A DNA stretch of 64,000 nucleotides, from positions 208,441 to 272,440 of the forward strand of contig NZ_CVPE01000006.1 in the NCBI RefSeq assembly GCF_001049895.1, read 5' to 3'. This stretch comes from Rubeoparvulum massiliense (lineage in GTDB: Bacteria > Bacillota > Bacilli > Rubeoparvulales > Rubeoparvulaceae). Under the pieces are notes generated by a model. The model was not told where the DNA came from. It worked only from the letters and a program-made list of their open reading frames with translations, and searched no databases. Below, one piece after another: positions 1 to 64,000 of the stretch. Position 1 is the first letter of the stretch; each line of letters opens with the position of its first letter. A program made the translations under genes and the position numbers.

Positions 1-1
1 C

Positions 2-448
2 ATCCCCCGAATGCTGGAACACGGATTAACCGTTGGTCTTGGCACCGATGGCGCTGCCAGTAATAATCATCTCGACATGTTTGAGGAGATGCGAATCGCC
101 TCTCTCGTCCAAAAGGGTGTAACTGGGAATCCCCTTGCCTTGCCTGCAACCACCATGTTAAGAATGGCTACGCTTGATGGTGCGAAGGCGCTATTTCGCG
201 ATCATGAGACGGGTTCCCTCGAAGTGGGCAAGGCAGCTGATTTCATCATGCTGGATCCGAAGCAGAATCGTTTGCTTCCAGCCCATCAGCATTCCTCCAT
301 GCTGGTTTATAGTGCATCAGGAGCAGAAGTCTCCCATATGTATGTAGATGGTCGCTGTCTCATGCGGAATGGCGAACTCCTCACATTAGATGAAGAACAA
401 ATTCGTAGGGAGGTGGCTCGTGTAATCCACGAACTTCTTCCTTCATAA
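2..448 (+). CDS. Amidohydrolase, MtaD/chlorohydrolase type (3' end only)
   Basis: This is the last 148 codons of a metal-dependent amidohydrolase that enters from the left edge in frame from base 2. The visible part carries GTDGAASNN, the metal-ligand Asp motif typical of 5-methylthioadenosine/S-adenosylhomocysteine deaminases, followed by LDMFEEMR and the end-of-barrel segment GSLEVGKAADFIMLD that closes the composite beta-sandwich domain. Members deaminate adenosine derivatives in methionine salvage or hydrolyse chloro-triazine-like compounds. The substrate cannot be fixed from this fragment; MtaD is the best guess. The N-terminal HxH metal motif lies outside the window. Confidence 0.8.
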   Translation: MPRMLEHGLTVGLGTDGAASNNHLDMFEEMRIASLVQKGVTGNPLALPATTMLRMATLDGAKALFRDHETGSLEVGKAADFIMLDPKQNRLLPAHQHSSMLVYSASGAEVSHMYVDGRCLMRNGELLTLDEEQIRREVARVIHELLPS

Positions 449-556
449 AGTTTCGATTCATCCTGTTATCTCCTCTGGTATCTTTTACTGGACTAGCAAA
501 TATAGATAATCAATGAAGCTAGTTTCTGCGAGATCAGTTGGCAGGGGAGTGATTGG

Positions 557-1279
557 ATGCGCTGGGAGTTTGGTACACTAAGGATTGTATTCTTTTTTAT
601 GGCGATGGTCGCTTGTGTAGCCATCCTGATTGCCAGCTCCTTTTTTTATATTTTTTCACTACCCCCTATGGATCAGCCTGTTACCTTTCAAGTATTAGGG
701 AAGGATCGAGGGGCAGAGCTATCGCAGCTATTGAACCAATTCTTTAGAAAGTCACATCAGTACTACACATTAGAGGTTCAAGTCGGTGATCAACAGGATT
801 CCTATATAGGGATGACCGTAGGCGAGGATTGGTACTTACTAGGCTATGATGAGATGGCCTCCTATGCCCTGCGCTATCAGCAGCATGATTTACAAGCTAC
901 TCTGGGAGATACTTGGATCTCCTTCCCACAATTTGAGTATGCACTTTTTACGCCACGTGATCATTTACTACTTCTCCAGAGAAATCAAGAGGAGCTGGCG
1001 CCTGAAGCTGTCTTCATGGAGCTGGCGTCTTCACGGCAGGCGATCCAAATGGACCTGCCTGCAACTTGGATGCTCCCATACCTGCAGCCTTGGATCAGTG
1101 AAGGGATAGAAGTGATTCATTGGGATGAATCCATCCTGCGGTATCTTTTGATCTATGAACCATATACATATGAAATTGAAGAGATGCATGTTATATTATA
1201 TTCAACCAGTCTGGAGCAGGAGGATTCCATCTTTGCTCTACGTTTTAATTTGAAACATGATAGGGGAATAGGTGAGTGA
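557..1279 (+). CDS. Membrane-anchored protein of unknown function
   Basis: A 240-residue protein I do not recognise. It has one N-terminal membrane segment (about residues 9-30, FFFMAMVACVAILIASSFFY) and a soluble remainder, probably outside the cell, rich in Tyr, Leu and acidic residues. The ATG follows a purine-rich AGGGGAG at suitable distance. Its stop overlaps the GTG of the next ORF (1276), so it is probably co-transcribed with the TseB-like gene and may act in the same envelope process. No catalytic motif is visible. Confidence 0.7.
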   Translation: MRWEFGTLRIVFFFMAMVACVAILIASSFFYIFSLPPMDQPVTFQVLGKDRGAELSQLLNQFFRKSHQYYTLEVQVGDQQDSYIGMTVGEDWYLLGYDEMASYALRYQQHDLQATLGDTWISFPQFEYALFTPRDHLLLLQRNQEELAPEAVFMELASSRQAIQMDLPATWMLPYLQPWISEGIEVIHWDESILRYLLIYEPYTYEIEEMHVILYSTSLEQEDSIFALRFNLKHDRGIGE

Positions 1280-1281
1280 GC

Positions 1282-1788
1282 ATGAAGCGTTTCCGTTGGG
1301 TGATAGCGGTGGTGGTCCTATTGGTGTTGGTTGCAGCATGGGGTCCTCTCCATCTCTACCGCAGCTATATGGCAGAGGCAACAGATGGTCGGCTATTATA
1401 TGAGGATTGGGTCTTAGCCAATACACCTATATCAACAATTCTTCAATATGATCGCTATCATGGCAATCAAATGTACCATATTTTCTTAGGGACCAATGCT
1501 GAAGAGAGGAAGTTCTATGTCTTAATCAATGAGGATGAGCATTGGGTTGTTCCTTATTCTGCAGGATATTCCATTGATCAATTGATGGAACAGGTAAAAA
1601 CCAGTCTGGCTCCTGCGAATGTAGAGATCCGTCATGTGGTACCAGGTCGTGAAGAGGGTCAACTGCTCTATGAGGTGCTAGCAGTAGATGATAAGAATCA
1701 GTATCATTACCTTTACTACCAATACTATACAGGAGAAAATCTCAAGGAGATTCATCTTAGCCAACCATGGAGCTTACAAAATCAATAG
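1282..1788 (+). CDS. tseB: TseB/YpmB-like cell-wall elongation regulator
   Basis: A 168-residue protein with an N-terminal membrane helix (residues 4-22) and an extracytoplasmic domain. The pattern YHIFLGT, then YVLINEDEHW, then LLYEVLAVDDKNQYHYLYY and YTGENLKEI matches the YpmB/TseB layout (two small PepSY-like units). In Bacillus, TseB binds the septal/elongation enzyme PBP2A and sits directly upstream of aspB. Here the order is kept, but two extra genes lie between it and aspB. ATG 1282 is preferred over GTG 1276 because AGGTGA is spaced correctly for it. An intrinsic terminator follows. The assignment rests on synteny plus weak sequence likeness. Confidence 0.65.
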   Translation: MKRFRWVIAVVVLLVLVAAWGPLHLYRSYMAEATDGRLLYEDWVLANTPISTILQYDRYHGNQMYHIFLGTNAEERKFYVLINEDEHWVVPYSAGYSIDQLMEQVKTSLAPANVEIRHVVPGREEGQLLYEVLAVDDKNQYHYLYYQYYTGENLKEIHLSQPWSLQNQ

Positions 1789-1811
1789 TGCTATTTTTAT
1801 CGGTTCAATTC

Positions 1812-1851
1812 ATCGTGGGTCACCCTTAGGGGAGTGCACCCACGATTTTTT
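1812..1851 (+). terminator. Intrinsic terminator after the TseB-like gene
   Basis: A perfect 9-bp stem (ATCGTGGGT with ACCCACGAT) is followed by a run of Ts. It separates the upstream membrane-protein pair from the next operon. Confidence 0.85.
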
Positions 1852-1974
1852 AGATCTTATGCTCTCAAGATTGCTTCTGAGTATACTGCTTGTTGATCCT
1901 TCAATTCCCAACGAGGCATCCAGAAATTCATGCTATACTGATTGTGATTCTGGGAAGTATGAAGGAGGTCAATG

Positions 1975-2535
1975 ATGAACAAGCAAAGATGGTATCGCAG
2001 TGCCTTCATCGCCCTTGGTACATTCGCCTTATTGTTCATGGCCTTCTCAGGCTATGAACAGATTGCCATTAAACGCCCCATTCAGAATGCGGTGGCAAAG
2101 CATGCATGCTTTCAGATCGATCAATTCAATCTAGATAAAAGGGAGATCCAATTGCAATTAAAGGTTGCAAGCTATTCTGATGATTGGATGCAGCAATATC
2201 TGGATATTGAAAAGATGGTCAACCAACATCGTGGCAAACGTAGTACTAAGATTCTTATCAATGTAGATAAAACCTGGGAAAATACATGGAATCACCTCTA
2301 TATGTTGGTCTCAACATCCATTGATCATCATGACTTTGCCCAAATCGTAATGGAGCAACAAAAATGGCAGGAGATGCTGCAGATCGATGATTTACAATTC
2401 AATATGGATGAAGCACATCTATTTGTGATGGTTCAAAAAGATGATAAAATCTTACTTCAGGTGTTGCCAATTCAGAGTGAGAAGGGAGGGGACCCGATTG
2501 CGTCTGGAACATTGGCTGGGAATCTGGGCAGGTAG
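1975..2535 (+). CDS. Membrane-anchored extracytoplasmic protein upstream of the FtsH-like gene
   Basis: A 186-residue protein with one N-terminal membrane helix (residues 8-26) and a soluble domain of about 155 residues predicted outside the membrane. I do not recognise the family. ATG 1975 lies 6 nt from AAGGAGG; ATG 1972 is possible but close. Its 3' end overlaps the TTG start of the FtsH-like protease by 38 nt, which suggests translational coupling. Because that protease almost lacks an extracytoplasmic loop, this protein could supply the missing outside part or an adaptor; that is inference only. Confidence 0.7.
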   Translation: MNKQRWYRSAFIALGTFALLFMAFSGYEQIAIKRPIQNAVAKHACFQIDQFNLDKREIQLQLKVASYSDDWMQQYLDIEKMVNQHRGKRSTKILINVDKTWENTWNHLYMLVSTSIDHHDFAQIVMEQQKWQEMLQIDDLQFNMDEAHLFVMVQKDDKILLQVLPIQSEKGGDPIASGTLAGNLGR

Positions 2536-4003
2536 TCTTCTTTTTTTTATGTGGCAAGGTGAAAGATCGATTGTGGTCACACTCCTACTAGTGAGTGCCA
2601 TCGTACTCTATCGCCAATTTACACAACATGGTAGACAGAAGCTGCTGGCCGTTCTCAAGAAGAAAGAGGGCGCTTCTGTCCAATCAGCCATTTCCTTTGC
2701 GGAGATTGGTGGACAGGAGCATGCCAAACGTGAACTCCAGGAGGCATTGCACTTCCTTACCAATTTACAGGAAGCGGATCAATATGGAATTCGCCCGATT
2801 AAAGGGATCCTCTTAGCAGGTCCTCCAGGAACCGGGAAGACTTTATTAGCAAAAGCGGCAGCCAACTATTCCAAAAGTGCCTTTATCGCTGCTAGTGGCT
2901 CACAGTTCGTGGAGAAGTATGTAGGTACAGGTGCGGCAAGGGTCCGTCAACTTTTTGCTGAATTACGGGAAGCAGCACGTCAATCAGGGGCACAAAGCGG
3001 TATTCTCTTTATCGATGAAATCGATGTACTAGGAGCCAAGCGGGAGGGAGCTCAGCATCGTGAATATGACCAAACGCTTAATGAATTGCTGGTACAGATG
3101 GATGGCATTCACGGCAATGAAAATCCTTATATTTTGGTGATTGGTGCAACCAATCGGATGGACTTGCTCGATGAAGCATTGCTTCGTCCGGGACGCTTTG
3201 ACCGTCATATTATGGTTGAACTACCTGATGTGAATGCACGCAGAGAGATCTTAAAAATCCATTGCATAAAGAAGCCGCTTGCTCCTGATATAGACCTCGA
3301 TCAATTAGCCGAACAGACCTTTGGCTTTTCTGGTGCACAATTAGAGAGCTGTGTAAATGAGGCCGCTATTTATGCGATGCGATCTTCTAATAAACTTATC
3401 GCTAATGAGCATTTTCAAATGGCCATTGATAAGGTATTACTAGGTGAACAGCTGGATCGGAATACCAATGAAGAACAACGGCGACGCATTGCCATTCATG
3501 AATTAGGGCATGCTATCATTGCTGAATGTTTCCGTCCTCATTCTGTTGCTCAAGTCTCCTTAAAAGGTCGAGGTGGTGCACTTGGTTATGTGCGTCACCA
3601 TCATCAAGAAGAGAATCTGGTATATACCAGAAGCGACTTAGAAATTGAGATTCGTATTCTCTTAGCAGGCGCTGTGGCAGAAGAACTCTATTGTGGGGAA
3701 CGAAGCACAGGAGCAAGCAATGATTTTCAGCGTGCTCATCAGCTGGTGGATCAAATCTTTTACAATGGGCTTTCTCATCTTGGCTTGATCAAGGCGCAGG
3801 AGGTACCCGATGAACGCCTTTATCAGGAGCGTGTTCAATATCTGCAACGCTTATTTGATGAGACGAAAGCCATTCTACTAGAAAAACAGCAGGAGATTCA
3901 TACAATCCTACCTGAATTACTGCAAAAAGAATGTCTCCAAGGGGAACAAATCACAGAGACACTAAATGTTGAAATATTTAAACAAAAAGTGATTGCGAAT
4001 TAA
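2498..4003 (+). CDS. FtsH-like ATP-dependent zinc metalloprotease (paralogue with minimal N-terminus)
   Basis: A 501-residue membrane AAA protease. Two closely spaced hydrophobic segments (about residues 6-19 and 24-41) are separated only by QGER, so the usual extracytoplasmic loop of about 70 residues is missing. Then come Walker A GPPGTGKT, Walker B ILFIDEID, an arginine-finger region IGATNRMDLLDEALLRPGRF and the zinc site HELGH in a M41 peptidase domain. The family degrades membrane and short-lived cytosolic proteins. The TTG start at 2498 is chosen because GGGAGGGG precedes it and because the longer upstream reading gives no membrane logic. The housekeeping ftsH of Bacillus normally sits beside tilS/hpt, so this is probably a second copy. 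Confidence 0.85.
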   Translation: MRLEHWLGIWAGSLLFFMWQGERSIVVTLLLVSAIVLYRQFTQHGRQKLLAVLKKKEGASVQSAISFAEIGGQEHAKRELQEALHFLTNLQEADQYGIRPIKGILLAGPPGTGKTLLAKAAANYSKSAFIAASGSQFVEKYVGTGAARVRQLFAELREAARQSGAQSGILFIDEIDVLGAKREGAQHREYDQTLNELLVQMDGIHGNENPYILVIGATNRMDLLDEALLRPGRFDRHIMVELPDVNARREILKIHCIKKPLAPDIDLDQLAEQTFGFSGAQLESCVNEAAIYAMRSSNKLIANEHFQMAIDKVLLGEQLDRNTNEEQRRRIAIHELGHAIIAECFRPHSVAQVSLKGRGGALGYVRHHHQEENLVYTRSDLEIEIRILLAGAVAEELYCGERSTGASNDFQRAHQLVDQIFYNGLSHLGLIKAQEVPDERLYQERVQYLQRLFDETKAILLEKQQEIHTILPELLQKECLQGEQITETLNVEIFKQKVIAN

Positions 4004-4034
4004 TTTTGAATTAGATAGAATATTCTTTATACCT

Positions 4035-4064
4035 GAAGGGTATCTCCATATGGAGATATCCTTC
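4035..4064. repeat. Strong palindrome between the FtsH-like gene and aspB
   Basis: A near-perfect palindrome, GAAGGGTATCTCCA with TATGGAGATATCCTTC, of about 14 bp per arm. No T-run follows on either strand, so it is either a weak terminator, an RNA-stability hairpin or a protein site. Confidence 0.5.
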
Positions 4065-4154
4065 AACAATCATGGAACTTAATTTAATCACGGTGGTACA
4101 AGCACTTGGGGTTGATCTTTTTCGTATATTACAGTGTCCAAGGAGGTAGGAATC

Positions 4155-5351
4155 ATGAAATTATCCCAGCGCGTACAGCACTTAAAGCCATCAGCAACCA
4201 TTAACATTGCAGCCAAAGCCAAACAGATGGTAGCCAATGGTGAACACCTTATCAGCTTTGGTGTAGGGGAACCTGACTTTCCTACGCCACCCCATGTCAT
4301 TGACGCCTGTATTGAAGCACTTCAATCAGGAAAGACCACCTACACAGCAGCAGGAGGTATTCGTGAATTGAAGGAGGCCATCACCCGGAAATTTGATCGG
4401 GAGAATGGGCTAACCTACTCACCTGATCAGATCACCATCGGAATGGGTGCCAAGCATATGCTTTATACCCTGTTCCAAGCCATTCTTGATCCAGGTGATG
4501 AGTTGATTGTTCTAGAGCCTTATTGGGTCAGCTATCCAGAAATGATCAAGCTTGCTGGTGGTGTACCTGTCATTATCTCTTGTCGTGAAGAGAACCAATT
4601 TCGGATCTCCATCAATGATCTGCGTCATGCCATCACACCGAAGACGAAGGGGATTATTTTGAATTCGCCTCATAATCCTACTGGTGTGGTCTATCGGAAG
4701 GATGAGCTGGCATCCATTGCAAAGCTTTGTCTAGAGAATAACATGTTGATTATTTCTGATGAGATCTATGAGCATTTTGTCTATGGTACGAAGCATATTA
4801 GCATCGCATCCTTGAGTGAGGATGTTAAGAAGCATACCATCATTATTAATGGCCTATCCAAGTCCCATGCCATGACCGGATGGCGGCTTGGCTATGCAGC
4901 AGGGGATGCCCAAATTATTAAAGCCATGGGGGATTTAACAGGGCAAAGTGTCTCCAATGCAGTTACCTTTGTTCAATATGCTGCCATCGCTGCATTGGAT
5001 GGCGATCAAAATGCGTTGAAGCACGTAGTAGCTGAATATGAGGCACGTCGTTGCTATATGCTCGAGCGTTTAGGGGAATTCCCAGGTGTATCTGCGGTTA
5101 CACCCACAGGGGCGTTCTATATCTACCTCAATGTGCGTGAATTAATGGGAAAATTGGGCTACCAAGACGTAGCTGCGTTCTCTGAAGCCTTACTCCAAGA
5201 GGCTAAAGTAGTGGTTATTCCAGGCACTGCCTTCGGTACTGCTGATCATATTCGTCTCTCCTATGCCACATCGATGCAGAATATTGAAGAGGGATTAAAC
5301 CGTCTGCATCAATTCATTCAACGTTCAACAGTTGCTCACGAGAAAAATTGA
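4155..5351 (+). CDS. aspB: Aspartate aminotransferase, class I PLP-dependent
   Basis: A 398-residue cytosolic aminotransferase that interconverts aspartate and oxaloacetate with glutamate/2-oxoglutarate. Visible motifs are GVGEPDFPTP near the N-terminus, NSPHNPTG, ISDEIYEHFVY and the PLP-lysine region GLSKSHAMTGWRLGYAAG. ATG 4155 follows AAGGAGG with 8 nt spacing; the earlier GTG at 4134 lacks such a site. Its stop codon overlaps the -35 box of the asnS promoter. The aspB-asnS-dnaD order is the same as in Bacillus. Confidence 0.95.
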   Translation: MKLSQRVQHLKPSATINIAAKAKQMVANGEHLISFGVGEPDFPTPPHVIDACIEALQSGKTTYTAAGGIRELKEAITRKFDRENGLTYSPDQITIGMGAKHMLYTLFQAILDPGDELIVLEPYWVSYPEMIKLAGGVPVIISCREENQFRISINDLRHAITPKTKGIILNSPHNPTGVVYRKDELASIAKLCLENNMLIISDEIYEHFVYGTKHISIASLSEDVKKHTIIINGLSKSHAMTGWRLGYAAGDAQIIKAMGDLTGQSVSNAVTFVQYAAIAALDGDQNALKHVVAEYEARRCYMLERLGEFPGVSAVTPTGAFYIYLNVRELMGKLGYQDVAAFSEALLQEAKVVVIPGTAFGTADHIRLSYATSMQNIEEGLNRLHQFIQRSTVAHEKN

Positions 5352-5377
5352 CGTTGTCAAAATAGCAATAGTATAAT
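5348..5377 (+). promoter_or_regulatory. Sigma-A-type promoter for asnS
   Basis: TTGACG and TATAAT are separated by 18 nt; the -35 box overlaps the aspB stop codon. This would give asnS its own transcript. Confidence 0.6.
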
Positions 5378-5432
5378 AGAGACATTGTGAGTTACTGTTG
5401 TTACATATTTTTTGTTCATTGGAGGGACAAGC

Positions 5433-6719
5433 ATGATTTCCATAGATAAGATCAGCGCCTATGATGGTCAAGAAGTACGGTTTGGTGCTTGGTTATTTAA
5501 CAAACGGTCCAGTGGAAAAATCCAATTCCTGCAATTGCGGGATGGCACGGGCTTTATTCAAGGTGTAATGGTGAAAGCAGAGGTAACGGAAGCAGCATGG
5601 GAGGCTGCGAAATCGCTCACTCAAGAAAGCTCCCTTTATGTAACAGGTACTGTTCGAAAGGATGATCGTGCTCCAGGTGGCTATGAATTGACGGTCACCG
5701 ATGTTGATCCCATTCAAATCGCTGATGAGTATCCCATTACGAAGAAGGAGCATGGTGTGGAATTTCTCATGGATCACCGCCATCTCTGGCTTCGTCAGCC
5801 ACGGCAAAATGCCATCATGAAGATCCGTAGTCAGATCATCTTTGCCGTACATCAATTCTTTCATCAAGAAGGCTTCTATAAAATTGATCCTCCAATTTTG
5901 ACTCCTACCTCAGCAGAGGGGACGACCAATTTGTTTCATACGAAATATTTTGATGAGGATGCTTATCTTTCCCAGAGTGGTCAGCTCTATATGGAAGCTG
6001 CAGCCATGGCTATGGGGAAGGTATACTCCTTCGGTCCTACGTTCCGTGCAGAGAAGTCGAAGACGCGGCGCCATTTAATTGAATTTTGGATGATTGAGCC
6101 AGAAATGGCTTTCTGTACCCATGAAGAAAACTTAGAGGTTCAAGAGCGCTTCGTGGAGTTTGTTGTACAGTCTGTACTCCAAAATTGTCGTGCTGAATTA
6201 GAAGTGCTTGAACGGGATATCTCCAAGTTGGAACAAGTGAAGGCACCATTCCCCCGGATCACTTATGATGAGGCGATTGAACGCTTGCATGAGAAGGGCT
6301 TTGATATCCCATGGGGTGAGGACTTTGGTGCACCTCATGAAACCGCCATCTCTGAGGACTATGATCGTCCCGTCTTTATTACCCACTATCCGACAAAGAT
6401 CAAGGCGTTCTATATGCAGCCTGATTCAGAACGACCAGAAGTGGTTAAATGTGCGGATCTTATTGCGCCTGAAGGCTATGGTGAGATCATTGGGGGTAGT
6501 GAGCGGATTACCGATCCAGAGCTCATGCTAGAACGGATGAAGGCAGAGAAGCTTGATCTAGTTGCTTATCAATGGTATCAAGATCTTCGCCAGTATGGCT
6601 CTGTACCTCATTCTGGCTTTGGCCTTGGCTTAGAACGGACGATCTCCTGGATTTGTGGAATTGATCATGTACGGGAAGCCATTCCATTCCCACGTCTCCT
6701 CAATCGACTCTATCCATAA
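5433..6719 (+). CDS. asnS: Asparaginyl-tRNA synthetase
   Basis: A 428-residue class IIb aminoacyl-tRNA synthetase that charges tRNA-Asn in the cytosol. An N-terminal OB-fold anticodon-binding domain (about residues 10-100, containing [14 protein letters not shown]) precedes the catalytic core with motif 2 [16 protein letters not shown] and motif 3 GFGLGLERT. The length matches the Bacillus enzyme. ATG 5433 is preceded by GGAGG at 6-7 nt; the upstream TTG 5412 has no site. AsnRS is preferred over AspRS because the protein is short, lacks the bacterial AspRS insertion and lies between aspB and dnaD. Confidence 0.95.
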
Positions 6720-6768
6720 AAATAAAAAATCCATCGGATTACTGAAGCAGATATGTTTCCAGTGGGGA

Positions 6769-6800
6769 GCTTGCCAACTTGCTTGGTTGGCAGGCTTTTC
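6769..6800 (+). terminator. Intrinsic terminator after asnS
   Basis: GCTTGCCAAC pairs with GTTGGCAGGC (one G-T pair) and is followed by TTTT. Confidence 0.8.
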
Positions 6801-6902
6801 TATCTTTATATAGAATATTAGGTAATCAATCGAAGGTCTTCGTGCTTATGACCTAAAGAATTGATCAATGAAACCTGCTATAATGGACATGAGGTGTTCG
6901 GC

Positions 6903-7667
6903 ATGATTAATTTCTCACAGTGGATGAAGGAGCCACAGGTAGTTATACCTACTCTTTTATTCCGTTACTACCATAAGTTAGGATTATCTGACCAAGATAT
7001 GATGGTTTTATTACAAATTCTGTCATATCAAACAGATGGGAACGACTTCCCAACCATTCATCAGTTGGAGGAACGAATGGATCTAAGTGGCGCTGAGCTT
7101 GCACAGCGCTTGCAATTTCTTGTAAAAAACCATTTCATCTCCATTGAAGAGTACATCGCCCCCAATGGTGTCTATTGTGAGCGCTATGATCTACTCCCTC
7201 TGTACAACAAAGTTGATCGGCTCTTAAAGATGGATGAGCCTCCGTATATTCCCATCTCCGAAGAAATTCAGCATTCTGATCTATTGCGACGTAACGGTAA
7301 GCAATACAATCTATATCAAGTCTTTGAAGCTGAGTTTGCTCGCCCGTTATCGCCCATTGAATGTGAGACACTGAACTCCTGGCTGGAGGAGGATGGTTAT
7401 TCCGAAGAGCTTGTCATTGCTGCATTGAAGGAAGCAGTCATCTCGAACAAGCGTTCCTTCCGTTATATCGATCGGATTCTCTTAGCCTGGCAAGAAAAGA
7501 ATATTCGCTCAGCGAAGGAAGCGCAGGAGTATGCTCTACATTTTCGTGAACGGCAAAAAGAGAGCTATTTCATGAAACAGAAAACTGTAGCTTCAGCCAC
7601 CGTAGCTGCTCAGGGTAATTCTGATCTGGTTTTTCCTTTATACAATTGGCTTGAAGAAGAGAATTAA
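6903..7667 (+). CDS. dnaD: DnaD replication-initiation / primosomal protein
   Basis: A 254-residue protein matching DnaD: an N-terminal winged-helix domain (VVIPTLLFRYYHKLGLSDQD, residues 13-32) and a C-terminal DnaB2-type domain with YQVFEAEFARPLSPIECETL and the YxxRIL-type motif in SFRYIDRILLAWQ. DnaD helps load the replicative helicase at oriC and at restart sites. ATG 6903 follows GAGGTG; the earlier TTG 6861 is poorly placed. It follows asnS as in Bacillus, but a terminator lies between them. Confidence 0.92.
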   Translation: MINFSQWMKEPQVVIPTLLFRYYHKLGLSDQDMMVLLQILSYQTDGNDFPTIHQLEERMDLSGAELAQRLQFLVKNHFISIEEYIAPNGVYCERYDLLPLYNKVDRLLKMDEPPYIPISEEIQHSDLLRRNGKQYNLYQVFEAEFARPLSPIECETLNSWLEEDGYSEELVIAALKEAVISNKRSFRYIDRILLAWQEKNIRSAKEAQEYALHFRERQKESYFMKQKTVASATVAAQGNSDLVFPLYNWLEEEN

Positions 7668-7713
7668 AAAGGATAGCACAGACTGGTTATTACCTGTCTA
7701 TGCTATCCTTTTG
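7667..7713. terminator. Bidirectional terminator between dnaD and hpt
   Basis: A 17-bp stem with one mismatch (AAAAGGATAGCA... with ...TGCTATCCTTTT) starts in the dnaD stop codon. A and T runs on both sides let it serve both convergent genes. Confidence 0.88.
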
Positions 7714-7728
7714 TTTTGCATCCCCGTT

Positions 7729-8247
7729 CTACTCAGGAAGCACTTCGAAGATATAGGGTGTATTGCGGTAATGCTCTCCATAGTTGAGACCATAGCCTGC
7801 AACGAATCGGTCCTCAATAATAAATCCCTTATAATCCACTTCAATCTCTGCAACACGTCGTGATGGTTTGTCTAGTAAGGTACATGTTTTTAGGCTCTTT
7901 GGTTTGCACTTCTGGATGTATTCATAGACCGTCTTCATCGTGCATCCAGTATCAAGGATATCATCAACAAGCAAGACATCGTATTGTGAAAGTTCTTTAT
8001 TGAATGGTGTTACGATATTGACCTGACCACTGCTTACTTTTTCTGCACCGTAGCTTGAGGTTTGCAAAAACTCAATCGCCACAGGAATATGAATATGTCG
8101 TACTAAATCAGCGGTGAAAATGAAGCTTCCCCGCAGTAAAGAGATAACCAAAAGGTTCTTACCATGGTAATCTTGAGAGATTCGTGCACCCATCTCTTCG
8201 ACCTTGGCTGCAATCTCATCTGCTGTAATTAAGACTTGTTGTTTCAT
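7729..8247 (-). CDS. hpt: Hypoxanthine phosphoribosyltransferase
   Basis: A 172-residue purine-salvage enzyme that converts hypoxanthine or guanine plus PRPP into IMP or GMP. The PRPP-binding signature VLLVDDILDTGCTM lies near residue 100, with LLRGSFIFTADLVR upstream and DKPSRR downstream. In Bacillus hpt lies between tilS and ftsH; here it stands alone. An in-frame TGA 9 nt upstream forces the ATG at 8247, although the strong AGGAGG lies about 34 nt away (see the next feature). Confidence 0.95.
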   Translation of the reverse strand: MKQQVLITADEIAAKVEEMGARISQDYHGKNLLVISLLRGSFIFTADLVRHIHIPVAIEFLQTSSYGAEKVSSGQVNIVTPFNKELSQYDVLLVDDILDTGCTMKTVYEYIQKCKPKSLKTCTLLDKPSRRVAEIEVDYKGFIIEDRFVAGYGLNYGEHYRNTPYIFEVLPE

Positions 8248-8286
8248 ACCTAAAGTTCAACTCATGAACGAGTGAACTTACCTCCT
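8248..8286 (-). promoter_or_regulatory. Looped-out ribosome-binding site of hpt (candidate)
   Basis: Reading the minus strand, AGGAGG (8286-8281) is followed after one base by a hairpin (8279-8253): AAGTTCACTC, loop GTTCAT, GAGTTGAACTT (one bulged T). After it come five bases and then the hpt ATG. Folding the hairpin would reduce the linear spacer of 33 nt to about 6 nt, the normal optimum. The loop contains the AUG of a two-codon ORF AUG AGU UGA. Confidence 0.5.
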
Positions 8287-8452
8287 CTCGATCCAAAATC
8301 TCGAAACAATAATGGTGCAATACCATCCACCAAAAACAGGAATATGCACATTGATTCTTCTATTGTATCATGAAATATGAGTGTCATAGTAATTATTCTC
8401 AAGTAAATCATTTCTATCCGATGAAATCAGTGGTTCCACCCCATAACTTTTC

Positions 8453-8472
8453 ATGATACTTCAACGTATCAT
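8453..8472. repeat. Inverted repeat upstream of the sigma-factor gene
   Basis: ATGATAC and GTATCAT are perfect 7-bp arms separated by 6 nt, lying about 55 nt before the sigma-factor start. It could be an operator or a leader hairpin; nothing more can be said. Confidence 0.4.
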
Positions 8473-8526
8473 AAACAAATGAGAAAAAGTGGGCGGTGGT
8501 ACCATGGAATGGGAGGGTGAGCCGGT

Positions 8527-9060
8527 ATGGTGATAACCCAGAGTCTGATCGAGGAAGCCAAGCAAGATCCGGACCGATTTGGTCAGCTCTATGATATCAC
8601 GGTAAACGATGTATATCGTTTTATCATGTATCGTGTCCGCAATCAAGCAATTGCTGAGGATTTGACCTCAGAGACCTATATGAAGGTGTTACATTATCTG
8701 CAGGATTTCGATCCAGCGCGTGGCCAGTTTCTTAATTGGCTATACACCATTGCTGCCAATACCATTCGAGATTACTATCGTAAAGCCAATCGTGAGTGCC
8801 AGCTAGAGGAGACAACAGAGCTAACAATGGGAATCCATGATGAGAGGCTGGAACAGATTGAGATGCAGGATCAAATGCTTACATTGATCCACCAGCTCAC
8901 CGAGGATCAGCGGGAAGTGGTACTCTTCCGTTACTATCATGACCTAAAGCTAAAGGATATTGCCATCCAGATGAATAAATCGGAGAATGCGGTTAAGCAA
9001 TTATTGCTTCGGGCTGTGAATCGTTTGAAAAAAGCATGGGAAGGGAGGGAGGCACTATGA
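8527..9060 (+). CDS. ECF-type RNA polymerase sigma factor
   Basis: A 177-residue sigma-70 family factor with region 2 (FGQLYDITVNDVYRFIMYRVRN, then AEDLTSETYMKVLHYL and FLNWLYTIAANTIRDYYRK) and region 4 (LTEDQREVVLFRYYHDLKLKDIA, then SENAVKQLLLRAVNRLKK). Regions 1 and 3 are absent, as in ECF factors. The start is followed directly by a GTG, so either may be used. Its stop TGA overlaps the ATG of the next gene, which encodes a membrane protein likely to be its anti-sigma factor. Confidence 0.88.
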   Translation: MVITQSLIEEAKQDPDRFGQLYDITVNDVYRFIMYRVRNQAIAEDLTSETYMKVLHYLQDFDPARGQFLNWLYTIAANTIRDYYRKANRECQLEETTELTMGIHDERLEQIEMQDQMLTLIHQLTEDQREVVLFRYYHDLKLKDIAIQMNKSENAVKQLLLRAVNRLKKAWEGREAL

Positions 9061-10127
9061 AGAATGAAGAATATGTGGATCGCCAATTTATCCAAATGAT
9101 CCGTGATTCAAAACCAGCGGTATCGCTAAATCCGGAGTTCCGCGAACATTTACGGCAGCAGCTACGAAAGGAGCATGCTCACCTTCAGCCTACCAATTCC
9201 CTTGGTAGCCGAATTAAACAACTCTTTACTTTCACTAGTGGACGTCGCTGGGTACCTGTGACTGCCTTAGCCCTTGCACTCGCTATGTTCAGTCTACCGT
9301 TTCTCCCATCGAAGGACGGAGAAGAGGCTGTTCAACCGCCCATCCTTGCAACGGCAGAGAATACGGAATCGAATACAGTGTCGAATACAGAATCGAATAT
9401 AGAGTCGAATACAGGAATGGAAAGCTTTTCTGTACAGGAGCAGGCTGTGGAAACGGAAGAGGAAAATACACCCGACGTTGCTCAGACACCTCCCAATGAT
9501 AGTAGCACAGCCACTGTTGATGAGGCGCCACCAATGAATCCCAATAGCCAACTAGCACTAGCCCCAGAGCAACCCTCTACTAGCTCAACTGATGCTATAG
9601 ATGGAGGAGAAGGGACAGATTCAAACCAGGAGACCGTTACTCATTCACTCATACCCATGGATGATGAGGTTGGGGCACTGGCAGCTACAGAGCAACTCCA
9701 AGGTGCTGCCATCCGCTTCGAAGTTGCTGCTGTACCCTTAGCAATGAATCGGTCCACAATGACGCTCGAATCCAGATCACAGGAAAAAGAACCTCTCTAC
9801 TCTAATGATCATTTTCTTGTAGAGGGCTGGTCACTTCAAAAAACGAAGGGAGAGCTTCAACTTCAATTACAAGTGATTGCTCATGTAGAGAATTTTGAAA
9901 TGGATATCATGGATGCTCATTCCAAGACTCTAACACGCCAGACGATGATCCTCAGCGATGAGCTGAAGAAAGCGGAGATTACAGAAGGTGATCCTGTATC
10001 TTTTCATGTTTCCATCTTCATTCCCTTAAGTGATAATCGATTCTCAGGCACTTTATCCATCTATCCAGCAGAAACGGGTTCCTCCGCTGTGGAAATATTG
10101 GCCATTCCTATTGAATATCAACCATAG
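9057..10127 (+). CDS. Putative membrane anti-sigma factor
   Basis: A 356-residue protein translationally coupled (ATGA) to the ECF sigma gene. About 65 N-terminal residues are cytosolic and charged (RQFIQMIRDSKPAVSLNPEF), one membrane helix follows (about residues 66-86, VPVTALALALAMFSLPFL), and the rest is outside. The outside part begins with a low-complexity Asn/Thr/Ser/Glu stretch of near-tandem NTESNT units and continues to a beta-rich domain of about 150 residues. No zinc HxxxCxxC motif is visible, so this is not a ZAS-type anti-sigma; the role rests on coupling and topology. ATG 9057 is preferred to 9036 because GGGAGGGAGG precedes it. Confidence 0.65.
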   Translation: MKNEEYVDRQFIQMIRDSKPAVSLNPEFREHLRQQLRKEHAHLQPTNSLGSRIKQLFTFTSGRRWVPVTALALALAMFSLPFLPSKDGEEAVQPPILATAENTESNTVSNTESNIESNTGMESFSVQEQAVETEEENTPDVAQTPPNDSSTATVDEAPPMNPNSQLALAPEQPSTSSTDAIDGGEGTDSNQETVTHSLIPMDDEVGALAATEQLQGAAIRFEVAAVPLAMNRSTMTLESRSQEKEPLYSNDHFLVEGWSLQKTKGELQLQLQVIAHVENFEMDIMDAHSKTLTRQTMILSDELKKAEITEGDPVSFHVSIFIPLSDNRFSGTLSIYPAETGSSAVEILAIPIEYQP

Positions 10128-10140
10128 ATAGGATTACCGC

Positions 10141-10169
10141 TTGACATATTATAAATATTCGAGTAACCT
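10141..10169 (+). promoter_or_regulatory. Promoter of the tetR gene
   Basis: TTGACA is followed after 17 nt by TAACCT. The -35 box is perfect and the -10 box is weak. Confidence 0.5.
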
Positions 10170-10184
10170 ATTCATTGAACCAGA

Positions 10185-10207
10185 TGACCGAAATAGTAAA
10201 TCGGTCA
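10185..10207. promoter_or_regulatory. TetR-type operator O1
   Basis: A 23-bp dyad TGACC-N13-GGTCA (arms TGACCGA and TCGGTCA) lies just after the promoter of the tetR gene. A second dyad with the same outer bases and spacing lies before the yhgE-like gene, which points to autoregulation plus target control. Confidence 0.7.
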
Positions 10208-10288
10208 ATCAGTCAGCTGGTCAGCCAAGGAGAAACTGCTTCTGAGCGGCCACCAAAGAAGTAGGTTTCATTAATTGGGGTGTTATTG

Positions 10289-10867
10289 ATGGTGATGGAT
10301 CGGAAAAAATCAATCATTAAGGGTGCAACCAAGTCGTTTACGCTCTTTGGGTACAAAGCGACAACAATGGATCAGGTAGCTCGTATTTCTAATGTAGGGA
10401 AGGGCACCATCTATACCTTCTTTGAAAATAAGGAGGAGCTCTTCGATGAGATTATTTTCTCATTGATTGAGGATATGAGGACGGTTGCTGAAGAATCCAT
10501 TCATCCAGAACGTTCGTTTTTTGAAAATCTTCACAACTCACTTTATCGTGTTCTGGACTTTCGTAAGAAGCACGAGCTGATGATGAAATTGACTGAAGAG
10601 GTCAAAGAGCTTGGAACCCCAACAGCTCAAAAAGCGATGCAGCGTGTGGAAGAAGAAATTATTCACTTCTTAAAATCCAAGGTTCAACGTGCGATTGATC
10701 GCGGGGAGATTAAGAACTGTGATCCAGAAATTACCGCCTATGTCATGTTCAAGCTCTACTTAAGCTTGGTATTTGACTGGGAAAAGAATCATCGACCTTT
10801 AAGTAAAGAAGAAATTGCGCAGCTATTCGATCTTTACTTGGTACATGGTCTGGTAAAATCTGAGTGA
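10289..10867 (+). CDS. TetR/AcrR family transcriptional repressor
   Basis: A 192-residue regulator with a canonical N-terminal helix-turn-helix: GATKSFTLFGYKATTMDQVA followed by ISNVGKGTIYTFFENKEELF. The C-terminal half is all-helical and would bind a ligand and dimerise. ATG 10289 is preceded by TTGGGGTG; ATG 10295 and GTG 10280 are alternatives. It lies about 100 nt upstream of a YhgE/Pip exporter-like gene, and matching 23-bp dyads precede both genes, so it probably represses itself and that gene. Confidence 0.9.
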   Translation: MVMDRKKSIIKGATKSFTLFGYKATTMDQVARISNVGKGTIYTFFENKEELFDEIIFSLIEDMRTVAEESIHPERSFFENLHNSLYRVLDFRKKHELMMKLTEEVKELGTPTAQKAMQRVEEEIIHFLKSKVQRAIDRGEIKNCDPEITAYVMFKLYLSLVFDWEKNHRPLSKEEIAQLFDLYLVHGLVKSE

Positions 10868-10927
10868 CGATAGTTCGGACGGAATCATCTCCATCCGAAC
10901 TAAGTTCACTTTTTCTTTACACTGCGA

Positions 10928-10950
10928 TGACCAAATGAGGAAAATGGTCA
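10928..10950. promoter_or_regulatory. TetR-type operator O2
   Basis: A 23-bp dyad TGACC-N13-GGTCA (arms TGACCA and TGGTCA) lies 11 nt before the yhgE-like start, with the same outer bases and spacing as the dyad at 10185-10207. Confidence 0.7.
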
Positions 10951-10961
10951 GGTATTTTTAA

Positions 10962-13229
10962 ATGATGGTAAACATGGAAGGAAGGTTAGAGTCTGTAATG
11001 CGTGGTTTTGAACTCTTTCGTAAAGACTTAAAATTAATTTTTACCAATCCTAAATTTTTAATTCCGATTCTCGTTGTTCTGTTGATACCGTTTATCTACA
11101 GTGCTACGTTCTTGTGGGCCTTCTGGGATCCATATGCACAGATGGACGAGCTACCGGTGGCAGTGGTGAACCTTGATGAAGGTGCCACCTTCAATCAAGA
11201 AGAAATACACCTTGGCGACGATGTCGTTGATAAGTTAAAAGCGGATGATAATTTCAAATGGACATTTGTCACACGGGAAGAGGCAGAAGCAGGGCTGAAT
11301 AATCTTGACTACTATATGATGGTTGAGATTCCCCGAGATTTCTCCAGTAAGGCAACCCAATTGATGGATGATTCCTCTCAGCAATTAGAAATTCGCTATG
11401 TACCCAATGAGAGTTATAACTTCCTGGCCTCACAAATTGGTGGCACTGCCGTTGAGCGAATCAAGGAGAAAGTGGCCAATGAAATAACCGATACCTTTGT
11501 TTCCTCCATGCTAGATGGAGTAGATGAGATAGCTAATGGTTTACAGGAAGCAAGTGATGGTTCACAAGAGCTTTATGATGGTACGTTGAAGGCCCACGAT
11601 GGTGCTGTAGAATTACAAAAAGGTCTCGCACTCTTAGCGGAAAAGTCCCTTGTTTTTAAGGATGGAACAGCGCAAGTGGTGGATGGTGCTAATCGATTGG
11701 CTGATGGTCTTGAGACGATGCATGCAGGCACCAGCCAAATGGCTACAGTGATGAAGGAGCAAGAGCCTAATCTTCAGCGCTTAAACCAAGGTATGGGACA
11801 AATGCAGCAGTCCGTAGCAACCCTCTATGGCGGTGTTGAACAGTTAACAGCTGGTTATGGTGAATTAGTGACTGGGCAACAACAAGCTGCTCAAGGCCAT
11901 TCTCAGCTGGAACAAGGCTTAGAAGCCTCCACACAAGGCGCCTTAGAATTACAGCAGGGTACAGCAGCACTTGCGCAAGGCTTACAAGCCATGGTGGAGG
12001 CCAATCCTACCTTGGCTCAACAGCCTGAATTCCAACAGCTTCTTGCAGTAAGTCAGAAGGTTGCTGGTGGTATGACAGAGTTATCCCAGAGTCAGCAGGC
12101 ACTGCTAGAGGGTGCGAAGCACTTACAGGATGCGCAATCGCAAGTAGGTGCTGGGATGGTAACCATCCAGGAAAAGCTGAATCAATTACAACAGGGGACC
12201 GCACAATTAGCAGCAGGAAGTAACCAATTGGCTACCGGTCTTGATGAGGCAGTAACTGGTTGGGGTATCATTGCTGGTAAGATGACAGAAGTAGCTGGTG
12301 GAACCGAAGCTCTCTGTGCTGGGTCCCAGCAATTAATGGCAGGTGTTCAACAGCTAGGGGATGGGGCTGATCAGCTAGCAACTGGTGCAGGTACCATCCA
12401 TGATGGTTCATCGACATTAGTAAGCGGAATCTCAACCATCGCTGATGGAACCAATACATTAGCCACCAAGCTGAATGACGCAGCCACAGAGGTAGCTGAT
12501 CAGACAGGAAGCAGTACTGCTAGTGAACGTATTGCTGATCCATTAACGATCCAAGAGGATAAGCTCAATCCTGTACCTAATTATGGTACTGGCTTTGCAC
12601 CTTACTTCCTTTCCTTAGGCTTCTTCGTCGGTGCATTGATTCTCTCTATCGTGATTCCAATGCGAGAGCCAGCAGGGATTCCTAAGACAGGCTTGGGCTG
12701 GTTTATCGGGAAGTTCACCACTCCCGCATTAGTCGGTGTTATCCAAGCTGTGATTGCTGATCTGGTTCTTCTTTATGGACTAGGTTTAGAGGTACAGAGT
12801 GTTCCACTCTTCTTCTTCTTCAGTATCATTACCAGCGTTACCTTCATGGCGATCATACAATTCTTGGTTGTCACCTTAGATAATCCTGGACGATTTATCG
12901 CGATTCTCTTGTTAATCCTACAATTAGTCGGAAGTGCAGGTACCTTCCCACTTGAAGCGGTTCCTCCATTCCTTCAGAACTTGAATCCATGGCTACCCAT
13001 GACATATTCCGTTTTTGGTCTCAAGGCAGTCATTTCAAGTGGGGATCTTACCATGATGTGGCATAATGCTGAGATGCTAGGAATCTTCTTCGCCATCTTT
13101 GCTGCAGGCACCTGGCTCTACTTCTTACTACAGCATAAACGTAAATTCTATTTTGTTAATGATATGGCTATGGGCCAAGAGCAAGCAAAGCAAGCTCCTG
13201 TGGCACAAGAAAGTCATTCCACACTATAA
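10962..13229 (+). CDS. yhgE: YhgE/Pip-family membrane protein (ABC-2-like exporter)
   Basis: A 755-residue protein with the YhgE/Pip layout: one N-terminal membrane helix (PKFLIPILVVLLIPFIYSATF), an extracytoplasmic region starting with LPVAVVNLDEGA, a long helical stretch of repeated G-x-x-x-L units (GANRLADGL, GTAALAQGL, GADQLATGAG), and five or so C-terminal helices from about residue 545. Bacillus YhgE and the lactococcal phage receptor Pip share this plan; some relatives export proteins or lipophilic compounds. The start is uncertain: ATG 10962 has a weak ribosome site, and ATG 10998 is possible. It is probably controlled by the upstream TetR protein. Confidence 0.88.
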   Translation: MMVNMEGRLESVMRGFELFRKDLKLIFTNPKFLIPILVVLLIPFIYSATFLWAFWDPYAQMDELPVAVVNLDEGATFNQEEIHLGDDVVDKLKADDNFKWTFVTREEAEAGLNNLDYYMMVEIPRDFSSKATQLMDDSSQQLEIRYVPNESYNFLASQIGGTAVERIKEKVANEITDTFVSSMLDGVDEIANGLQEASDGSQELYDGTLKAHDGAVELQKGLALLAEKSLVFKDGTAQVVDGANRLADGLETMHAGTSQMATVMKEQEPNLQRLNQGMGQMQQSVATLYGGVEQLTAGYGELVTGQQQAAQGHSQLEQGLEASTQGALELQQGTAALAQGLQAMVEANPTLAQQPEFQQLLAVSQKVAGGMTELSQSQQALLEGAKHLQDAQSQVGAGMVTIQEKLNQLQQGTAQLAAGSNQLATGLDEAVTGWGIIAGKMTEVAGGTEALCAGSQQLMAGVQQLGDGADQLATGAGTIHDGSSTLVSGISTIADGTNTLATKLNDAATEVADQTGSSTASERIADPLTIQEDKLNPVPNYGTGFAPYFLSLGFFVGALILSIVIPMREPAGIPKTGLGWFIGKFTTPALVGVIQAVIADLVLLYGLGLEVQSVPLFFFFSIITSVTFMAIIQFLVVTLDNPGRFIAILLLILQLVGSAGTFPLEAVPPFLQNLNPWLPMTYSVFGLKAVISSGDLTMMWHNAEMLGIFFAIFAAGTWLYFLLQHKRKFYFVNDMAMGQEQAKQAPVAQESHSTL

Positions 13230-13236
13230 TCCAGTA

Positions 13237-13280
13237 AAACAGGACTGTCTCATTGTCACGATATTGACAATGGGGCAGTC
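13237..13280. terminator. Bidirectional terminator between yhgE and thiT
   Basis: AAACAGGACTG pairs with CAGTCCTGTTT, with a second inner stem ATTGTCA/TGACAAT. It separates the convergent genes. Confidence 0.85.
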
Positions 13281-13290
13281 CTGTTTGTGA

Positions 13291-13827
13291 TCAGGCAGCT
13301 TCTTTTGAGACAGGTGGTGCAACAGATGGTTGAAACACGATGGCAGGGAGCAGACCAATGACCACGCTCACCAGAATGGTGGAGGGGATAATATAAGGTA
13401 GCTGATAGCCTAAGGAGTAAAGAATCACCGGACCTTCAGCATACTCTCCGAAAAAAACAATACCTGATAGTACATGACTGAAATAGCGTAAGACACCTGC
13501 CATCACTGCACCTACCACGTAGAGGATACGGCGATTTCGACATAGCCCGGCTACACCAAGAACAGCATAAGCAATAGGATAGTCTAATAAAAATTGGATA
13601 GGGTGAACAAGGGTGGGGCTAGGTAAGGCAGAAATGGTTCCAGCGATCAATCCTGCTACCATCCCTACCTTTACGCCATAGCGTAAGGCGATGACGATGG
13701 TGGGTAGCATGGAGAGATTCACACTACCGCCTTGGGGCATCCGATATAATACAATGAGATCGAGAATAAAGGTTAATGCAGCAGCCACAGCCACTTCTAC
13801 CATGATACGCAATTTTTGATTTCGCAC
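13291..13827 (-). CDS. thiT: Thiamine transporter ThiT (ECF S component)
   Basis: A 178-residue integral membrane protein of about six helices that captures thiamine and works with an ECF energising module encoded elsewhere. Family marks include LYRMPQGGSVNLSMLPTIVIALRYG, with the thiamine-contacting segment, and HPIQFLLDYPIAYAVLG. The GTG at 13827 is chosen because AAGGAG lies upstream and the protein then begins VRNQKLRIMVE, just before the first helix; the longer reading would run through the riboswitch terminator. A TPP riboswitch directly upstream supports the substrate. Confidence 0.95.
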   Translation of the reverse strand: MRNQKLRIMVEVAVAAALTFILDLIVLYRMPQGGSVNLSMLPTIVIALRYGVKVGMVAGLIAGTISALPSPTLVHPIQFLLDYPIAYAVLGVAGLCRNRRILYVVGAVMAGVLRYFSHVLSGIVFFGEYAEGPVILYSLGYQLPYIIPSTILVSVVIGLLPAIVFQPSVAPPVSKEAA

Positions 13828-13850
13828 ATGACCAACTCCTTTTTTATGAA

Positions 13851-13886
13851 TAAAAAATGCGCACCAACCAGGGAGGTTGGTACGCA
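13851..13886 (-). terminator. Expression-platform terminator of the thiT riboswitch
   Basis: On the minus strand GCGTACCAACC pairs with GGTTGGTGCGC and is followed by six Ts. An upstream GGGTTGG (about 13915-13925) can pair with the CCAACC arm, giving a plausible antiterminator. Confidence 0.8.
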
Positions 13887-13959
13887 TGAGTATGCAGACC
13901 AAATTAACAAGACGCCAACCCGTTTAGTTACAACTATGTGATGAAAGGATTGGGTTCAT

Positions 13960-14058
13960 GCTCTTTCCTCCGCTGGTATGAGCCAGATCAGGTTCAAGGG
14001 TCAGGAATCTTCAACGCGATTCCTTCTCAGCCTATACTCATAGACACCCCTAGAGCGC
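13960..14058 (-). ncRNA. TPP (THI-box) riboswitch controlling thiT
   Basis: Minus strand shows the TPP aptamer signatures in order: CTAGGGGTG, GGCTGAGA, ACCCTTGAACCTGATCTGG and CATACCAGCGGAGGAA, closed by GCTCT/AGAGC as P1. Thiamine pyrophosphate binding should favour the downstream terminator and turn thiT off. Confidence 0.96.
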
Positions 14059-14121
14059 ATTTAATTGAGTTGATTATAACATGTATTAACTAATATTACA
14101 ATATATAGGTACATATGCATT

Positions 14122-14568
14122 CTATGGTGCTAGCTTCTCCTGCAGTAGTTGCTCCAATGTTTCCAGAAAGAGCTCATCATCCTTGATTTTTCGCTTTCGT
14201 GGCCCTTTGGTTCGGATTCCCTGACGGCGAAGATGACTGGATTCTGCACGGATTGCCAGATAATGATCGATATTATGAGCAGTAAGTTGCTCACCATAAG
14301 AGGTGAGTACATCTGCACCCTTCGCAATGACCAGAGAGGCTAAGCCATAATCCTGGGTAATGACGATGTCGCCATGCTGTACCAGGGAGATGATTTTAAA
14401 ATCAGCGGAATCCGCCCCATCACTTACGGTAATATGATGGGGCGAAGCAAACTGATGATGATAATTGGCAACAGTATAATAAGGAATAGTGTAGCGAGTG
14501 GCCAATTCCTGAACAATGGCCATCACTGATTTAGGAGCAGCATCTGCATCGATATAGATCGTAAACAT
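14122..14568 (-). CDS. yqxD: YqxD/YaiI family protein (UPF0178, DUF188)
   Basis: A 148-residue protein of the DUF188 family, distantly like PIN/5'-3' nuclease folds. It shows the start IYIDADAAPKS, the core VSDGADSADFKI and ITQDYGLASLVIAKGADVLTSYGE, and a C-terminal RRQGIRTKGPRKRK basic stretch. Function is unproven for the family; conserved acidic residues suggest a nuclease. ATG 14568 is preferred to the upstream GTG because TAGGTGATG precedes it. Confidence 0.9.
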   Translation of the reverse strand: MFTIYIDADAAPKSVMAIVQELATRYTIPYYTVANYHHQFASPHHITVSDGADSADFKIISLVQHGDIVITQDYGLASLVIAKGADVLTSYGEQLTAHNIDHYLAIRAESSHLRRQGIRTKGPRKRKIKDDELFLETLEQLLQEKLAP

Positions 14569-14717
14569 CACTTCATCACCTACCACTTATCACAACATAA
14601 GGAAGCCTTATCTGTATTCTAGCCTATTCATACTATAAGGAAAAGGTAGGAGAAGGGAATGGTGCCAATTATCCATACTTATGGTACAATATCAGCGATC
14701 TATAAGGTGAAGGAGCC

Positions 14718-15518
14718 ATGGCCATGAAATGTTTCGATATTGTAGTACGTGATGATGAGATCTCCCGTTCCATCCAACGGCGCATTGCCAATATTCTAAT
14801 CCATGCAGGTTGGACACAAACCTGTGACGTCCCTGATATTGTCCTCAGTGTGGGAGGAGATGGGACGATGCTGGAGGCATTTCATCAGTATGTTGGGCAC
14901 TTAGAGGAAGTTGCTTTTGTGGGTTTACATACTGGTCGTCTGGGTTTTTATGCCGATTGGAAGCCGGAGGATATCGACAAGCTATTGGAAAAAATTCTGC
15001 TTTCCGATGCCTACGAGACGGTGGAATATCCTCTAGTTCATGTTCAATTGATCATGGAGAATGAGGTGCGTAATTATCTCGCGCTGAATGAATGCGTGAT
15101 TAAGTCATTAACCGGTACCATGGTGGCACAGGTCTCCATTAATGGCGATGAGTTTGAACAATTTCGTGGTGATGGACTCTGTATCTCAACTCCATCAGGA
15201 AGTACCGCATATAATAAAAGTCTTGGGGGAGCTATCCTCCACCCCTCCATCGAAGCGATTCAAGTGGCGGAGATGGCTTCCATTAATAATCGTGTCTATC
15301 GAACCATCGGCTCTTCCATCGTGTTGCCGAAGCATCATCATTGTGTGATTACCCCTAGTCAAGAGATGACCTATCAGATCCATATCGATCATCTTACCAT
15401 GCAGAATCTGAAGATTGACCAAGTGAAGGTTCGGATGGCTGATGAAAAGATTCGCTTCGTTCGTTATCGCAATTTTCCCTTTTGGATGCGGGTACGCGCT
15501 TCCTTTATCAAGGAGTAG
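14718..15518 (+). CDS. nadK: NAD kinase
   Basis: A 266-residue enzyme that phosphorylates NAD to NADP in the cytosol. The diagnostic GGDGTM motif follows VLSVG at about residue 48, with LHTGRLGFYADW and the NAD-binding CISTPSGSTAYNKSLGGAI further on. Length and motifs match the short Bacillus NadK type. AAGGAG precedes ATG 14718. The neighbour downstream is an NAD(P)H-dependent flavin enzyme, which uses its product. Confidence 0.95.
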   Translation: MAMKCFDIVVRDDEISRSIQRRIANILIHAGWTQTCDVPDIVLSVGGDGTMLEAFHQYVGHLEEVAFVGLHTGRLGFYADWKPEDIDKLLEKILLSDAYETVEYPLVHVQLIMENEVRNYLALNECVIKSLTGTMVAQVSINGDEFEQFRGDGLCISTPSGSTAYNKSLGGAILHPSIEAIQVAEMASINNRVYRTIGSSIVLPKHHHCVITPSQEMTYQIHIDHLTMQNLKIDQVKVRMADEKIRFVRYRNFPFWMRVRASFIKE

Positions 15519-15597
15519 ATTATCTCTTTAGCGGAGGAAAATCATTCCTTAATAGATTGTTTTCACATTTATAATTTTTGGCGAAGGAGTGAATCGT

Positions 15598-16338
15598 ATG
15601 AATCAAGTAATTCAATTATTGAAGAGCCATCGATCCATTCGTAAATTTACCGATGAGACCATACCAGAGGCATGGATTGAAGACGTGATCAAGGCAGGAC
15701 AAGCGGCTTCTACATCAAGCTTTTTACAAACCTATTCTGTTATTAGCATCACTGATTCAGACAGGAAGGCGCAGCTTGCTGAATTGACCAGCAATCCATA
15801 TGTGGCAACCTGCAGTCATTTTCTGGTTTTTTGTGCTAATGTCGAGCGGCTTGCCTTGGCAGGGGAGATGCATCAGACACCATTTCAGGGTAACAATCTC
15901 GAATTATTTCTCATGGCTAGCCTCGATACCGCTCTCATGGCCCAAAATGTTATGGTTGCAGCAGAGAGCCTAGGTCTTGGCGGTGTTTATATTGGCGGGA
16001 TTCGTAATCAGATTGCTCAGGTGAGTGAGCTTTTGCAGCTACCCCAATTTATTTATCCTGTCTTTGGCATGTGCCTAGGCTATCCAGACCATGAGCCTGA
16101 GTTAAAGCCTCGTCTCCCCTTAGCTGCGGTATATCACAAGGAGAGGTATCAGCTGACTCCAAGTGAAGAGCAGGAGCTATTAGCGCAGTATGATAAGGTG
16201 GTGCAAGCTTACTACACGAAGCGAACAGGTGGCAAGCGGACGGATACCTGGACGGAATCGGTAATGGGTTATGTCAAAAAGCCTAGTCGCACACATCTGA
16301 GGGAATACCTGGAAAAGCAAGGCTTCCGCTTTGACTAA
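15598..16338 (+). CDS. NADPH-dependent nitro/flavin reductase (NfsA/NfrA type)
   Basis: A 246-residue FMN-dependent oxidoreductase of the nitroreductase superfamily. The FMN-binding start HRSIRKFTDETIP (residues 11-23), AASTSSFLQTYSVI, AESLGLGGVYIGGIRN and FGMCLGYPDHEPELKPRLP match the NfsA/NfrA1/YcnD group, which transfers electrons from NADPH to flavins, nitroaromatics or quinones. ATG 15598 follows AAGGAG by 8 nt. It sits between nadK and selD. Confidence 0.9.
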   Translation: MNQVIQLLKSHRSIRKFTDETIPEAWIEDVIKAGQAASTSSFLQTYSVISITDSDRKAQLAELTSNPYVATCSHFLVFCANVERLALAGEMHQTPFQGNNLELFLMASLDTALMAQNVMVAAESLGLGGVYIGGIRNQIAQVSELLQLPQFIYPVFGMCLGYPDHEPELKPRLPLAAVYHKERYQLTPSEEQELLAQYDKVVQAYYTKRTGGKRTDTWTESVMGYVKKPSRTHLREYLEKQGFRFD

Positions 16339-16403
16339 AAATGATTTCCACCCTATAAATATTATTTATTTAAGCTATAATGAAAAAGAAAGGAGTGACA
16401 ATC

Positions 16404-17462
16404 GTGCTAGAAGAAGAAAAAATACGTTTAACCACTACCTCCTCAAAATCAGGCTGAGGCTGCAAAATTGGTCCAGAGGACCTGGCACAAGTTTTGTGTC
16501 AAATTCCTAAGCAAGCCCCAGATCCCAATGTACTATTAGGCCTTGATGTACCTGATGATGCAGGAGTTTATAAGCTCACTGATGAAATTGCTATTATCCA
16601 AACCTTAGACTTTTTTACCCCTGTAGTAGATGATCCATACCAGTATGGTCAGATCGCAGCAGCTAACTCCTTGAGTGACGTCTATGCCATGGGCGGACAG
16701 CCTATTACTGCCATGAATATCGTTGGTTATCCCATTAAAAAACTGCCCCCCCATGTACTTGCAGAAATACTCCGTGGGGCATTTGATAAAGTGAATGAAG
16801 CAGGTGCGCGGATTATCGGTGGTCACTCGGTAGACGATCAGGAGCCTAAATTTGGTCTCTCGGTTACCGGGATTGTTCATCCTGATCAATTCTGGACCAT
16901 TGCAGGAGCCAAGCCTGGTGATAAAATCATTCTGACGAAGCCCATCGGTGTTGGTGCAGTCACCACTGGGATTAAACGGGGTAAGGTGCCTCCTGAGCTT
17001 GAGGAGCATGTTACCAAGGTAATGGCCACCTTAAATAAATATGCTTATGATGTGTTGAAGAATTATGATGTCCATGCTTGTACCGATGTGACCGGCTTTG
17101 GTTTAGTAGGTCATGCACGGGAAATGGCAGAGGCCAGTCAGGTGACCTTCCAGCTCTGGATGGATCAGATTCCGATTCTTGAAGGGACCTATGACCTAGC
17201 AGCACTCGATGTTTTACCAGGTGGTTCCAAGGCCAACCTACGATTCTTAGCACCTGTTACACGATTCAATCAATTACAGGATGTAGAGCCTATTATCCTT
17301 TGTGATGCGGTGACATCAGGTGGACTCCTTGTTAGTCTTCCTCCTGATCAAGCGGAGGATGCACTTATGCAATTGCATCAACAAGGGGTTACAGATGCGC
17401 AGATTATTGGAGAAGTGAGTGAGCGTGAGGATGTGTGGATTGCGGTGAATCCCACGAAGTAA
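16404..17462 (+). CDS. selD: Selenide, water dikinase SelD, itself a selenoprotein (in-frame UGA)
   Basis: SelD makes selenophosphate from selenide and ATP. The real gene starts at GTG 16404, after AAAGGAG, and reads through TGA at 16455-16457 (codon 18) as selenocysteine: SKSG-Sec-GCKIGPEDL. This is exactly the catalytic position (Cys or Sec) of SelD, so the TGA is not a mutation. Downstream lie LDVPDDAGVY, FFTPVVDDPYQYGQIAAANSLSDVYAMGG and GGHSVDD, all SelD marks. The protein is 352 residues, the normal length. Gene finders will usually truncate it to a later start. selA follows after 65 nt. Confidence 0.96.
16455..16499 (+). promoter_or_regulatory. Bacterial SECIS element in selD
   Basis: Directly after the UGA, GGTCC-AGA-GGACC (16470-16482) forms an apical stem-loop about 13 nt downstream. 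It is extended by CAAAATT pairing with AAGTTTTG across an asymmetric internal loop TGGCAC. Position and size fit SelB-dependent recoding hairpins. Confidence 0.75.
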
Positions 17463-17527
17463 TCATCTTCTCAATGGATTGACGAGGCATCACTCAATAG
17501 GCTCATCCTAAAAAGGAAGGACAGCAA

Positions 17528-18937
17528 ATGAAGGAGCAGCAATTACTACGAGCATTACCAGCAGTGAATCAGCTCATATCTAATGAAGAAGTGGAAGCCT
17601 TGGCGAAGAAGCATCAGCTTTCCAATCGCTTGCTAGTGGCGGAGGCACAGACTCATCTACAGATCATCCGCCAGCAGATTTTGGCAGATCAGTGGGAAGG
17701 GGCCCATGAAGTGACCAGCTTTCAGGAAGAGGTCTTGGCTGGTCTTCTACTGCGCCTTCAGCAGTGGCTTCAGAATTCCCTCCATCCTGTGATCAATGCT
17801 ACTGGGGTTGTGCTTCATACTAATTTGGGACGTGCTGTACTTAGCGAAGAAGCGATTCAGCATGTCTGTGATGTAGCTTCCCATTATTCCACATTAGAAT
17901 ACGAAATCGAGGATGGCGTACGAGGCTCGCGTCATGTTCATGTGGAGGAGTTGCTTACGCGGCTGACCCAGGCGGAAGCAGCCATGGTGGTGAACAATAA
18001 TGCTGCGGCTGTCTATCTGGTACTCCGTGAACTAGCAAGGGAGAAAGAGGTGGTGATCTCCCGTGGCGAGCTCGTGGAGATCGGTGGATCCTTCCGAATC
18101 TCATCTATTATGGAGGAGAGCGGGGCTCAGCTCGTCGAGGTGGGTACCACGAATAAGACCAAGCTATCCGACTATGAGGGAGCCATTCACCCTGAGACAG
18201 CCATGCTATTGAAGGTACATACCAGCAATTTTCGGATCGTTGGTTTCACGCAGGTGGTTGAACGAGAAGAGCTTGTTCAGCTCGGGCACGCCCATGGTAT
18301 TCCTGTCGTAGAGGATTTAGGAAGTGGCGTGATGTTCCCCTTCCATGAGCATCATATTGGTGATGAGCCGTTAGTCCAGGAAGTTCTCGCAGCAGGTGTA
18401 GATCTGGTTACCTTTAGTGGTGATAAGCTATTGGGCGGACCACAAGCAGGGATTATTGCTGGTAAAAAAGCGTTGATTCAACGGTTGAAGAAGAATCAGC
18501 TGGCTCGGGTATTACGGGTGGATAAGATGACGCTGGCTGCCCTTGAGACTACGCTCCGCCATTATCTCAATCAAGAGTATGATAAGATTCCTACACTCCG
18601 CGATGTCTTACATACCGCTGAAGAGATTCGGGAGAAGGCTGTGCGTTGCTATGATCTACTCTCTCCAGAGGTTCAAGAGGTCACTTCGCTCTGTGAGATC
18701 CAGTCCCAAGTAGGTGGTGGTACGCTGCCCTTGGTGACGCTACCATCAGTAGGAATCGCTGTGACCCCGACACGCTGTGCCCTTCACCATTTGGAGCGGG
18801 CGCTACGACAACAGCCTCCTCACTTAATTGGACGTATTGAAAATGAACAACTGATTCTCGATTTCCGAACCATTCAGGAAGCAGAGCTCCCTCTTGTGGC
18901 AGAGCATCTAAATCATAGCTACTCTTCCCTTCAATAG
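17528..18937 (+). CDS. selA: L-seryl-tRNA(Sec) selenium transferase
   Basis: A 469-residue PLP enzyme that turns Ser-tRNA(Sec) into Sec-tRNA(Sec) using selenophosphate. Marks are NATGVVLHTNLGRA, VNNNAAAVYLVL, SRGELVEIGGSFRI and the PLP-lysine site FSGDKLLGGPQAGI. AAGGAAGGA precedes the ATG. It follows selD, so both steps of selenium charging are encoded together. selB and the tRNA(Sec) gene are not in this window. Confidence 0.96.
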   Translation: MKEQQLLRALPAVNQLISNEEVEALAKKHQLSNRLLVAEAQTHLQIIRQQILADQWEGAHEVTSFQEEVLAGLLLRLQQWLQNSLHPVINATGVVLHTNLGRAVLSEEAIQHVCDVASHYSTLEYEIEDGVRGSRHVHVEELLTRLTQAEAAMVVNNNAAAVYLVLRELAREKEVVISRGELVEIGGSFRISSIMEESGAQLVEVGTTNKTKLSDYEGAIHPETAMLLKVHTSNFRIVGFTQVVEREELVQLGHAHGIPVVEDLGSGVMFPFHEHHIGDEPLVQEVLAAGVDLVTFSGDKLLGGPQAGIIAGKKALIQRLKKNQLARVLRVDKMTLAALETTLRHYLNQEYDKIPTLRDVLHTAEEIREKAVRCYDLLSPEVQEVTSLCEIQSQVGGGTLPLVTLPSVGIAVTPTRCALHHLERALRQQPPHLIGRIENEQLILDFRTIQEAELPLVAEHLNHSYSSLQ

Positions 18938-18980
18938 GGGAGAGTTTTGCTTTTTCAACAACAATTACCACAAAAATAAA

Positions 18981-19010
18981 GCATATTTGGTCCCCGAAGA
19001 TCACATCATA
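18981..19010 (+). promoter_or_regulatory. Sigma-G promoter of the SASP gene
   Basis: GCATA, 18 nt, CATCATA: a full match to the forespore sigma-G consensus (GHATR-N18-CATNHTA), lying 22 nt before the SASP start. Confidence 0.85.
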
Positions 19011-19032
19011 AGCCTGTAAGGAGGTGAAGAGA

Positions 19033-19239
19033 ATGGCTAACAACTCTAACACAAACAATCTTGTAGTACCTCAAGCGAACGCAGCTCTTGACCAAATGAA
19101 ATATGAGATCGCTCAAGAGTTCGGCGTTAACCTTGGTCCAGACACTACTTCCCGCCAAAACGGTTCCGTTGGTGGGGAAATCACGAAGCGTTTAGTACAG
19201 TACGCTGAGCAGCAATTAGCACGTAACTCTGGCTATTAA
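19033..19239 (+). CDS. Alpha/beta-type small acid-soluble spore protein
   Basis: A 68-residue DNA-binding protein that coats forespore DNA and protects it from UV and heat. Family marks: [15 protein letters not shown], the GPR protease cleavage site around the E-I/A-x-EFG segment, [22 protein letters not shown] and a C-terminal AEQQLA. AAGGAGGTGAAGAGA precedes ATG 19033. The sigma-G promoter and a downstream terminator make this a single-gene unit. It shows the organism forms endospores. Confidence 0.97.
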
Positions 19240-19285
19240 TCCATGATCTTCATCTATTTATCTAACGGCTTACCCTCTGCAAATC

Positions 19286-19322
19286 AAACCGTCCACCCTG
19301 CGCCAAGGTGGACGGTTTTTTT
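19286..19322 (+). terminator. Terminator of the SASP gene
   Basis: AAACCGTCCACC pairs with GGTGGACGGTTT across nine bases, followed by a T-run. Confidence 0.9.
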
Positions 19323-19335
19323 AGATGAACTTGAA

Positions 19336-19632
19336 TTAGCGGTAGGGGTAGGGATAGGGCGGATAAGGATACGGTGGATAGGGATAGGGTGGATATGGGT
19401 ATGGTGGATAAATAGGATAACGATAAAAGAAGGGAAAGAGCAAGAATGGAAGTAGAGCACCTGCTGGATTGGGATACCGTCGGCGTCCAAATTGTTGAAC
19501 CGCTGCATCCTGTTGTTCTCCTAGGTTCATCTCCATGGGCTGCCAAACGGGATACCAGCCTGGTTGCTCAGGTACCTGCCCTGGCTGACTTATCGTCCCC
19601 ATCCATTCATCAGGTTGAACGGGTTGCATCAT
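19336..19632 (-). CDS. Pro/Tyr-rich repeat protein, probable spore-coat component
   Basis: A 98-residue protein. The first half is Gln/Pro/Trp-rich (MMQPVQPDEWMGTISQPGQ), then FGRRRYPNPAGALLPFLLFPFFY gives a short hydrophobic stretch, and the tail is tandem PPYPY units. The DNA of this tail is a purine/pyrimidine-skewed tandem repeat that probably changes length by slippage. ATG 19632 is 6 nt from GAAAGG. Similar Tyr/Pro-rich tails occur in Bacillus coat and exosporium proteins. The coat role is inferred from composition and from the adjacent convergent SASP gene. Confidence 0.6.
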   Translation of the reverse strand: MMQPVQPDEWMGTISQPGQVPEQPGWYPVWQPMEMNLGEQQDAAVQQFGRRRYPNPAGALLPFLLFPFFYRYPIYPPYPYPPYPYPPYPYPPYPYPYR

Positions 19633-19728
19633 AATCATCCTTTCTTGGTTGGTTGCCCTACCAGTATATGTACGAATGACTAGATGGTACCCGCCTACCC
19701 TTTATTTTGGGCGCTTGCCCTTTGACCC

Positions 19729-20847
19729 TTAATGATTTGATTTTGCTTCTTCTGCTGGGGTAGTACCGATAACTCGCAAACCATTTTCAAAATAAATACT
19801 GGTGCTGGGGAAGGCACAAGAGACATGATGCTTCTCTAAAATCTCCATAATCTTAAAATTGATCTCTTCCTTCACTTGAGAATGTTCGGCTAGAGCCGTA
19901 CTTTTCGTGAAGAAGGTGATCTTAATGTCTAAGCTAGATGCACCATAAGCATCGAAGAAAACGCTGATGGTATCAGGATGAATCCCCTCATGCTCGGTGA
20001 GAACAGCGCGAATCTCCTCCACTACCTCCTGCATGGCAACGCGGGATGTATCATAGCTGACACCTAGATTAAAGGTGACTCGTCGCTTCCCCATCTGTGA
20101 CCAGTTGGTAATCGGCGAGTTCGCTAGCTCGGAATTGGGGACGGTAATCACGGCCTGAGCAAAGGTGCGGATCTTGGTGCTACGGAAGGTAATATCCTCT
20201 ACAGTTCCTTCAATGGTACCTGATTGAATCCAGTCACCAATGGAGAAGGGCCGTTCAATAATAATCACTACACCACCCAATAGGTTGCTGAGGGAGTCTT
20301 TCGCAGCAAGGGCAAAGGCAAGTCCGCCAAGACCTAGACCAGCGACGAAGCCACTTACATTGAAGCCCCATTCCTCGAGAAGAATGGTAATGGTAAGGGC
20401 AGCCACAATAAACTGAGTTAGCTTCGAAAGAAAAGGAATTAAAATTTTGTCGACCTTCCCATTGGATGCAAGATGGAGACGGGTAAAGAGGGTGGAGGAC
20501 TCATCAGCAAGGCGGAAGAGACCCCAACCAACGAGAAAGATCAGAGCAGTTCGTAATAAATGCAGTAATTTTGCCTCGTAGAGCGGATTTTCAAGGAAAT
20601 AATGAGCTGAAAAATAGATACCCAACACCACGATTAACCAACGTAAGGGGGCTTCGAAGGCCAGTAATAGCTTCTCATCCATTTTTAGGCTGGTTCGCTT
20701 AGAGATTTTTAAGAAGAGCGTAAATATGTATTTGGTAAATATCTGTCGGAACAGGAGAAAAGCAAGAAAGATCCCAACGGCGATGGCAAAGTGAATCCAG
20801 TCGGTTAAATTGAGCAGATGATTCCAGATATTATCCCATGTGGTCAA
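19729..20847 (-). CDS. MscS-family mechanosensitive channel
   Basis: A 372-residue membrane protein with four to five helices and the conserved pore/beta-domain segment: GFVAGLGLGGLAFALAAKDSLSNLLGG (the Gly/Ala-rich pore helix), then ERPFSIGDWI and VPNSELANSPITNWS. Such channels release solutes under osmotic downshock. The start is TTG at 20847, 6 nt after AAAGGAGG; no better start exists. It lies beside tRNA-Ser in the opposite direction. Confidence 0.92.
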   Translation of the reverse strand: MTTWDNIWNHLLNLTDWIHFAIAVGIFLAFLLFRQIFTKYIFTLFLKISKRTSLKMDEKLLLAFEAPLRWLIVVLGIYFSAHYFLENPLYEAKLLHLLRTALIFLVGWGLFRLADESSTLFTRLHLASNGKVDKILIPFLSKLTQFIVAALTITILLEEWGFNVSGFVAGLGLGGLAFALAAKDSLSNLLGGVVIIIERPFSIGDWIQSGTIEGTVEDITFRSTKIRTFAQAVITVPNSELANSPITNWSQMGKRRVTFNLGVSYDTSRVAMQEVVEEIRAVLTEHEGIHPDTISVFFDAYGASSLDIKITFFTKSTALAEHSQVKEEINFKIMEILEKHHVSCAFPSTSIYFENGLRVIGTTPAEEAKSNH

Positions 20848-20902
20848 GGTAATCCTCCTTTAATTCTGTCTGTTTTACCTGCTATAGCTAAGATAAAAAG
20901 AA

Positions 20903-20931
20903 TTGCCATAGGGGACAAAATACATTATAAT
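20903..20931 (+). promoter_or_regulatory. Promoter of tRNA-Ser
   Basis: TTGCCA, 17 nt, TATAAT; the mature tRNA begins 31 nt downstream of the -10 box. Confidence 0.7.
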
Positions 20932-20962
20932 ATAAATCTGTTGCGATATAAATTGTTTATTC

Positions 20963-21054
20963 GGAGGAGTACCCAAGCGGCTGAAGGGGATGGTCTCGAA
21001 AATCATTAGGCGGGTTCTACCCGTGCGAGGGTTCAAATCCCTCCTCCTCCGCCA
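20963..21054 (+). tRNA. tRNA-Ser, anticodon CGA
   Basis: A 92-nt class II tRNA. Acceptor GGAGGAG pairs with CTCCTCC, the anticodon loop is CTCGAAA (anticodon CGA, reading UCG) with stem ATGGT/ATCAT, a long variable arm follows, the T arm is GAGGG-TTCAAAT-CCCTC, and CCA is encoded. It is not tRNA-Sec, which would have anticodon UCA. No terminator follows: the sequence after CCA passes straight into a relaxase fragment. Confidence 0.95.
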
Positions 21055-21613
21055 AGCAAAATTGCAAGCAGGAAAAGGTGCCGGATATGAACGATGGGCA
21101 AAGATTTTTAATTTAAAACAGATGGCACAGACGATGAATTACTTAACAGAAAATAACCTGCTTGACTATAAGGATTTAGAAAAAAAAGCACAAACTATAA
21201 CGGATAATTTTAATCAATTATCGACTCAAATTAGAGATGCTGAAAAGCGTATGACAGAGATAGCAAATCTTAAAACGCATATTATAAACTATTCAAAAAC
21301 CCGTGATACTTATACCGCTTATCGTAAGGCGGGATATTCTAAAAAATTCTATGAAGAACATACTGCTGAATTACTTTTACACAAAGCTGCAAAGGCTGCT
21401 TTTGATGAATTAGATGATAAAAAGATTCCAACAATAAAGGCTTTGTAAACTGAATTTTCTGAACTTCTTTCTGAAAAGAAAAAAGCTTATTCACTATACC
21501 ATTCCACAAAAAAAGAAATGAAAAATATATTGACTGCAAAGGCAAATATTGACCGTCTTTTAGGTGAGGACATATTGGAGAAAGAAAAGGGAAAACACAA
21601 AGAACAGAGGTAA
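21055..21613 (+). pseudogene. Relaxase/mobilisation protein, 3' fragment with a nonsense codon
   Basis: From just after the tRNA CCA the frame reads a conjugative-element relaxase tail: AGKGAGYERWAKIFNLKQMA, NYLTENNLLDY, LKTHIINYSKTRDTY and YRKAGYSKKFYEEH. The frame then meets TAA at 21446-21448 (probably a former CAA Gln codon) and continues in frame with TEFSELLSEKKKAYSLYH to the natural stop at 21613. The N-terminal nickase domain is absent. This is a decayed remnant of an integrative or mobilisable element joined directly to tRNA-Ser. Confidence 0.85.
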
Positions 21614-21810
21614 TATTACTTATGATTTTTCAGCTCCCATAGGGAGCGTAGCCACACAATTTATTGTGTGTTCAATGGGGATTGGGGATACTACCCAACA
21701 AGCAGATTTGGCAAAAATTCCGTAAGGGAATTTTATGCAAAATCGCAAGGTGTGTACCACCTTGCCCTGCTTGCCATTATTGTTTTGAAGAATAATTAAT
21801 AATGATTTAA
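21614..21810. other. Non-coding remnant with serial hairpins
   Basis: About 200 nt between the relaxase fragment and the IS. It holds four short inverted repeats in a row: CTCCC-ATA-GGGAG, CACACAAT-TT-ATTGTGTG, AAAATTCC-GTAAG-GGAATTTT and GCAAGGTG-GCAC-type CACCTTGC. No convincing ORF is present. It is probably the tail of the decayed mobile element. Confidence 0.45.
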
Positions 21811-23218
21811 TCACTAGTGTTGCATTAATTTACGCAGATGATTCAAAATATAAAAAAGATTCAATATTTATTGGTCCATACAATAAATAATCCTTTACAA
21901 TGGAAGGACAGGTGGTTCCTGTCCAAATCCAACGTAAAGGATCACTCACATGGACAAGGATACACTATTTTCGTCATTTGGTAAATGGATTTCACCCATC
22001 AATACTGACTTTTTTGATGAACAGGTCAAAATAAGGAAACTTGACTACTACACAAAGAAGCTAACGACAGAAGCTTACTTGAAATTAATGCTTCTCGCTC
22101 AGCTCAATCAATGGGATAGCTTACATGAGATGAGCGATGCTCTTGTTGATGAAGGTCTTCAGGAAACCGTAGGTTTTCAATCGATTAGCGTATCCCAGCT
22201 ATCGCGACGGAATCGTGAAATTCCATCGGATGTGATGGCCATGATATTCTTCCAACTGGTCAGTAAAATAAAGGCTTTCCATCAAAAGACCCAACCATCC
22301 ATGCCATTGAATATCATTGATTCAACTACTATCCCGTTGAATTTAGGGAAGTATGCTTGGGCGGATTTTCGAAAGACGAAGGCAGGAATTAAAGTCCATC
22401 TACGCTTAGTAATGATGGACCAACACATGACCTATCCTGACCAACTCACGATTACACCCGCTAAAGAACACGATCGCGGGCAATTGGAAGTTCTCATCGA
22501 TGACAAGAACGCGACTTATGTGTTTGATCGAGGTTACATCGATTACGAACGCTTTGATCGTATGACGGATGACGGCTATTTTTTCGTGTCCCGTTTGAAA
22601 GCTAATGCCGTCACTCATCCCATTAAATCTTTTGACACCGGTGAAAATCCTGCGATCCTTTCGGATCAAATGGTTTGGCTAGGGACCTCACCAAGCCTTG
22701 CAGAAAACGTTTTCCGACTCGTTGAAGTGCTCGATCATCGCGGGAAAACACTTCGATTGATTACGAATCGATTTGATATTCTTCCGGAGGAAGTGAGCGA
22801 GATCTATCGTGCCCGTTGGGCGATTGAGCTATTCTTCAAATGGTTGAAGCAGCATGTGAAGATTAAAACGTTCTATGGTGAAAGTGAAAATGCTGTCAAA
22901 AATCAAATCTATACGGCATTGATCGTATATTGCCTTCATGTTTTGATTCAGCTAGAGATGAATCGTCAGCGGAAAATACTTCAGATTCAACGTTGGCTCA
23001 AACGTTTGCTTTGGAAACCAGCCAATCAATGGGTTCGTCGCATGGAGGACCGTACGGTCCCTTAAGAAATGGTATCTGTCGTTGTTGCCCCTTTGATTAA
23101 ATTGTATAAATATGCCAAATGGACAGAACCACTTTTTGTTCGAGTTTTCCTTTTTTAACTTGAAAGCGAGAGAATCAATAAACAAAATATTCTATCTTTA
23201 TTTATACAACACTAGTGA
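21811..23218 (+). mobile_element. IS4-family insertion sequence, complete
   Basis: About 1.41 kb bounded by inverted repeats: TCACTAGTGTTG at the left and its exact complement CAACACTAGTGA at the right, extending to 16 of 18 matches. It contains one transposase gene. The flanks show no exact target duplication (AATGATTTAAT left and AATTATTTCAT right share 9 of 11). The right end lies inside the 5' part of the agrC-like gene. Confidence 0.85.
21950..23065 (+). CDS. IS4-family DDE transposase
   Basis: A 371-residue transposase with IS4 hallmarks: the first Asp in NIIDSTTIPL, the second in YVFDRGYIDYERFD, and the YREK-like segment with the catalytic Glu in YRARWAIELFFKWLKQHVKIK. The frame is intact and the flanking inverted repeats are present, so the element may still move. 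Confidence 0.95.
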   Translation: MDKDTLFSSFGKWISPINTDFFDEQVKIRKLDYYTKKLTTEAYLKLMLLAQLNQWDSLHEMSDALVDEGLQETVGFQSISVSQLSRRNREIPSDVMAMIFFQLVSKIKAFHQKTQPSMPLNIIDSTTIPLNLGKYAWADFRKTKAGIKVHLRLVMMDQHMTYPDQLTITPAKEHDRGQLEVLIDDKNATYVFDRGYIDYERFDRMTDDGYFFVSRLKANAVTHPIKSFDTGENPAILSDQMVWLGTSPSLAENVFRLVEVLDHRGKTLRLITNRFDILPEEVSEIYRARWAIELFFKWLKQHVKIKTFYGESENAVKNQIYTALIVYCLHVLIQLEMNRQRKILQIQRWLKRLLWKPANQWVRRMEDRTVP

Positions 23219-24431
23219 ATTATTTCATACTTTTTTTAATGAAAATGTTTATAATAGCAGAATAGAAAAACTATCTTATTTATTGTATTTTGTTTCATCT
23301 TCAGTTTTAATATTTATTACTAAAGTTCCGTTAATTACATTGATTTTCACATTAAACTTTTTGTTTATTATTTCTTTAAATTATGAGAGTTCCATTCAGA
23401 AGAAAATTATTTTTTCATCCCTTATTTATGCAATATTGTTTGTAATCGAAATTATTGTTTCAGTAAGTATTGGGTTCATAGATATTTCAGCAATTCATAA
23501 TAGTACTTTTAACTCAGTTGTAGGCTTGATACTAATACGAACAATAACTTTGATTGTAGCTTATTTGTTAAATAAATACAAAAGTTCAAGGAAGGAAGAT
23601 TTTCCTATACCCCAGATTTATTATTTAGCTCTTATTGTTATCTTATTTGGAACATTATATTTATTTGTAACTTCTTTAGAAAATGATAATTTAACACTAT
23701 ATAATGTACTTATCAGCGGATCTATTTTAATTATTGTCAATGTGACTATGATAGTAATAGATGAAAAAATATATAATTCAATTATTGCAATGAACGAAAA
23801 AAATATTTTAAAGCAGCAAAATATTGCATATGAAAACCAAGCAGAAATTATTAGTCAGTCCACTGAATCCATTAAATCACTTAAACATGATATTAAAAAT
23901 CATTTAATTATGCTCGACGAAATGTACAAAAATGATAAAAAAGATGAAGTGGAACCTTACATACGGAAAATTTTAAAGGAAATAGATAGTGGGGCATTTT
24001 CTCAATCTAATAATTTTGTGATTGACAGCATTGTTAATTTTAAACTGAGAAAGTTGCAAAATACTGATACAAAAATATTTGTAGATATAAGTGTTCCACA
24101 ATCTATTAATATTTTTGCGTACGATATTACTGTTATACTAGGTAATTTACTTGATAACGCTATCACCGCTATCCTGCAATCAGACAACAAGAAATTAGAT
24201 TTACAAATAAGTTGCAGTATGGGAAATCTAATTATTTTAATGGATAACTCTTTTGACGGCAAGTTAATTATTGATAATAGCAAATTTAAAACTACAAAAT
24301 CCTTTAAAGCCAATCATGGGATAGGACTTGCTAATATAGAAAAATCTTTAGAAAGTTACGGTGGAGAAATAAGAACAGAGTATACTAGTGATACTTTCTC
24401 TGTAGCTGTTATAGTTCCATACAAAAATTAA
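23112..24431 (+). CDS. AgrC-like GHKL sensor histidine kinase, 5' end replaced by the IS
   Basis: A 439-residue reading frame. Several hydrophobic helices (about residues 55-200) form a peptide-sensor membrane domain. The kinase part has the phosphoacceptor region SLKHDIKNHLIMLDEMY, the N box GNLLDNA and the G box HGIGLANIEK, as in AgrC/GHKL kinases that sense cyclic autoinducing peptides. The first 35 or so codons lie within the IS end and do not belong to the family, so the native start was lost by insertion. No good ribosome site serves ATG 23112. It may be non-functional or expressed as a fusion. Confidence 0.8.
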   Translation: MPNGQNHFLFEFSFFNLKARESINKIFYLYLYNTSELFHTFFNENVYNSRIEKLSYLLYFVSSSVLIFITKVPLITLIFTLNFLFIISLNYESSIQKKIIFSSLIYAILFVIEIIVSVSIGFIDISAIHNSTFNSVVGLILIRTITLIVAYLLNKYKSSRKEDFPIPQIYYLALIVILFGTLYLFVTSLENDNLTLYNVLISGSILIIVNVTMIVIDEKIYNSIIAMNEKNILKQQNIAYENQAEIISQSTESIKSLKHDIKNHLIMLDEMYKNDKKDEVEPYIRKILKEIDSGAFSQSNNFVIDSIVNFKLRKLQNTDTKIFVDISVPQSINIFAYDITVILGNLLDNAITAILQSDNKKLDLQISCSMGNLIILMDNSFDGKLIIDNSKFKTTKSFKANHGIGLANIEKSLESYGGEIRTEYTSDTFSVAVIVPYKN

Positions 24432-24480
24432 AAATAAAATTAGAGATGGGATAAGTTTTTCCATCTCTAATTTTATTTTA
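24432..24480. terminator. Terminator after the agrC-like gene
   Basis: An 18-bp perfect stem (24432-24449 with 24461-24478) that ends in TTTTATTTT, directly after the stop codon. Confidence 0.85.
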
Positions 24481-24499
24481 TAACCTTAAAATTCATCAC

Positions 24500-24561
24500 T
24501 TATACCCTAAATTCAATCATTTATACCCTAAGTCCGCACAAATCTTAAAAATGTATATAAT
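24500..24561 (+). promoter_or_regulatory. LytTR-type operator and promoter of agrDB
   Basis: TTATACCCT occurs twice, at 24500-24508 and 24521-24529, 21 bp apart (9-bp repeats, 12-bp spacer), the geometry bound by AgrA-type LytTR regulators. A TATAAT box lies at 24556-24561, and the -35 position directly follows the second repeat without resembling TTGACA, which fits an activator-dependent promoter. Confidence 0.65.
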
Positions 24562-24602
24562 AAACTTATATTGGGAATTTATACCAAGGAGGTAATGTGT
24601 TA

Positions 24603-24761
24603 ATGAAAAAGTTTAAAAAAGAAAAGTGGGTATACAGGTTGGGAAGTATGGTTGCCTCACTTGCATTGGTAGTGACAGCATTAAATGTAAATACTGCTTG
24701 CGTATACATTGCCCATCAGCCAAAGCTACCAGATTCAGCTAAAAAATTTCGTAAATTTTAA
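24603..24761 (+). CDS. agrD: AgrD-like cyclic autoinducer peptide precursor
   Basis: A 52-residue peptide. It has a basic amphipathic start (MKKFKKEKWVYRLGSM), a hydrophobic leader (VASLALVVTALNVN), then the core TACVYIA with a single Cys, and the recognition tail HQPKLPDSAKKFRKF. This fits the cyclic lactone autoinducer family, in which AgrB cuts after the core and closes a thiolactone from the Cys; CVYIA would give a five-residue ring. AAGGAGG lies upstream. Its TAA overlaps the ATG of agrB (TAATG), so the two are coupled. Confidence 0.88.
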   Translation: MKKFKKEKWVYRLGSMVASLALVVTALNVNTACVYIAHQPKLPDSAKKFRKF

Positions 24762-25327
24762 TGTTTACAAAAGAAATGAACAAGCTTGCAGATGTTCTGA
24801 TTGAAAAAGAGATAAGTAAGGGTGAAGATAAGGATTTAATAGTTTATGGCCTTAGTACTGGTATTGAGCTTTGTTTCAATATTATAACAACAATAGTATT
24901 AGGTTTTTTGTTTGAAATGGTATTTGAAAGCCTTGTCTTCCTTCTATCTTTTTCTCTCATTCGTACATATGCAGGTGGTTATCACTGTCAAAAGGCAATA
25001 AACTGTTATCTACTATCAAGTGGAATTGTGGCACTGGTGTTGCCGATAGTAAAGTTTACACCAAAAGAATTTATACCTGTAGTTGGAGTAATAATTCTTA
25101 TAATATCTATACCAATACTTATAAAGCTAGCACCAGTAGAAACACCTACTAAGCCACTTGATGAAGAAGAGAAAAAATACTATCGCAAAAAAAGGATTTT
25201 CCATTTAGTAGTGATGTGTCTTATAATAACACTTTTGTTCTTTTGGAGTCTAAACACTATAATTTTAACAATATGTCTAGGTAATCTAGTGGCAGCATTG
25301 TTTGTTATTAAAGCACAATGGGCATAG
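24761..25327 (+). CDS. agrB: AgrB-like autoinducer-processing membrane protease
   Basis: A 188-residue polytopic protein (four to six helices). The catalytic pair is visible in RTYAGGYHCQKAINCY: His and Cys separated by seven residues, as in staphylococcal AgrB. It would cleave the AgrD precursor tail and form the thiolactone. It is translationally coupled to agrD. The response regulator (AgrA) that normally completes the system is not in this window. Confidence 0.92.
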   Translation: MFTKEMNKLADVLIEKEISKGEDKDLIVYGLSTGIELCFNIITTIVLGFLFEMVFESLVFLLSFSLIRTYAGGYHCQKAINCYLLSSGIVALVLPIVKFTPKEFIPVVGVIILIISIPILIKLAPVETPTKPLDEEEKKYYRKKRIFHLVVMCLIITLLFFWSLNTIILTICLGNLVAALFVIKAQWA

Positions 25328-25334
25328 GTATTAA

Positions 25335-25466
25335 ATGTTGTTTAATTTCTATTTTATTTGTTTTAAGAGTAAATATTTTTATTTTCGTAATGTGTTTAGG
25401 GATTACGATATCGGCAGGGATAGTGAGTTAAAAAAATTATTCAATAAAGTTTGGAAAATGATTTAA
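25335..25466 (+). CDS. Small doubtful ORF after agrB
   Basis: A 43-codon ORF starting MLFNFYFICFKSKYF and ending in a charged tail RDYDIGRDSELKKLFNKVW. It has no ribosome site and no recognisable family. It might be a relic of a larger gene such as a regulator lost from the agr cluster, or chance in AT-rich DNA. Confidence 0.2.
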   Translation: MLFNFYFICFKSKYFYFRNVFRDYDIGRDSELKKLFNKVWKMI

Positions 25467-25535
25467 CAAAAAATCAATGAAAATCTTATATGTTACAAAT
25501 ATTTCGAAAATATAGAGATGAAAGGTGGAATATTT

Positions 25536-26033
25536 ATGAAAAAGACATTAATTACAGGTTTCTTATTATTATCTATGCTAATGGGCGCAACAAATGTTTT
25601 TGCTGCTTCATATTTAGGAACAGGCGATAATGTAGATTCTGGAGGACATCTAGATTGGGACTACGATACAACGTATTATAGTCAAACTGTATGGGGAATG
25701 AAGTTGTGGAATGGCTACAAAAGTGGTGTTATTAGAGAAGATAGTCCTTATGTTATTGAAGATATATTCGTAACTGATATAGATTCAGCGACAGCTGGTT
25801 ATTACGGTTACAGAGATAGAGTTAACGCTAAAATTTATTTCAATATATATAGTATGGAAGATTTAGATGCTGATGAAAAAAAATCTGTTGCTGCTCATGA
25901 ATTAGGGCATGCATTAGGTTTAGGACATAACACTAAAAATATAAGTGCGCTTATGACAAATGCACATTATTTTCCGATAACTTTGCATCAAGATGACAAA
26001 GATTCATATGATGAAGCTGCTAAATTATATTAA
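25536..26033 (+). CDS. Secreted matrixin-like zinc metalloprotease
   Basis: A 165-residue preprotein. A signal peptide (MKKTLITGFLLLSMLMGATNVFA, cut near residue 24) precedes a compact metzincin domain with the full zinc motif HELGHALGLGH and a Met-turn ALMTNAHYF. Relatives are M10 matrixin-type enzymes. ATG 25536 follows AAAGGTGG; upstream 25518 is less likely. It lies next to an agr-like quorum-sensing cluster, whose usual targets are secreted proteases, but no LytTR repeat was seen before it. Confidence 0.88.
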   Translation: MKKTLITGFLLLSMLMGATNVFAASYLGTGDNVDSGGHLDWDYDTTYYSQTVWGMKLWNGYKSGVIREDSPYVIEDIFVTDIDSATAGYYGYRDRVNAKIYFNIYSMEDLDADEKKSVAAHELGHALGLGHNTKNISALMTNAHYFPITLHQDDKDSYDEAAKLY

Positions 26034-26141
26034 TTAAGCTGCAATGAATGAATACAGAGATATTTCAAGCAAATTATTAGTATAAATTTTGTAAATGAAT
26101 AAATTAATTGAATATAAATAATATTTTAAGGAGGTATTTGA

Positions 26142-26768
26142 ATGAAAAAGTTAGTAGCATTAGTGGTGGCAATATTAATGATTACTACAATTTCTGGTTG
26201 TAGTGATAATTCTAGTAATGAAATGTCAAAAACATATGATAGCTTTACACTAAGCTCTGAAGTGCCTGTAGTGTATGATGACGGAAGTTTTATGGTAAAT
26301 ATTGATAATCCTGAAGAAATAGTAGGGTGGGGAGATTATGTTTTTGTTGCAAAGGTTGAAGATGAATTAAGAACAGAATATACAAATGTTCATGAAAGTG
26401 AAGATGGTACTATCACAGGAAAGCCATATACTGTATATTCAATTACTGTTATAGACAATCTAAAAGGTAATTTAAAGAAAAATAAGCCAATTGAATTTTT
26501 TAAACATGGTGGTGTGAATTATGATGGTAAAAGTATATCATTGCTAGAAGGCGATCAATTACTAGAAAGTGGAAAATATTATATTTTAGTTGCAGCTTCA
26601 GAAGCTGATGGTAGATTAGGTCAAGGAATGCCTTATTCAGCTATTGAATTAAATGTAAGCAATAAACAAGAAATAGTATCTAGTGAAGAGTATAATAATT
26701 ATAAAAAGTATGTTAAAGATGAAGTGAAATTTGAGAGAAAACGATTTAAATCATTTGAAGAAGAATAA
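26142..26768 (+). CDS. Lipoprotein of unknown function
   Basis: A 208-residue lipoprotein: signal peptide with lipobox ISGC (Cys about residue 20), then a Ser/Asn-rich linker and a domain containing WGDYVFVAKVEDEL, YTVYSITVIDNLKGN and KYYILVAASEADGRL. This layout resembles surface cargo proteins that accompany mobile elements in Gram-positive bacteria. AAGGAGG precedes the ATG. The coding sequence is AT-rich like the rest of the island. Confidence 0.8.
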   Translation: MKKLVALVVAILMITTISGCSDNSSNEMSKTYDSFTLSSEVPVVYDDGSFMVNIDNPEEIVGWGDYVFVAKVEDELRTEYTNVHESEDGTITGKPYTVYSITVIDNLKGNLKKNKPIEFFKHGGVNYDGKSISLLEGDQLLESGKYYILVAASEADGRLGQGMPYSAIELNVSNKQEIVSSEEYNNYKKYVKDEVKFERKRFKSFEEE

Positions 26769-26850
26769 ATTATTTTGTTGAAAAAGAAAGGATGAAAGTG
26801 ATTGAAGCAGACAATGTCGCTAAATCGTGAAGCAGACATAGCGGCACAAA

Positions 26851-27140
26851 ACGGCAAAAATTGATGAAAGTGGTGCTTGTAGACTTAGAAAAGTAGTAAC
26901 TCCAATGGCTTCTTCTTATTATTATCACATCAAACCTTTAACTTGAGCAAATGTTCATTTAGAGGCAACAGTTAATAATAGTGGAGGCTATTGGAATTTG
27001 GTGCGATTGGAAAAGTCTGGACTACTGCCACTACAAGTATTCCACATACGTGGTTTGGGGCTGAATCTTATTACAATACATTATTAGATGCTCGCCGAAC
27101 TTGTGCAATTACTCTTTCTGGTTACAATCGTAAACCCTAA
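26851..27140 (+). pseudogene. Decayed small gene
   Basis: A broken frame that can be followed through one TGA (26944 region) and one frameshift: IDESGACRLRKVVTPMASSY, then ANVHLEATVNNSGGYW, then after the shift GAIGKVWTTATTSIPHTWFG and AITLSGYNRKP ending at TAA. The composition (Gly/Ser/Thr/Tyr-rich, beta-like) suggests a small secreted protein. I do not recognise the family. The region 27141-27366 after it holds nothing I can identify. Confidence 0.45.
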
Positions 27141-27366
27141 TGCTTCCCGTTATATAGAGTTTTGAGTTGGCACCATTATGGCGACTCCATTAAATTTAGT
27201 GAAGTTTTAGGAGATTCTTTGTTTTAGTTCTGAAAGCCTCTCTGATTTTAGGGTGAATTAATATGTGGAAAATATCTTAATACCCAATAAGATACAAAAA
27301 CATGAAGGGCAAGTTCGTTATATTACCATCTGTTAATGTCAATCCCAAAATGTAGGATTATTAGAA

Positions 27367-27843
27367 TCAACTATTGCTACTTTTTTTAGATTCCAAAACA
27401 TCAATCTTGTCTTTTAATCTGTAAGAAGGTCCTGTAATCTTAATAATACTTGAATGATGAATCAATCTATCCAGAATTGCATTTGCTAAGGTTATATCTG
27501 AAAATACCTCTCCCCATTTACTAAATGGCTGATTTGTAGTAATGATAGTCGAATTCTTTTCATATCTTTTATTAATTAATTGAAATAGTAAATTGGCTCC
27601 CTGCTTATCAATAGGTAAATATCCAATTTCATCAATTATGAGTAATCTATATTTTGCAAAATGTTTCAATTTAGTTTCTAATCTGTTTTCAGTATGTGCT
27701 TTGTTCAGTTGCATTATCAAATCATGGCAAGATATGAAATATACCATGTTTCTCCTTTTAGCTGCGGCAACTCCAATTGCTACAGCTAAGTGAGTTTTTC
27801 CAACTCCAGATGACCCAAAGAATAATAGCAAGCTCAGGGGAAA
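27367..27843 (-). pseudogene. istB: IstB-like ATP-binding protein of an IS21-family element, 5' truncated
   Basis: The C-terminal about 155 residues of IstB, the ATPase helper of IS21 transposition: Walker A GSSGVGKTHLA, Walker B LLIIDEIGYLPID, then TTNQPFSKWGEVFSD and LDRLIHHSSIIKI. About 95 N-terminal residues and the whole istA gene are missing, so the element is dead. Confidence 0.88.
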
Positions 27844-28205
27844 ATAGTTCTTCCCCTCGCAAAGGTACCAGGTAGCCCCCGATTTTTGTCGAAATTTCTC
27901 AACAAGTTTTACCCAATTATTAGAAAGAAATGAAATAAGCTAAAATAGGGTGTGCACAATTTAGCGTTAATATTCCTTTTAGCGTTAATCGAGTATTGCT
28001 AAATTGTATTAAAAATTGAGTCATTAGACACTAATTAAAGAATAGCTTGGTTTCCACAGTTGATTTCCACAATAGTTAGAATAATCGGAATATAGAAACG
28101 CTTTCTCTTAGCAAACCGAAAATGAGTCGACTTCTTTTGTTTTACATGTCAAAATAGAAAAGAGAATTCCAATTATTCGTATACTCCCATATAAGGAAGG
28201 ATTAC
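27844..28205. other. Mosaic of insertion-sequence ends, no gene
   Basis: This stretch holds no credible ORF. It contains GGGGAA/TTCCCC at the break of istB, two direct copies of TTTAGCGTTAAT (27960-27971 and 27978-27989), and a 9-bp inverted repeat CAATTTAGC (27957) / GCTAAATTG (27998). The multiple repeats near a TGTGCAC start look like an IS21-type end. It is probably the right edge of the island. Confidence 0.4.
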
Positions 28206-29156
28206 ATGAAAAAGATATTCAAACGAATTGGTATTGTCTTTTTATCATTGCTTATAATATTTCTTACTGTCAGTTACATCAATCACAGAATACAATTGTC
28301 AAAAGAAGATGCACGATTTCAATCAGTCGGTACGCAAGTTGAAGTAAACGGTCACATGATGAATGTGTATACGGAAGGATCCGGTGATACAACGCTTGTG
28401 TTCCTGTCGGGCGGAGGAACCAGTTCCCCGGTGTTTGATTTTAAGTCGCTGTATTCGTTGCTAAGTGATACATACCGAATTGCAGTAGTGGAAAAGGCGG
28501 GCTATGGCTTTAGCGAGATCACTGCGGATACGCCTCGCGATATAGATACCGTATTGTCTGAAACGCGTGAGGCGTTACGGTTAGCAGGTATAGAAAGCCC
28601 CTATGTTTTATGCCCGCACTCTATGTCGGGCATAGAAGCCTTGTATTGGGCGCAGCAGTACCCTGAGGAAGTAAAGGCTATTATCGGACTAGATATGTCT
28701 GTCCCGCAGTCTTACGAGAGCTACCAAATCAATTTGCCCATTCTTCAGCTAGGTGCCTTTGTTGCAAATGTAGGTATTACCAGATGGGTTCCGAGCCTAG
28801 CAGAAAGCGATGCGGTGAAATATGGTACGCTCACAGAGGATGAAAAGGAACTTTATAAGGTGGTCTTTTACAGGCGAACTGCAACAGCAGATATGCTGAG
28901 AGAAGTGCAGCAAATCAAAACGAGTGCCAAGAAGGTTGCTGAAGGCGGCATACCCGATGTGCCGATATTGATTTTTTCTTCCAACGGAGAAGGAACAGGC
29001 TGGAGCGAAGCGGAGTGGAGAAAATATCAGAATGATTTTATTTTGAATTGCAGCAATGGAGCACTAATAGAATTAGACTGTTCTCATTATGTGCATGATA
29101 TCAAGTATAATAGAATTGACCTTGAAATCCGACAGTACTTGGGTAATCTTCAATGA
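28206..29156 (+). CDS. Membrane-anchored alpha/beta-fold hydrolase
   Basis: A 316-residue hydrolase with an N-terminal membrane helix (residues 8-25) and an extracytoplasmic catalytic domain: oxyanion region LVFLSGGGTSSPVF, nucleophile elbow CPHSMSG (Ser), and a late His in CSHYVHD. The Asp is probably in PILIFSS region or nearby. The substrate is unknown. AAGGAAGG precedes the ATG. It lies at the right side of the island and has a higher GC than the agr genes, so it may belong to the host or to a different transfer event. Confidence 0.85.
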   Translation: MKKIFKRIGIVFLSLLIIFLTVSYINHRIQLSKEDARFQSVGTQVEVNGHMMNVYTEGSGDTTLVFLSGGGTSSPVFDFKSLYSLLSDTYRIAVVEKAGYGFSEITADTPRDIDTVLSETREALRLAGIESPYVLCPHSMSGIEALYWAQQYPEEVKAIIGLDMSVPQSYESYQINLPILQLGAFVANVGITRWVPSLAESDAVKYGTLTEDEKELYKVVFYRRTATADMLREVQQIKTSAKKVAEGGIPDVPILIFSSNGEGTGWSEAEWRKYQNDFILNCSNGALIELDCSHYVHDIKYNRIDLEIRQYLGNLQ

Positions 29157-29179
29157 ACAAAATAAGCATCAAAAATAAC

Positions 29180-29223
29180 ATGGTGATTGCCAAAGCGTTA
29201 ACGTGAGGCGGTCACTATTTTTT
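29180..29223 (+). terminator. Terminator after the alpha/beta hydrolase
   Basis: ATGGTGATTGCC pairs with GGCGGTCACTAT (two wobble pairs), followed by a T-run. Confidence 0.75.
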
Positions 29224-29402
29224 ATGGAATAGCCGAGAACACTCGTGGCTTTAGTCATGAGAGGCTCAATGGAGAATGAGGAGGCTCTGAAGAGGATCAT
29301 GTAAGGATCTTCTACAATTTTGTGACAAATGGGTTGGTACTTAGTGCAATATGGTACTCTTTTTGATATGAGTCAATTTTCTAAGAAAAGAGGGCCATCG
29401 TC

Positions 29403-29891
29403 ATGCAGATTACATTTCAATCCATCGGCACCATTCATTCACCCTTTCAAGAGGTAGCCGGGATGCCTATTCAGCCAGCAGGTGCTCGCGGTGTTCAAGG
29501 GAGTATTACGATTGAACCGGAGTTTCAAGCGGGCTTGAAGGATATTGAAGGGATGAGTCATTTGATTCTTCTCTACCATCTTCATCAGGAAGCAGGCTAT
29601 GCCTTGGAGGTGAAGCCCTTTCTCGACAATCAATCACATGGGATCTTCGCTACTCGCGCACCTCATCGACCGAATGCCATCGGTCTTTCAGTGGTCCGTC
29701 TTCAGAAGGTGGAGGGGAATACCCTTTGGATTGAGGATGTGGATATCCTCGATGGAACACCGCTTCTCGATCTCAAACCTTATGTTCCCCAGTTTGATAC
29801 ACCAGTAGGCGATGTACAGATCGGCTGGTTTACCCATAATGTTCAACGGGTGGATCGTACTCGCTCTGATCAGCGTTTTCGTAATAAGTAA
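29403..29891 (+). CDS. trmO: TrmO/TsaA-family tRNA methyltransferase
   Basis: A 162-residue protein of the TsaA family, which methylates N6-threonylcarbamoyladenosine at position 37 of certain tRNAs using SAM. The signature TRAPHRPNAIGLSVVRL is complete, with IGTIHSPF at the start and DILDGTPLLDLKPYVP near the end. It lacks the C-terminal extension of E. coli TrmO, as do most Firmicute members, so substrate range is less certain. Confidence 0.88.
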   Translation: MQITFQSIGTIHSPFQEVAGMPIQPAGARGVQGSITIEPEFQAGLKDIEGMSHLILLYHLHQEAGYALEVKPFLDNQSHGIFATRAPHRPNAIGLSVVRLQKVEGNTLWIEDVDILDGTPLLDLKPYVPQFDTPVGDVQIGWFTHNVQRVDRTRSDQRFRNK

Positions 29892-29918
29892 TTTCTGCAA
29901 AATGATGAGTTTAGAAAG

Positions 29919-29947
29919 GTATAATTTTGCCACCTCTGCGCATCTTA
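29919..29947 (+). promoter_or_regulatory. Sigma-G-type promoter of the gamma-SASP-like gene
   Basis: GTATA, 17 nt, CATCTTA: a good match to the forespore sigma-G consensus. The start point would fall near 29954, giving a leader of only about 14 nt. The -10 box lies inside a hairpin (29931-29959: CACCTCTGCGCA with TGCGTGGAGGTG) that includes the ribosome site GGAGGTG. Confidence 0.6.
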
Positions 29948-29967
29948 TGCGTGGAGGTGTATAAACA

Positions 29968-30768
29968 ATGAATCAAAACCAATATGGTCAACATCCAAGT
30001 TCAATGTTCCAACCGCAGTTTTCCAACACAGATATTCAGCAAGTACGTCAGCAGAATCAACAGAGCGCAATGGGTAGTAGCTCTTACGGTAGTATGAATA
30101 TGGGGAATGCGGGCTATTCCGGCATGATGGGATATAGCGGTACTCCATCGAGCATGTTCTCCCCCAATTTCTCTAACACCGATCCCTATCAGGTTCGCCA
30201 GCAAAATCAACAATCTGCCCAAAGCTTTGCCCAATCTCCCCAAGGCGGTGCAGGCTATGGTCATTACAGTGGGGGCTATGGGTACAACCAAGGGATGATG
30301 TCCAGCGATCCACGGATGATGTTTGATCCCAACTTTTCCAATACCAATGTGCAACAGGTTCGGGAGCAGAATCAGCTTTCCCAGCAAAGCTTTATACAAT
30401 CGCCACAAAGTGGTTCTGGCTATGGTTACAGCTATTCCAATGTAGGTTATGGTGGTCAAGCTGGCTATACCCCTGGCAATGTGAGTGGCATGATGGGGAT
30501 GAATGCATCCAATATGCCTTATCAGGATCCTCGCGTTATGCACCAATCTAATTTTGCCAATACGGATCCTTACCAGGTTCGTCAACAAAATCAACAATCA
30601 CAGATGAATTTTATGAGTTCCCCGCAAGGCGGCGCGGGCTACGGTAGTGCTGCGCATTTTTCATCATCCCCACAATCCATGCTCAACCCCAATTTCTCTA
30701 ACACCGACGTACAGCAAGTTCGCCAGCAGAATCAGCAATCCGGCTTCTCTTCACCAGACCATCGTTAA
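29968..30768 (+). CDS. Gamma-type SASP-like repeat protein, enlarged
   Basis: A 266-residue protein with five repeats of a unit whose core is NFSNTDxxQVRQQNQQS (starting near residues 13, 62, 115, 191 and 238). This core is the hallmark of gamma-type small acid-soluble spore proteins (SspE: NAQQVRQQNQ), which serve as an amino acid store in the forespore. Typical gamma SASPs have two or three repeats in 60-120 residues; here repeats are separated by Gly/Tyr/Met/Ser-rich spacers. There is no Cys and no signal peptide. GGAGGTG precedes the ATG and a sigma-G-like promoter lies upstream. Confidence 0.75.
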   Translation: MNQNQYGQHPSSMFQPQFSNTDIQQVRQQNQQSAMGSSSYGSMNMGNAGYSGMMGYSGTPSSMFSPNFSNTDPYQVRQQNQQSAQSFAQSPQGGAGYGHYSGGYGYNQGMMSSDPRMMFDPNFSNTNVQQVREQNQLSQQSFIQSPQSGSGYGYSYSNVGYGGQAGYTPGNVSGMMGMNASNMPYQDPRVMHQSNFANTDPYQVRQQNQQSQMNFMSSPQGGAGYGSAAHFSSSPQSMLNPNFSNTDVQQVRQQNQQSGFSSPDHR

Positions 30769-30794
30769 ACTCAAAAATTGAATATGGATTGACT

Positions 30795-30836
30795 AAAGGG
30801 AGACTGTTCTCACAGAGAGCAGTCTCCCTTTTCTTC
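30795..30836 (+). terminator. Terminator of the gamma-SASP-like gene
   Basis: AAAGGGAGACTG pairs with CAGTCTCCCTTT, followed by TTTTC. Confidence 0.88.
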
Positions 30837-30868
30837 TGTTTATTTCGCCTAATCTGTTTTATATGCAT

Positions 30869-31029
30869 GGTAAACTAGAACTGCTCCAATGGAGCAAAAG
30901 AATGGTGCATTGGTCATCAATATTTTGCACCAGCTTAATGATGCAGGCAAAACCGTGCTGATGGTAACCCATGATGAAACGTTGATTCGCCCAACCGATC
31001 GTATAATTCATTTGAGCAAAGTTGCATAA
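30869..31029 (+). pseudogene. C-terminal remnant of an ABC-transporter ATPase
   Basis: About 50 codons read ILHQLNDAGKTVLMVTHD (the H-loop region of a LolD/FtsE/MacB-type ATPase), then RPTDRIIHLSKVA and stop. Just upstream GGTAAACTAGAA (GKLE) recalls the D-loop GNLD in another frame. Walker A and the signature motif are missing, so this is a relic between the spore gene and uvrX. Confidence 0.7.
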
Positions 31030-31057
31030 TATGCTGAGCGGCGTATAATATAATATA

Positions 31058-31069
31058 GAACATATGTTC
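31058..31069. promoter_or_regulatory. LexA (SOS) box of uvrX-yolD
   Basis: GAACATATGTTC matches the Firmicute SOS box GAAC-N4-GTTC perfectly. It lies next to TATAAT (about 31044-31054) and 33 nt before the uvrX start. Confidence 0.88.
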
Positions 31070-31102
31070 TTGTTCGTACATCGAAGAAGGGAGAACAGGC
31101 TC

Positions 31103-32353
31103 ATGGACTACCGGCAGTTTCCACAACACCATGTGCTCTGCATCGATATGAAATCCTTCTATGCGTCGGTGGAATGCCGTGACCGTGGTTGGGATCCGAT
31201 GAGCGCCTATCTTGCCGTGGTAGGAGATCGGGATCACTCAGGGAGCGTCATTCTCGCCGCCTCGCCGCGTTTGAAAAAGGATTTCAATATCCGTACAGGG
31301 AATCGCCTTTATCAGATCCCTGATGATCCTCGGATTCATGTGGTGAATGCCCGCATGGGTCACTATCTGGAGCAGTCCATGGAGGTGCTACGTCTCTTTC
31401 AACGCTTTGCTCCCTTGGAGGCGATCCTACCTTATTCCATCGATGAGGCGTGGGTGACGGTGGATGGGATAGAGCGTTTGATGGGTGACGCTCCCACCAT
31501 TGCGCGCCATATTCGTAACGCCATCGCCATGGAGTTTGGCTTACCTGCCTGTGTGGGGATCGGTCCCAATCGCTTCCTTGCCAAGGTGATTCTCGATATT
31601 GAGGGGAAATCGCAGGGGATCGCCCAGTGTGGCTATGAGGATGTACCGCGTAAGCTATGGCCGGTGCCTGTAGGGGAGGTGTGGGGAATTGGCTCGCGCT
31701 TGCGGGAGCATCTCTATCGTATGGGCATCCGCACCATGGGTCATCTCGCACAGACTCCCTTAGAGCAGCTGGAGAAGCGGTTTGGCGTGATGGGGAACCA
31801 GCTCTATTACCACGCCTGGGGTGTTGATCTCTCTCCTGTTATACAGCCCTTTGAGCCCTATGGACCACAGAAGAGCATCGGTCATGGCATCACGCTGCTT
31901 CGGGATTATGAGGGTGGGGAGGTGGCTACCGTCCTCTTAGAGCTTAGTGAGGAGGTAGCGATGCGCTCCCGCCAAAACAAGAAGGTAGGGCGAACCATTC
32001 TGCTAGGTGTGGGCTATAGCAAGGAGAGCGGCGGCGGCTTCCAACGCGCTTACACCATTCCCTTCCCGACGAATGTGACCCACGATATTTTTCACACCGC
32101 CTGGCGGCTATTTCAAGAAAATTACAATGGATCACCTGTTCGTCGCTTGAGCCTTGCCTTGCAGCAGCTTGAAGCCGATGAAGCGATACAATTAAGTCTT
32201 TTTGATGACTTTACGAAGAAGAAGGCGCTGGGCGCTGTGATGGACCAAATTCGTCAACGCTATGGTAAGAGCTCTGTGATGTGGGCACGTAGTCTATCAT
32301 CAGGCGGTGTTTTCCGCGATCGTTCACATAAGATTGGAGGACATTGGCAATGA
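31103..32353 (+). CDS. uvrX: Y-family translesion DNA polymerase, UvrX/YqjW type
   Basis: A 416-residue Y-family polymerase. The first catalytic motif CIDMKSFYASVECRDRGWDP and the second YSIDEAWVTVDGIE carry the metal-binding Asp/Glu; GIGPNRFLAKV and GIGSRLREHLYRMGI match palm and thumb. UvrX/YqjW relatives are SOS-induced error-prone polymerases. ATG 31103 follows GAAGGGAGA; ATG 31064 overlaps the LexA box and would be unlikely. Its stop overlaps the ATG of the yolD-like gene. Confidence 0.93.
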   Translation: MDYRQFPQHHVLCIDMKSFYASVECRDRGWDPMSAYLAVVGDRDHSGSVILAASPRLKKDFNIRTGNRLYQIPDDPRIHVVNARMGHYLEQSMEVLRLFQRFAPLEAILPYSIDEAWVTVDGIERLMGDAPTIARHIRNAIAMEFGLPACVGIGPNRFLAKVILDIEGKSQGIAQCGYEDVPRKLWPVPVGEVWGIGSRLREHLYRMGIRTMGHLAQTPLEQLEKRFGVMGNQLYYHAWGVDLSPVIQPFEPYGPQKSIGHGITLLRDYEGGEVATVLLELSEEVAMRSRQNKKVGRTILLGVGYSKESGGGFQRAYTIPFPTNVTHDIFHTAWRLFQENYNGSPVRRLSLALQQLEADEAIQLSLFDDFTKKKALGAVMDQIRQRYGKSSVMWARSLSSGGVFRDRSHKIGGHWQ

Positions 32354-32679
32354 TCCGTGACCGCGGTGCGAAGAAGTGGGTTAGTCTGATGCTACCAGAG
32401 CATCGAGAGCAATTGGCCCGTCTGGCACGCCAGGAGGAGCTGATCTCAGAGCCTGCCTGGGTGGATGAGTATCTGGAGGAGCTGGAGTGGAAGGTGCAAA
32501 CGGCCTATGCCCAGCATCGTTTTATTCGATTAGAGTATGTTGTAGATGGTGAACGTCGAACTCAGCAAGGGCTTATCACAGCGCTAGATCCCTTGTTGGG
32601 GCAGGTGCGGATTGAAACGGAAGGGGTAGAGCGAAGCTGGGTCTCGGTACGCTCCATCATAAGCTTGGAATGGGTGTGA
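32350..32679 (+). CDS. yolD: YolD-like protein
   Basis: A 109-residue protein of the YolD-like family, which is commonly paired with UvrX/YqjW-type Y polymerases. Marks: IRDRGAKKWVSLMLPEHREQL at the start and a beta-rich C-terminus (VVDGERRTQQGLITALDPL). ATG 32350 follows GGAGG by 9 nt and overlaps the uvrX stop (ATGA). Its role is probably to modulate the polymerase. Confidence 0.9.
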   Translation: MIRDRGAKKWVSLMLPEHREQLARLARQEELISEPAWVDEYLEELEWKVQTAYAQHRFIRLEYVVDGERRTQQGLITALDPLLGQVRIETEGVERSWVSVRSIISLEWV

Positions 32680-32770
32680 AATTACCTGATGATTTACTGT
32701 TCATGGCAATGATGTAGCTCTGCTTCCGCAATGAACCAATCAGGCAAAAATTTGTTTTTAAAAAAAAGAT

Positions 32771-32799
32771 TTGACTTTAGCATGGGTATGAGATATTAT
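32771..32799 (+). promoter_or_regulatory. Promoter of the cold-shock gene
   Basis: TTGACT, 17 nt, TATTAT. It leaves a leader of about 160 nt with small hairpins (TGGAC/GTCCA, AAGC/GCTT), the long structured leader usual for cold-shock mRNAs. Confidence 0.65.
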
Positions 32800-32967
32800 G
32801 GAATCACACTGATAAGTTCGTTTATAAAAGAATAATATTGGATATATTGAAGTCGTAGCTACAAATGAAATGTGGACGATTTTATAGTCCATTATTTCAA
32901 GAAGCTGCGGCTTTTTATATTGTAAATCAACTTATGGTGCAAAGATTTAATTTTAGGAGGAAGACAA

Positions 32968-33168
32968 ATGAACACAGGTAAAGTAAAATGGTTTAATGCA
33001 GAAAAAGGTTTCGGTTTCATCGAAGTTGAAGGTGGCGACGATGTATTCGTACACTTCTCCGCTATCCAAAGCGACGGCTTCAAAACATTAGAAGAAGGTC
33101 AAACTGTTACATTCGACATCGTTGAAGGTAACCGTGGCCCACAAGCTGCTAACGTACAAAAAGCGTAA
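32968..33168 (+). CDS. csp: Cold-shock protein
   Basis: A 66-residue single-stranded nucleic acid-binding CSD protein. RNP1 (KGFGFIEVE) and RNP2 (VFVHFSAI) are intact, and the sequence [14 protein letters not shown] is standard. It acts as an RNA chaperone in cold or stationary phase. AGGAGG precedes the ATG. A DEAD-box helicase follows, a frequent functional partner. Confidence 0.97.
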
Positions 33169-33182
33169 GGAACAGAATGTTG

Positions 33183-33215
33183 AGGTGATGCTCAAACGAT
33201 GGGCATCACCTTTTC
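33183..33215 (+). terminator. Terminator of the cold-shock gene
   Basis: AGGTGATGC pairs with GCATCACCT, followed by TTTT. Confidence 0.85.
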
Positions 33216-33470
33216 TGCTCTTTACGCCTTCCTCTACGCATTTCCCCTCTTAGTTCCCCTCGCGGTTCATTCCGAGATGTAAGAAGTAAATATGTTTTAA
33301 AAACCTGAATCACACTGGCGCGGTCACGGAACCGTAAGGATGGAAGAGAGGTAGGGCTTTCATTGTTTTAGGATACAAGACAGTTTACAATATAATTGAA
33401 AATAAATATTGGGATACGGATTGGGAATCATAGTAATAAAGATCAAAAAAGTAAAGTGAGGCATAGCTAT

Positions 33471-34970
33471 TTGAAAACATTTGCAGAATTTAATGTTAGT
33501 GATGCAGTGCTGAAAGCATTGGCGGCCATGGGATTTGAGGAGCCAAGTCCTATTCAGGTTCAGGCGATTCCCCTGGCACTAGCCGGTGGCGATATTATTG
33601 GACAAGCACAGACAGGAACGGGAAAAACTGCAGCCTTTGGTGTACCACTCATCGAAAAAGTGGAACTAGATGAAGCGGTACAGGGGCTTGTCTTGACACC
33701 AACACGGGAGTTGGCGGTGCAAGTAGCCCAAGAATTGAATCGGATCGGCCAGATGAAAAGGATCCGTACCTTGCCAGTCTATGGTGGTCAGGAGATCACG
33801 CGTCAGATCAAGGCGCTTAAGAATCGGCCCCAGATCATTGTTGCGACACCAGGAAGATTACTGGATCATATTCGGAGAAGAACCATTCGCCTCGGGCAAA
33901 TTCGTATGGTGGTACTCGATGAGGCTGATGAGATGCTGAATATGGGCTTCATTGAGGATATTGAAGCCATTCTCGCGGAGATTACCATTCCTCATCAAAC
34001 CATGCTCTTCTCAGCAACGATGCCGAAGCGGATTCAGACATTGGCCGAAAAATTTATGATCGATCCTGAGCTAGTCAAGGTAAAAGCGAAGGAATTGACT
34101 GTCACCAATATTGAGCAGCATTATATCGAGGTGCAGGAGAAGAAGAAGTTTGATGTCCTTTGCAATCATCTGGATCTAGAATCACCAGATCTGGCGATTA
34201 TCTTTGGCCGCACCAAGAAGCGGGTAGACGAGCTGGTGGAGGGGTTGCTTCAACGTGGATACATCGCAGAAGGTATCCATGGGGATATCCCACAGTCGAA
34301 GCGGGAGCAGGTGATCCGGCGCTTTAAGGATCAGAGCATCGACCTGATGGTAGCCACCGATGTGGCAGCGCGTGGTCTAGATATTAGTGGTGTCTCCCAT
34401 GTCTATAACTTCGATATTCCTCAGGATCCAGAGAGCTATGTTCACCGGATTGGCCGTACAGGGCGGGCCGGTAAGAAAGGGGTAGCCATTACCTTTGTCA
34501 CACCGCGGGAGATGGACCAACTGAAATTGATCGAGCGGATCACCAAGTCGACGATTATTCGGAAACCAATTCCCTCCTATAGCGATGTGCTGGCAGGAAA
34601 TCAACGGTCAGCCATTCAACAGCTGATGAAGGTGGTTGAAACGGGCGAGTACCATCTTTATAAGACTCAGGCAGAAAACCTCTTGGATGAGGCAGATGTA
34701 GACTCTGTCACCATTGTGGCTGCTGCCTTAAAGCTCTTAACCAAGGAGACCAGTACAACTCCAGTGACACTATCTGACGTGACGCCAATTACCCTCAAGA
34801 AGCAGCAAGGGCAGAAGGAGTATCGTCCCCAAGGCCGCGGGAAAGATGGTGGCAAGGGCAGAGGGAATAAGGGAAGAGGTCATTATGGTAAAGACCATGA
34901 ACGGAACGGTCAGGGAAAAGAAAAGGGAAAGTATCGAGGCAAAGATAGCAATAAGCGACGGGAAAGATGA
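33471..34970 (+). CDS. cshA: DEAD-box ATP-dependent RNA helicase, CshA type
   Basis: A 499-residue RNA helicase with all core motifs: Q motif [10 protein letters not shown], motif I AQTGTGKT, Ia [35 protein letters not shown] and [15 protein letters not shown]-terminal extension of Arg/Gly/Lys-rich repeats ([16 protein letters not shown]) binds RNA. CshA-type enzymes work in ribosome assembly and mRNA decay and are cold-induced. TTG 33471 gives a start ([13 protein letters not shown]) that fits the family; the longer reading from 33396 has no ribosome site. Confidence 0.92.
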
Positions 34971-34990
34971 TGCAGTATCATTGGCAAAGG

Positions 34991-35024
34991 ATTCCTACGG
35001 GAGCGATTCTCGTAGGAATTTTTA
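34991..35024 (+). terminator. Terminator of the helicase gene
   Basis: ATTCCTACG pairs with CGTAGGAAT, followed by TTTTT. Confidence 0.85.
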
Positions 35025-35188
35025 TTGTCAAAAGTGAAAAAAGATGTAGGGGTTCTACATAAGTATTGAGAAACTCTGTGAAGAGATCATGACATTGCTG
35101 GGTATTGGTCTTGACATTAAGGCTAAAAGCAATAAAAAATATGGAGTATTTGCTGAAAATAACATACTAATGTAAAGGAAGTGCTGGA

Positions 35189-36181
35189 GTGGAAGAGAAA
35201 ATTCTAGGTGCCCTCTATGGAATGGCATTAGGCGATGCCATGGGCATGCCCTCAGAGCTTTGGTCGAGACGAAGGGTGAAGGAGCACTTTGGCTCGATTA
35301 CAACTTTTTTAGATGGACCCAGGGAGAATGAGATTGCCCGAGAGTATCAAGCAGGTCAATTTACCGATGATACAGCCCAAGCATTGCTTTTGATCCAATC
35401 CCTCATCGCAACAGATGGAAGACCCAATATCCATCACTTTGTGAAAAAATTATTAGGGTGGGCTGATGAGATTCATGCCTTTGAGCGAAACATTTTAGGT
35501 GTCAGCTCCAAAGCTGCCTTACTGGCCATTCGTGAAGGAAAATCATTGGAGGAGGCAGGCGGAGCTGGCGAAACGAATGGTGCCGCCATGCGGATCGCTC
35601 CCATTGGTTGCTTGATCCCCAGCGCTGATCTGAAACGCTTAGTGGATGCGGTGGAGGAAACCTGCAAAGCAACGCACTATACTGATGTGGCCATTGCAGG
35701 GGCTTCAATGATCGCTGCAGCTGTGTCAGCCGCCATCGATGGGAAGTCGTGGGATGAGCTGATCACCATTGGGAAGGCAGCAGCCCACGAAGGCTGGCAG
35801 CGTGGCAAGGAAACCTATGCGCCTTCATTGATAAAGCGTTTGGATTTAGCATTGACGATTGTAAAGAATGGTCAGGATGAAGAAGAGATCCTACAGAATT
35901 TATATGATGTAGTCGGCGCAGGACTCCATATGGCTGAATCAGTACCAACCGCGTTAGCGCTGGCCTATTATGCTCGGACGCCATTACGCTGTAGCCAGCT
36001 TTGTGCCAATCTAGGTGGCGATACAGATACTATCGGAGCCATGGCCACCGCCATTTGCGGTGCGTATACAGGCATCCATGGGATTGATAGAAGCTGGATC
36101 GACCAGATTAACAGCATAAACCAAGTGGACTTTGCACCATTAGCACAGCAACTAGCAGTATTCCGGAATGCAGCGCAATGA
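35189..36181 (+). CDS. ADP-ribosylglycohydrolase-family protein
   Basis: A 330-residue protein of the ADP-ribosylglycohydrolase (DraG/ARH) fold with its magnesium-ligand motifs: GALYGMALGDAMGMPSE, FTDDTAQALL, TNGAAMRIAPIG and NLGGDTDTIGAMATA. Family members cleave N- or O-glycosidic bonds of ADP-ribose or nucleosides. Start GTG 35189 follows AAGGAAGTG. It leads a three-gene operon with a purine/pyrimidine permease and a PfkB kinase, like E. coli yegU in the yegTUV cluster, so a nucleoside-related substrate is likely. Confidence 0.9.
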   Translation: MEEKILGALYGMALGDAMGMPSELWSRRRVKEHFGSITTFLDGPRENEIAREYQAGQFTDDTAQALLLIQSLIATDGRPNIHHFVKKLLGWADEIHAFERNILGVSSKAALLAIREGKSLEEAGGAGETNGAAMRIAPIGCLIPSADLKRLVDAVEETCKATHYTDVAIAGASMIAAAVSAAIDGKSWDELITIGKAAAHEGWQRGKETYAPSLIKRLDLALTIVKNGQDEEEILQNLYDVVGAGLHMAESVPTALALAYYARTPLRCSQLCANLGGDTDTIGAMATAICGAYTGIHGIDRSWIDQINSINQVDFAPLAQQLAVFRNAAQ

Positions 36182-36194
36182 GGAGATGAGTGGG

Positions 36195-37607
36195 TTGAGT
36201 GAGCAGGGTAGTAATCAAGCATGGAAGTTTGAACAGAATGGAATCAATATGGTTCCAGAAGCAGAGCGAACGGGGAGACCACGGGATCTTTTTCCCATTT
36301 GGTTCGCCGCGAATATTGGAATTTTAGGGATTGTGTATGGGGCACTTATCGTCGCCTTTGGCTTGAATATTTTTCAATCGATTCTTACTGCCTTGGTGGG
36401 AGCATTCTCCTTTATGCTAGTAGGGTACCTCAGTATTGCTGGACGAGATGGGGCAGCGCCTATGTTCACCCTTTCCCGTGCCATCTTTGGGATTCGTGGC
36501 AACTTTTTTCCTACATTGATGAGTTGGATTAACCTCTTGGGCTGGGAAGCTGTCACCATCACCACTGGGACCATGTCCATGATGGCTTTGCTCAGCAGCT
36601 TAGGATTGGCGCAGTCAGGAACCTCAGCCGTGATGAGTATGCTACTCTTTGCCGCATTGGTTGTACTCTTTGGCTTATTAGGACAGGCTACCTTAATTAA
36701 ACTGCAATCTTTCTTAACCTGGGTCTTTGGTGGCTTAACCTTAATGGTGATCGCCTTGATTATTCCGCAAACCGATTGGCAGCAATTATCCAGCATTCCT
36801 GCAGGGAGCTGGTGGACTAGCTTCTTACCGGCTGTTTCCATCATTATGGCAGGGACCGGCATTAGTTGGGCCATTACCGCCTCGGACTATAGTCGCTATC
36901 AACGAAAAGAGGCGAAGGGTTCAGCCATCTTTTGGAATGTAACCTTAGGTGGCGCCATCCCACTCTTTGTGATCATGACGGCAGGGATTCTTTTATCCAG
37001 TGCGGTGCCCGATTTAGTCAGTGCAGGTAATCCTATCGAGGTCATTGGTGCTTCTTTACCGAGGTGGATGACCATTCCGTACTTGTTAACAGCCGTTGGA
37101 GGCTTGATTGCTCAAGCGGTTCTTAGTCTCTACTCGGCCGGACTAAACCTGCAAAATTTAGGGCTACGGATTAAGCGGACCATCTCCGTTGTTTTTGATG
37201 CTTGTGTGATGATCTCGGTGGCCACTTATGTGTTCTTTATTGAACAGGATTTCATGGGACCCTTTCAATCCTTCTTAATCTTAATCGGTGTCTGCTTAGC
37301 CTCTTGGGAAGCCATCTTTATGATGGATTATATCCTGATTCGCAAAAAGGCAGGCTATCCCAAGGAACTTCTCTATGCTAAGCATCAGCAGCCGGAGACG
37401 AAGCAATATAATGGAGCAGCATTAAGCTGCTGGCTCCTTGGGATTATGGTGGGACTGCTCTTTACCAATTCACCCTTCTTTAATGGTCCCCTTGCCGTGG
37501 GGATCTTCCAGGATAGTAGTCTTGGGGTGCTCCTTTCCTTCTTTGTGAGCGGACTCAGCTATACGATAGTTGCTCTAGTGAGTAAGAAGACCAGTACGGA
37601 AGCCTAA
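36195..37607 (+). CDS. NCS1-family nucleobase/nucleoside:cation symporter
   Basis: A 470-residue transporter with about 12 helices. Family marks are DLFPIWFAANIGILGIVYGAL, SRAIFGIRGNFFPTLMSWINLLGW and SDYSRYQRKEAKGSAIFWN, as in CodB/PucI-type cytosine/purine/allantoin permeases. TTG 36195 is favoured because GAGGAG lies 9 nt upstream; ATG 36186 touches that site. It starts 13 nt after the preceding gene. The substrate is unknown but presumably the base or nucleoside handled by its neighbours. Confidence 0.88.
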   Translation: MSEQGSNQAWKFEQNGINMVPEAERTGRPRDLFPIWFAANIGILGIVYGALIVAFGLNIFQSILTALVGAFSFMLVGYLSIAGRDGAAPMFTLSRAIFGIRGNFFPTLMSWINLLGWEAVTITTGTMSMMALLSSLGLAQSGTSAVMSMLLFAALVVLFGLLGQATLIKLQSFLTWVFGGLTLMVIALIIPQTDWQQLSSIPAGSWWTSFLPAVSIIMAGTGISWAITASDYSRYQRKEAKGSAIFWNVTLGGAIPLFVIMTAGILLSSAVPDLVSAGNPIEVIGASLPRWMTIPYLLTAVGGLIAQAVLSLYSAGLNLQNLGLRIKRTISVVFDACVMISVATYVFFIEQDFMGPFQSFLILIGVCLASWEAIFMMDYILIRKKAGYPKELLYAKHQQPETKQYNGAALSCWLLGIMVGLLFTNSPFFNGPLAVGIFQDSSLGVLLSFFVSGLSYTIVALVSKKTSTEA

Positions 37608-37628
37608 ACATGGGGGAGGGGTCAAGCC

Positions 37629-38576
37629 ATGGAGGAACGGCTTGCACGATTAAAAGGCTTATTACAGGGGCTTAAGCAGCAACAGCAGGTTGCGGTATTC
37701 GGTGGCGCCATCGTCGATGTGATCATGGAGGTACCTTCACTTCCTCGTTCCGGCGATGATCTCTATGGCCGCTATGTAGGCAGTATGGTAGGGGGATGTG
37801 GGTTCAATGTGGCGGTGGCGCTCAAACGCTTAGGAATGGAGATCGAGGTGGCCATTCCCATTGGGCAGGGTCCCTATGCTACTCAGGTTTGCCAAGCCAT
37901 GGCGCAGGAAGGCATCGTGAGCAGGGTGGCAGTGAATCAAGGTGGCGATTGTGGCTGGTGCTTCACCATGGTAGAGCCTGATGGAGAGCGTACCTTCATC
38001 TCTGCCCTAGGTGTGGAAGGTAGCTGGTCAGAGGAGATGCTCCATTCCTTACACATCCATCAAGGAGCCTATGTCTACCTCTCTGGCTATGAGGTGGAGG
38101 CAGATCGACGGCAGGTACTGCTTAGCTGGTTGGAGGAGCATCCAGATCTACGCCTGGTCTTCGATCCAGGTCCCAAGGCAGTATGTCTCTCGCCATCCTG
38201 CTGGGAGCGGATCCTGGCTTTACATCCCATTCTAACGCTCAACGAGTGGGAAGCGTTAAGCTTAACCCATGTTGAAACCATAACAGAAGCTGGTCATAAG
38301 CTGTACCAATGGAGTCAAGGGCCGGTGATCATCCATGCGGGAGGAGAAGGTGCCTATCTCTATGATGAAGCTGGTGAGCAGATCATCCAAGCCTTTCCTA
38401 CAGAGGTTGTAGATACTGTGGGAGCAGGTGATAGTCATACGGGCGCCATCTTAGCAGGCTTATGCTGTGGCTGGCAGTTGGAAGATGCGATCTTGTTGGG
38501 CAATCTCGTAGCGAGTATCGTGGTTAGCAGACCAGGGCCCTGCGGTGCGCCAACTATTGCTGAACTCAAAAAATAA
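37629..38576 (+). CDS. PfkB-family sugar/nucleoside kinase
   Basis: A 315-residue ribokinase-fold kinase. The N-terminal GG motif VGGCGFNVAVALKRLG and the C-terminal signature DTVGAGDSHTGAILAGL with the catalytic Asp are intact. It could phosphorylate a nucleoside or the ribose released by the upstream glycohydrolase-like enzyme. Together they look like a salvage pathway: uptake, cleavage or modification, phosphorylation. AGGGGTCAAGCC precedes the ATG. Confidence 0.9.
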   Translation: MEERLARLKGLLQGLKQQQQVAVFGGAIVDVIMEVPSLPRSGDDLYGRYVGSMVGGCGFNVAVALKRLGMEIEVAIPIGQGPYATQVCQAMAQEGIVSRVAVNQGGDCGWCFTMVEPDGERTFISALGVEGSWSEEMLHSLHIHQGAYVYLSGYEVEADRRQVLLSWLEEHPDLRLVFDPGPKAVCLSPSCWERILALHPILTLNEWEALSLTHVETITEAGHKLYQWSQGPVIIHAGGEGAYLYDEAGEQIIQAFPTEVVDTVGAGDSHTGAILAGLCCGWQLEDAILLGNLVASIVVSRPGPCGAPTIAELKK

Positions 38577-38599
38577 AACTATTCATGACTATTCACTTA

Positions 38600-39045
38600 G
38601 TTGAGACTCCCACGACTAAAGTCGCAAGCCCTGACGGGTGGGATTCCTGCATGGCTTTGCGTTCTCAGTCCATTTCTGTTTTGAACAGCCTGCAAGATGA
38701 GGGTGTCTCATCACCCCTCCATATCCAGTGCATATAGCAGATATGGCTACGCTACTATGACCATCGCGTACAGTTTTTTCGTTCGTGGTGTTTTAGCGTC
38801 TTGTTCTTGACGACACATATCGTTTTACCGATCGCATGTATTAGGCGATCGAACCTTATACGATATCCAATTTTCAAAGAACGAGGTTGTGTTAGAGACT
38901 TGTACTTGTCTATAAGCGTATTGTAGCACTATTCAGGCAATTATGGTAGCCATAAGCTACCCCTTGTCTGACCTCGCTTTCATCCCATGTCTAAAGACGG
39001 GCTACGCCCTGCATGGGCTTTCTCGTTCGGAAAATCGGTAATAAG
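38600..39045. ncRNA. Orphan structured non-coding element (IS200/IS605-superfamily or HEARO-like)
   Basis: About 440 nt without an ORF but with many exact stems: CCCAC/GTGGG around CGACT-AA-AGTCG; GGGTG/CACCC; CCATATC/GATATGG; CGTC/GACG; ATATCG/CGATAT enclosing CGATCGC/GCGATCG; CGAGGT/ACCTCG enclosing AGAC/GTCT and GGTAGC/GCTACC; and CCCATG/CATGGG enclosing GGGC/GCCC. On the minus strand GACTTTAGTCGTGGGAG resembles right ends of IS605-type elements and their omega RNA. On the plus strand an ATGA lies just upstream (38584), the insertion context reported for HEARO RNA. No TnpB or IscB gene is present. Orientation is unresolved because the stems contain no wobble pairs. Confidence 0.5.
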
Positions 39046-39067
39046 AAAATAAGGTTATAGCATCGTC

Positions 39068-39110
39068 AAAGAGTGTCATCGCAGATTGGCAAGCGATAGA
39101 CACTCTTTTT
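39068..39110 (+). terminator. Terminator beyond the structured element
   Basis: AAAGAGTGTC(ATCGC) pairs with (GCGAT)GACACTCTTTTT. It may be the original terminator of the PfkB operon, now separated from its stop codon by the inserted element, or the element's own end. Confidence 0.85.
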
Positions 39111-39363
39111 ATTGACAAAATCGCCTTGTTTATTAAGTTTAGCCCATATTAATACGATATTCTGATTTGCTAAAATAATATTATATGAATTATGCCAATG
39201 TAAGAAGGTGTTGCCAACATGGATACATAATGAATATCAAATACGTTCTTCAGCATTCATAAGATTGGGAATTACGGTAACCAGGATGACTCTCAATAAT
39301 TCAACCTTTGGACGTAAACACGATGTGAAAGCAACATGAATATGAACGAAAGAAGGGGTCATC

Positions 39364-41430
39364 TTGAATAAACGATTGAGGAGTATTAAGGCAAAATTTT
39401 TGTTCGCAGCACTACTCATCGTCATCATCGCTTTAACTGTGGTAGGGAGTATCACTGGTTACCAGATTCGTTCACAAGCAGAACAGGATTACATCAATAA
39501 TTCCAATGAACAAATGAGTATCGTGGAGGATGCGATTCATATTTTTTATCAAGCCATTGATAAGAATATTGATATGCTCGCAACCCATCCGACGATTCTG
39601 AAGGCAGATCAGACGATCACATCCTATGCGAATACACAAGAACGAACACAGATGACGCCTTTACAAAATGGTGGTATTGAACAAGCAATCTATGAAGTGT
39701 TTCAACAGTATGCAGAGAGTCACCCAGGCACCATGTATGTCTACCTTGGAACCGTAAACGGGGGATACCTACAATGGCCCGAGGATGATATCTCAGCCCA
39801 TTATGTATCTAATGAAGAGGATTGGTATCAAACAGGTGTCAAGCAGAATGGTGCCATTGCTCGTACTGCTCCCTATGAGGATACAGGGAATGATCGCATG
39901 ATCACCAGTAACGTACGATCCTTTACAGATAAGAATGGGAAGCTACTGGGTGTCATTGGTATTGATGTGGAACAGTCTGTGATCAGTGAAATGCTTAGTC
40001 AAATGGAGATAGGCGAAACTGGCTTTTCAATGATTATACATAATACAGGTATTATTATGGCGGATGGCAATCAATCAGAGAATAACTTTAAATCCATTGA
40101 TGAAGTGGATATCCCTGGATTGGATAAACTCTTAGGAGAAAAGCTGGAACCGTTTGCTGTAGAGATCGAAGGAGCTACCTATCAGGTAAATGCTCATCAA
40201 GTAGAGGGTACAGACTGGATCTTAGCGTCATTCATGTCAGAAAAGGAATTAACAGCTGGATCCGCCAAGATTACCCGGATGATTTTGATCATTTCCCTCG
40301 TGACGCTCGTCGTCGTTAGTCTCTTTATCAATTGGATTACCAAACAGATTACCACGCCCATTGTTCGGGCATCAGGCTATCTAGAGACCATTGCTCAGGG
40401 AGATTTTTCGCAGCCCATTGCTGAAAAGGACTTAGCAAGAACAGATGAAGTTGGGATGATCATTCAAGGAATTCAACAGATGAAGGATGCGCTGATTCGC
40501 TTAATCGATCAGATAAAAAATGAATCAACTGCCATTGATGAGCAGGTTGATTATGTGATGGACACGATGAGAAATGTAAATGGCAATGTTGAAGAAGTAT
40601 CGGCGACGACGGAGGAGCTCTCAGCTGGGATGGAGGAAACAGCTGCATCATCACAAGAGATGTCTGCCACATCGAAGGAGATCGAAAAAGCGGTGGATGA
40701 GCTGGCTCAACGATCACAAGCTGCAAAAGTGAATGTGAAGGAGATCAATGAGCGGGCTCAGACGATGCAGAAGGACTTCAATGCTGCTTATACTAATTCT
40801 TCACAGATATTTAATGAAACAAAAGAAGAATTGGAACAAGCCATTGATGAGTCCAAGGTTGTAGAGCAGATTAATGTCCTCTCCGAATCAATTATGCAGA
40901 TCACAGATCAGACCAATCTATTAGCATTGAATGCTTCCATTGAAGCAGCACGTGTTGGTGAAGCGGGAAAAGGCTTTAATGTAGTCGCCAACGAGATTAG
41001 AAAACTGGCTGAGCAGTCGAAAGAGGCTGTTTTTCACATTCAAGATGTGACCTCCAAGGTGACAGGTTCTGTGGATAATCTATCAACTAGCTCCAATAAG
41101 CTATTAAACTATGTTTCTACGGATATCAATCGAGATTATCAGACGATGATCGGCGTAGCAGACCAATATCGTAAAGATGCAGGGTTCGTCGATGAGCTGG
41201 TTAATAACTTCAATGCAACCTCTGAACAACTTCGCGAAGCCATCGATAATATCTTAACCTCCATTGAAGGTGTGGCTGAAGCAGCCAATCAAGGGGCAAT
41301 GGGAACAGCGGATATCGCCAATCGAGTGGCAGAGGTCAATGATAAATCTAGTGAGGTAATGGAACTAATTAAGCAAACCAAGGAAAGTGCTGCTCTCTTG
41401 AAGCAAGAAATCACGAAATTTACGATCTAA
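39364..41430 (+). CDS. Methyl-accepting chemotaxis protein with dCACHE sensor
   Basis: A 688-residue chemoreceptor. Helix 1 (residues 14-32) and helix 2 (about 302-324) bracket an extracellular dCACHE domain ([41 protein letters not shown]). A HAMP domain follows ([23 protein letters not shown]), then the signalling coiled coil with the conserved tip [30 protein letters not shown] 39364 follows AGAAGGGG. The ligand is not predictable. It would send signals to CheA/CheW encoded elsewhere. Confidence 0.93.
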
Positions 41431-41486
41431 TTGGCCCTCGTAAATGATCCTCTCAAGTGAGTATGCCAAACTTTATAGATAAGTAT

Positions 41487-41530
41487 AAAAAAGGCTCAGC
41501 TGGTGGTTTCTTCACTAGCTGAGCCTTTTA
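41487..41530. terminator. Bidirectional terminator after the chemoreceptor
   Basis: AAAAGGCTCAGCT pairs with AGCTGAGCCTTTT around a 15-nt loop. Confidence 0.9.
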
Positions 41531-41544
41531 ACGATGAATTCAAA

Positions 41545-41970
41545 TTATCTTTTCCGACGACGAATGATGATAATGCGACTAAGAAACAGGAAGAGGCAGA
41601 TCAGGATGAGGAGGAGCAGCACGCTATGATAGGTGTCAGGGACAATTCTCGTATTGGACATGGGAATCAGATGATGGGTGTTTCCAAAGAAATGATTATA
41701 CCATTTGATTTGCTGTGGTGTTGCACCCCATAGTACATACTTCCAATGTGATTCATATTGCGTATAGAGCCAGATAGCCATAAAGCCGATGGTGAGTGGG
41801 GTATCATAGCGAAAGCCTCGTAGATTGAGGATGAGAATGATAAAAAAGAGAAACCACCATAGCATATCTAAGCTGAAGAAGCCAGGAGAATCAACGAAGC
41901 TTGGGATCCCTACTACATCGAGTGTAAACCATAGGAATAATAGAATAAGCGAAAGATGTTGCTTTGACAT
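41545..41970 (-). CDS. Small membrane protein of unknown function
   Basis: A 141-residue protein with four predicted helices (LILLFLWFTLDVVGI, LWWFLFFIILILNL, TIGFMAIWLYTQY, LLLLILICLFLFLSRIIII) and a basic C-terminus RRRKR. The family is not recognised. GAGGAGG precedes ATG 41970 by 11 nt; the longer reading would start before that site. Confidence 0.65.
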   Translation of the reverse strand: MSKQHLSLILLFLWFTLDVVGIPSFVDSPGFFSLDMLWWFLFFIILILNLRGFRYDTPLTIGFMAIWLYTQYESHWKYVLWGATPQQIKWYNHFFGNTHHLIPMSNTRIVPDTYHSVLLLLILICLFLFLSRIIIIRRRKR

Positions 41971-42003
41971 CGACTGTGATTCCTCCTCAACGAACACTTG
42001 TCT

Positions 42004-42954
42004 CTATTGTACTTCATCCATGAGGCTCTCTCCATGATAAAGCTGAGCTGCATCGCCATCATTGCGCCAGATGTTCTGTGATGTCCACCAGAGATGAGAT
42101 GGGGTTGCATCCTTTTCCGCTGTTCCTGACCAGATTGTAACCTGTGCACCAGCTGCTAAGCTAAAATCATCAGGAAATGTGTATCGTTGGTCTCCCTGTA
42201 CACTGACGAGGAGCCAATCTTCCATCAGGATAGCTTCTGCTGATCGATTATAGAGGATCACATATTCTTCCCGTAGGTTCACTTCTTGGATCACGATGGG
42301 TGAATTGTGTGAATCGAGGTCTCCCTCAGGCTTATTGGTGGCTGTTGAGTTGGAAGCTGGAACGGTTTCCTCTCGTGGCATCTTCACATTCTCAGCGAAT
42401 CCATCCTCGCGAGCATAATCCTCGATGCTCCAGATCCCTATTCCTTCCTGTTGGGCGATTTTCTGCACTTCACGAAATTGGTCCACATATTTGATATTGG
42501 GAGGATAGACGTAAGCCACACGTGCCAGTCCCTCTGCTAATAACATCTCGTTAAAGAGTTGATCATTGATCCAGACATAAGCGAGAAAGCGTCCGTATTT
42601 ATCTCGCTCCGAAACATCTAGCTCCAGTTCGATATTTTTTCCTTCAAGATGGTCCTTCGTATACTGACTCGCTTCCGGTCCGAAGGGTTGCACGGGCTTG
42701 GTAGGATGCTTTGTTTCAGGAGTATCAATTAAGAGTAAACGAACAGTCTCTTCTTTCCCTTCAACGGTAATATTGATGGTGTCCCCATCGACAACGCGTT
42801 CGACAAAGGCTGGAATTCGCTCTGGATGCGCAGGATCCTCCGGTGCTTGTGCTGGTTCATCGAGAAGGATGGAGCAACCGCTCATAATAGAGAATGAGAG
42901 AATTAAAACAAAAAATACGAAAGCTGTACGAAAATAGGTATAAATGGATCGCAT
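42004..42954 (-). CDS. Lipoprotein with thermonuclease (SNase) and lamin-tail-like domains
   Basis: A 316-residue surface nuclease. The lipobox MSGC places the Cys near residue 27. The SNase domain (about residues 50-175) has VVDGDTINI, the catalytic RLLLIDTPE and DKYGRFLAYVW motifs. A Ser/Asn-rich linker leads to a C-terminal beta domain (IVIQEVNLREEYVILYNRS ... LWWTSQNIWRNDGDAAQLY) resembling lamin-tail domains often fused to nucleases. AGAGGAG precedes ATG 42954; upstream ATG codons lack a site. It would degrade DNA outside the cell. Confidence 0.9.
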   Translation of the reverse strand: MRSIYTYFRTAFVFFVLILSFSIMSGCSILLDEPAQAPEDPAHPERIPAFVERVVDGDTINITVEGKEETVRLLLIDTPETKHPTKPVQPFGPEASQYTKDHLEGKNIELELDVSERDKYGRFLAYVWINDQLFNEMLLAEGLARVAYVYPPNIKYVDQFREVQKIAQQEGIGIWSIEDYAREDGFAENVKMPREETVPASNSTATNKPEGDLDSHNSPIVIQEVNLREEYVILYNRSAEAILMEDWLLVSVQGDQRYTFPDDFSLAAGAQVTIWSGTAEKDATPSHLWWTSQNIWRNDGDAAQLYHGESLMDEVQ

Positions 42955-43159
42955 GCTTATGCTCCTCTTGGCAGTAGCCTCAAATAACAGACAATCATTA
43001 TTGTACATCGTATGTTGAAGAAATGACAATGTGTGATGTAGTGAAAACGGCATATATACTAATTCCTCATAAATTGATATAATTTACTAAATAATGTAAT
43101 TCATACTTGCACAAAGGTGAGCATCAGCGTGTCATTCAAGCCAAAGAGAGGATGAAACG

Positions 43160-43783
43160 ATGTTGGCAAAGAAGCGCATTCTATTGATCATGATAGGACT
43201 CATTCTTGTGAGCAGTATAGCAGGCTGTGCTGTTAATCAAGCAGAGAATACTCTTGTGATTACACCCATGGAGCTATTTGATCGAGAGGCGGAAAAATTT
43301 GAGCCCTTCATGGGTATGACAAGTGGTTCAAAGTTAGCAGTACGAGGGGAAGGGTCCATTAATGTGGATGTGGAGGAATGGGAGTATGGGCAGCTGGTAA
43401 GACAAGGAGCAAGTCTAAGCCAACCTATCCCTGTGACAAGTGGAGCTGACAAATCAGCAAACTCCACAGAACATGAACTGATCATTTCTGTTCTCCCCAT
43501 TCAGGTCAAAGAAGAAAAGGGCTATCTTATTCAAGTGGCGCTTAGCAATGAGAGTGGTACTTCGAAGATTTTAAGTTATGTTGAAGAAAATCCTCATATT
43601 ACTGGATGGACATATGGTCAAGTGGGAGAAGAACAGATATTGGGCAGGGGTGAGTCTGTCTACATGATGGGGTTGAAGGGTTCATCCAAAGGGCCCATAT
43701 CGAGTATTGCGGATCTTGAACAGGAGAAGGAAACAGCAGAGTGGATGCTACTATTTCGAGTTGAATATGCAGAAGAATTCTAG
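43160..43783 (+). CDS. Lipoprotein of unknown function
   Basis: A 207-residue lipoprotein with lipobox IAGC (Cys about residue 23) and a beta-rich body (KLAVRGEGSINVDVEEWEYG, LIISVLPIQVKEEKGYLIQVAL). I do not recognise the family. AGAGAGGATG precedes the ATG. It is a single-gene unit ended by a terminator. Confidence 0.75.
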   Translation: MLAKKRILLIMIGLILVSSIAGCAVNQAENTLVITPMELFDREAEKFEPFMGMTSGSKLAVRGEGSINVDVEEWEYGQLVRQGASLSQPIPVTSGADKSANSTEHELIISVLPIQVKEEKGYLIQVALSNESGTSKILSYVEENPHITGWTYGQVGEEQILGRGESVYMMGLKGSSKGPISSIADLEQEKETAEWMLLFRVEYAEEF

Positions 43784-43795
43784 TGAAAGTAAAAA

Positions 43796-43833
43796 ACCGA
43801 TGCCTTCGATGAAGAAGTGCATCGGTAATTTTT
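43796..43833. terminator. Bidirectional terminator
   Basis: ACCGATGC pairs with GCATCGGT; a T-run follows on the plus strand and a six-T run on the minus strand, serving both convergent genes. Confidence 0.85.
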
Positions 43834-44101
43834 AATTATCGCCCATATAAAAATCCGCCTGATTTCTGTCAAGATGATGGAGGAGGGCGGACGACGTGGT
43901 GATTTGGTACCAATGATTGATCTGTTCTAAGGAAACAAGTTCAACTTGATGGACATCATAGGTGGTGATACTTCCATCAGCAAAACGAACTACCAAAGGC
44001 TCTGTTTCAACAAATCCAGTATGGTCATCAATCACTTGCCCGATCTTACCAGCGTTCTGCCCTGCAGGAATCATCACATAGGCGCCAATTCGTTTAAGCA
44101 T
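43832..44101 (-). CDS. Small KOW-like/unknown protein
   Basis: An 89-residue protein with a KOW/SH3-like beta pattern (GAYVMIPAGQNAGKIGQVIDD, then LVVRFADGSITTYDVHQVELV). No membrane segment. ATG 44101 lies 7 nt after AAAGGAGGG. The function is unknown; such folds bind RNA or protein. Confidence 0.65.
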   Translation of the reverse strand: MLKRIGAYVMIPAGQNAGKIGQVIDDHTGFVETEPLVVRFADGSITTYDVHQVELVSLEQINHWYQITTSSALLHHLDRNQADFYMGDN

Positions 44102-44195
44102 CCTCAATCCCTCCTTTGCATAGTGAAAATGATAATATCAAGTATCGAATAATAATATTAACATATTAATAAAAATAATGCAAGGGATTGAATGC

Positions 44196-44230
44196 AAAAG
44201 AAAGCCCCTAGAAATTGTACGCTAGGGGTT
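44196..44230 (-). terminator. Terminator of the DUF378 gene
   Basis: On the minus strand CCCCTAG pairs with CTAGGGG and is followed by CTTTCTTTT. Confidence 0.75.
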
Positions 44231-44246
44231 GTCGTAATGGAAGAGT

Positions 44247-44441
44247 CTATCGAGTGATTCTTTTCAAGATGGTCAAGGCGTAGAGCCCAGCCAGTCCGAT
44301 GGCGATATAAATAATGCGGGGAACGATCTCATTTCCACCGAAGAGCCATTGGACTAGATCCCAATTAAAGAGGCCAATCAGCAACCAGTTTAAGGCACCA
44401 ATGATCACGAATACCAATGACACCAATGTGAAGCTACGCAT
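44247..44441 (-). CDS. DUF378 family membrane protein (YuzA type)
   Basis: A 64-residue two-helix membrane protein: TLVSLVFVIIGALNWLLIGLF and IVPRIIYIAIGLAGLYAL, the exact DUF378 pattern. The role is unknown. GAGGGATGACCT precedes the ATG. It is divergent from the CarH-like regulator gene. Confidence 0.93.
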   Translation of the reverse strand: MRSFTLVSLVFVIIGALNWLLIGLFNWDLVQWLFGGNEIVPRIIYIAIGLAGLYALTILKRITR

Positions 44442-44488
44442 AGGTCATCCCTCCATAATAGAATGGGAGCTATCATCTGTATAATAAG

Positions 44489-44505
44489 TATATAATCATT
44501 ATATA
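44489..44505. promoter_or_regulatory. AT-rich palindrome between DUF378 and the CarH-like gene
   Basis: TATATAAT-C-ATTATATA is a perfect 8+1+8 palindrome in the divergent intergenic region. It could be an operator for the adjacent MerR-type regulator, but AT-rich palindromes occur by chance. Confidence 0.3.
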
Positions 44506-44548
44506 TGTAATATGAATAGCCGTATGCCAATTTTTAGATCAAATAGAC

Positions 44549-44576
44549 TTGATTCATCATACCACTGATGTATAAT
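44549..44576 (+). promoter_or_regulatory. Promoter of the CarH-like gene
   Basis: TTGATT, 16 nt, TATAAT, ending 24 nt before the start codon. Confidence 0.6.
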
Positions 44577-44600
44577 CTTTGTAGAACTATAAGGTGAGTG

Positions 44601-45503
44601 ATGTCGTTGTATAACATAAAAGTGGTTTCTAATATGCTTGATATGCCTGCAGTAACGATCCGTGCTTGGGAGAATCGCTACCAAGCTGTCATACCCCGCC
44701 GATCTCCTTCAGGACATCGACTCTATAGTGAACAAGATATTCAGGATCTTCGCTGGTTAAAGACACAGGTAGAAGAAAAAGGAATGAATATCAGCCAAGC
44801 TGTAAAGCTACTTCGTAGTCGGAAGCGGGATAGTGAACATCATCTAAGTCAACAAGTTGAGACAACGGTAAATAATCCTGATCTACTCTATCTTGATAAA
44901 ATTGATGAGTTATATAAGGCGATCCATGCCTTTGATTCTACGCGGGTGAATAATCTATTCGATCTTTATTTTTCTTTATATCATTATTCCGATGTTTTTA
45001 ACTATATTGTTCGCAAGCTCATGGATTTTCTTGAAGAAAAAAGAGAAAAGGGAGAAGTCACCATCGCTCACGAACATTTTGCAAGCAATCTTGCCATGCA
45101 GCGATTATACCAATTTTTTCGTGCATTTCCTGTCAACCCTACCCTCCCAAAGGTACTTGCCTTCACTCCTGAAGGTGAATTGCATCAACTAGGCTTACTC
45201 TATTTTTCCTTGTTTTTACGATCGCATCAATATGACGTGATCTACTTAGGAATCAACACCCCCATGGATGGCTTAGATGACTTGATTCAAATGCATGATA
45301 TTCGAATTATTTTAATCTCCGTGACTTGTGAATCACTCCGCCCATTGACAGAAAAAATGGTGAAACATTTTCGTAAGATGCACCCCCATCTCCAAATATT
45401 GATTGGTGGACAAGCTTTTCGTGAGGAGGAGGTTCCTGCTACATGTCATTATGTAGATGAGGACGCAGCTAATTGGTATTTATGGTTGGAGCAACAACGG
45501 TAG
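44601..45503 (+). CDS. MerR-family regulator with B12-binding domain (CarH/LitR-like)
   Basis: A 300-residue regulator. The N-terminal MerR helix-turn-helix reads YNIKVVSNMLDMPAVTIRAWENRYQAVIPRR with SGHRLYSEQDIQDL. A helical cap domain follows (GEVTIAHEHFASNLAMQRLYQFF), then a Rossmann-like cobalamin-binding domain with the lower-ligand His in EGELHQLGLL and GINTPMDGLDDL. CarH proteins bind AdoB12 and lose DNA on light exposure. The Trp that contacts the adenosyl group (W-x9-EH) is Arg here, so light sensing may be altered. A hairpin (45493-45522) overlaps the stop codon. Confidence 0.88.
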   Translation: MSLYNIKVVSNMLDMPAVTIRAWENRYQAVIPRRSPSGHRLYSEQDIQDLRWLKTQVEEKGMNISQAVKLLRSRKRDSEHHLSQQVETTVNNPDLLYLDKIDELYKAIHAFDSTRVNNLFDLYFSLYHYSDVFNYIVRKLMDFLEEKREKGEVTIAHEHFASNLAMQRLYQFFRAFPVNPTLPKVLAFTPEGELHQLGLLYFSLFLRSHQYDVIYLGINTPMDGLDDLIQMHDIRIILISVTCESLRPLTEKMVKHFRKMHPHLQILIGGQAFREEEVPATCHYVDEDAANWYLWLEQQR

Positions 45504-45522
45504 CATACCAGCTACCGTTGTT
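45493..45522 (+). terminator. Hairpin overlapping the CarH-like stop codon
   Basis: AACAACGGTAGC pairs perfectly with GCTACCGTTGTT. Only two or three Ts follow, so termination is possible but not certain. Confidence 0.5.
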
Positions 45523-45657
45523 CGCATAGGACTTAAGATGTATTTTCAAAATATTCCATTTCCTTATGTTGGTTAACAGGGTAAAATAAAGTAGATTTGG
45601 TTCAGGTGGAGCTGCGACTCTATCTGAACCTTGAATGATTTTTAAGGAGGTTTTGCG

Positions 45658-46539
45658 ATGTCAGGGAATCTTCAGAATGCTGGTAAGGAGGCAGAAGTGG
45701 CAACTCAATCTGCTCTACCTGCATCAGTGAAGAAAAGAAAGTTGATGTTGATATTTGGTATTATTAGTTTGATTCTCATTTTTGCAATCGGTGCCATCAT
45801 CTATTTTGATGTAGACATTACCTCCATTTTTCAAAGCAAGGCTAGTCCTGATGATGATTATGCTGTTCCATTCGCCTATCTTACAGGCAAGCATCATGCC
45901 CCCATGGAGTATATACTCATCGCTCACCTGTATCCAATACCTTTTTTAGGTGAGTATGTACTTGTATATTCGGGTATGTTCTCTGTGGCAAGTGCAGGGT
46001 TAACCGATGATTGGAGCAAGCTAGCATTACTAAATGAGAACGGCAACCCTAATGCGCCTAGGCTAAGATTTCAGCTTGAACAATATACAACGAAGCCCGT
46101 TGATCAAGGGTTAGCAAATCTATTTTTAAGCCAATATTTTAATAAGCACTTGAATCAGGTTTATGTCCTGAATATTAAACATAAATGGCTTGAGGGGAGC
46201 AACGAGCTAGAGGGTCTGAGTCAGATTCTTCTACTTACAGAGAGTGCTATCCGATTTAATATTGACCAATGTGAAGGTAGACCCTGTATTATTGGCAACA
46301 CTGATCAAAGCAAAGTGCATTTCTACTATTTGACTACCGAGGGCACAATCTATGAAAGTTGGATTGATACGAAGGAGGATCTTACGAAGATCATTTCATA
46401 TCACCCTACTTACCCCATCGTGGCGTTGGAAGTACTGGACCTCGCAGGGGAGGAAGTGCAGACCATTCAGCTATCTGAAGAAATGAAGGGCAGTGAAGCT
46501 ACTACCGAGGAGTCTTCAGATGGCGAAGGAGAAGAGTAA
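45658..46539 (+). CDS. Membrane-anchored protein of unknown function
   Basis: A 293-residue protein: a 27-residue cytosolic start, one membrane helix (LMLIFGIISLILIFAIGAIIYF), a large outside domain with two Cys in FNIDQCEGRPCIIGN, and an acidic tail EESSDGEGEE. The family is not recognised. AAGGAGG precedes the ATG. The next gene starts 22 nt after its stop, so the two are probably co-transcribed. Confidence 0.75.
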   Translation: MSGNLQNAGKEAEVATQSALPASVKKRKLMLIFGIISLILIFAIGAIIYFDVDITSIFQSKASPDDDYAVPFAYLTGKHHAPMEYILIAHLYPIPFLGEYVLVYSGMFSVASAGLTDDWSKLALLNENGNPNAPRLRFQLEQYTTKPVDQGLANLFLSQYFNKHLNQVYVLNIKHKWLEGSNELEGLSQILLLTESAIRFNIDQCEGRPCIIGNTDQSKVHFYYLTTEGTIYESWIDTKEDLTKIISYHPTYPIVALEVLDLAGEEVQTIQLSEEMKGSEATTEESSDGEGEE

Positions 46540-46560
46540 TGACAGCAAGGAGTGGACAAA

Positions 46561-47379
46561 ATGAGCAAAGAATTGAGTTTAATTGCCGCAAGTGCAAAAC
46601 CGCAAACAAGGGAGAATCTTGGGGAAGATTTACGTGGGCTCGGGGTGGAACCTGGAATGACATTACTAGTTCATTCCTCTCTGAGTAAGCTAGGCTGGGT
46701 GTGCGGAGGTGCTGTTGCGGTTGTACAAGCACTGATGGATGTACTTACGCCAAAAGGAACCTTGATTATGCCTACACATACCACACACTACTCTGACCCA
46801 GCATATTGGGAAGCACCCGCTGTTCCAGAGAGCTGGTGGGAGACGATTCGTAATACCATGCCAGCGTTCGATCGTGATTATACAGCTTCATTTTTTATGG
46901 GAGCCATCCCTGAAACATTCCGTCAGTTTCCCGATGTGATTCGTAGTAATCATCCTCAGGTATCCTTCGCAGCCTGGGGTGAACAGGCTACTGAGATCAC
47001 CTCCAACCATTCGCTCCATTATGGCTTAAGTGAAGAATCGCCGTTGGGGAAAATTTATGAGGCCAAGGGAATGGTGCTTTTATTGGGAGTAGGATACGAG
47101 AATAATACTTCCTTTCACCTCTCGGAGTATCGCTCTAAGGTCCGCCCAGTGATTAAGAATGGTGCTCCCATTTGGAAGGATGGAGTACGGATCTGGCAAG
47201 AGATCGAAGATCTCGACATTGATAGTGAACGCTTTGCGGAGATTGGGATTTTGATGGAGCAGCAAGTAGAAGTTACAAAAGGAAAAGTAGGTTCAGCAGA
47301 CGCCATTTTATTTCAGCAACGGGCTGCAGTGGACTTTGCTACTACGTGGTTCAAACATACATATAAGGAATGGGAATAG
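46561..47379 (+). CDS. AAC(3)-family N-acetyltransferase
   Basis: A 272-residue acetyl-CoA-dependent enzyme of the aminoglycoside 3-N-acetyltransferase family. Marks: LLVHSSLSKLGWVCGG, TLIMPTHTTHYSDP, IRSNHPQVSFAAWGEQA, the catalytic-His region and LLGVGYENNTSFHLSEY. ATG 46561 follows AAGGAGTG. Chromosomal members such as YokD in Bacillus often do not give drug resistance, so the substrate is open. Confidence 0.9.
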   Translation: MSKELSLIAASAKPQTRENLGEDLRGLGVEPGMTLLVHSSLSKLGWVCGGAVAVVQALMDVLTPKGTLIMPTHTTHYSDPAYWEAPAVPESWWETIRNTMPAFDRDYTASFFMGAIPETFRQFPDVIRSNHPQVSFAAWGEQATEITSNHSLHYGLSEESPLGKIYEAKGMVLLLGVGYENNTSFHLSEYRSKVRPVIKNGAPIWKDGVRIWQEIEDLDIDSERFAEIGILMEQQVEVTKGKVGSADAILFQQRAAVDFATTWFKHTYKEWE

Positions 47380-47470
47380 TGGCTATTGATAATTACGATT
47401 TCACACAACGCTTCATTCTCCGTTACAGTATGTATAGAGTGTAAAATTGACGAGAGTGGAGCAGAGTGTT

Positions 47471-48487
47471 ATGAAAGGTAAGGAATTCATCGATCTAAGT
47501 AAATTACGTGGTATGGGGCAGGGGATTATCCTTTCCCTTCTTTTGGCGATTATTGCGCGTGAACTGACTCATTTTTCGTTTTTTTCCATGATGGGTCCGA
47601 TGATTATTGCGATTCTCCTCGGGATGTTGTGGCGTTCTCTTTTTGGTGTGGAAGCCAGCGCTGGTGTGGGAATCTCATTTACAAGTAAATACTTGCTACG
47701 AGCAGGAATTATTCTTCTAGGTTTTACCATCAACTTACATGAGCTATTTGCTGCGGGACCATTGGTGTTCACGCTTGCATTGGTTGCTGTAGTTCTTGGA
47801 TTTACAGCGGTTGGGCTCTTCGGGAAGTGGCTACGTGTTGATCCAACATTGGGACTATTGGTGGCTTCTGGTACCGCCATCTGTGGTGCTGCTGCCATCG
47901 CTGCGGTATCTGCACCAGCGAAGGCAAAGCATGATGAATCAGCGATTAGTATTGCAGTCATCGCTCTATTGGGAACGGTCTTTGCCATCATTGATACCCT
48001 TTTATATTCGGTATTTCCTATCTCTGCTGCTCATTATGGCCTCTTTACGGGTAGCTCCCTACATGAGATTGCCCATGTGGTAGCAGCAGCAACACCAGCT
48101 GGTGATAAGGGGATGGAGATGGCGCTGCTGGTTAAGATGTCACGGGTGTTGCTCTTAATTCCAGTAGTACTCCTTGTAGGCATATGGAAGGGAAAAAAAG
48201 AAAAAGAGAATGTGGTAAGTGATAAAAAACTACCCATTCCCTGGTTTATTTTTGGCTTTCTCCTTGTGAGTCTACTTAATTCAGGAGAAATTGTCTCCGA
48301 AAGCTGGACGCAACACTTTGTTTCTGCAGCTTACCTCCTGATGACGATGGCCATGGCAGCCATGGGCTTAAGTGTAAAATGGGAGGTAATCAGACAGAAG
48401 GGTGGACGCCTCTTGCTTGCAGGCTTAAGTGGTTCCGTTATCTTAGCTGTGGTCATGTTCTTTTTGAGTGATGTTGTACTCCGTTGA
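47471..48487 (+). CDS. yeiH: YeiH-family putative sulfate/sulfonate exporter
   Basis: A 338-residue membrane protein of about ten helices with the YeiH (UPF0324) marks: GPMIIAILLGMLWR, KYLLRAGIILLGFTINL, GTAICGAAAIAAVSAPAKAK and HEIAHVVAAATPAGD. Proposed functions include export of sulfate or taurine-derived products. ATG 47471 has a moderate site; TTG 47447 is an alternative. Its last 45 bp overlap the 3' end of the convergent lysR gene, whose product probably regulates it. Confidence 0.9.
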   Translation: MKGKEFIDLSKLRGMGQGIILSLLLAIIARELTHFSFFSMMGPMIIAILLGMLWRSLFGVEASAGVGISFTSKYLLRAGIILLGFTINLHELFAAGPLVFTLALVAVVLGFTAVGLFGKWLRVDPTLGLLVASGTAICGAAAIAAVSAPAKAKHDESAISIAVIALLGTVFAIIDTLLYSVFPISAAHYGLFTGSSLHEIAHVVAAATPAGDKGMEMALLVKMSRVLLLIPVVLLVGIWKGKKEKENVVSDKKLPIPWFIFGFLLVSLLNSGEIVSESWTQHFVSAAYLLMTMAMAAMGLSVKWEVIRQKGGRLLLAGLSGSVILAVVMFFLSDVVLR

Positions 48488-49369
48488 GCAGAGCTGGTGT
48501 ACCAGTTTAAGGAAGGCAGTCCCTGCGAAGGTTAAGTCATGACCTTCGGTGCGTAGCAGTGAGAATAGGCGTGTTACTCGGTAGGATGCAGGAAGCTGGA
48601 GAGAGCAGAGCTCACCACTCTGTAGTTCTCGTTGCACAGCCCATCTGGAAATGAGAGCCACGCCCATCCCTGCCATCACGCCTTCCTTCACACCTTGATT
48701 ACTGCTAAAAATCGTAGCCCCTTTAGGCGTATGATCAATCATATTTAAGAGGAAGTCGGAATAGGCCCTTGTACCTGAGCCTTTTTCGCGCATTACCCAG
48801 TGAAAATTTCGAAGTTGTTCCAAAGAGAAGCTTCCTCCTTGGGCTCGCTGGTGGGAGGGATGGGCAATGAGTACCATTTCATCCTCCATGATAGGCTCTA
48901 CCTGCAACTGGGAATCATACACATCTCCTTCAATAAAACCAATATCCACCTCATGTCCTCGCACAAGCTGTGCAATCTCCTCAGTGTTCGCAATATAGGT
49001 GTGAATCTTTACTTGGGGATGTGTTTCCTTGAACTGCGCAATCATTCCAGGTAAAACATACTCTCCTACTGTATAGCTAGCGCCAATGACCAACTCACCA
49101 GTCACTAAATGATGTAATTGATCAATCTCCTGCTTCGTTGTTTCCACTAGCTGTAGGATTTCCTTGGCACGGTGGAATAAAACCTTTCCTTCTGTAGTTA
49201 AGCGAAGATTTTTCGGAGTTCGATGCAATAGTTTACAGGAAAAATTCTGTTCTAGGTTCTGTACTTGTTGACTAACAGCAGGTTGGGATAAGTGAACCTT
49301 TTCTGCTGCTTTTGAAAAATTTCCTTCTTCCACTACAGCCACAAATACGCGTAACAGATCTAAGTTCAT
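48443..49369 (-). CDS. LysR-family transcriptional regulator (YeiE/CysL-like)
   Basis: A 308-residue LysR regulator. Helix-turn-helix: LRVFVAVVEEGNFSKAAEKVHLSQPAVSQQVQNLE. The effector domain contains ELVIGASYTVGEYVLPGMIAQF and VREKGSGTR-type MREKGSGTRAY, typical of CysL/YeiE. ATG 49369 follows GGAGG by 5 nt. It overlaps yeiH tail to tail by 45 bp, an unusual compact arrangement for a yeiH-yeiE pair, which normally diverge. Confidence 0.93.
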   Translation of the reverse strand: MNLDLLRVFVAVVEEGNFSKAAEKVHLSQPAVSQQVQNLEQNFSCKLLHRTPKNLRLTTEGKVLFHRAKEILQLVETTKQEIDQLHHLVTGELVIGASYTVGEYVLPGMIAQFKETHPQVKIHTYIANTEEIAQLVRGHEVDIGFIEGDVYDSQLQVEPIMEDEMVLIAHPSHQRAQGGSFSLEQLRNFHWVMREKGSGTRAYSDFLLNMIDHTPKGATIFSSNQGVKEGVMAGMGVALISRWAVQRELQSGELCSLQLPASYRVTRLFSLLRTEGHDLTFAGTAFLKLVHQLCSTEYNITQKEHDHS

Positions 49370-49578
49370 AGTAACCTCCATGGTCAGGAAAATAGGGAAA
49401 TATAAATACAATATATACCATTAATGAATAAATATGATATACTATCCACGAGTTCGTAATGGGATAATTACTAACGATACTATTATAGCGGTTCCCGACG
49501 AGAAAACCTAGTTGTTCAAAATCTTGCCCTTTAAAGAAGGATGGCAGTAAAGCGTAAAGTAAGGAGGTACCGTTTGCG

Positions 49579-50685
49579 ATGGTAAATATGAAACAGAGAA
49601 GTGGTAATTATATATTTGTATTATTCCTATTATTCTCACTAGTCATATCTCTAACTGGATGTAGTTCGGAAGAAAGCTCAGATCTTCTCGAGGAATGGGA
49701 GGAGTTAGAGAAGGAGATTGACAAAAAAGTAGACAATAGTGTTAAAAAACGTGTGAAGGATGGTCAAGCTCAATCCATTGACGAAGTCTTTTATCAATTA
49801 ATTCAAGTGCGGCATGAACAGAAACAGGAATTGGAACGATTCATTCAGGAGCAGGAGAAGGTCATCAATAAAATGCCACTGATTCCTCTTTATCTTGAGC
49901 TAACAGGTGATGTGGAAATCAAGGATGAAACCATTGAGATCCGCGGGGTCACCAATCTTGTGCCAGGTGCTAAAATTAGAGTTAGCATAGAGTCTTCTGC
50001 GCATATCTATACAGGAATCAATGTGAGTGATAATGTTCAAGAGGATGGAACCTTTGTAATCAGTTTTCTCAATCCGAAGTTTACCAATCCAGTTAAATTG
50101 ATTCTTCGCTTCAATCCAGAAGACCAAAATTATGATATTAAAAAACGATATCGGGATGATGGTCTAGATTTAGCAGGTCCTTATATTCACACCGAGCATA
50201 AAGATAATGGTTCTAGAAAAGTACTACAATCCATCGCGCTTGTAAACCTCACTGATGTAGGGAAAAGTCTGAAGGTTGAAGCACCTGCATGGGATTTCCC
50301 TAAGGATCAGGGTGAACCAAAGATTTGGATGGATGCTGAATTAGAATATCAGGGGAATTACATTATTGTTTCCGGGAAGAGCAATCTGATCGAAGGAAGC
50401 TTTGTTAAGGGGAGTTTAAGCTCATCCTCGCATACGCTATTTGGTTATCAAGATCAAGCTTATGTAAATCCTGATGGTTCATTTCTTCTCGTTATACAGA
50501 ATGCAGGTGAGGATGTAAAAGGGAAAATGATAAATATTGATCTGTCTCTCAATTCATCTCTAAAAAATGTGAAAGAACTGTATGGAGCAAAGGGAGAACA
50601 TCTTCAAGGTGAATTTATCAAAGAATATAGTGATGGAGAACGCTATGCACATACGGAGATAACAGTGACTAAAGATGTAGAGTAA
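49579..50685 (+). CDS. Lipoprotein with two beta domains, unknown function
   Basis: A 368-residue lipoprotein: signal peptide and lipobox LTGC (Cys about residue 28), a charged coiled-coil segment (LLEEWEELEKEIDKKVDNSVKKR), then two similar beta-sandwich units (VEIKDETIEIRGVTNLVPGAKIRV and YQGNYIIVSGKSNLIEGSFVKG) that suggest an internal duplication. I do not know its role. AAGGAGG precedes the ATG; a terminator follows. Confidence 0.8.
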   Translation: MVNMKQRSGNYIFVLFLLFSLVISLTGCSSEESSDLLEEWEELEKEIDKKVDNSVKKRVKDGQAQSIDEVFYQLIQVRHEQKQELERFIQEQEKVINKMPLIPLYLELTGDVEIKDETIEIRGVTNLVPGAKIRVSIESSAHIYTGINVSDNVQEDGTFVISFLNPKFTNPVKLILRFNPEDQNYDIKKRYRDDGLDLAGPYIHTEHKDNGSRKVLQSIALVNLTDVGKSLKVEAPAWDFPKDQGEPKIWMDAELEYQGNYIIVSGKSNLIEGSFVKGSLSSSSHTLFGYQDQAYVNPDGSFLLVIQNAGEDVKGKMINIDLSLNSSLKNVKELYGAKGEHLQGEFIKEYSDGERYAHTEITVTKDVE

Positions 50686-50694
50686 TTATTAATT

Positions 50695-50730
50695 AGACTT
50701 TACAGGTATGACCTGTGAAGTCTTTTTTTG
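50695..50730 (+). terminator. Terminator after the lipoprotein gene
   Basis: AGACTT-ACAGGT pairs with ACCTGT-AAGTCT, followed by seven Ts. Confidence 0.88.
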
Positions 50731-50854
50731 TTTTGTATAGGAATTCTGCCGATACATAGCGAAAGATGAATCCATTCAAGTATTTTGCAAGGTATTGTGT
50801 ACTAGACTTTTCCGAGTGAAAAGACTTAAAATTGTTGTGTAAAGGAGTGGATCT

Positions 50855-51916
50855 ATGGACTATCAACAGGTTTTAGAGATGATGAAAGAGAAGATGAAAA
50901 GTGAGATTGAACATCTGGAGCTTCAGCAATTAACGCAGCAAATTGAAACATTCCAATACAATCTACAGTTTCTGTCTGCCTTAAAGGATCTTTATCAGGT
51001 AGAAGAGAGGACAGATTCTGCTCAAATAGAGCCAGCTTATCTAAATGAAGTGAATATTGAAGAAGAAGTAGATTCATTTAATGATGAACAGATGGCCAAT
51101 GTATATCGCTTAGAACGTAAATTACGAGGAGGTTTTATTCCGCAGCTCAATCAATTCATTCCTGAAGGGTTGATCCGTTCCCTTGACTTGGAGCATGGCG
51201 ATTGGATACGCGTCACTGAGAACCAGTATTCTCAGGATAAGTACCAGATTCAGCTTGAGAAAAGAGGAGACGGTGATCTAGCACCCAATCGCAAGCAGAT
51301 TAATTACTGCATGATCGAGCGGGATGGTACATTACTTGTGGTAAGACGAACACTTCTTCATGGAGGGGAATATATTAAACATGGCGAGGTTCCGTATACC
51401 TTCGTGATTAAAGATGAGGATCGCAATTTCTTTAGCTTGACAGACGGCGCCATTGTGGATATCGCTTACTATGATCAGAATCCCAATACCTGTAAGGTAA
51501 TCTGGGTTCACCAGTTGGAGAGTGAAGCTTCACCTGCTTCCAATAGTGGTTCTGGTAAGAATCGGGAACGGGGGAGCGCATTACAAGGGGAAGGCAGTAG
51601 TCGCGAGCCGATTTATCAAGGGAAAACCATCCTTGTCATCGGCTGCGAACCGCGAAAGGCACAATATCGGGAGCAGATTGAGCTACGGAGTGGTAGCTTT
51701 CTCTGGGCGGAAGGAACGGAAGGTGCAGAGCGCTTGACCTCGTATGTGAATAAGGCAGATGCTGTGGTGATTCTTCTTCCCTTTATCAGACATCAAGCCT
51801 CCTATGATGCAGTACGGATCTGCAAGGCCCTTCAAGTACCGTTTAGTACGGTCAGTTCCTTAGGTATTCAGTCGGTTCTGCTGGGGATCGATCAAGCGCT
51901 CAACCTTAGCCAATAA
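50855..51916 (+). CDS. DUF2325-domain protein
   Basis: A 353-residue cytosolic protein. The N-terminus is helical (residues 1-50), the middle (about 95-230) is beta-rich with FIPEGLIRSLDLEHGDWIRV, a flexible Gly/Ser linker follows, and the C-terminal 100 residues are a DUF2325 domain: KTILVIGCEPRKAQYREQIEL and KADAVVILLPFIRHQASYDAV. This domain resembles a small Rossmann-like module found in stress-related proteins. No function is proven. Confidence 0.8.
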   Translation: MDYQQVLEMMKEKMKSEIEHLELQQLTQQIETFQYNLQFLSALKDLYQVEERTDSAQIEPAYLNEVNIEEEVDSFNDEQMANVYRLERKLRGGFIPQLNQFIPEGLIRSLDLEHGDWIRVTENQYSQDKYQIQLEKRGDGDLAPNRKQINYCMIERDGTLLVVRRTLLHGGEYIKHGEVPYTFVIKDEDRNFFSLTDGAIVDIAYYDQNPNTCKVIWVHQLESEASPASNSGSGKNRERGSALQGEGSSREPIYQGKTILVIGCEPRKAQYREQIELRSGSFLWAEGTEGAERLTSYVNKADAVVILLPFIRHQASYDAVRICKALQVPFSTVSSLGIQSVLLGIDQALNLSQ

Positions 51917-52112
51917 TCCTTAATCGCCCCAGCCTGCTCCATCCGATGAATACCCAGTGCACGATTCTCTTCTGCTCGCGAAGAAACAGCGTCGGTGACT
52001 AAATGGCACTCATACCCTTGATCGATAAGGTCAAGGGTTGTTTGGTATACACATCTGCAAGCTTTCCTTGAATATCAACGAGAATGAGAGCGGATCTTTC
52101 TTTTTCAAGCAT
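51917..52112 (-). pseudogene. Isochorismatase-family hydrolase, deleted relic
   Basis: Reading the minus strand from ATG 52112 (after AAAGGAG) gives MLEKERSALILVDIQGKLAD, the start of an isochorismatase-fold hydrolase. After about 22 codons the sequence jumps, out of frame, to the C-terminal part LIDQGYECHLVTDAVSSRAE and ALGIHRMEQAGAI. About 85 central residues with the catalytic Cys and the C-terminus are missing. Confidence 0.85.
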
Positions 52113-52273
52113 ACCTTCTACTCCTTTCAAAAGTATAATCTTTCATTCCTATTCTATCCCTACCAGCATGGAGAATTCATGCAGGGGTGCTAAGTTACTA
52201 TTTTCAGGGCGTACCACCTATGATAAGTTAAAAGAAACCTCCAATACCTGGAAGGTAAGAAAGGATGTTGCCA

Positions 52274-53935
52274 ATGGAAGAGATGAAGCGTCATATTCCT
52301 CAATACTTGGGTAACACACTCCATGCAAAAGGATGGATTCAAGAAGCTGCCCTTCGAATGCTATACAATAATCTCCATCCTGATGTAGCAGAAGCTCCTG
52401 ATCAATTAGTAGTATATGGTGGAATCGGTAAAGCAGCAAGAGATTGGGAATGCTTTGATGCTATCGTGCAGAGCTTACTTGATCTAGAGAATGATGAAAC
52501 CCTTTTAATTCAATCCGGAAAGCCAGTGGGAATCTTTCGTACTCATGAAAATGCTCCGCGTGTTTTACTAGCCAATTCCAATCTCGTTCCTCGTTGGGCC
52601 AATTGGGAGCATTTTCGCGAGCTCGAAAAAAAGGGATTAATGATGTATGGTCAGATGACTGCAGGTAGCTGGATTTATATTGGTAGTCAAGGGATTGTTC
52701 AAGGTACATATGAGACCTTTGCTGAGGTAGCACGGCAGCACTTCAACGGGTCACTAGCAGGTACAATCACTTTAACTGCCGGCTTAGGGGGTATGGGTGG
52801 TGCACAGCCTCTAGCAGTTACCATGAATGAAGGTGTCTGTATTGCCATTGAAGTAGATCGCAAAAGAATCGAGCGTCGTCTCGCTACAGGCTATGTCGAC
52901 CTACTGATTGAGGATGTGGCGGATGCTTTACGGCTTGCAGAAGCTGCTAAACAAGAACGTAAGCCGCTCTCCATTGGTCTACTGGGAAATGCTGCTGAGC
53001 TACTTCCCCAATTTTTAAGCCAAGGCTGGACGCCGGATATCCTCACGGATCAAACCTCAGCACATGATCCACTAAATGGTTATATTCCACCAGGATTTCG
53101 TAGCGATGAAGCGCTCCTCGCAAGGCAGCAGAATTCTACACAATATGAACAGCTTGCTAAGAAAGCCATTGCACAGCATGTGAAGGCCATGGTGGCGCTG
53201 AAAGAACGGGGTGCCATCACCTTTGACTACGGGAATAATATTCGACAGGTGGCTTATGACGAAGGAATTGAAGAGGCATTCTCTTTTCCCGGCTTTGTTC
53301 CTGCATATATTCGTCCTCTTTTCTGCGAAGGGAAAGGTCCTTTCCGTTGGGTCGCATTATCAGGGGATCCTGAGGACATCTATCGAACGGATCGCTTAAT
53401 TCTCGAAGAGTTTCCCCATCATCATCAGCTCTGTCGCTGGATTCAACTTGCTCAAGAAAAGATCCATTTTCAAGGCTTACCTGCTCGGATCGCTTGGCTC
53501 GGCTATGGGGAAAGAGCTCAATTTGGCTTGCGTCTAAACGAGCTGGTAGCTAATGGAGAGCTGAAGGCACCTATCGTGATTGGACGCGATCATCTCGATG
53601 CAGGCTCTGTGGCCTCACCTAATCGAGAAACAGAAGGAATGCGAGATGGTAGTGATGCTGTCGCTGACTGGCCTCTGCTCAATGCCTTAATCAACAGTGT
53701 TGGTGGAGCGAGCTGGGTCTCCATTCATCATGGCGGTGGTGTGGGAATGGGGTACTCTCTCCATGCTGGTATGGTAATTGTGGCTGATGGAACTCCAGAA
53801 GCAGCAGAGCGAATTGACCGTGTTCTAACCAGCGATCCCGGGATGGGTGTGATCCGACATGTAGATGCAGGGTATGAAAAGGCGTATGCAACAGCAGCTC
53901 AATTTGGCATAAAAATTCCGATGCAACACTCATAA
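52274..53935 (+). CDS. hutU: Urocanate hydratase
   Basis: A 553-residue NAD-dependent enzyme that converts urocanate to imidazolonepropionate, step 2 of histidine breakdown. Marks include [40 protein letters not shown], the NAD-binding [25 protein letters not shown] and the active-site Cys region [21 protein letters not shown] 52274 lies 9 nt after AAGAAAGG. hutI and hutG lie 6 kb downstream; hutH was not found. Confidence 0.97.
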
Positions 53936-54442
53936 TCATCCGGATCAATGAGAACCAATGTGCTGTGAGTTGTAGGAGATTCATCCTAGAAAGCGCTCTC
54001 ATAAATAGAGGCTAGTTACATAAAAAGGTAATGTCAAGTTACGCTACAAGTGGGGAATGATAGCGCAAGCTGATCAACCAAACATGGAGAAATTAAGGGA
54101 TACTCTAGGGTGAATCTTCTTTCAATTCACGATGCATTTATTAAAAATAGAGAGATGTGCAGTAAAATATGAAAGTAAAACATCAACGCTTGATAAGCGA
54201 AACTTTTCACAAAATACTAGCAAAATATTCAACGAAGGTTGGTTGAATACAGTTGGCATGGTTGGGATAATTGAGTTAAGCATATGAAATGAATAATCGT
54301 TTCATTGATTTCCCATTCATTTCTGTGCATTCATTAAGAGACGGGAGGCGTAATTAACTGGATCATAGCAACGCAGAATGTGAAAAAGATAACAAATCAG
54401 ATTTCGCAACATGAGCATGCATAACCAAAGGAGGGAACATCA
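53936..54442 (+). other. Long intergenic region before dcuC
   Basis: About 500 nt without a credible ORF. Apart from the cre-like site near its start I see only a small hairpin (ATGAAA/TTTCAT near 54287) and an AAAGGAGGG ribosome site before the transporter. No clear terminator follows hutU. Confidence 0.5.
53988..54001. promoter_or_regulatory. cre-like catabolite control site
   Basis: AGAAAGCGCTCTCA matches 13 of 14 positions of the CcpA consensus TGWAANCGNTNWCA. It lies between hutU and the dcuC-type gene and suggests glucose repression of the latter. Confidence 0.6.
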
Positions 54443-55702
54443 ATGAGTACGCTATATATCGTCCTCGGTATCATAGTCATTATTGGTACAATTTACTTCC
54501 TCATCAAACGGGTCGAAGCAAGAATGGTTTTATTTGCATCTGGTTTACTCATGTGCATTCTTGCAGGTCAGCCGATGGCAGCCTTTGATGCATTTGCTTC
54601 AAGAATGACAGCTGCTGGTCTTATCCAAGCAATCTTATCCGTAATGGGTTTTGCGTTTGTTATGAAATACACAGAATGTGATAAACATATGGTCCATTTA
54701 ATTGGTGGTGGATTAAAGAAGGTTGGCGGATTCTTAATTCCAACTGCTGTGATCTTAACCTTCTTAATTAACATTGCCCTACCTAGTGCTGCTGGTACTG
54801 CTGCTGCAGTAGGTGCCATCTTTATTCCTATCTTAATGGCTGCTGGCGTTCATCCTGCTACTGCTGCTGCTGCTGTTTTTGCCGGTACATTCGGTAGTAT
54901 GTTGAATCCAGGGAATGCCCACAATCCTTTCGTCGGTGAACTGGCTGGTATCGAATCGATGGATGTGATCTCTGTCCACTCCGTTGCAACCATATCATCT
55001 GGGATTATTGCTGCAATTGTACTTTTTATCGTAGCTATTGTTACAAAAGAGCATAAAGGCTATGTTCCAGACACCATGGAAAATGCTGAAGCATTCGGTA
55101 AAGTAAATCTACTTTATGCTATTGTACCTGTCTTACCTGTAGTCCTATTAGTTCTTGGTTCTACTGTGGTTCCTGCCCTTGAAATGGGTGTACCTCATGC
55201 TATGTTAATCGGTGCTTTAATTGCATTGATTGTTACACGGAAGAGCCCAACCAAGCTAACTCAAGAGTTCTTTAACGGGATGGGTAAAGCATATGCTAAC
55301 GTAATGGGTATCATCATTACAGCTTCCGTTTTCGTTGCAGGGATGAATGCAGTTGGCTTAATCGATGCTTTCATCAATGCCATGACCAATTCACCAGCAA
55401 TTGTAAATATCTGTGCAGCATTTGGTCCTTTCCTTCTCGCTGTAGTCTGCGGTTCTGGTGATGCGGCAACCTTCGCCTTCAATGAAGCGGTTACTCCATT
55501 TGCTGAACAGTTCGGTGTTCCAATTGCGAACATGGGTGCTATGGCTGCCTTAGGTGGAGCCCTTGGTCGTTCCATGTCCCCAATTGCTGGTGCTGCTATC
55601 GTCTGTGCTGGTATCGCAAATGTGAACCCCATGGAATTGGCAAAACGGAACGCTCCTGGGATGATTATTGCTACCATCGTCTCGATGATCATCCTTCTTT
55701 AA
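54443..55702 (+). CDS. dcuC: DcuC-family anaerobic C4-dicarboxylate/acid transporter
   Basis: A 419-residue membrane protein of 10-12 helices with DcuC family segments: GFAFVMKYTECDKHMVHLIG, IALPSAAGTAAAVGAIFIPIL, FAGTFGSMLNPGNAHNPFVGE and the late GSGDAATFAFNEAVTPFAEQFGV. DcuC proteins export or exchange succinate and related acids. Beside hut and M20 enzymes it might move another product or substrate of amino acid breakdown. AAAGGAGGG precedes the ATG. Confidence 0.9.
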   Translation: MSTLYIVLGIIVIIGTIYFLIKRVEARMVLFASGLLMCILAGQPMAAFDAFASRMTAAGLIQAILSVMGFAFVMKYTECDKHMVHLIGGGLKKVGGFLIPTAVILTFLINIALPSAAGTAAAVGAIFIPILMAAGVHPATAAAAVFAGTFGSMLNPGNAHNPFVGELAGIESMDVISVHSVATISSGIIAAIVLFIVAIVTKEHKGYVPDTMENAEAFGKVNLLYAIVPVLPVVLLVLGSTVVPALEMGVPHAMLIGALIALIVTRKSPTKLTQEFFNGMGKAYANVMGIIITASVFVAGMNAVGLIDAFINAMTNSPAIVNICAAFGPFLLAVVCGSGDAATFAFNEAVTPFAEQFGVPIANMGAMAALGGALGRSMSPIAGAAIVCAGIANVNPMELAKRNAPGMIIATIVSMIILL

Positions 55703-55766
55703 TACTTCTTCACACCCAGATTGACAACATGAATCGACGAGGAAGCATAATAGGAGGATCACATTC

Positions 55767-57008
55767 ATGAATATAGAGAAAGATCGACTTTATAACGACC
55801 TAGAGCAGATTGCTCAATTTGGTAAACTTCCACAAGGCGGGGTCACCCGCCTTGCTTTATCAACCATGGATATGCATGCAAGAACCTACCTCATCGACGC
55901 GATGAAGCAGGCCAACCTCGATGTAAGAATCGATGCAGTAGGCAACATCTATGGTCGGCGAGAAGGGAAGCAAAACCTCCCACCCGTCTTGCTGGGCTCC
56001 CACTTAGATACTGTTCCAGAAGGCGGTAACTATGATGGGATCGTTGGGGTATCGAGCGCCCTTGAGGTGATACGAACCCTTAATGATGCGGATATTATCA
56101 CTGAAAGACCCATTGAGATCATCAATTTTACCGCGGAAGAATCAAGCCGTTTTCGCGCAAGCACCATTGGAAGCAAAGCCCTCAAAGGCGTGATCACTAG
56201 TGAAAAAATGCACAAAATGGTGGATAAAGAAGGAATCTCGTTTTATCAAGCATTAAAAAATGCTGGATATCATCCAGATCAGCTGGAATCAGTTCAGCTT
56301 GCACCAGGTGCCTACCACGCTTTCCTTGAACTGCATATTGAACAAGGTCCCGTTTTGGAGCGTCTTAATAAGAAGATTGGGATCGTCACAGCCATTGCAG
56401 CTCCAACTCGTATGCATATTACCATTGAAGGGAAAGCCGATCATTCAGGGAATACACCGATGAACATGCGCCAGGATGCATTAGCAGGAGCCTGTGAAGT
56501 GATCCTCGCCATTGAAGAGATTGCGAAAGCCAAAGCGGGTGAACACACCGTTGGTACCGTGGGTGATGTGAGCGTGAAGCCTGGTGCAATGAATGTAATC
56601 CCTGGCGAAGCACAATTATGGGTGGATATTCGTGATATTGATTATGAATCAAAAAAGAAAGCAGTCCATCTTACTTTAGAGAAATTAGACGAGGTTGCTC
56701 AACGACGTAAATTGGCAATCAAATATGAAATGCTATCTGATGAGGTTCCAGTTCAGCTCTCCCCACGAGTCATTCAGTCGATACAAGCTGTTACAGAGAA
56801 ATTGAACTTTCCTTACCATGTGATGCATAGTGGTGCAGGTCATGATGCCATGAATCTAGTGCCAATCACTGATGTGGGGATGATCTTTGTTCCAAGTAAG
56901 GATGGGATCAGCCATAACATTGCCGAGTTTACCTCAATAGAGGATATTGCCTTAGGAGCAAATGTCTTGTTGCATACGGTATATCAACTTTCGATGGAGG
57001 GTGAGTAA
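55767..57008 (+). CDS. M20-family hydrolase, N-carbamoyl-L-amino acid hydrolase/AllC type
   Basis: A 413-residue zinc amidohydrolase. Metal-ligand motifs: LLGSHLDTVPEGGNYDGIVGV, NFTAEESSRF, FLELHIEQGPVLE and late SGAGHDAMNL. This is the hydantoinase/carbamoylase and allantoate amidohydrolase group, which cleaves carbamoyl or similar N-acyl groups. ATAGGAGG precedes the ATG. It starts 65 nt after dcuC and ends 1 nt before the next M20 gene, so these form one operon. The substrate is not known. Confidence 0.9.
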   Translation: MNIEKDRLYNDLEQIAQFGKLPQGGVTRLALSTMDMHARTYLIDAMKQANLDVRIDAVGNIYGRREGKQNLPPVLLGSHLDTVPEGGNYDGIVGVSSALEVIRTLNDADIITERPIEIINFTAEESSRFRASTIGSKALKGVITSEKMHKMVDKEGISFYQALKNAGYHPDQLESVQLAPGAYHAFLELHIEQGPVLERLNKKIGIVTAIAAPTRMHITIEGKADHSGNTPMNMRQDALAGACEVILAIEEIAKAKAGEHTVGTVGDVSVKPGAMNVIPGEAQLWVDIRDIDYESKKKAVHLTLEKLDEVAQRRKLAIKYEMLSDEVPVQLSPRVIQSIQAVTEKLNFPYHVMHSGAGHDAMNLVPITDVGMIFVPSKDGISHNIAEFTSIEDIALGANVLLHTVYQLSMEGE

Positions 57009-57009
57009 A

Positions 57010-58311
57010 GTGGAAGATCGGATTAAAGAACAACTTGCACATGTTGAAGGAAAATTGGTTCAGTATCGCCGGAATTTTCACCAATATCCAGAACCAGCAT
57101 GGACAGAATTCCGCACTACTTCTAAAATTATTCATTACTTACAAGAATGGGGTTACCAAATTCGCTTTGGCGCAGATGTCATTGCCGAAGAAGCCATGAT
57201 GGGAGTACCATCAAAAGAGAAGCTAGAAGAAGAGATGGAACGTGCCATTGCCCAAGGTGCAGATCCTGAATTAGTAGCCAAAATGGCCGGCGGGAAAACA
57301 GGGTTGGTGGCAGAATTAGATTGTGGAGAAGGACCTGTTATTGCCCTGCGTTTTGATATTGACTCGAATGAAATTCAAGAGATTGAATCTGCAGAGCATC
57401 GTCCCTATAAAGAAGGCTTCTCCTCAAAAAATCCGGGTGCCATGCATGCTTGTGGTCATGATGGTCACATCACCATGGGTCTAGGAACTGCAGAAGTGTT
57501 GGCCTCCCTTAAGGATCAGCTTCATGGGAAGATCCGTCTGATCTTTCAACCCGGTGAAGAGGGCGTACGTGGCGCTCGTGCTATGGTCGAAGCAGGTGTG
57601 GTAGACGATGTGGACTATATTCTCGGTGGTCATATTGGTTTTAAAGCCGGAGAGTCAGGTAACTTCGTCTGTGCAACAGGTAAGTTCCTTGCCACAACCA
57701 AGCTCGATGTGACCTATAAAGGGGTTCCATCCCATGCGGGAGCAGCACCACAGGAAGGGAAGAACGCTTTACTTGCTGCAGCATGTGCAGCACTCAATCT
57801 CCATGCTATTTCCCGTCATGGTGAAGGCGCCTCTCGGATCAATGTAGGTGTATTAAATGCTGGTCAAGGTCGGAACATCCTTCCTCCCAATGCCCTTATG
57901 AAACTTGAAACCCGTGGTGAAACCAGTGAAATTGATGCCTATATGGTGAAAGAGAGCAAACGGATCGCCGCTGCTGCAGCTGCCATGTATGATGTGGAAT
58001 ATGATGTGCAGATGGTGGGCGGTACTAGCGGTGGCGAATGCGACCTAGAGATTGCCCAAATCATGAAGGAAGAGGCAGCTCATATTCCTGCTATTAAAAA
58101 TGTAATCGACTATGCAGCACTAGGCGCAGCAGAGGATTTTGCCCATCTCATGAGTACTGTACAAGCTCATGGTGGTAAAGGTTGCTATTATATGCTCGGT
58201 GCAGATCGTGCTGCAGGACACCATGATAATCACTTTGATTTTGATGAAAGTGTTCTGATTTCAGGTGTAGAAATGAATGTACGGACAGTCTTGCGTTTGG
58301 CAGCAAAATAA
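57010..58311 (+). CDS. M20-family peptidase/amidohydrolase, copy 1 (AbgB-like)
   Basis: A 433-residue aminoacylase-type hydrolase: YRRNFHQYPEPAWTEFRT, the metal site GAMHACGHDGHITMGLGTAEV, FQPGEEGVRGARAMVEAGVV, the dimerisation-lid motif HAGAAPQEGKNALLAAA and late GGAED-type GAAEDFAHLM. The group includes aminobenzoyl-glutamate hydrolases and N-acyl amino acid hydrolases. GTG 57010 follows GAGGGTGA. It is closely related to the next gene. Confidence 0.9.
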   Translation: MEDRIKEQLAHVEGKLVQYRRNFHQYPEPAWTEFRTTSKIIHYLQEWGYQIRFGADVIAEEAMMGVPSKEKLEEEMERAIAQGADPELVAKMAGGKTGLVAELDCGEGPVIALRFDIDSNEIQEIESAEHRPYKEGFSSKNPGAMHACGHDGHITMGLGTAEVLASLKDQLHGKIRLIFQPGEEGVRGARAMVEAGVVDDVDYILGGHIGFKAGESGNFVCATGKFLATTKLDVTYKGVPSHAGAAPQEGKNALLAAACAALNLHAISRHGEGASRINVGVLNAGQGRNILPPNALMKLETRGETSEIDAYMVKESKRIAAAAAAMYDVEYDVQMVGGTSGGECDLEIAQIMKEEAAHIPAIKNVIDYAALGAAEDFAHLMSTVQAHGGKGCYYMLGADRAAGHHDNHFDFDESVLISGVEMNVRTVLRLAAK

Positions 58312-58318
58312 TGCAGAG

Positions 58319-58356
58319 AAAGGTTCAGTTGAGGTGCGCTTCAGCTGAGCCTTTTC
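58319..58356 (+). terminator. Hairpin between the two M20 copies
   Basis: AAAGGTTCAG pairs with CTGAGCCTTT (one wobble), then TTCC. It probably weakens transcription of the second copy. Confidence 0.65.
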
Positions 58357-58387
58357 CATTCTATACTGGACGAAAGGGATGAGTATC

Positions 58388-59695
58388 ATGGATGAAAAGA
58401 TTATTGAAGAGATTCAGAATTTACGAGATCGACTGATTGATTATCGGCGTGATTTTCATCGTTATCCTGAGCCAGGTTGGACGGAATTCCGAACAGCATC
58501 GAAGATTATTCACTGTCTAAAAGACTGGGGTTACTCCGTACGTTTTGGTGCGGATGTGATTTCTGAAGCTGATATGATGGGGGTGCCAACGAAGGAGAAG
58601 CTAGACCAGGAGATGAAGCGTGCCATCACCCAAGGTGCTGACCCAGAATTGATCGCACAAATGGCAGGAGGAAAGACTGGTATTGTTGCGGAATTAAATT
58701 GTGGACCTGGTCCTGTCATCGCTATCCGTTTCGATATGGACTCCAATGATATTCAGGAGGCAGAATCAGATGAGCATCGTCCATATCGGGAGGGATTTGC
58801 TTCCAAGAATCCAGGGGCCATGCATGCTTGTGGTCATGATAGTCACGTTGCTATGGGATTGGGAACTGCAGAAATTCTAGCTGCTCATCAAGATTTACTC
58901 CATGGAACCATTCGGCTCATCTTCCAACCTGGTGAAGAGGGTGTTCGTGGTGCCCGTGCCATGGTGGAAGCAGGTGTGGTCGACGATGTGGATTATATCC
59001 TTGGTGGTCATATTGGCTGTAATGGTGGGAAGAGTGGCGGGTTTGTTTGTGCTGCTACTCGCTTTCTCGCAACGACCAAGCTGGATGTGAGCTTTACTGG
59101 CCTACCTGCCCATGCAGGAGCAGCACCACAGGAAGGGAAGAATGCCTTATTAGCCGGTGCAACAGCAGCACTCAATCTCCATGCTATTTCCCGTCATGGC
59201 GAAGGGGCCTCGCGGATCAATGTAGGAGTACTTCAAGCAGGCCAAGGGCGCAATATAATCCCACCCAATGCCTTTCTCAAAATTGAAACTCGTGGTGAAA
59301 CCAGTGAGATCGATGCTTACATGTTGGAAGAAGCAAAGCGGATCATCGCATCTGCGGCGCAAATGTACGATGTAGCATATACGATCGTCATGGCAGGTGG
59401 AACATGTAGTAGCGATGCTGATCCAGAGATGGTTGAATTGCTATACGAAGAGGCAGAAAAGGTAATCGAATTGGATGAAATCAAGCGCTATGTCCCCATA
59501 GGTGGAGCAGAGGATTTTGCTTACTTTATGAGAAGGGTTCAATCTCACGGAGGGAAGGCTTGCTACTATATGCTAGGAACAGATCGTCCCGCTGGTCACC
59601 ATAATCATCATTTCGATATTAATGAAGCAGTTCTAACCACTGGTGTTGAGATGAATGTTCGAACGATTCTACGGTTAGCTAATACTGGGAAGTAA
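58388..59695 (+). CDS. M20-family peptidase/amidohydrolase, copy 2 (AbgB-like)
   Basis: A 435-residue paralogue of the preceding protein; most motifs are identical (GAMHACGHDSHVAMGLGTAEI, FQPGEEGVRGARAMVEAGVV, HAGAAPQEGKNALLAG, RHGEGASRINVGVL). The clearest differences are in GG-T-CSSDADPEMVELL and in GHIGCNGGKSGG, where the first copy has GHIGFKAGESGN, so substrate choice may differ. GAAAGGG precedes ATG 58388. It arose by tandem duplication. Confidence 0.9.
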   Translation: MDEKIIEEIQNLRDRLIDYRRDFHRYPEPGWTEFRTASKIIHCLKDWGYSVRFGADVISEADMMGVPTKEKLDQEMKRAITQGADPELIAQMAGGKTGIVAELNCGPGPVIAIRFDMDSNDIQEAESDEHRPYREGFASKNPGAMHACGHDSHVAMGLGTAEILAAHQDLLHGTIRLIFQPGEEGVRGARAMVEAGVVDDVDYILGGHIGCNGGKSGGFVCAATRFLATTKLDVSFTGLPAHAGAAPQEGKNALLAGATAALNLHAISRHGEGASRINVGVLQAGQGRNIIPPNAFLKIETRGETSEIDAYMLEEAKRIIASAAQMYDVAYTIVMAGGTCSSDADPEMVELLYEEAEKVIELDEIKRYVPIGGAEDFAYFMRRVQSHGGKACYYMLGTDRPAGHHNHHFDINEAVLTTGVEMNVRTILRLANTGK

Positions 59696-59728
59696 GCATT
59701 AGGGAGTAAGTATATAATATCGATTACA

Positions 59729-59793
59729 AGAAGCTGATCCAGAGGGAAGTCTTTGGGTCAGCTTTTTGCTTTGAATATGTGATCAGCTTCTTT
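59729..59793 (+). promoter_or_regulatory. Leader with competing hairpins before hutI
   Basis: AAGCTGATCC (59731-59740) can pair with GGGTCAGCTT (59755-59764), followed by TTTTT, as a terminator. The same arm, extended to AAGAAGCTGATC (59729-59740), can instead pair perfectly with GATCAGCTTCTT (59781-59792). The two are exclusive. A TATAAT-like box lies at about 59713. It is either the terminator of copy 2 or an attenuator of hutIG. Confidence 0.5.
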
Positions 59794-59883
59794 AAGGCCA
59801 GACTTTATGATAGGCGAGGAGAGAATAACATGGTAAAGTATGCATAAGGTGGGAAACATTAAAGTGGCTAGGGAGGATGGGAG

Positions 59884-61173
59884 ATGGTAGCAAAAAGTAA
59901 GAAACCCATTTGGATTCGCCATGCATCTCAATTGATCACCATGGCTGATGGAGGAAAAGGTCCACGAATAGGAAGCGAGATGAGTCAATTAGGACTGATC
60001 GCTGATGGGAGCGTATGGATCGAAGATGGTATGATTCAGGCGGTGGGTCGGGACGCTGATTTAGTGCCCAAGTATGGCGATCGGATGTGGGAAGCGAGGA
60101 TTATCAATGCTGCTGGTCATGTGGTAACGCCTGGCTTCATTGACCCTCATACACATCTTGTTTTTGGCGGAAGCCGCGAAGGAGAATTTCTGCAACGCTT
60201 AAAGGGTGCCACCTATCTTGAAATTATGAACGCAGGTGGCGGCATTCATGCCACAGCGGAAGCTACACGTAGAGCTACCTTCGAAGAGCTGAAGCAGGTA
60301 GCCATGGGTCGACTGGATGCTTTTCTACGTCATGGTGTAACAACCGTGGAGGCGAAAAGTGGCTATGGACTGAACTGGGAGACAGAACGGAAGCAATTAC
60401 AGGTTGCTATACAGCTCCACCAAGAGCATCCCATCGATATCGTCTCCACCTTCATGGGAGCCCATGCTGTTCCGAAAGAGTATGCATCAGCACCTGATGA
60501 TTATATACAGGAGATCATCAGTCAGATGCTACCTGCCGTTGTAGAAGAGAAATTGGCTCAGTTTCAGGATGTTTTTTGTGAAGCTGGGGTCTTTAATCAG
60601 GAGCAAACCCGTATGCTCTTGGAAGCTGGTCAGAAGCTAGGCTTACAACCGAAGCTCCATGCGGATGAATTGGTACCTTTTGGCGGAGCAGAGCTCGCTG
60701 CAGAATTGGGAGCCATCTCTGCAGATCACCTACTTCGTGCTAGTGAGGCTGGCTTACAGCGAATGGCAGAACGCAAGGTATTGGCAGTGCTGTTGCCTGG
60801 TACTGCCTTCTTCCTTCGCGCACCGATGGCCAATGGACGGCAGATGATCGATCTTGGTGTTCCAGTGGCATTAGCCACCGATTTTAACCCAGGCTCATCA
60901 CCTACTGTGAATCTTCCCTTGATTATGAATCTAGCCTGTCAAGGAATGGGGATGTTGCCTGCAGAATGTATGACAGCTGTAACCATCAATGCTGCTCATG
61001 CTGTTGGCCGTGCTTATGAGATCGGCAGTATTGAGGTAGGAAAGAAGGGGGATCTAGTACTCTTTGCCGTATCTGACTATCTTCAACTTTTTTATCATTA
61101 CGGGATGAATCATGTGGCAATGGTGATGAAAGAGGGTCAGGTTGTGGTAGAGGATGGTGAAGTAGTATGGTAA
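59884..61173 (+). CDS. hutI: Imidazolonepropionase
   Basis: A 429-residue metal-dependent amidohydrolase, step 3 of histidine breakdown, giving N-formimidoyl-glutamate. Marks: the metal motif GFIDPHTHLVFGG, LEIMNAGGGIHATAEATR, VEAKSGYGLNWETERKQL, LHADEL and ALATDFNPGSSPT. GGGAGGATGGGAG precedes the ATG. The hutG start lies 7 nt inside its 3' end. Confidence 0.97.
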   Translation: MVAKSKKPIWIRHASQLITMADGGKGPRIGSEMSQLGLIADGSVWIEDGMIQAVGRDADLVPKYGDRMWEARIINAAGHVVTPGFIDPHTHLVFGGSREGEFLQRLKGATYLEIMNAGGGIHATAEATRRATFEELKQVAMGRLDAFLRHGVTTVEAKSGYGLNWETERKQLQVAIQLHQEHPIDIVSTFMGAHAVPKEYASAPDDYIQEIISQMLPAVVEEKLAQFQDVFCEAGVFNQEQTRMLLEAGQKLGLQPKLHADELVPFGGAELAAELGAISADHLLRASEAGLQRMAERKVLAVLLPGTAFFLRAPMANGRQMIDLGVPVALATDFNPGSSPTVNLPLIMNLACQGMGMLPAECMTAVTINAAHAVGRAYEIGSIEVGKKGDLVLFAVSDYLQLFYHYGMNHVAMVMKEGQVVVEDGEVVW

Positions 61174-62183
61174 GCTACCCATATCCACTCCTCACACCAC
61201 CGCCATTTCGTTGGACGCAGACAGCTGTTACCGATCCCCGTGTACATGAATGGATTAGCACGCTGCCAGAGGCTGTACTGCATGGCACAGCCGAACCCAA
61301 TTGGAATCAATACGATGTAACCATTCTCGGTGTCCCTCTCTCCCGCTCCTCTCTAAGTGCTTCGGCAGCCAGTGAGCATCCCGATGCTTTCCGCAGGGCC
61401 TGGAAGTATTTCTATCCCTATGATGTGGAATGGGACGTGGACCTCACGCCTTTACGGGTAGTGGATCTAGGAGATGTTCAGCAGCATGCAACCGATATTC
61501 TTTTGACCCATCAATGGATAACGGATGCCATGTTTGCTATGCGAACCCATCATTCGCAACTTCTCCCCATTGCCATCGGCGGAGATCATTCCATCACAGC
61601 CATGCTGCTACGTGGTTGGAAGAAGGCACACCCAGAAGAGCGGATCGGTATCCTTCAGCTAGATACCCACTTTGACCTTCGTTCCTTGGTTCCTCATGGT
61701 CCCACCAATGGAACACCCATTCGTTTCCTTCTTGAAAAGGGGCTGATTCGCGGAGAAGATGTGGTTAATATTGGATTGCACGGCTTCTTTAATAGTAAGA
61801 GTCTAAAGGAGTATGCAGATGAGCAGCAGATTGGAGTTATTACGCTCCATGAAGTAAGAAAACGGGGGATCGAAGAGGTAGCCCAAACAGCACTTCAACG
61901 TTTGCGACAGCAGGTGGATACCATCTATCTCACGGTGGATATGGATGTACTCGATCTTGCCTTTGGCCCAGCGGCACCTGCTGCAGCGCCTGGGGGAATG
62001 CGCTCCGATGAGCTTTTTGCAGCAGTGCGCTTAGCAGGATTAGACCCAAAGGTAAAGGGCATGGATATTGTTTGCTTGGACCCTCTCCGCGATGAGGGAC
62101 AAAAAACCGTAAAGACGGCAGCTCATGTTATGCTCACTTTTTTGAGTGGTGTCATTAGTCGCAAAGCGGTAGGATCAGCGTGA
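61167..62183 (+). CDS. hutG: Formimidoylglutamase (arginase family)
   Basis: A 338-residue ureohydrolase-fold enzyme that splits N-formimidoyl-glutamate into glutamate and formamide. The manganese ligands are all present: IGGDHSIT, LQLDTHFDLR and TVDMDVLDLAFGPAAPA. It overlaps hutI by 7 bp, so the two are coupled. This gene completes the glutamate-forming end of the pathway. Confidence 0.95.
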   Translation: MVSYPYPLLTPPPFRWTQTAVTDPRVHEWISTLPEAVLHGTAEPNWNQYDVTILGVPLSRSSLSASAASEHPDAFRRAWKYFYPYDVEWDVDLTPLRVVDLGDVQQHATDILLTHQWITDAMFAMRTHHSQLLPIAIGGDHSITAMLLRGWKKAHPEERIGILQLDTHFDLRSLVPHGPTNGTPIRFLLEKGLIRGEDVVNIGLHGFFNSKSLKEYADEQQIGVITLHEVRKRGIEEVAQTALQRLRQQVDTIYLTVDMDVLDLAFGPAAPAAAPGGMRSDELFAAVRLAGLDPKVKGMDIVCLDPLRDEGQKTVKTAAHVMLTFLSGVISRKAVGSA

Positions 62184-62310
62184 ATAGAGGCAGATAAACT
62201 GGATCAATCATGCGGTCGAAGCCGGACGGTCTCACAATTATACTTGCGACGCGAATCTAATTTCGGTATGATAAGAGCTAGATTCAGATGTGATCAATTT
62301 AATAGAGAAT

Positions 62311-62489
62311 GAGCATGAGGTGCCAGCACAGGCTTAATAGGGAATCTGGTGAAAGACCAGAGCTGTCCCCGCAACTGTAAATGCTGACGAAATGGTGATG
62401 CCACTGTGATAGTTGGTCTAGTAATAGGCTGCTATGATGGGAAGGAACCAAAGTAGGATGACGTATAAGTCAGTAGACCTGCCTCGCTC
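62311..62489 (+). ncRNA. Cobalamin (AdoCbl) riboswitch
   Basis: All conserved blocks appear in order: GAGGTGCC, GGCTTAATAGGGAA, GGTGAAAGACC, GCTGTCCCCGCAACTGTA, CCACTGTG, GATGGGAAGG and the B12 box AAGTCAGTAGACCTGCC, closed by GAGC/GCTC. It precedes a B12 salvage/transport operon. Confidence 0.97.
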
Positions 62490-62620
62490 TAACGTTTCAC
62501 ATCTTCGGGGGGTGAGAGGTGATAGCGGGTCATACTTGTTGAACTAGGATGTATTTGAGCAGCTCACGATCTTGTTGCGACCTAGGTACATATTGTACGG
62601 GCTTCCGTTATCTCAGCAGT

Positions 62621-62659
62621 AATACCACCTATCCGAGGAGGATAGGTGGTATTTTTTTT
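62621..62659 (+). terminator. Expression-platform terminator of the cobalamin riboswitch
   Basis: AATACCACCTATCC pairs with GGATAGGTGGTATT around a five-base loop and ends in eight Ts. It lies about 130 nt after the aptamer and 21 nt before the first gene. Confidence 0.9.
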
Positions 62660-62679
62660 GAAAGAGGAGTGAGGATGGC

Positions 62680-63477
62680 ATGAATCAAGATGAATCAAGC
62701 TGGTTTCGAAGACTAAATCGTGTACGTGATCTAACGGTGCTAGAAGTGAATCAATCGGAAATGTTGGTCATCGCTTGTGATTCTGATGGGGGAATCGGAA
62801 GTAAGCCTCTTGATGTAGTACAAATTGATCCGTTCACTCTAGGGATGTTTGCGGTACGTGTGCCCTTGATGGAATTGATTTCCAGTGGTGCACGCCCTTT
62901 TCTCGTTATCGATTGTCTTGCTGTGGAGATGGAACCCTATGGGAAAGAGATCCTTGCAGGTATCAAGGTTTATTCGCAAAAAGCAGGCTTAGTCAAGGAT
63001 GAGCAGTTTACTGGTACATCAGAGGAGAATATTCCAACGCAGCAGACGGCCTTAGGTGTCACCGTTCTTGGCGTTGTTCCACGGGACCAATTTCGCCCTG
63101 GTCAAAGTCAAACTGACGATCTGATCCTCTGTGCAGGACTCCCCAAATGCGGTCCCCATGATGAAGTACGGATGGATGATGAAGAGATTATTTCCATCGA
63201 AGTACTACAGGAGCTTGCTTCTTTACCTGTAGTACATGATCTCCTCCCCGTTGGGTCCAAGGGGATTCAATTTGAGGCTGAACAGTTGGCAGCGTCTGCT
63301 CAGTTAACGTATCTACCAGCAGAATCTATTGAAATTGATGTTAAAAAATCTGCAGGTCCTGCTACCTGTGCTGTTTTTAGTATGGCAGCTCAAGATTTAC
63401 CAGCGCTTCGCCAGCGTTATCAGCTTCCTATCCATGTGGTAGGTCAATTAAGTAACGTTACTGTCAACAAATTATAA
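62680..63477 (+). CDS. AIR synthase/PurM-like protein, candidate alpha-ribazole kinase (CblS)
   Basis: A 265-residue protein with a PurM/ThiL-type fold: MLVIACDSDGGIGSKPLDVV near the N-terminus (nucleotide and metal site), LISSGARPFLVIDCLAVEMEP and LCAGLPKCGPHDEV. Firmicute alpha-ribazole kinases (CblS), which salvage the lower ligand of cobalamin, belong to this group and lie in B12 operons. The cobalamin riboswitch upstream and the BtuF gene downstream support this. GAGGAGTGAGG precedes the ATG. An unrelated PurM-like enzyme cannot be excluded. Confidence 0.75.
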   Translation: MNQDESSWFRRLNRVRDLTVLEVNQSEMLVIACDSDGGIGSKPLDVVQIDPFTLGMFAVRVPLMELISSGARPFLVIDCLAVEMEPYGKEILAGIKVYSQKAGLVKDEQFTGTSEENIPTQQTALGVTVLGVVPRDQFRPGQSQTDDLILCAGLPKCGPHDEVRMDDEEIISIEVLQELASLPVVHDLLPVGSKGIQFEAEQLAASAQLTYLPAESIEIDVKKSAGPATCAVFSMAAQDLPALRQRYQLPIHVVGQLSNVTVNKL

Positions 63478-63494
63478 TTGTGGAGGAATCTATC

Positions 63495-64000
63495 ATGAAA
63501 CATTGGATGCAACATTTGAATCGGAGAAATATCCTTTTACTACTTACCTTTGTTGCCATGTTCAGCTTGATGGTGGGATGTGGTAATGAAGCTACAGGAC
63601 CACAGGCACCAGTGCAAGAGCCTGTACAAGAGCAAGTACAGGAAGAGACTGCAGCACAGCCACAACGGATCGTTTCCCTTGTGCCTAGCAATACCGAAAT
63701 CCTGTTTGCTTTAGGTTTAGGTGATGCTGTTGTGGGAGTATCTGATTATGATAATTATCCAGAAGCAGTGCAAGAGAAAACGAAGGTAGGGGGAAGAGAG
63801 TTCAATGTGGAAGCGATTCTGGAATTACAACCAGATTTAGTACTGGCTCAGGCTTCTTCAGCTCTAACCTCACAGGATGGACTTGAGCAGATACGTCAAG
63901 CAGGCATTCAAGTGATATCCATTGAGACCGCCGCCTCCTTCCCAGAGGTATACGAATCCATTCGTCAGATTGCTCAGGTTACCGGTACTGAAGAGGCAGG
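63495..64000 (+). CDS. btuF: BtuF-like cobalamin-binding lipoprotein (5' part)
   Basis: The first 168 codons of an ABC-transporter substrate-binding protein that runs off the right edge. Signal peptide with lipobox MVGC (Cys about residue 30), a Gln/Glu/Pro linker, then RIVSLVPSNTEILFALGLGDAVVGVSDYDNYPE and EAILELQPDLVLAQAS, the class III binding fold of BtuF/FhuD. GGAGGAATCTATC precedes ATG 63495. The cobalamin riboswitch upstream points to B12 uptake. Confidence 0.93.
   Translation, partial: MKHWMQHLNRRNILLLLTFVAMFSLMVGCGNEATGPQAPVQEPVQEQVQEETAAQPQRIVSLVPSNTEILFALGLGDAVVGVSDYDNYPEAVQEKTKVGGREFNVEAILELQPDLVLAQASSALTSQDGLEQIRQAGIQVISIETAASFPEVYESIRQIAQVTGTEEA

Follow-up and report, generated by a model that had tools for sequence, protein, structure and literature searches.

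In Staphylococcus aureus, the agr genes are arranged in the order B-D-C-A, and the AgrD precursor carries a tail that differs from that of the AgrD considered here; in Clostridioides difficile, the regulator RgaR is of the LytTR type. The direct repeats to which AgrA of S. aureus binds lie upstream of the agr promoters (PMC4227749). RgaR activates agrB1D1 and spoZ; within the direct repeats of the spoZ promoter it depends on G residues at -51 and -72, a spacing of 21 bp (PMC10602386). As for the signal itself, a five-residue AgrD-type ring has been demonstrated by mass spectrometry in Clostridium thermocellum (PMC5322536).

Here we describe an agr-type peptide module—AgrD, AgrB, and a GHKL kinase whose gene lies 5' of agrD-agrB—found in a 64-kb stretch of DNA, which we refer to as the window and to which all plain coordinates apply. 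The locus is of a well-known kind, though damaged, and does not represent a new architecture; probably it is a transferred clostridial agr relic, truncated beside an insertion sequence (IS), from which the peptide may still be made and in which the response would be lost.

The agrD gene (24603..24761, + strand) encodes a 52-aa autoinducer precursor that matches TIGR04223 at 43.9 bits (cut-off 19); a ribosome-binding site, AAGGAGG, stands ten bases 5' of the ATG at 24603. The precursor consists of a hydrophobic leader and a core, CVYIA, that contains the single Cys and runs into the tail HQPKLP. Alignment with TIGR04223 and with relatives places this Cys five residues ahead of the conserved (H/Y)QP..P recognition tail, as is typical of AgrD. 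By analogy with described clostridial systems, AgrB would cut the precursor, if it is transcribed, and close a five-residue CVYIA thiolactone on the single Cys; the product is probably this ring with a short tail, e.g., NTACVYIA. The near-relative AgrDs all have NVNT(T/A)C-x4-HQ, with variation in the four residues after the Cys: the predicted ring is CVYIA in the window and in locus L090 of a Cellulosilyticum metagenome-assembled genome (MAG), CLYMA in L089 and L091, and CMFIA in L094. A preliminary description of this DNA, made from its letters, had taken CVYIA for a new core. As a peptide it was not found in the literature searched, but the Cellulosilyticum MAG encodes the same core, so it is not unique; moreover, ring residues differ from locus to locus in the agr family, and an undescribed core is therefore expected.

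The agrB gene (24761..25327, + strand) encodes a membrane peptidase/cyclase of 188 aa with a PF04647 match of 144.9 bits against a cut-off of 23. Its His75 and Cys82, in the motif GYHCQKAINC, are invariant across the AgrB alignment, and a TAATG stop/start overlap at 24761 couples it to agrD. The parts list of the preliminary description—a 52-aa agrD with one Cys in CVYIA and an HQPKLP tail, an agrB with a His-Cys pair, coupling by TAATG, and a GHKL kinase beside the peptide genes—is upheld by these matches and by that of the kinase (PF14501, 69.6 bits).

The 2.84-Mb genome encodes no other AgrB. A search with the single AgrB sequence returned no relatives; one with an alignment of four AgrBs did reach the related loci. 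The protein is ~32% identical at best to its closest matches in the sampled Bacilli genomes and 56-65% identical to clostridial AgrBs, and in a quick tree the host falls with five clostridial sequences in a clade with a support of 100. The agr stretch has a GC content of 0.28-0.30, compared to ~0.45 in its surroundings. These features support a clostridial origin and horizontal acquisition, as read from sequence, and the proposal of an AT-rich transferred segment holds on these grounds and on those of its edge, which carries a tRNA-Ser and a relaxase-like remnant. Relative to L090, dN/dS is ~0.15 for agrC and ~0.25 for agrB; these values tell against the relic reading, but they mostly reflect the time before the damage.

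The foreign sequence starts immediately 3' of tRNA-Ser(cga) (20963..21054, + strand; predicted by ARAGORN), where the transferred segment has its left edge; among the repeats listed, none was a copy of the tRNA-Ser end that would mark the right edge of the island. Next to the tRNA lies the decayed C-terminal fragment of a relaxase-like mobile-element protein (21056..21600, + strand), interrupted by an in-frame TAA at ~21447. It has no Pfam match above the cut-off; over 129 aa it shows 78% identity to the C-terminus of a longer L078 frame, which adjoins another agr locus. In that locus (L078:4483-8172), the relaxase-like C-terminus, close kin of the window fragment, is arranged tail-to-tail with the agr genes; a frameshift splits the kinase gene of that locus, and there is no agrD between agrC and agrB. 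A fragment of an IS21 helper gene lies further on in the window, at 27367-27831. The tRNA edge, the relaxase-like fragment, and the IS21 remnant are consistent with delivery by a mobile element and subsequent decay. That the carrier was a known plasmid or phage is unsupported, since searches of plasmids and viral contigs gave no relative.

The AgrB alignment led us to 80 related loci in named genomes, nearly all of them Clostridia. In 62 of the 80 the kinase gene precedes agrB, and in 61 agrA is ahead of the kinase; agrD with the expected motif was seen upstream of agrB in 41 loci and downstream in 5, counts that are affected by loci ending at contig ends and by divergent peptides that the motif search misses. 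L090, L091, and L094 have agrA-agrC-agrD-agrB on one strand, and the parts of L089 follow one another in the same way. A-C-D-B is the norm among clostridial relatives, and the order of kinase, peptide, and protease, initially regarded as unusual, is what these relatives have. The window module has no adjoining agrA; the genome is ~97% complete, so there is a small chance that an agrA was missed. This absence, noted from the outset, is real; its reading as an unusual architecture is not sustained, because the gene appears to be missing through loss beside an IS4-family element that abuts the kinase and also cut the agrC start—judging from the relatives, the IS now sits in the place of agrA. The Harrysmithimonas locus (L036/L116) is likewise C-D-B with no recognisable agrA beside it, so loss of agrA is not unique to the window.

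The IS4-family element (21812..23217, + strand) is 1406 bp long, carries a transposase at 21950-23065 (NF033592, 243.8 bits), and ends in the inverted repeats CACTAGTGTTG/CAACACTAGTG. A sister copy at C5:304177-305583, 96% identical and aligning to 21812-23218 of the window, is flanked by a perfect 9-bp target duplication, ATATTCACC. The window copy has no target duplication; its flanks are TGATTTAAT and AATTATTTC, which means that they are not products of a simple insertion.

The agrC remnant (23112..24431, + strand) encodes a GHKL/HPK10 sensor kinase of family PF14501, with the H-box LKHDIKNH. Its frame is open from an ATG at 23112 within the IS; bases 23112-23217 are IS sequence, and the first 35-36 codons are IS-derived. 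The preliminary description placed the start of the feature at 23219: the kinase is genuine, but that coordinate is the IS junction and the frame is open from further upstream. AgrC of L090 reads MLDYELTHIATNTIFTFSIYK|LFHTFF..., and the window AgrC resumes at LFHTFFNE directly past the IS; past the junction, 403 residues align with 76% identity between the two. The 21 native N-terminal residues, which contain most of the first membrane segment, are missing and IS-coded residues stand in their place; the kinase core is intact. From its sequence, the open agrC frame with this core could give a chimeric sensor, which we count against the relic reading, together with the intactness of agrB and agrD. 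The gene ends at a hairpin with a T-rich 3' arm (24431..24479, + strand; 24-nt inverted repeat, 92%, 1-nt loop), a probable agrC terminator.

Between this hairpin and agrD is a perfect 11-bp direct repeat, TTATACCCTAA-N10-TTATACCCTAA (24500..24531, + strand), with a period of 21, which we predict to be an agrDB operator of the LytTR type; 24 bases past it is TATAAT (24556..24561, + strand), the -10 box of an agrDB promoter without a good -35. Base shuffling of the agrC-agrD intergenic stretch gave a perfect 11-mer repeat with a period of 20-23 in 18 of 20000 shuffles. Repeats upstream of agrD in 41 loci are enriched at periods of 21 (z 7.4) and 22 (z 9.6), and weakly at 20 (z 2.3); the other periods from 14 to 31 are not enriched. 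The half-sites vary among loci and match within a locus, as in TTATACCC, CACTTGTTCC, and CAATTATTACA. Direct repeats with a period of 21 or 22 bp before agrD are general in clostridial A-C-D-B loci (e.g., L089:5727-5760, L090:2676-2707, and L123 upstream of 3307). By analogy with the sites of AgrA and RgaR, the repeat at 24500-24531 would be an AgrA-type operator, now without its regulator. Its sole site in the genome is that of agrDB; none was found elsewhere, even with three mismatches.

Two LytTR genes are present genome-wide, L034 and L035. L034 encodes a 223-aa LytTR protein in which no receiver motif was seen; L035 (C4:410731) encodes a receiver-LytTR regulator that is paired with a GHKL kinase of its own and lies close to ABC-transporter genes. 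The L035 regulator is 27-34% identical to the AgrAs of relatives; the AgrA of L090 is 53-73% identical to those of L089, L091, and L094, its nearest neighbours. Neither gene is the lost AgrA, although a search for an AgrA-type LytTR regulator does find both: L034 is rejected for want of a receiver motif, and L035 for its own kinase and its 27-34% identity. The L035 pair (L035:4762-6720, G000 C4) looks complete, with a transposase-type frame overlapping the 3' end of the kinase gene. Beside the regulator gene is a repeat, ATTGTTACA-N12-ATTATTACA, with a 21-bp period and a half-site unlike TTATACCCTAA.

It is here that a working split circuit must be weighed, in which the chimeric AgrC or a host GHKL kinase senses the peptide and the C4:410731 regulator activates agrDB in trans. 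The host does have this one REC-LytTR regulator with a GHKL kinase, and partial agrBD loci in C. difficile (PMC10602386) and C. perfringens (PMC7492741) rely on two-component systems that are separate from them. However, the C4 regulator is distant from the relatives' AgrAs and has a kinase of its own, its half-site is ATTRTTACA as opposed to TTATACCCTAA, and the island operator occurs nowhere else in the genome. We consider such a circuit unlikely; rescue by the host C4 regulator is the main rival to the relic reading and, from the sites compared, appears to be disfavoured by the different half-site.

Downstream of agrB, the secreted protease that was reported beside the module is confirmed as a small M10-type metalloprotease frame at 25518-26033 with the motif HELGHALGLGH; it is followed by a lipoprotein with no family assignment at 26142-26768. 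Neither has a relative in other agr loci among the matches listed, and the operator repeat was not found in front of the protease gene. The operator occurs once in the genome, so the protease lies outside any regulon it defines; we rejected it as a conserved agr partner, given that it has neither a relative in the agr loci listed nor an operator. No conserved protein emerged downstream of agrB in the related loci: secreted proteins are frequent there, and are neither mutually homologous nor like the window protease. In one clostridial subclade, a ~195-aa gene (motif HSNRVSQLC, 53-82% identity) lies directly 3' of agrB (L096:630, L098:4025, L101:6599, L109:2548, L111:6560, L132:610, and L143:6594); a role as target or partner of the agr type of this subclade is possible.

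These neighbours bear on a second alternative, that of a selected sender without a receiver, the agrDB peptide acting on other bacteria (e.g., clostridia with CVYIA) or in regulation of the M10 protease. Such a role would suit the intact agrD and agrB and the presence of the same ring in the Cellulosilyticum MAG; on the other hand, the truncated arrangement was not found in any further genome, the protease lacks an operator and, among the matches listed, relatives in other agr loci, and an IS accident accounts for the structure without selection. We judge it quite improbable, and it is very improbable that the locus is a sender-only cassette by which a deaf Bacilli host, through its CVYIA thiolactone, would trigger or jam the agr circuits of clostridial neighbours with the same or a similar ring. 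That the kinase is unrelated to the peptide genes and its place due to chance has next to nothing to recommend it: the terminator-like hairpin does separate agrC from agrDB, but for AgrC, AgrD, and AgrB alike the best relatives sit in one set of loci, in the same order (L089, L090, L091, and L094).

Under the relic reading, which we favour, a mobile element would have brought a clostridial agrA-agrC-agrD-agrB locus in beside tRNA-Ser. Later, through either a deletion adjoining the IS4-family element or recombination involving it, the locus would have been truncated from its 5' side, losing agrA and 21 codons at the start of agrC and keeping agrD and agrB whole, with a promoter of their own. 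Before this damage, AgrC would have sensed the peptide and AgrA would have bound the 21-bp-spaced repeat before agrD, forming a positive loop. In the present genome this loop would be open, with AgrA absent, the sensor lacking its first membrane segment, and the operator deprived of its regulator; at most, there may be basal output of a signal that the cell cannot answer.

The locus illustrates how an IS can cut down an agr circuit after transfer between distant Bacillota, and it serves as a warning that a missing agrA need not mean a new architecture. The 21/22-bp operator with co-varying half-sites also offers a sequence-based means of pairing AgrA regulators with promoters.

Among known systems, the nearest relative is the locus of the Cellulosilyticum MAG (L090, JARKVN010000098.1), with AgrC 76% and AgrB 58% identical to those of the window; it shares the C-D-B order, the TAATG overlap, the CVYIA ring, and the operator with its spacing (TTTATACCCTAAGTCCGCAC). 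L090, L089, L091, and L094 have agrA before agrC, whereas the window has the IS instead, with agrA and 21 AgrC residues gone. Further relatives are found in Tyzzerella, a Clostridia MAG (INTA.CYC.007), Butyricicoccus, and Anaerotignum. The Anaerotignum locus (L092, from A. neopropionicum) is a relic too: most of agrD is missing, and what is left at L092:2860-2900 is its last codons (KLPDSAKKLRKF) before an intact-looking agrB start. The agr locus of S. aureus (agrBDCA) has the same AgrB, AgrD, and AgrC families and is a complete system, unlike the window locus. In C. difficile, agr1 (agrB1D1) with RgaS-RgaR resembles the window locus in having agrB and agrD without an adjoining agrC/agrA pair, and in its 21-bp-spaced repeats (PMC10602386); in contrast to the window locus, with its kinase remnant and no matching regulator found, agr1 is functional and served by a regulator encoded elsewhere. 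Finally, the cyclic pentapeptide of C. thermocellum has the five-residue ring in common with the peptide predicted here—closed there as a lactone via Ser, and here, as we predict, as a thiolactone via Cys.
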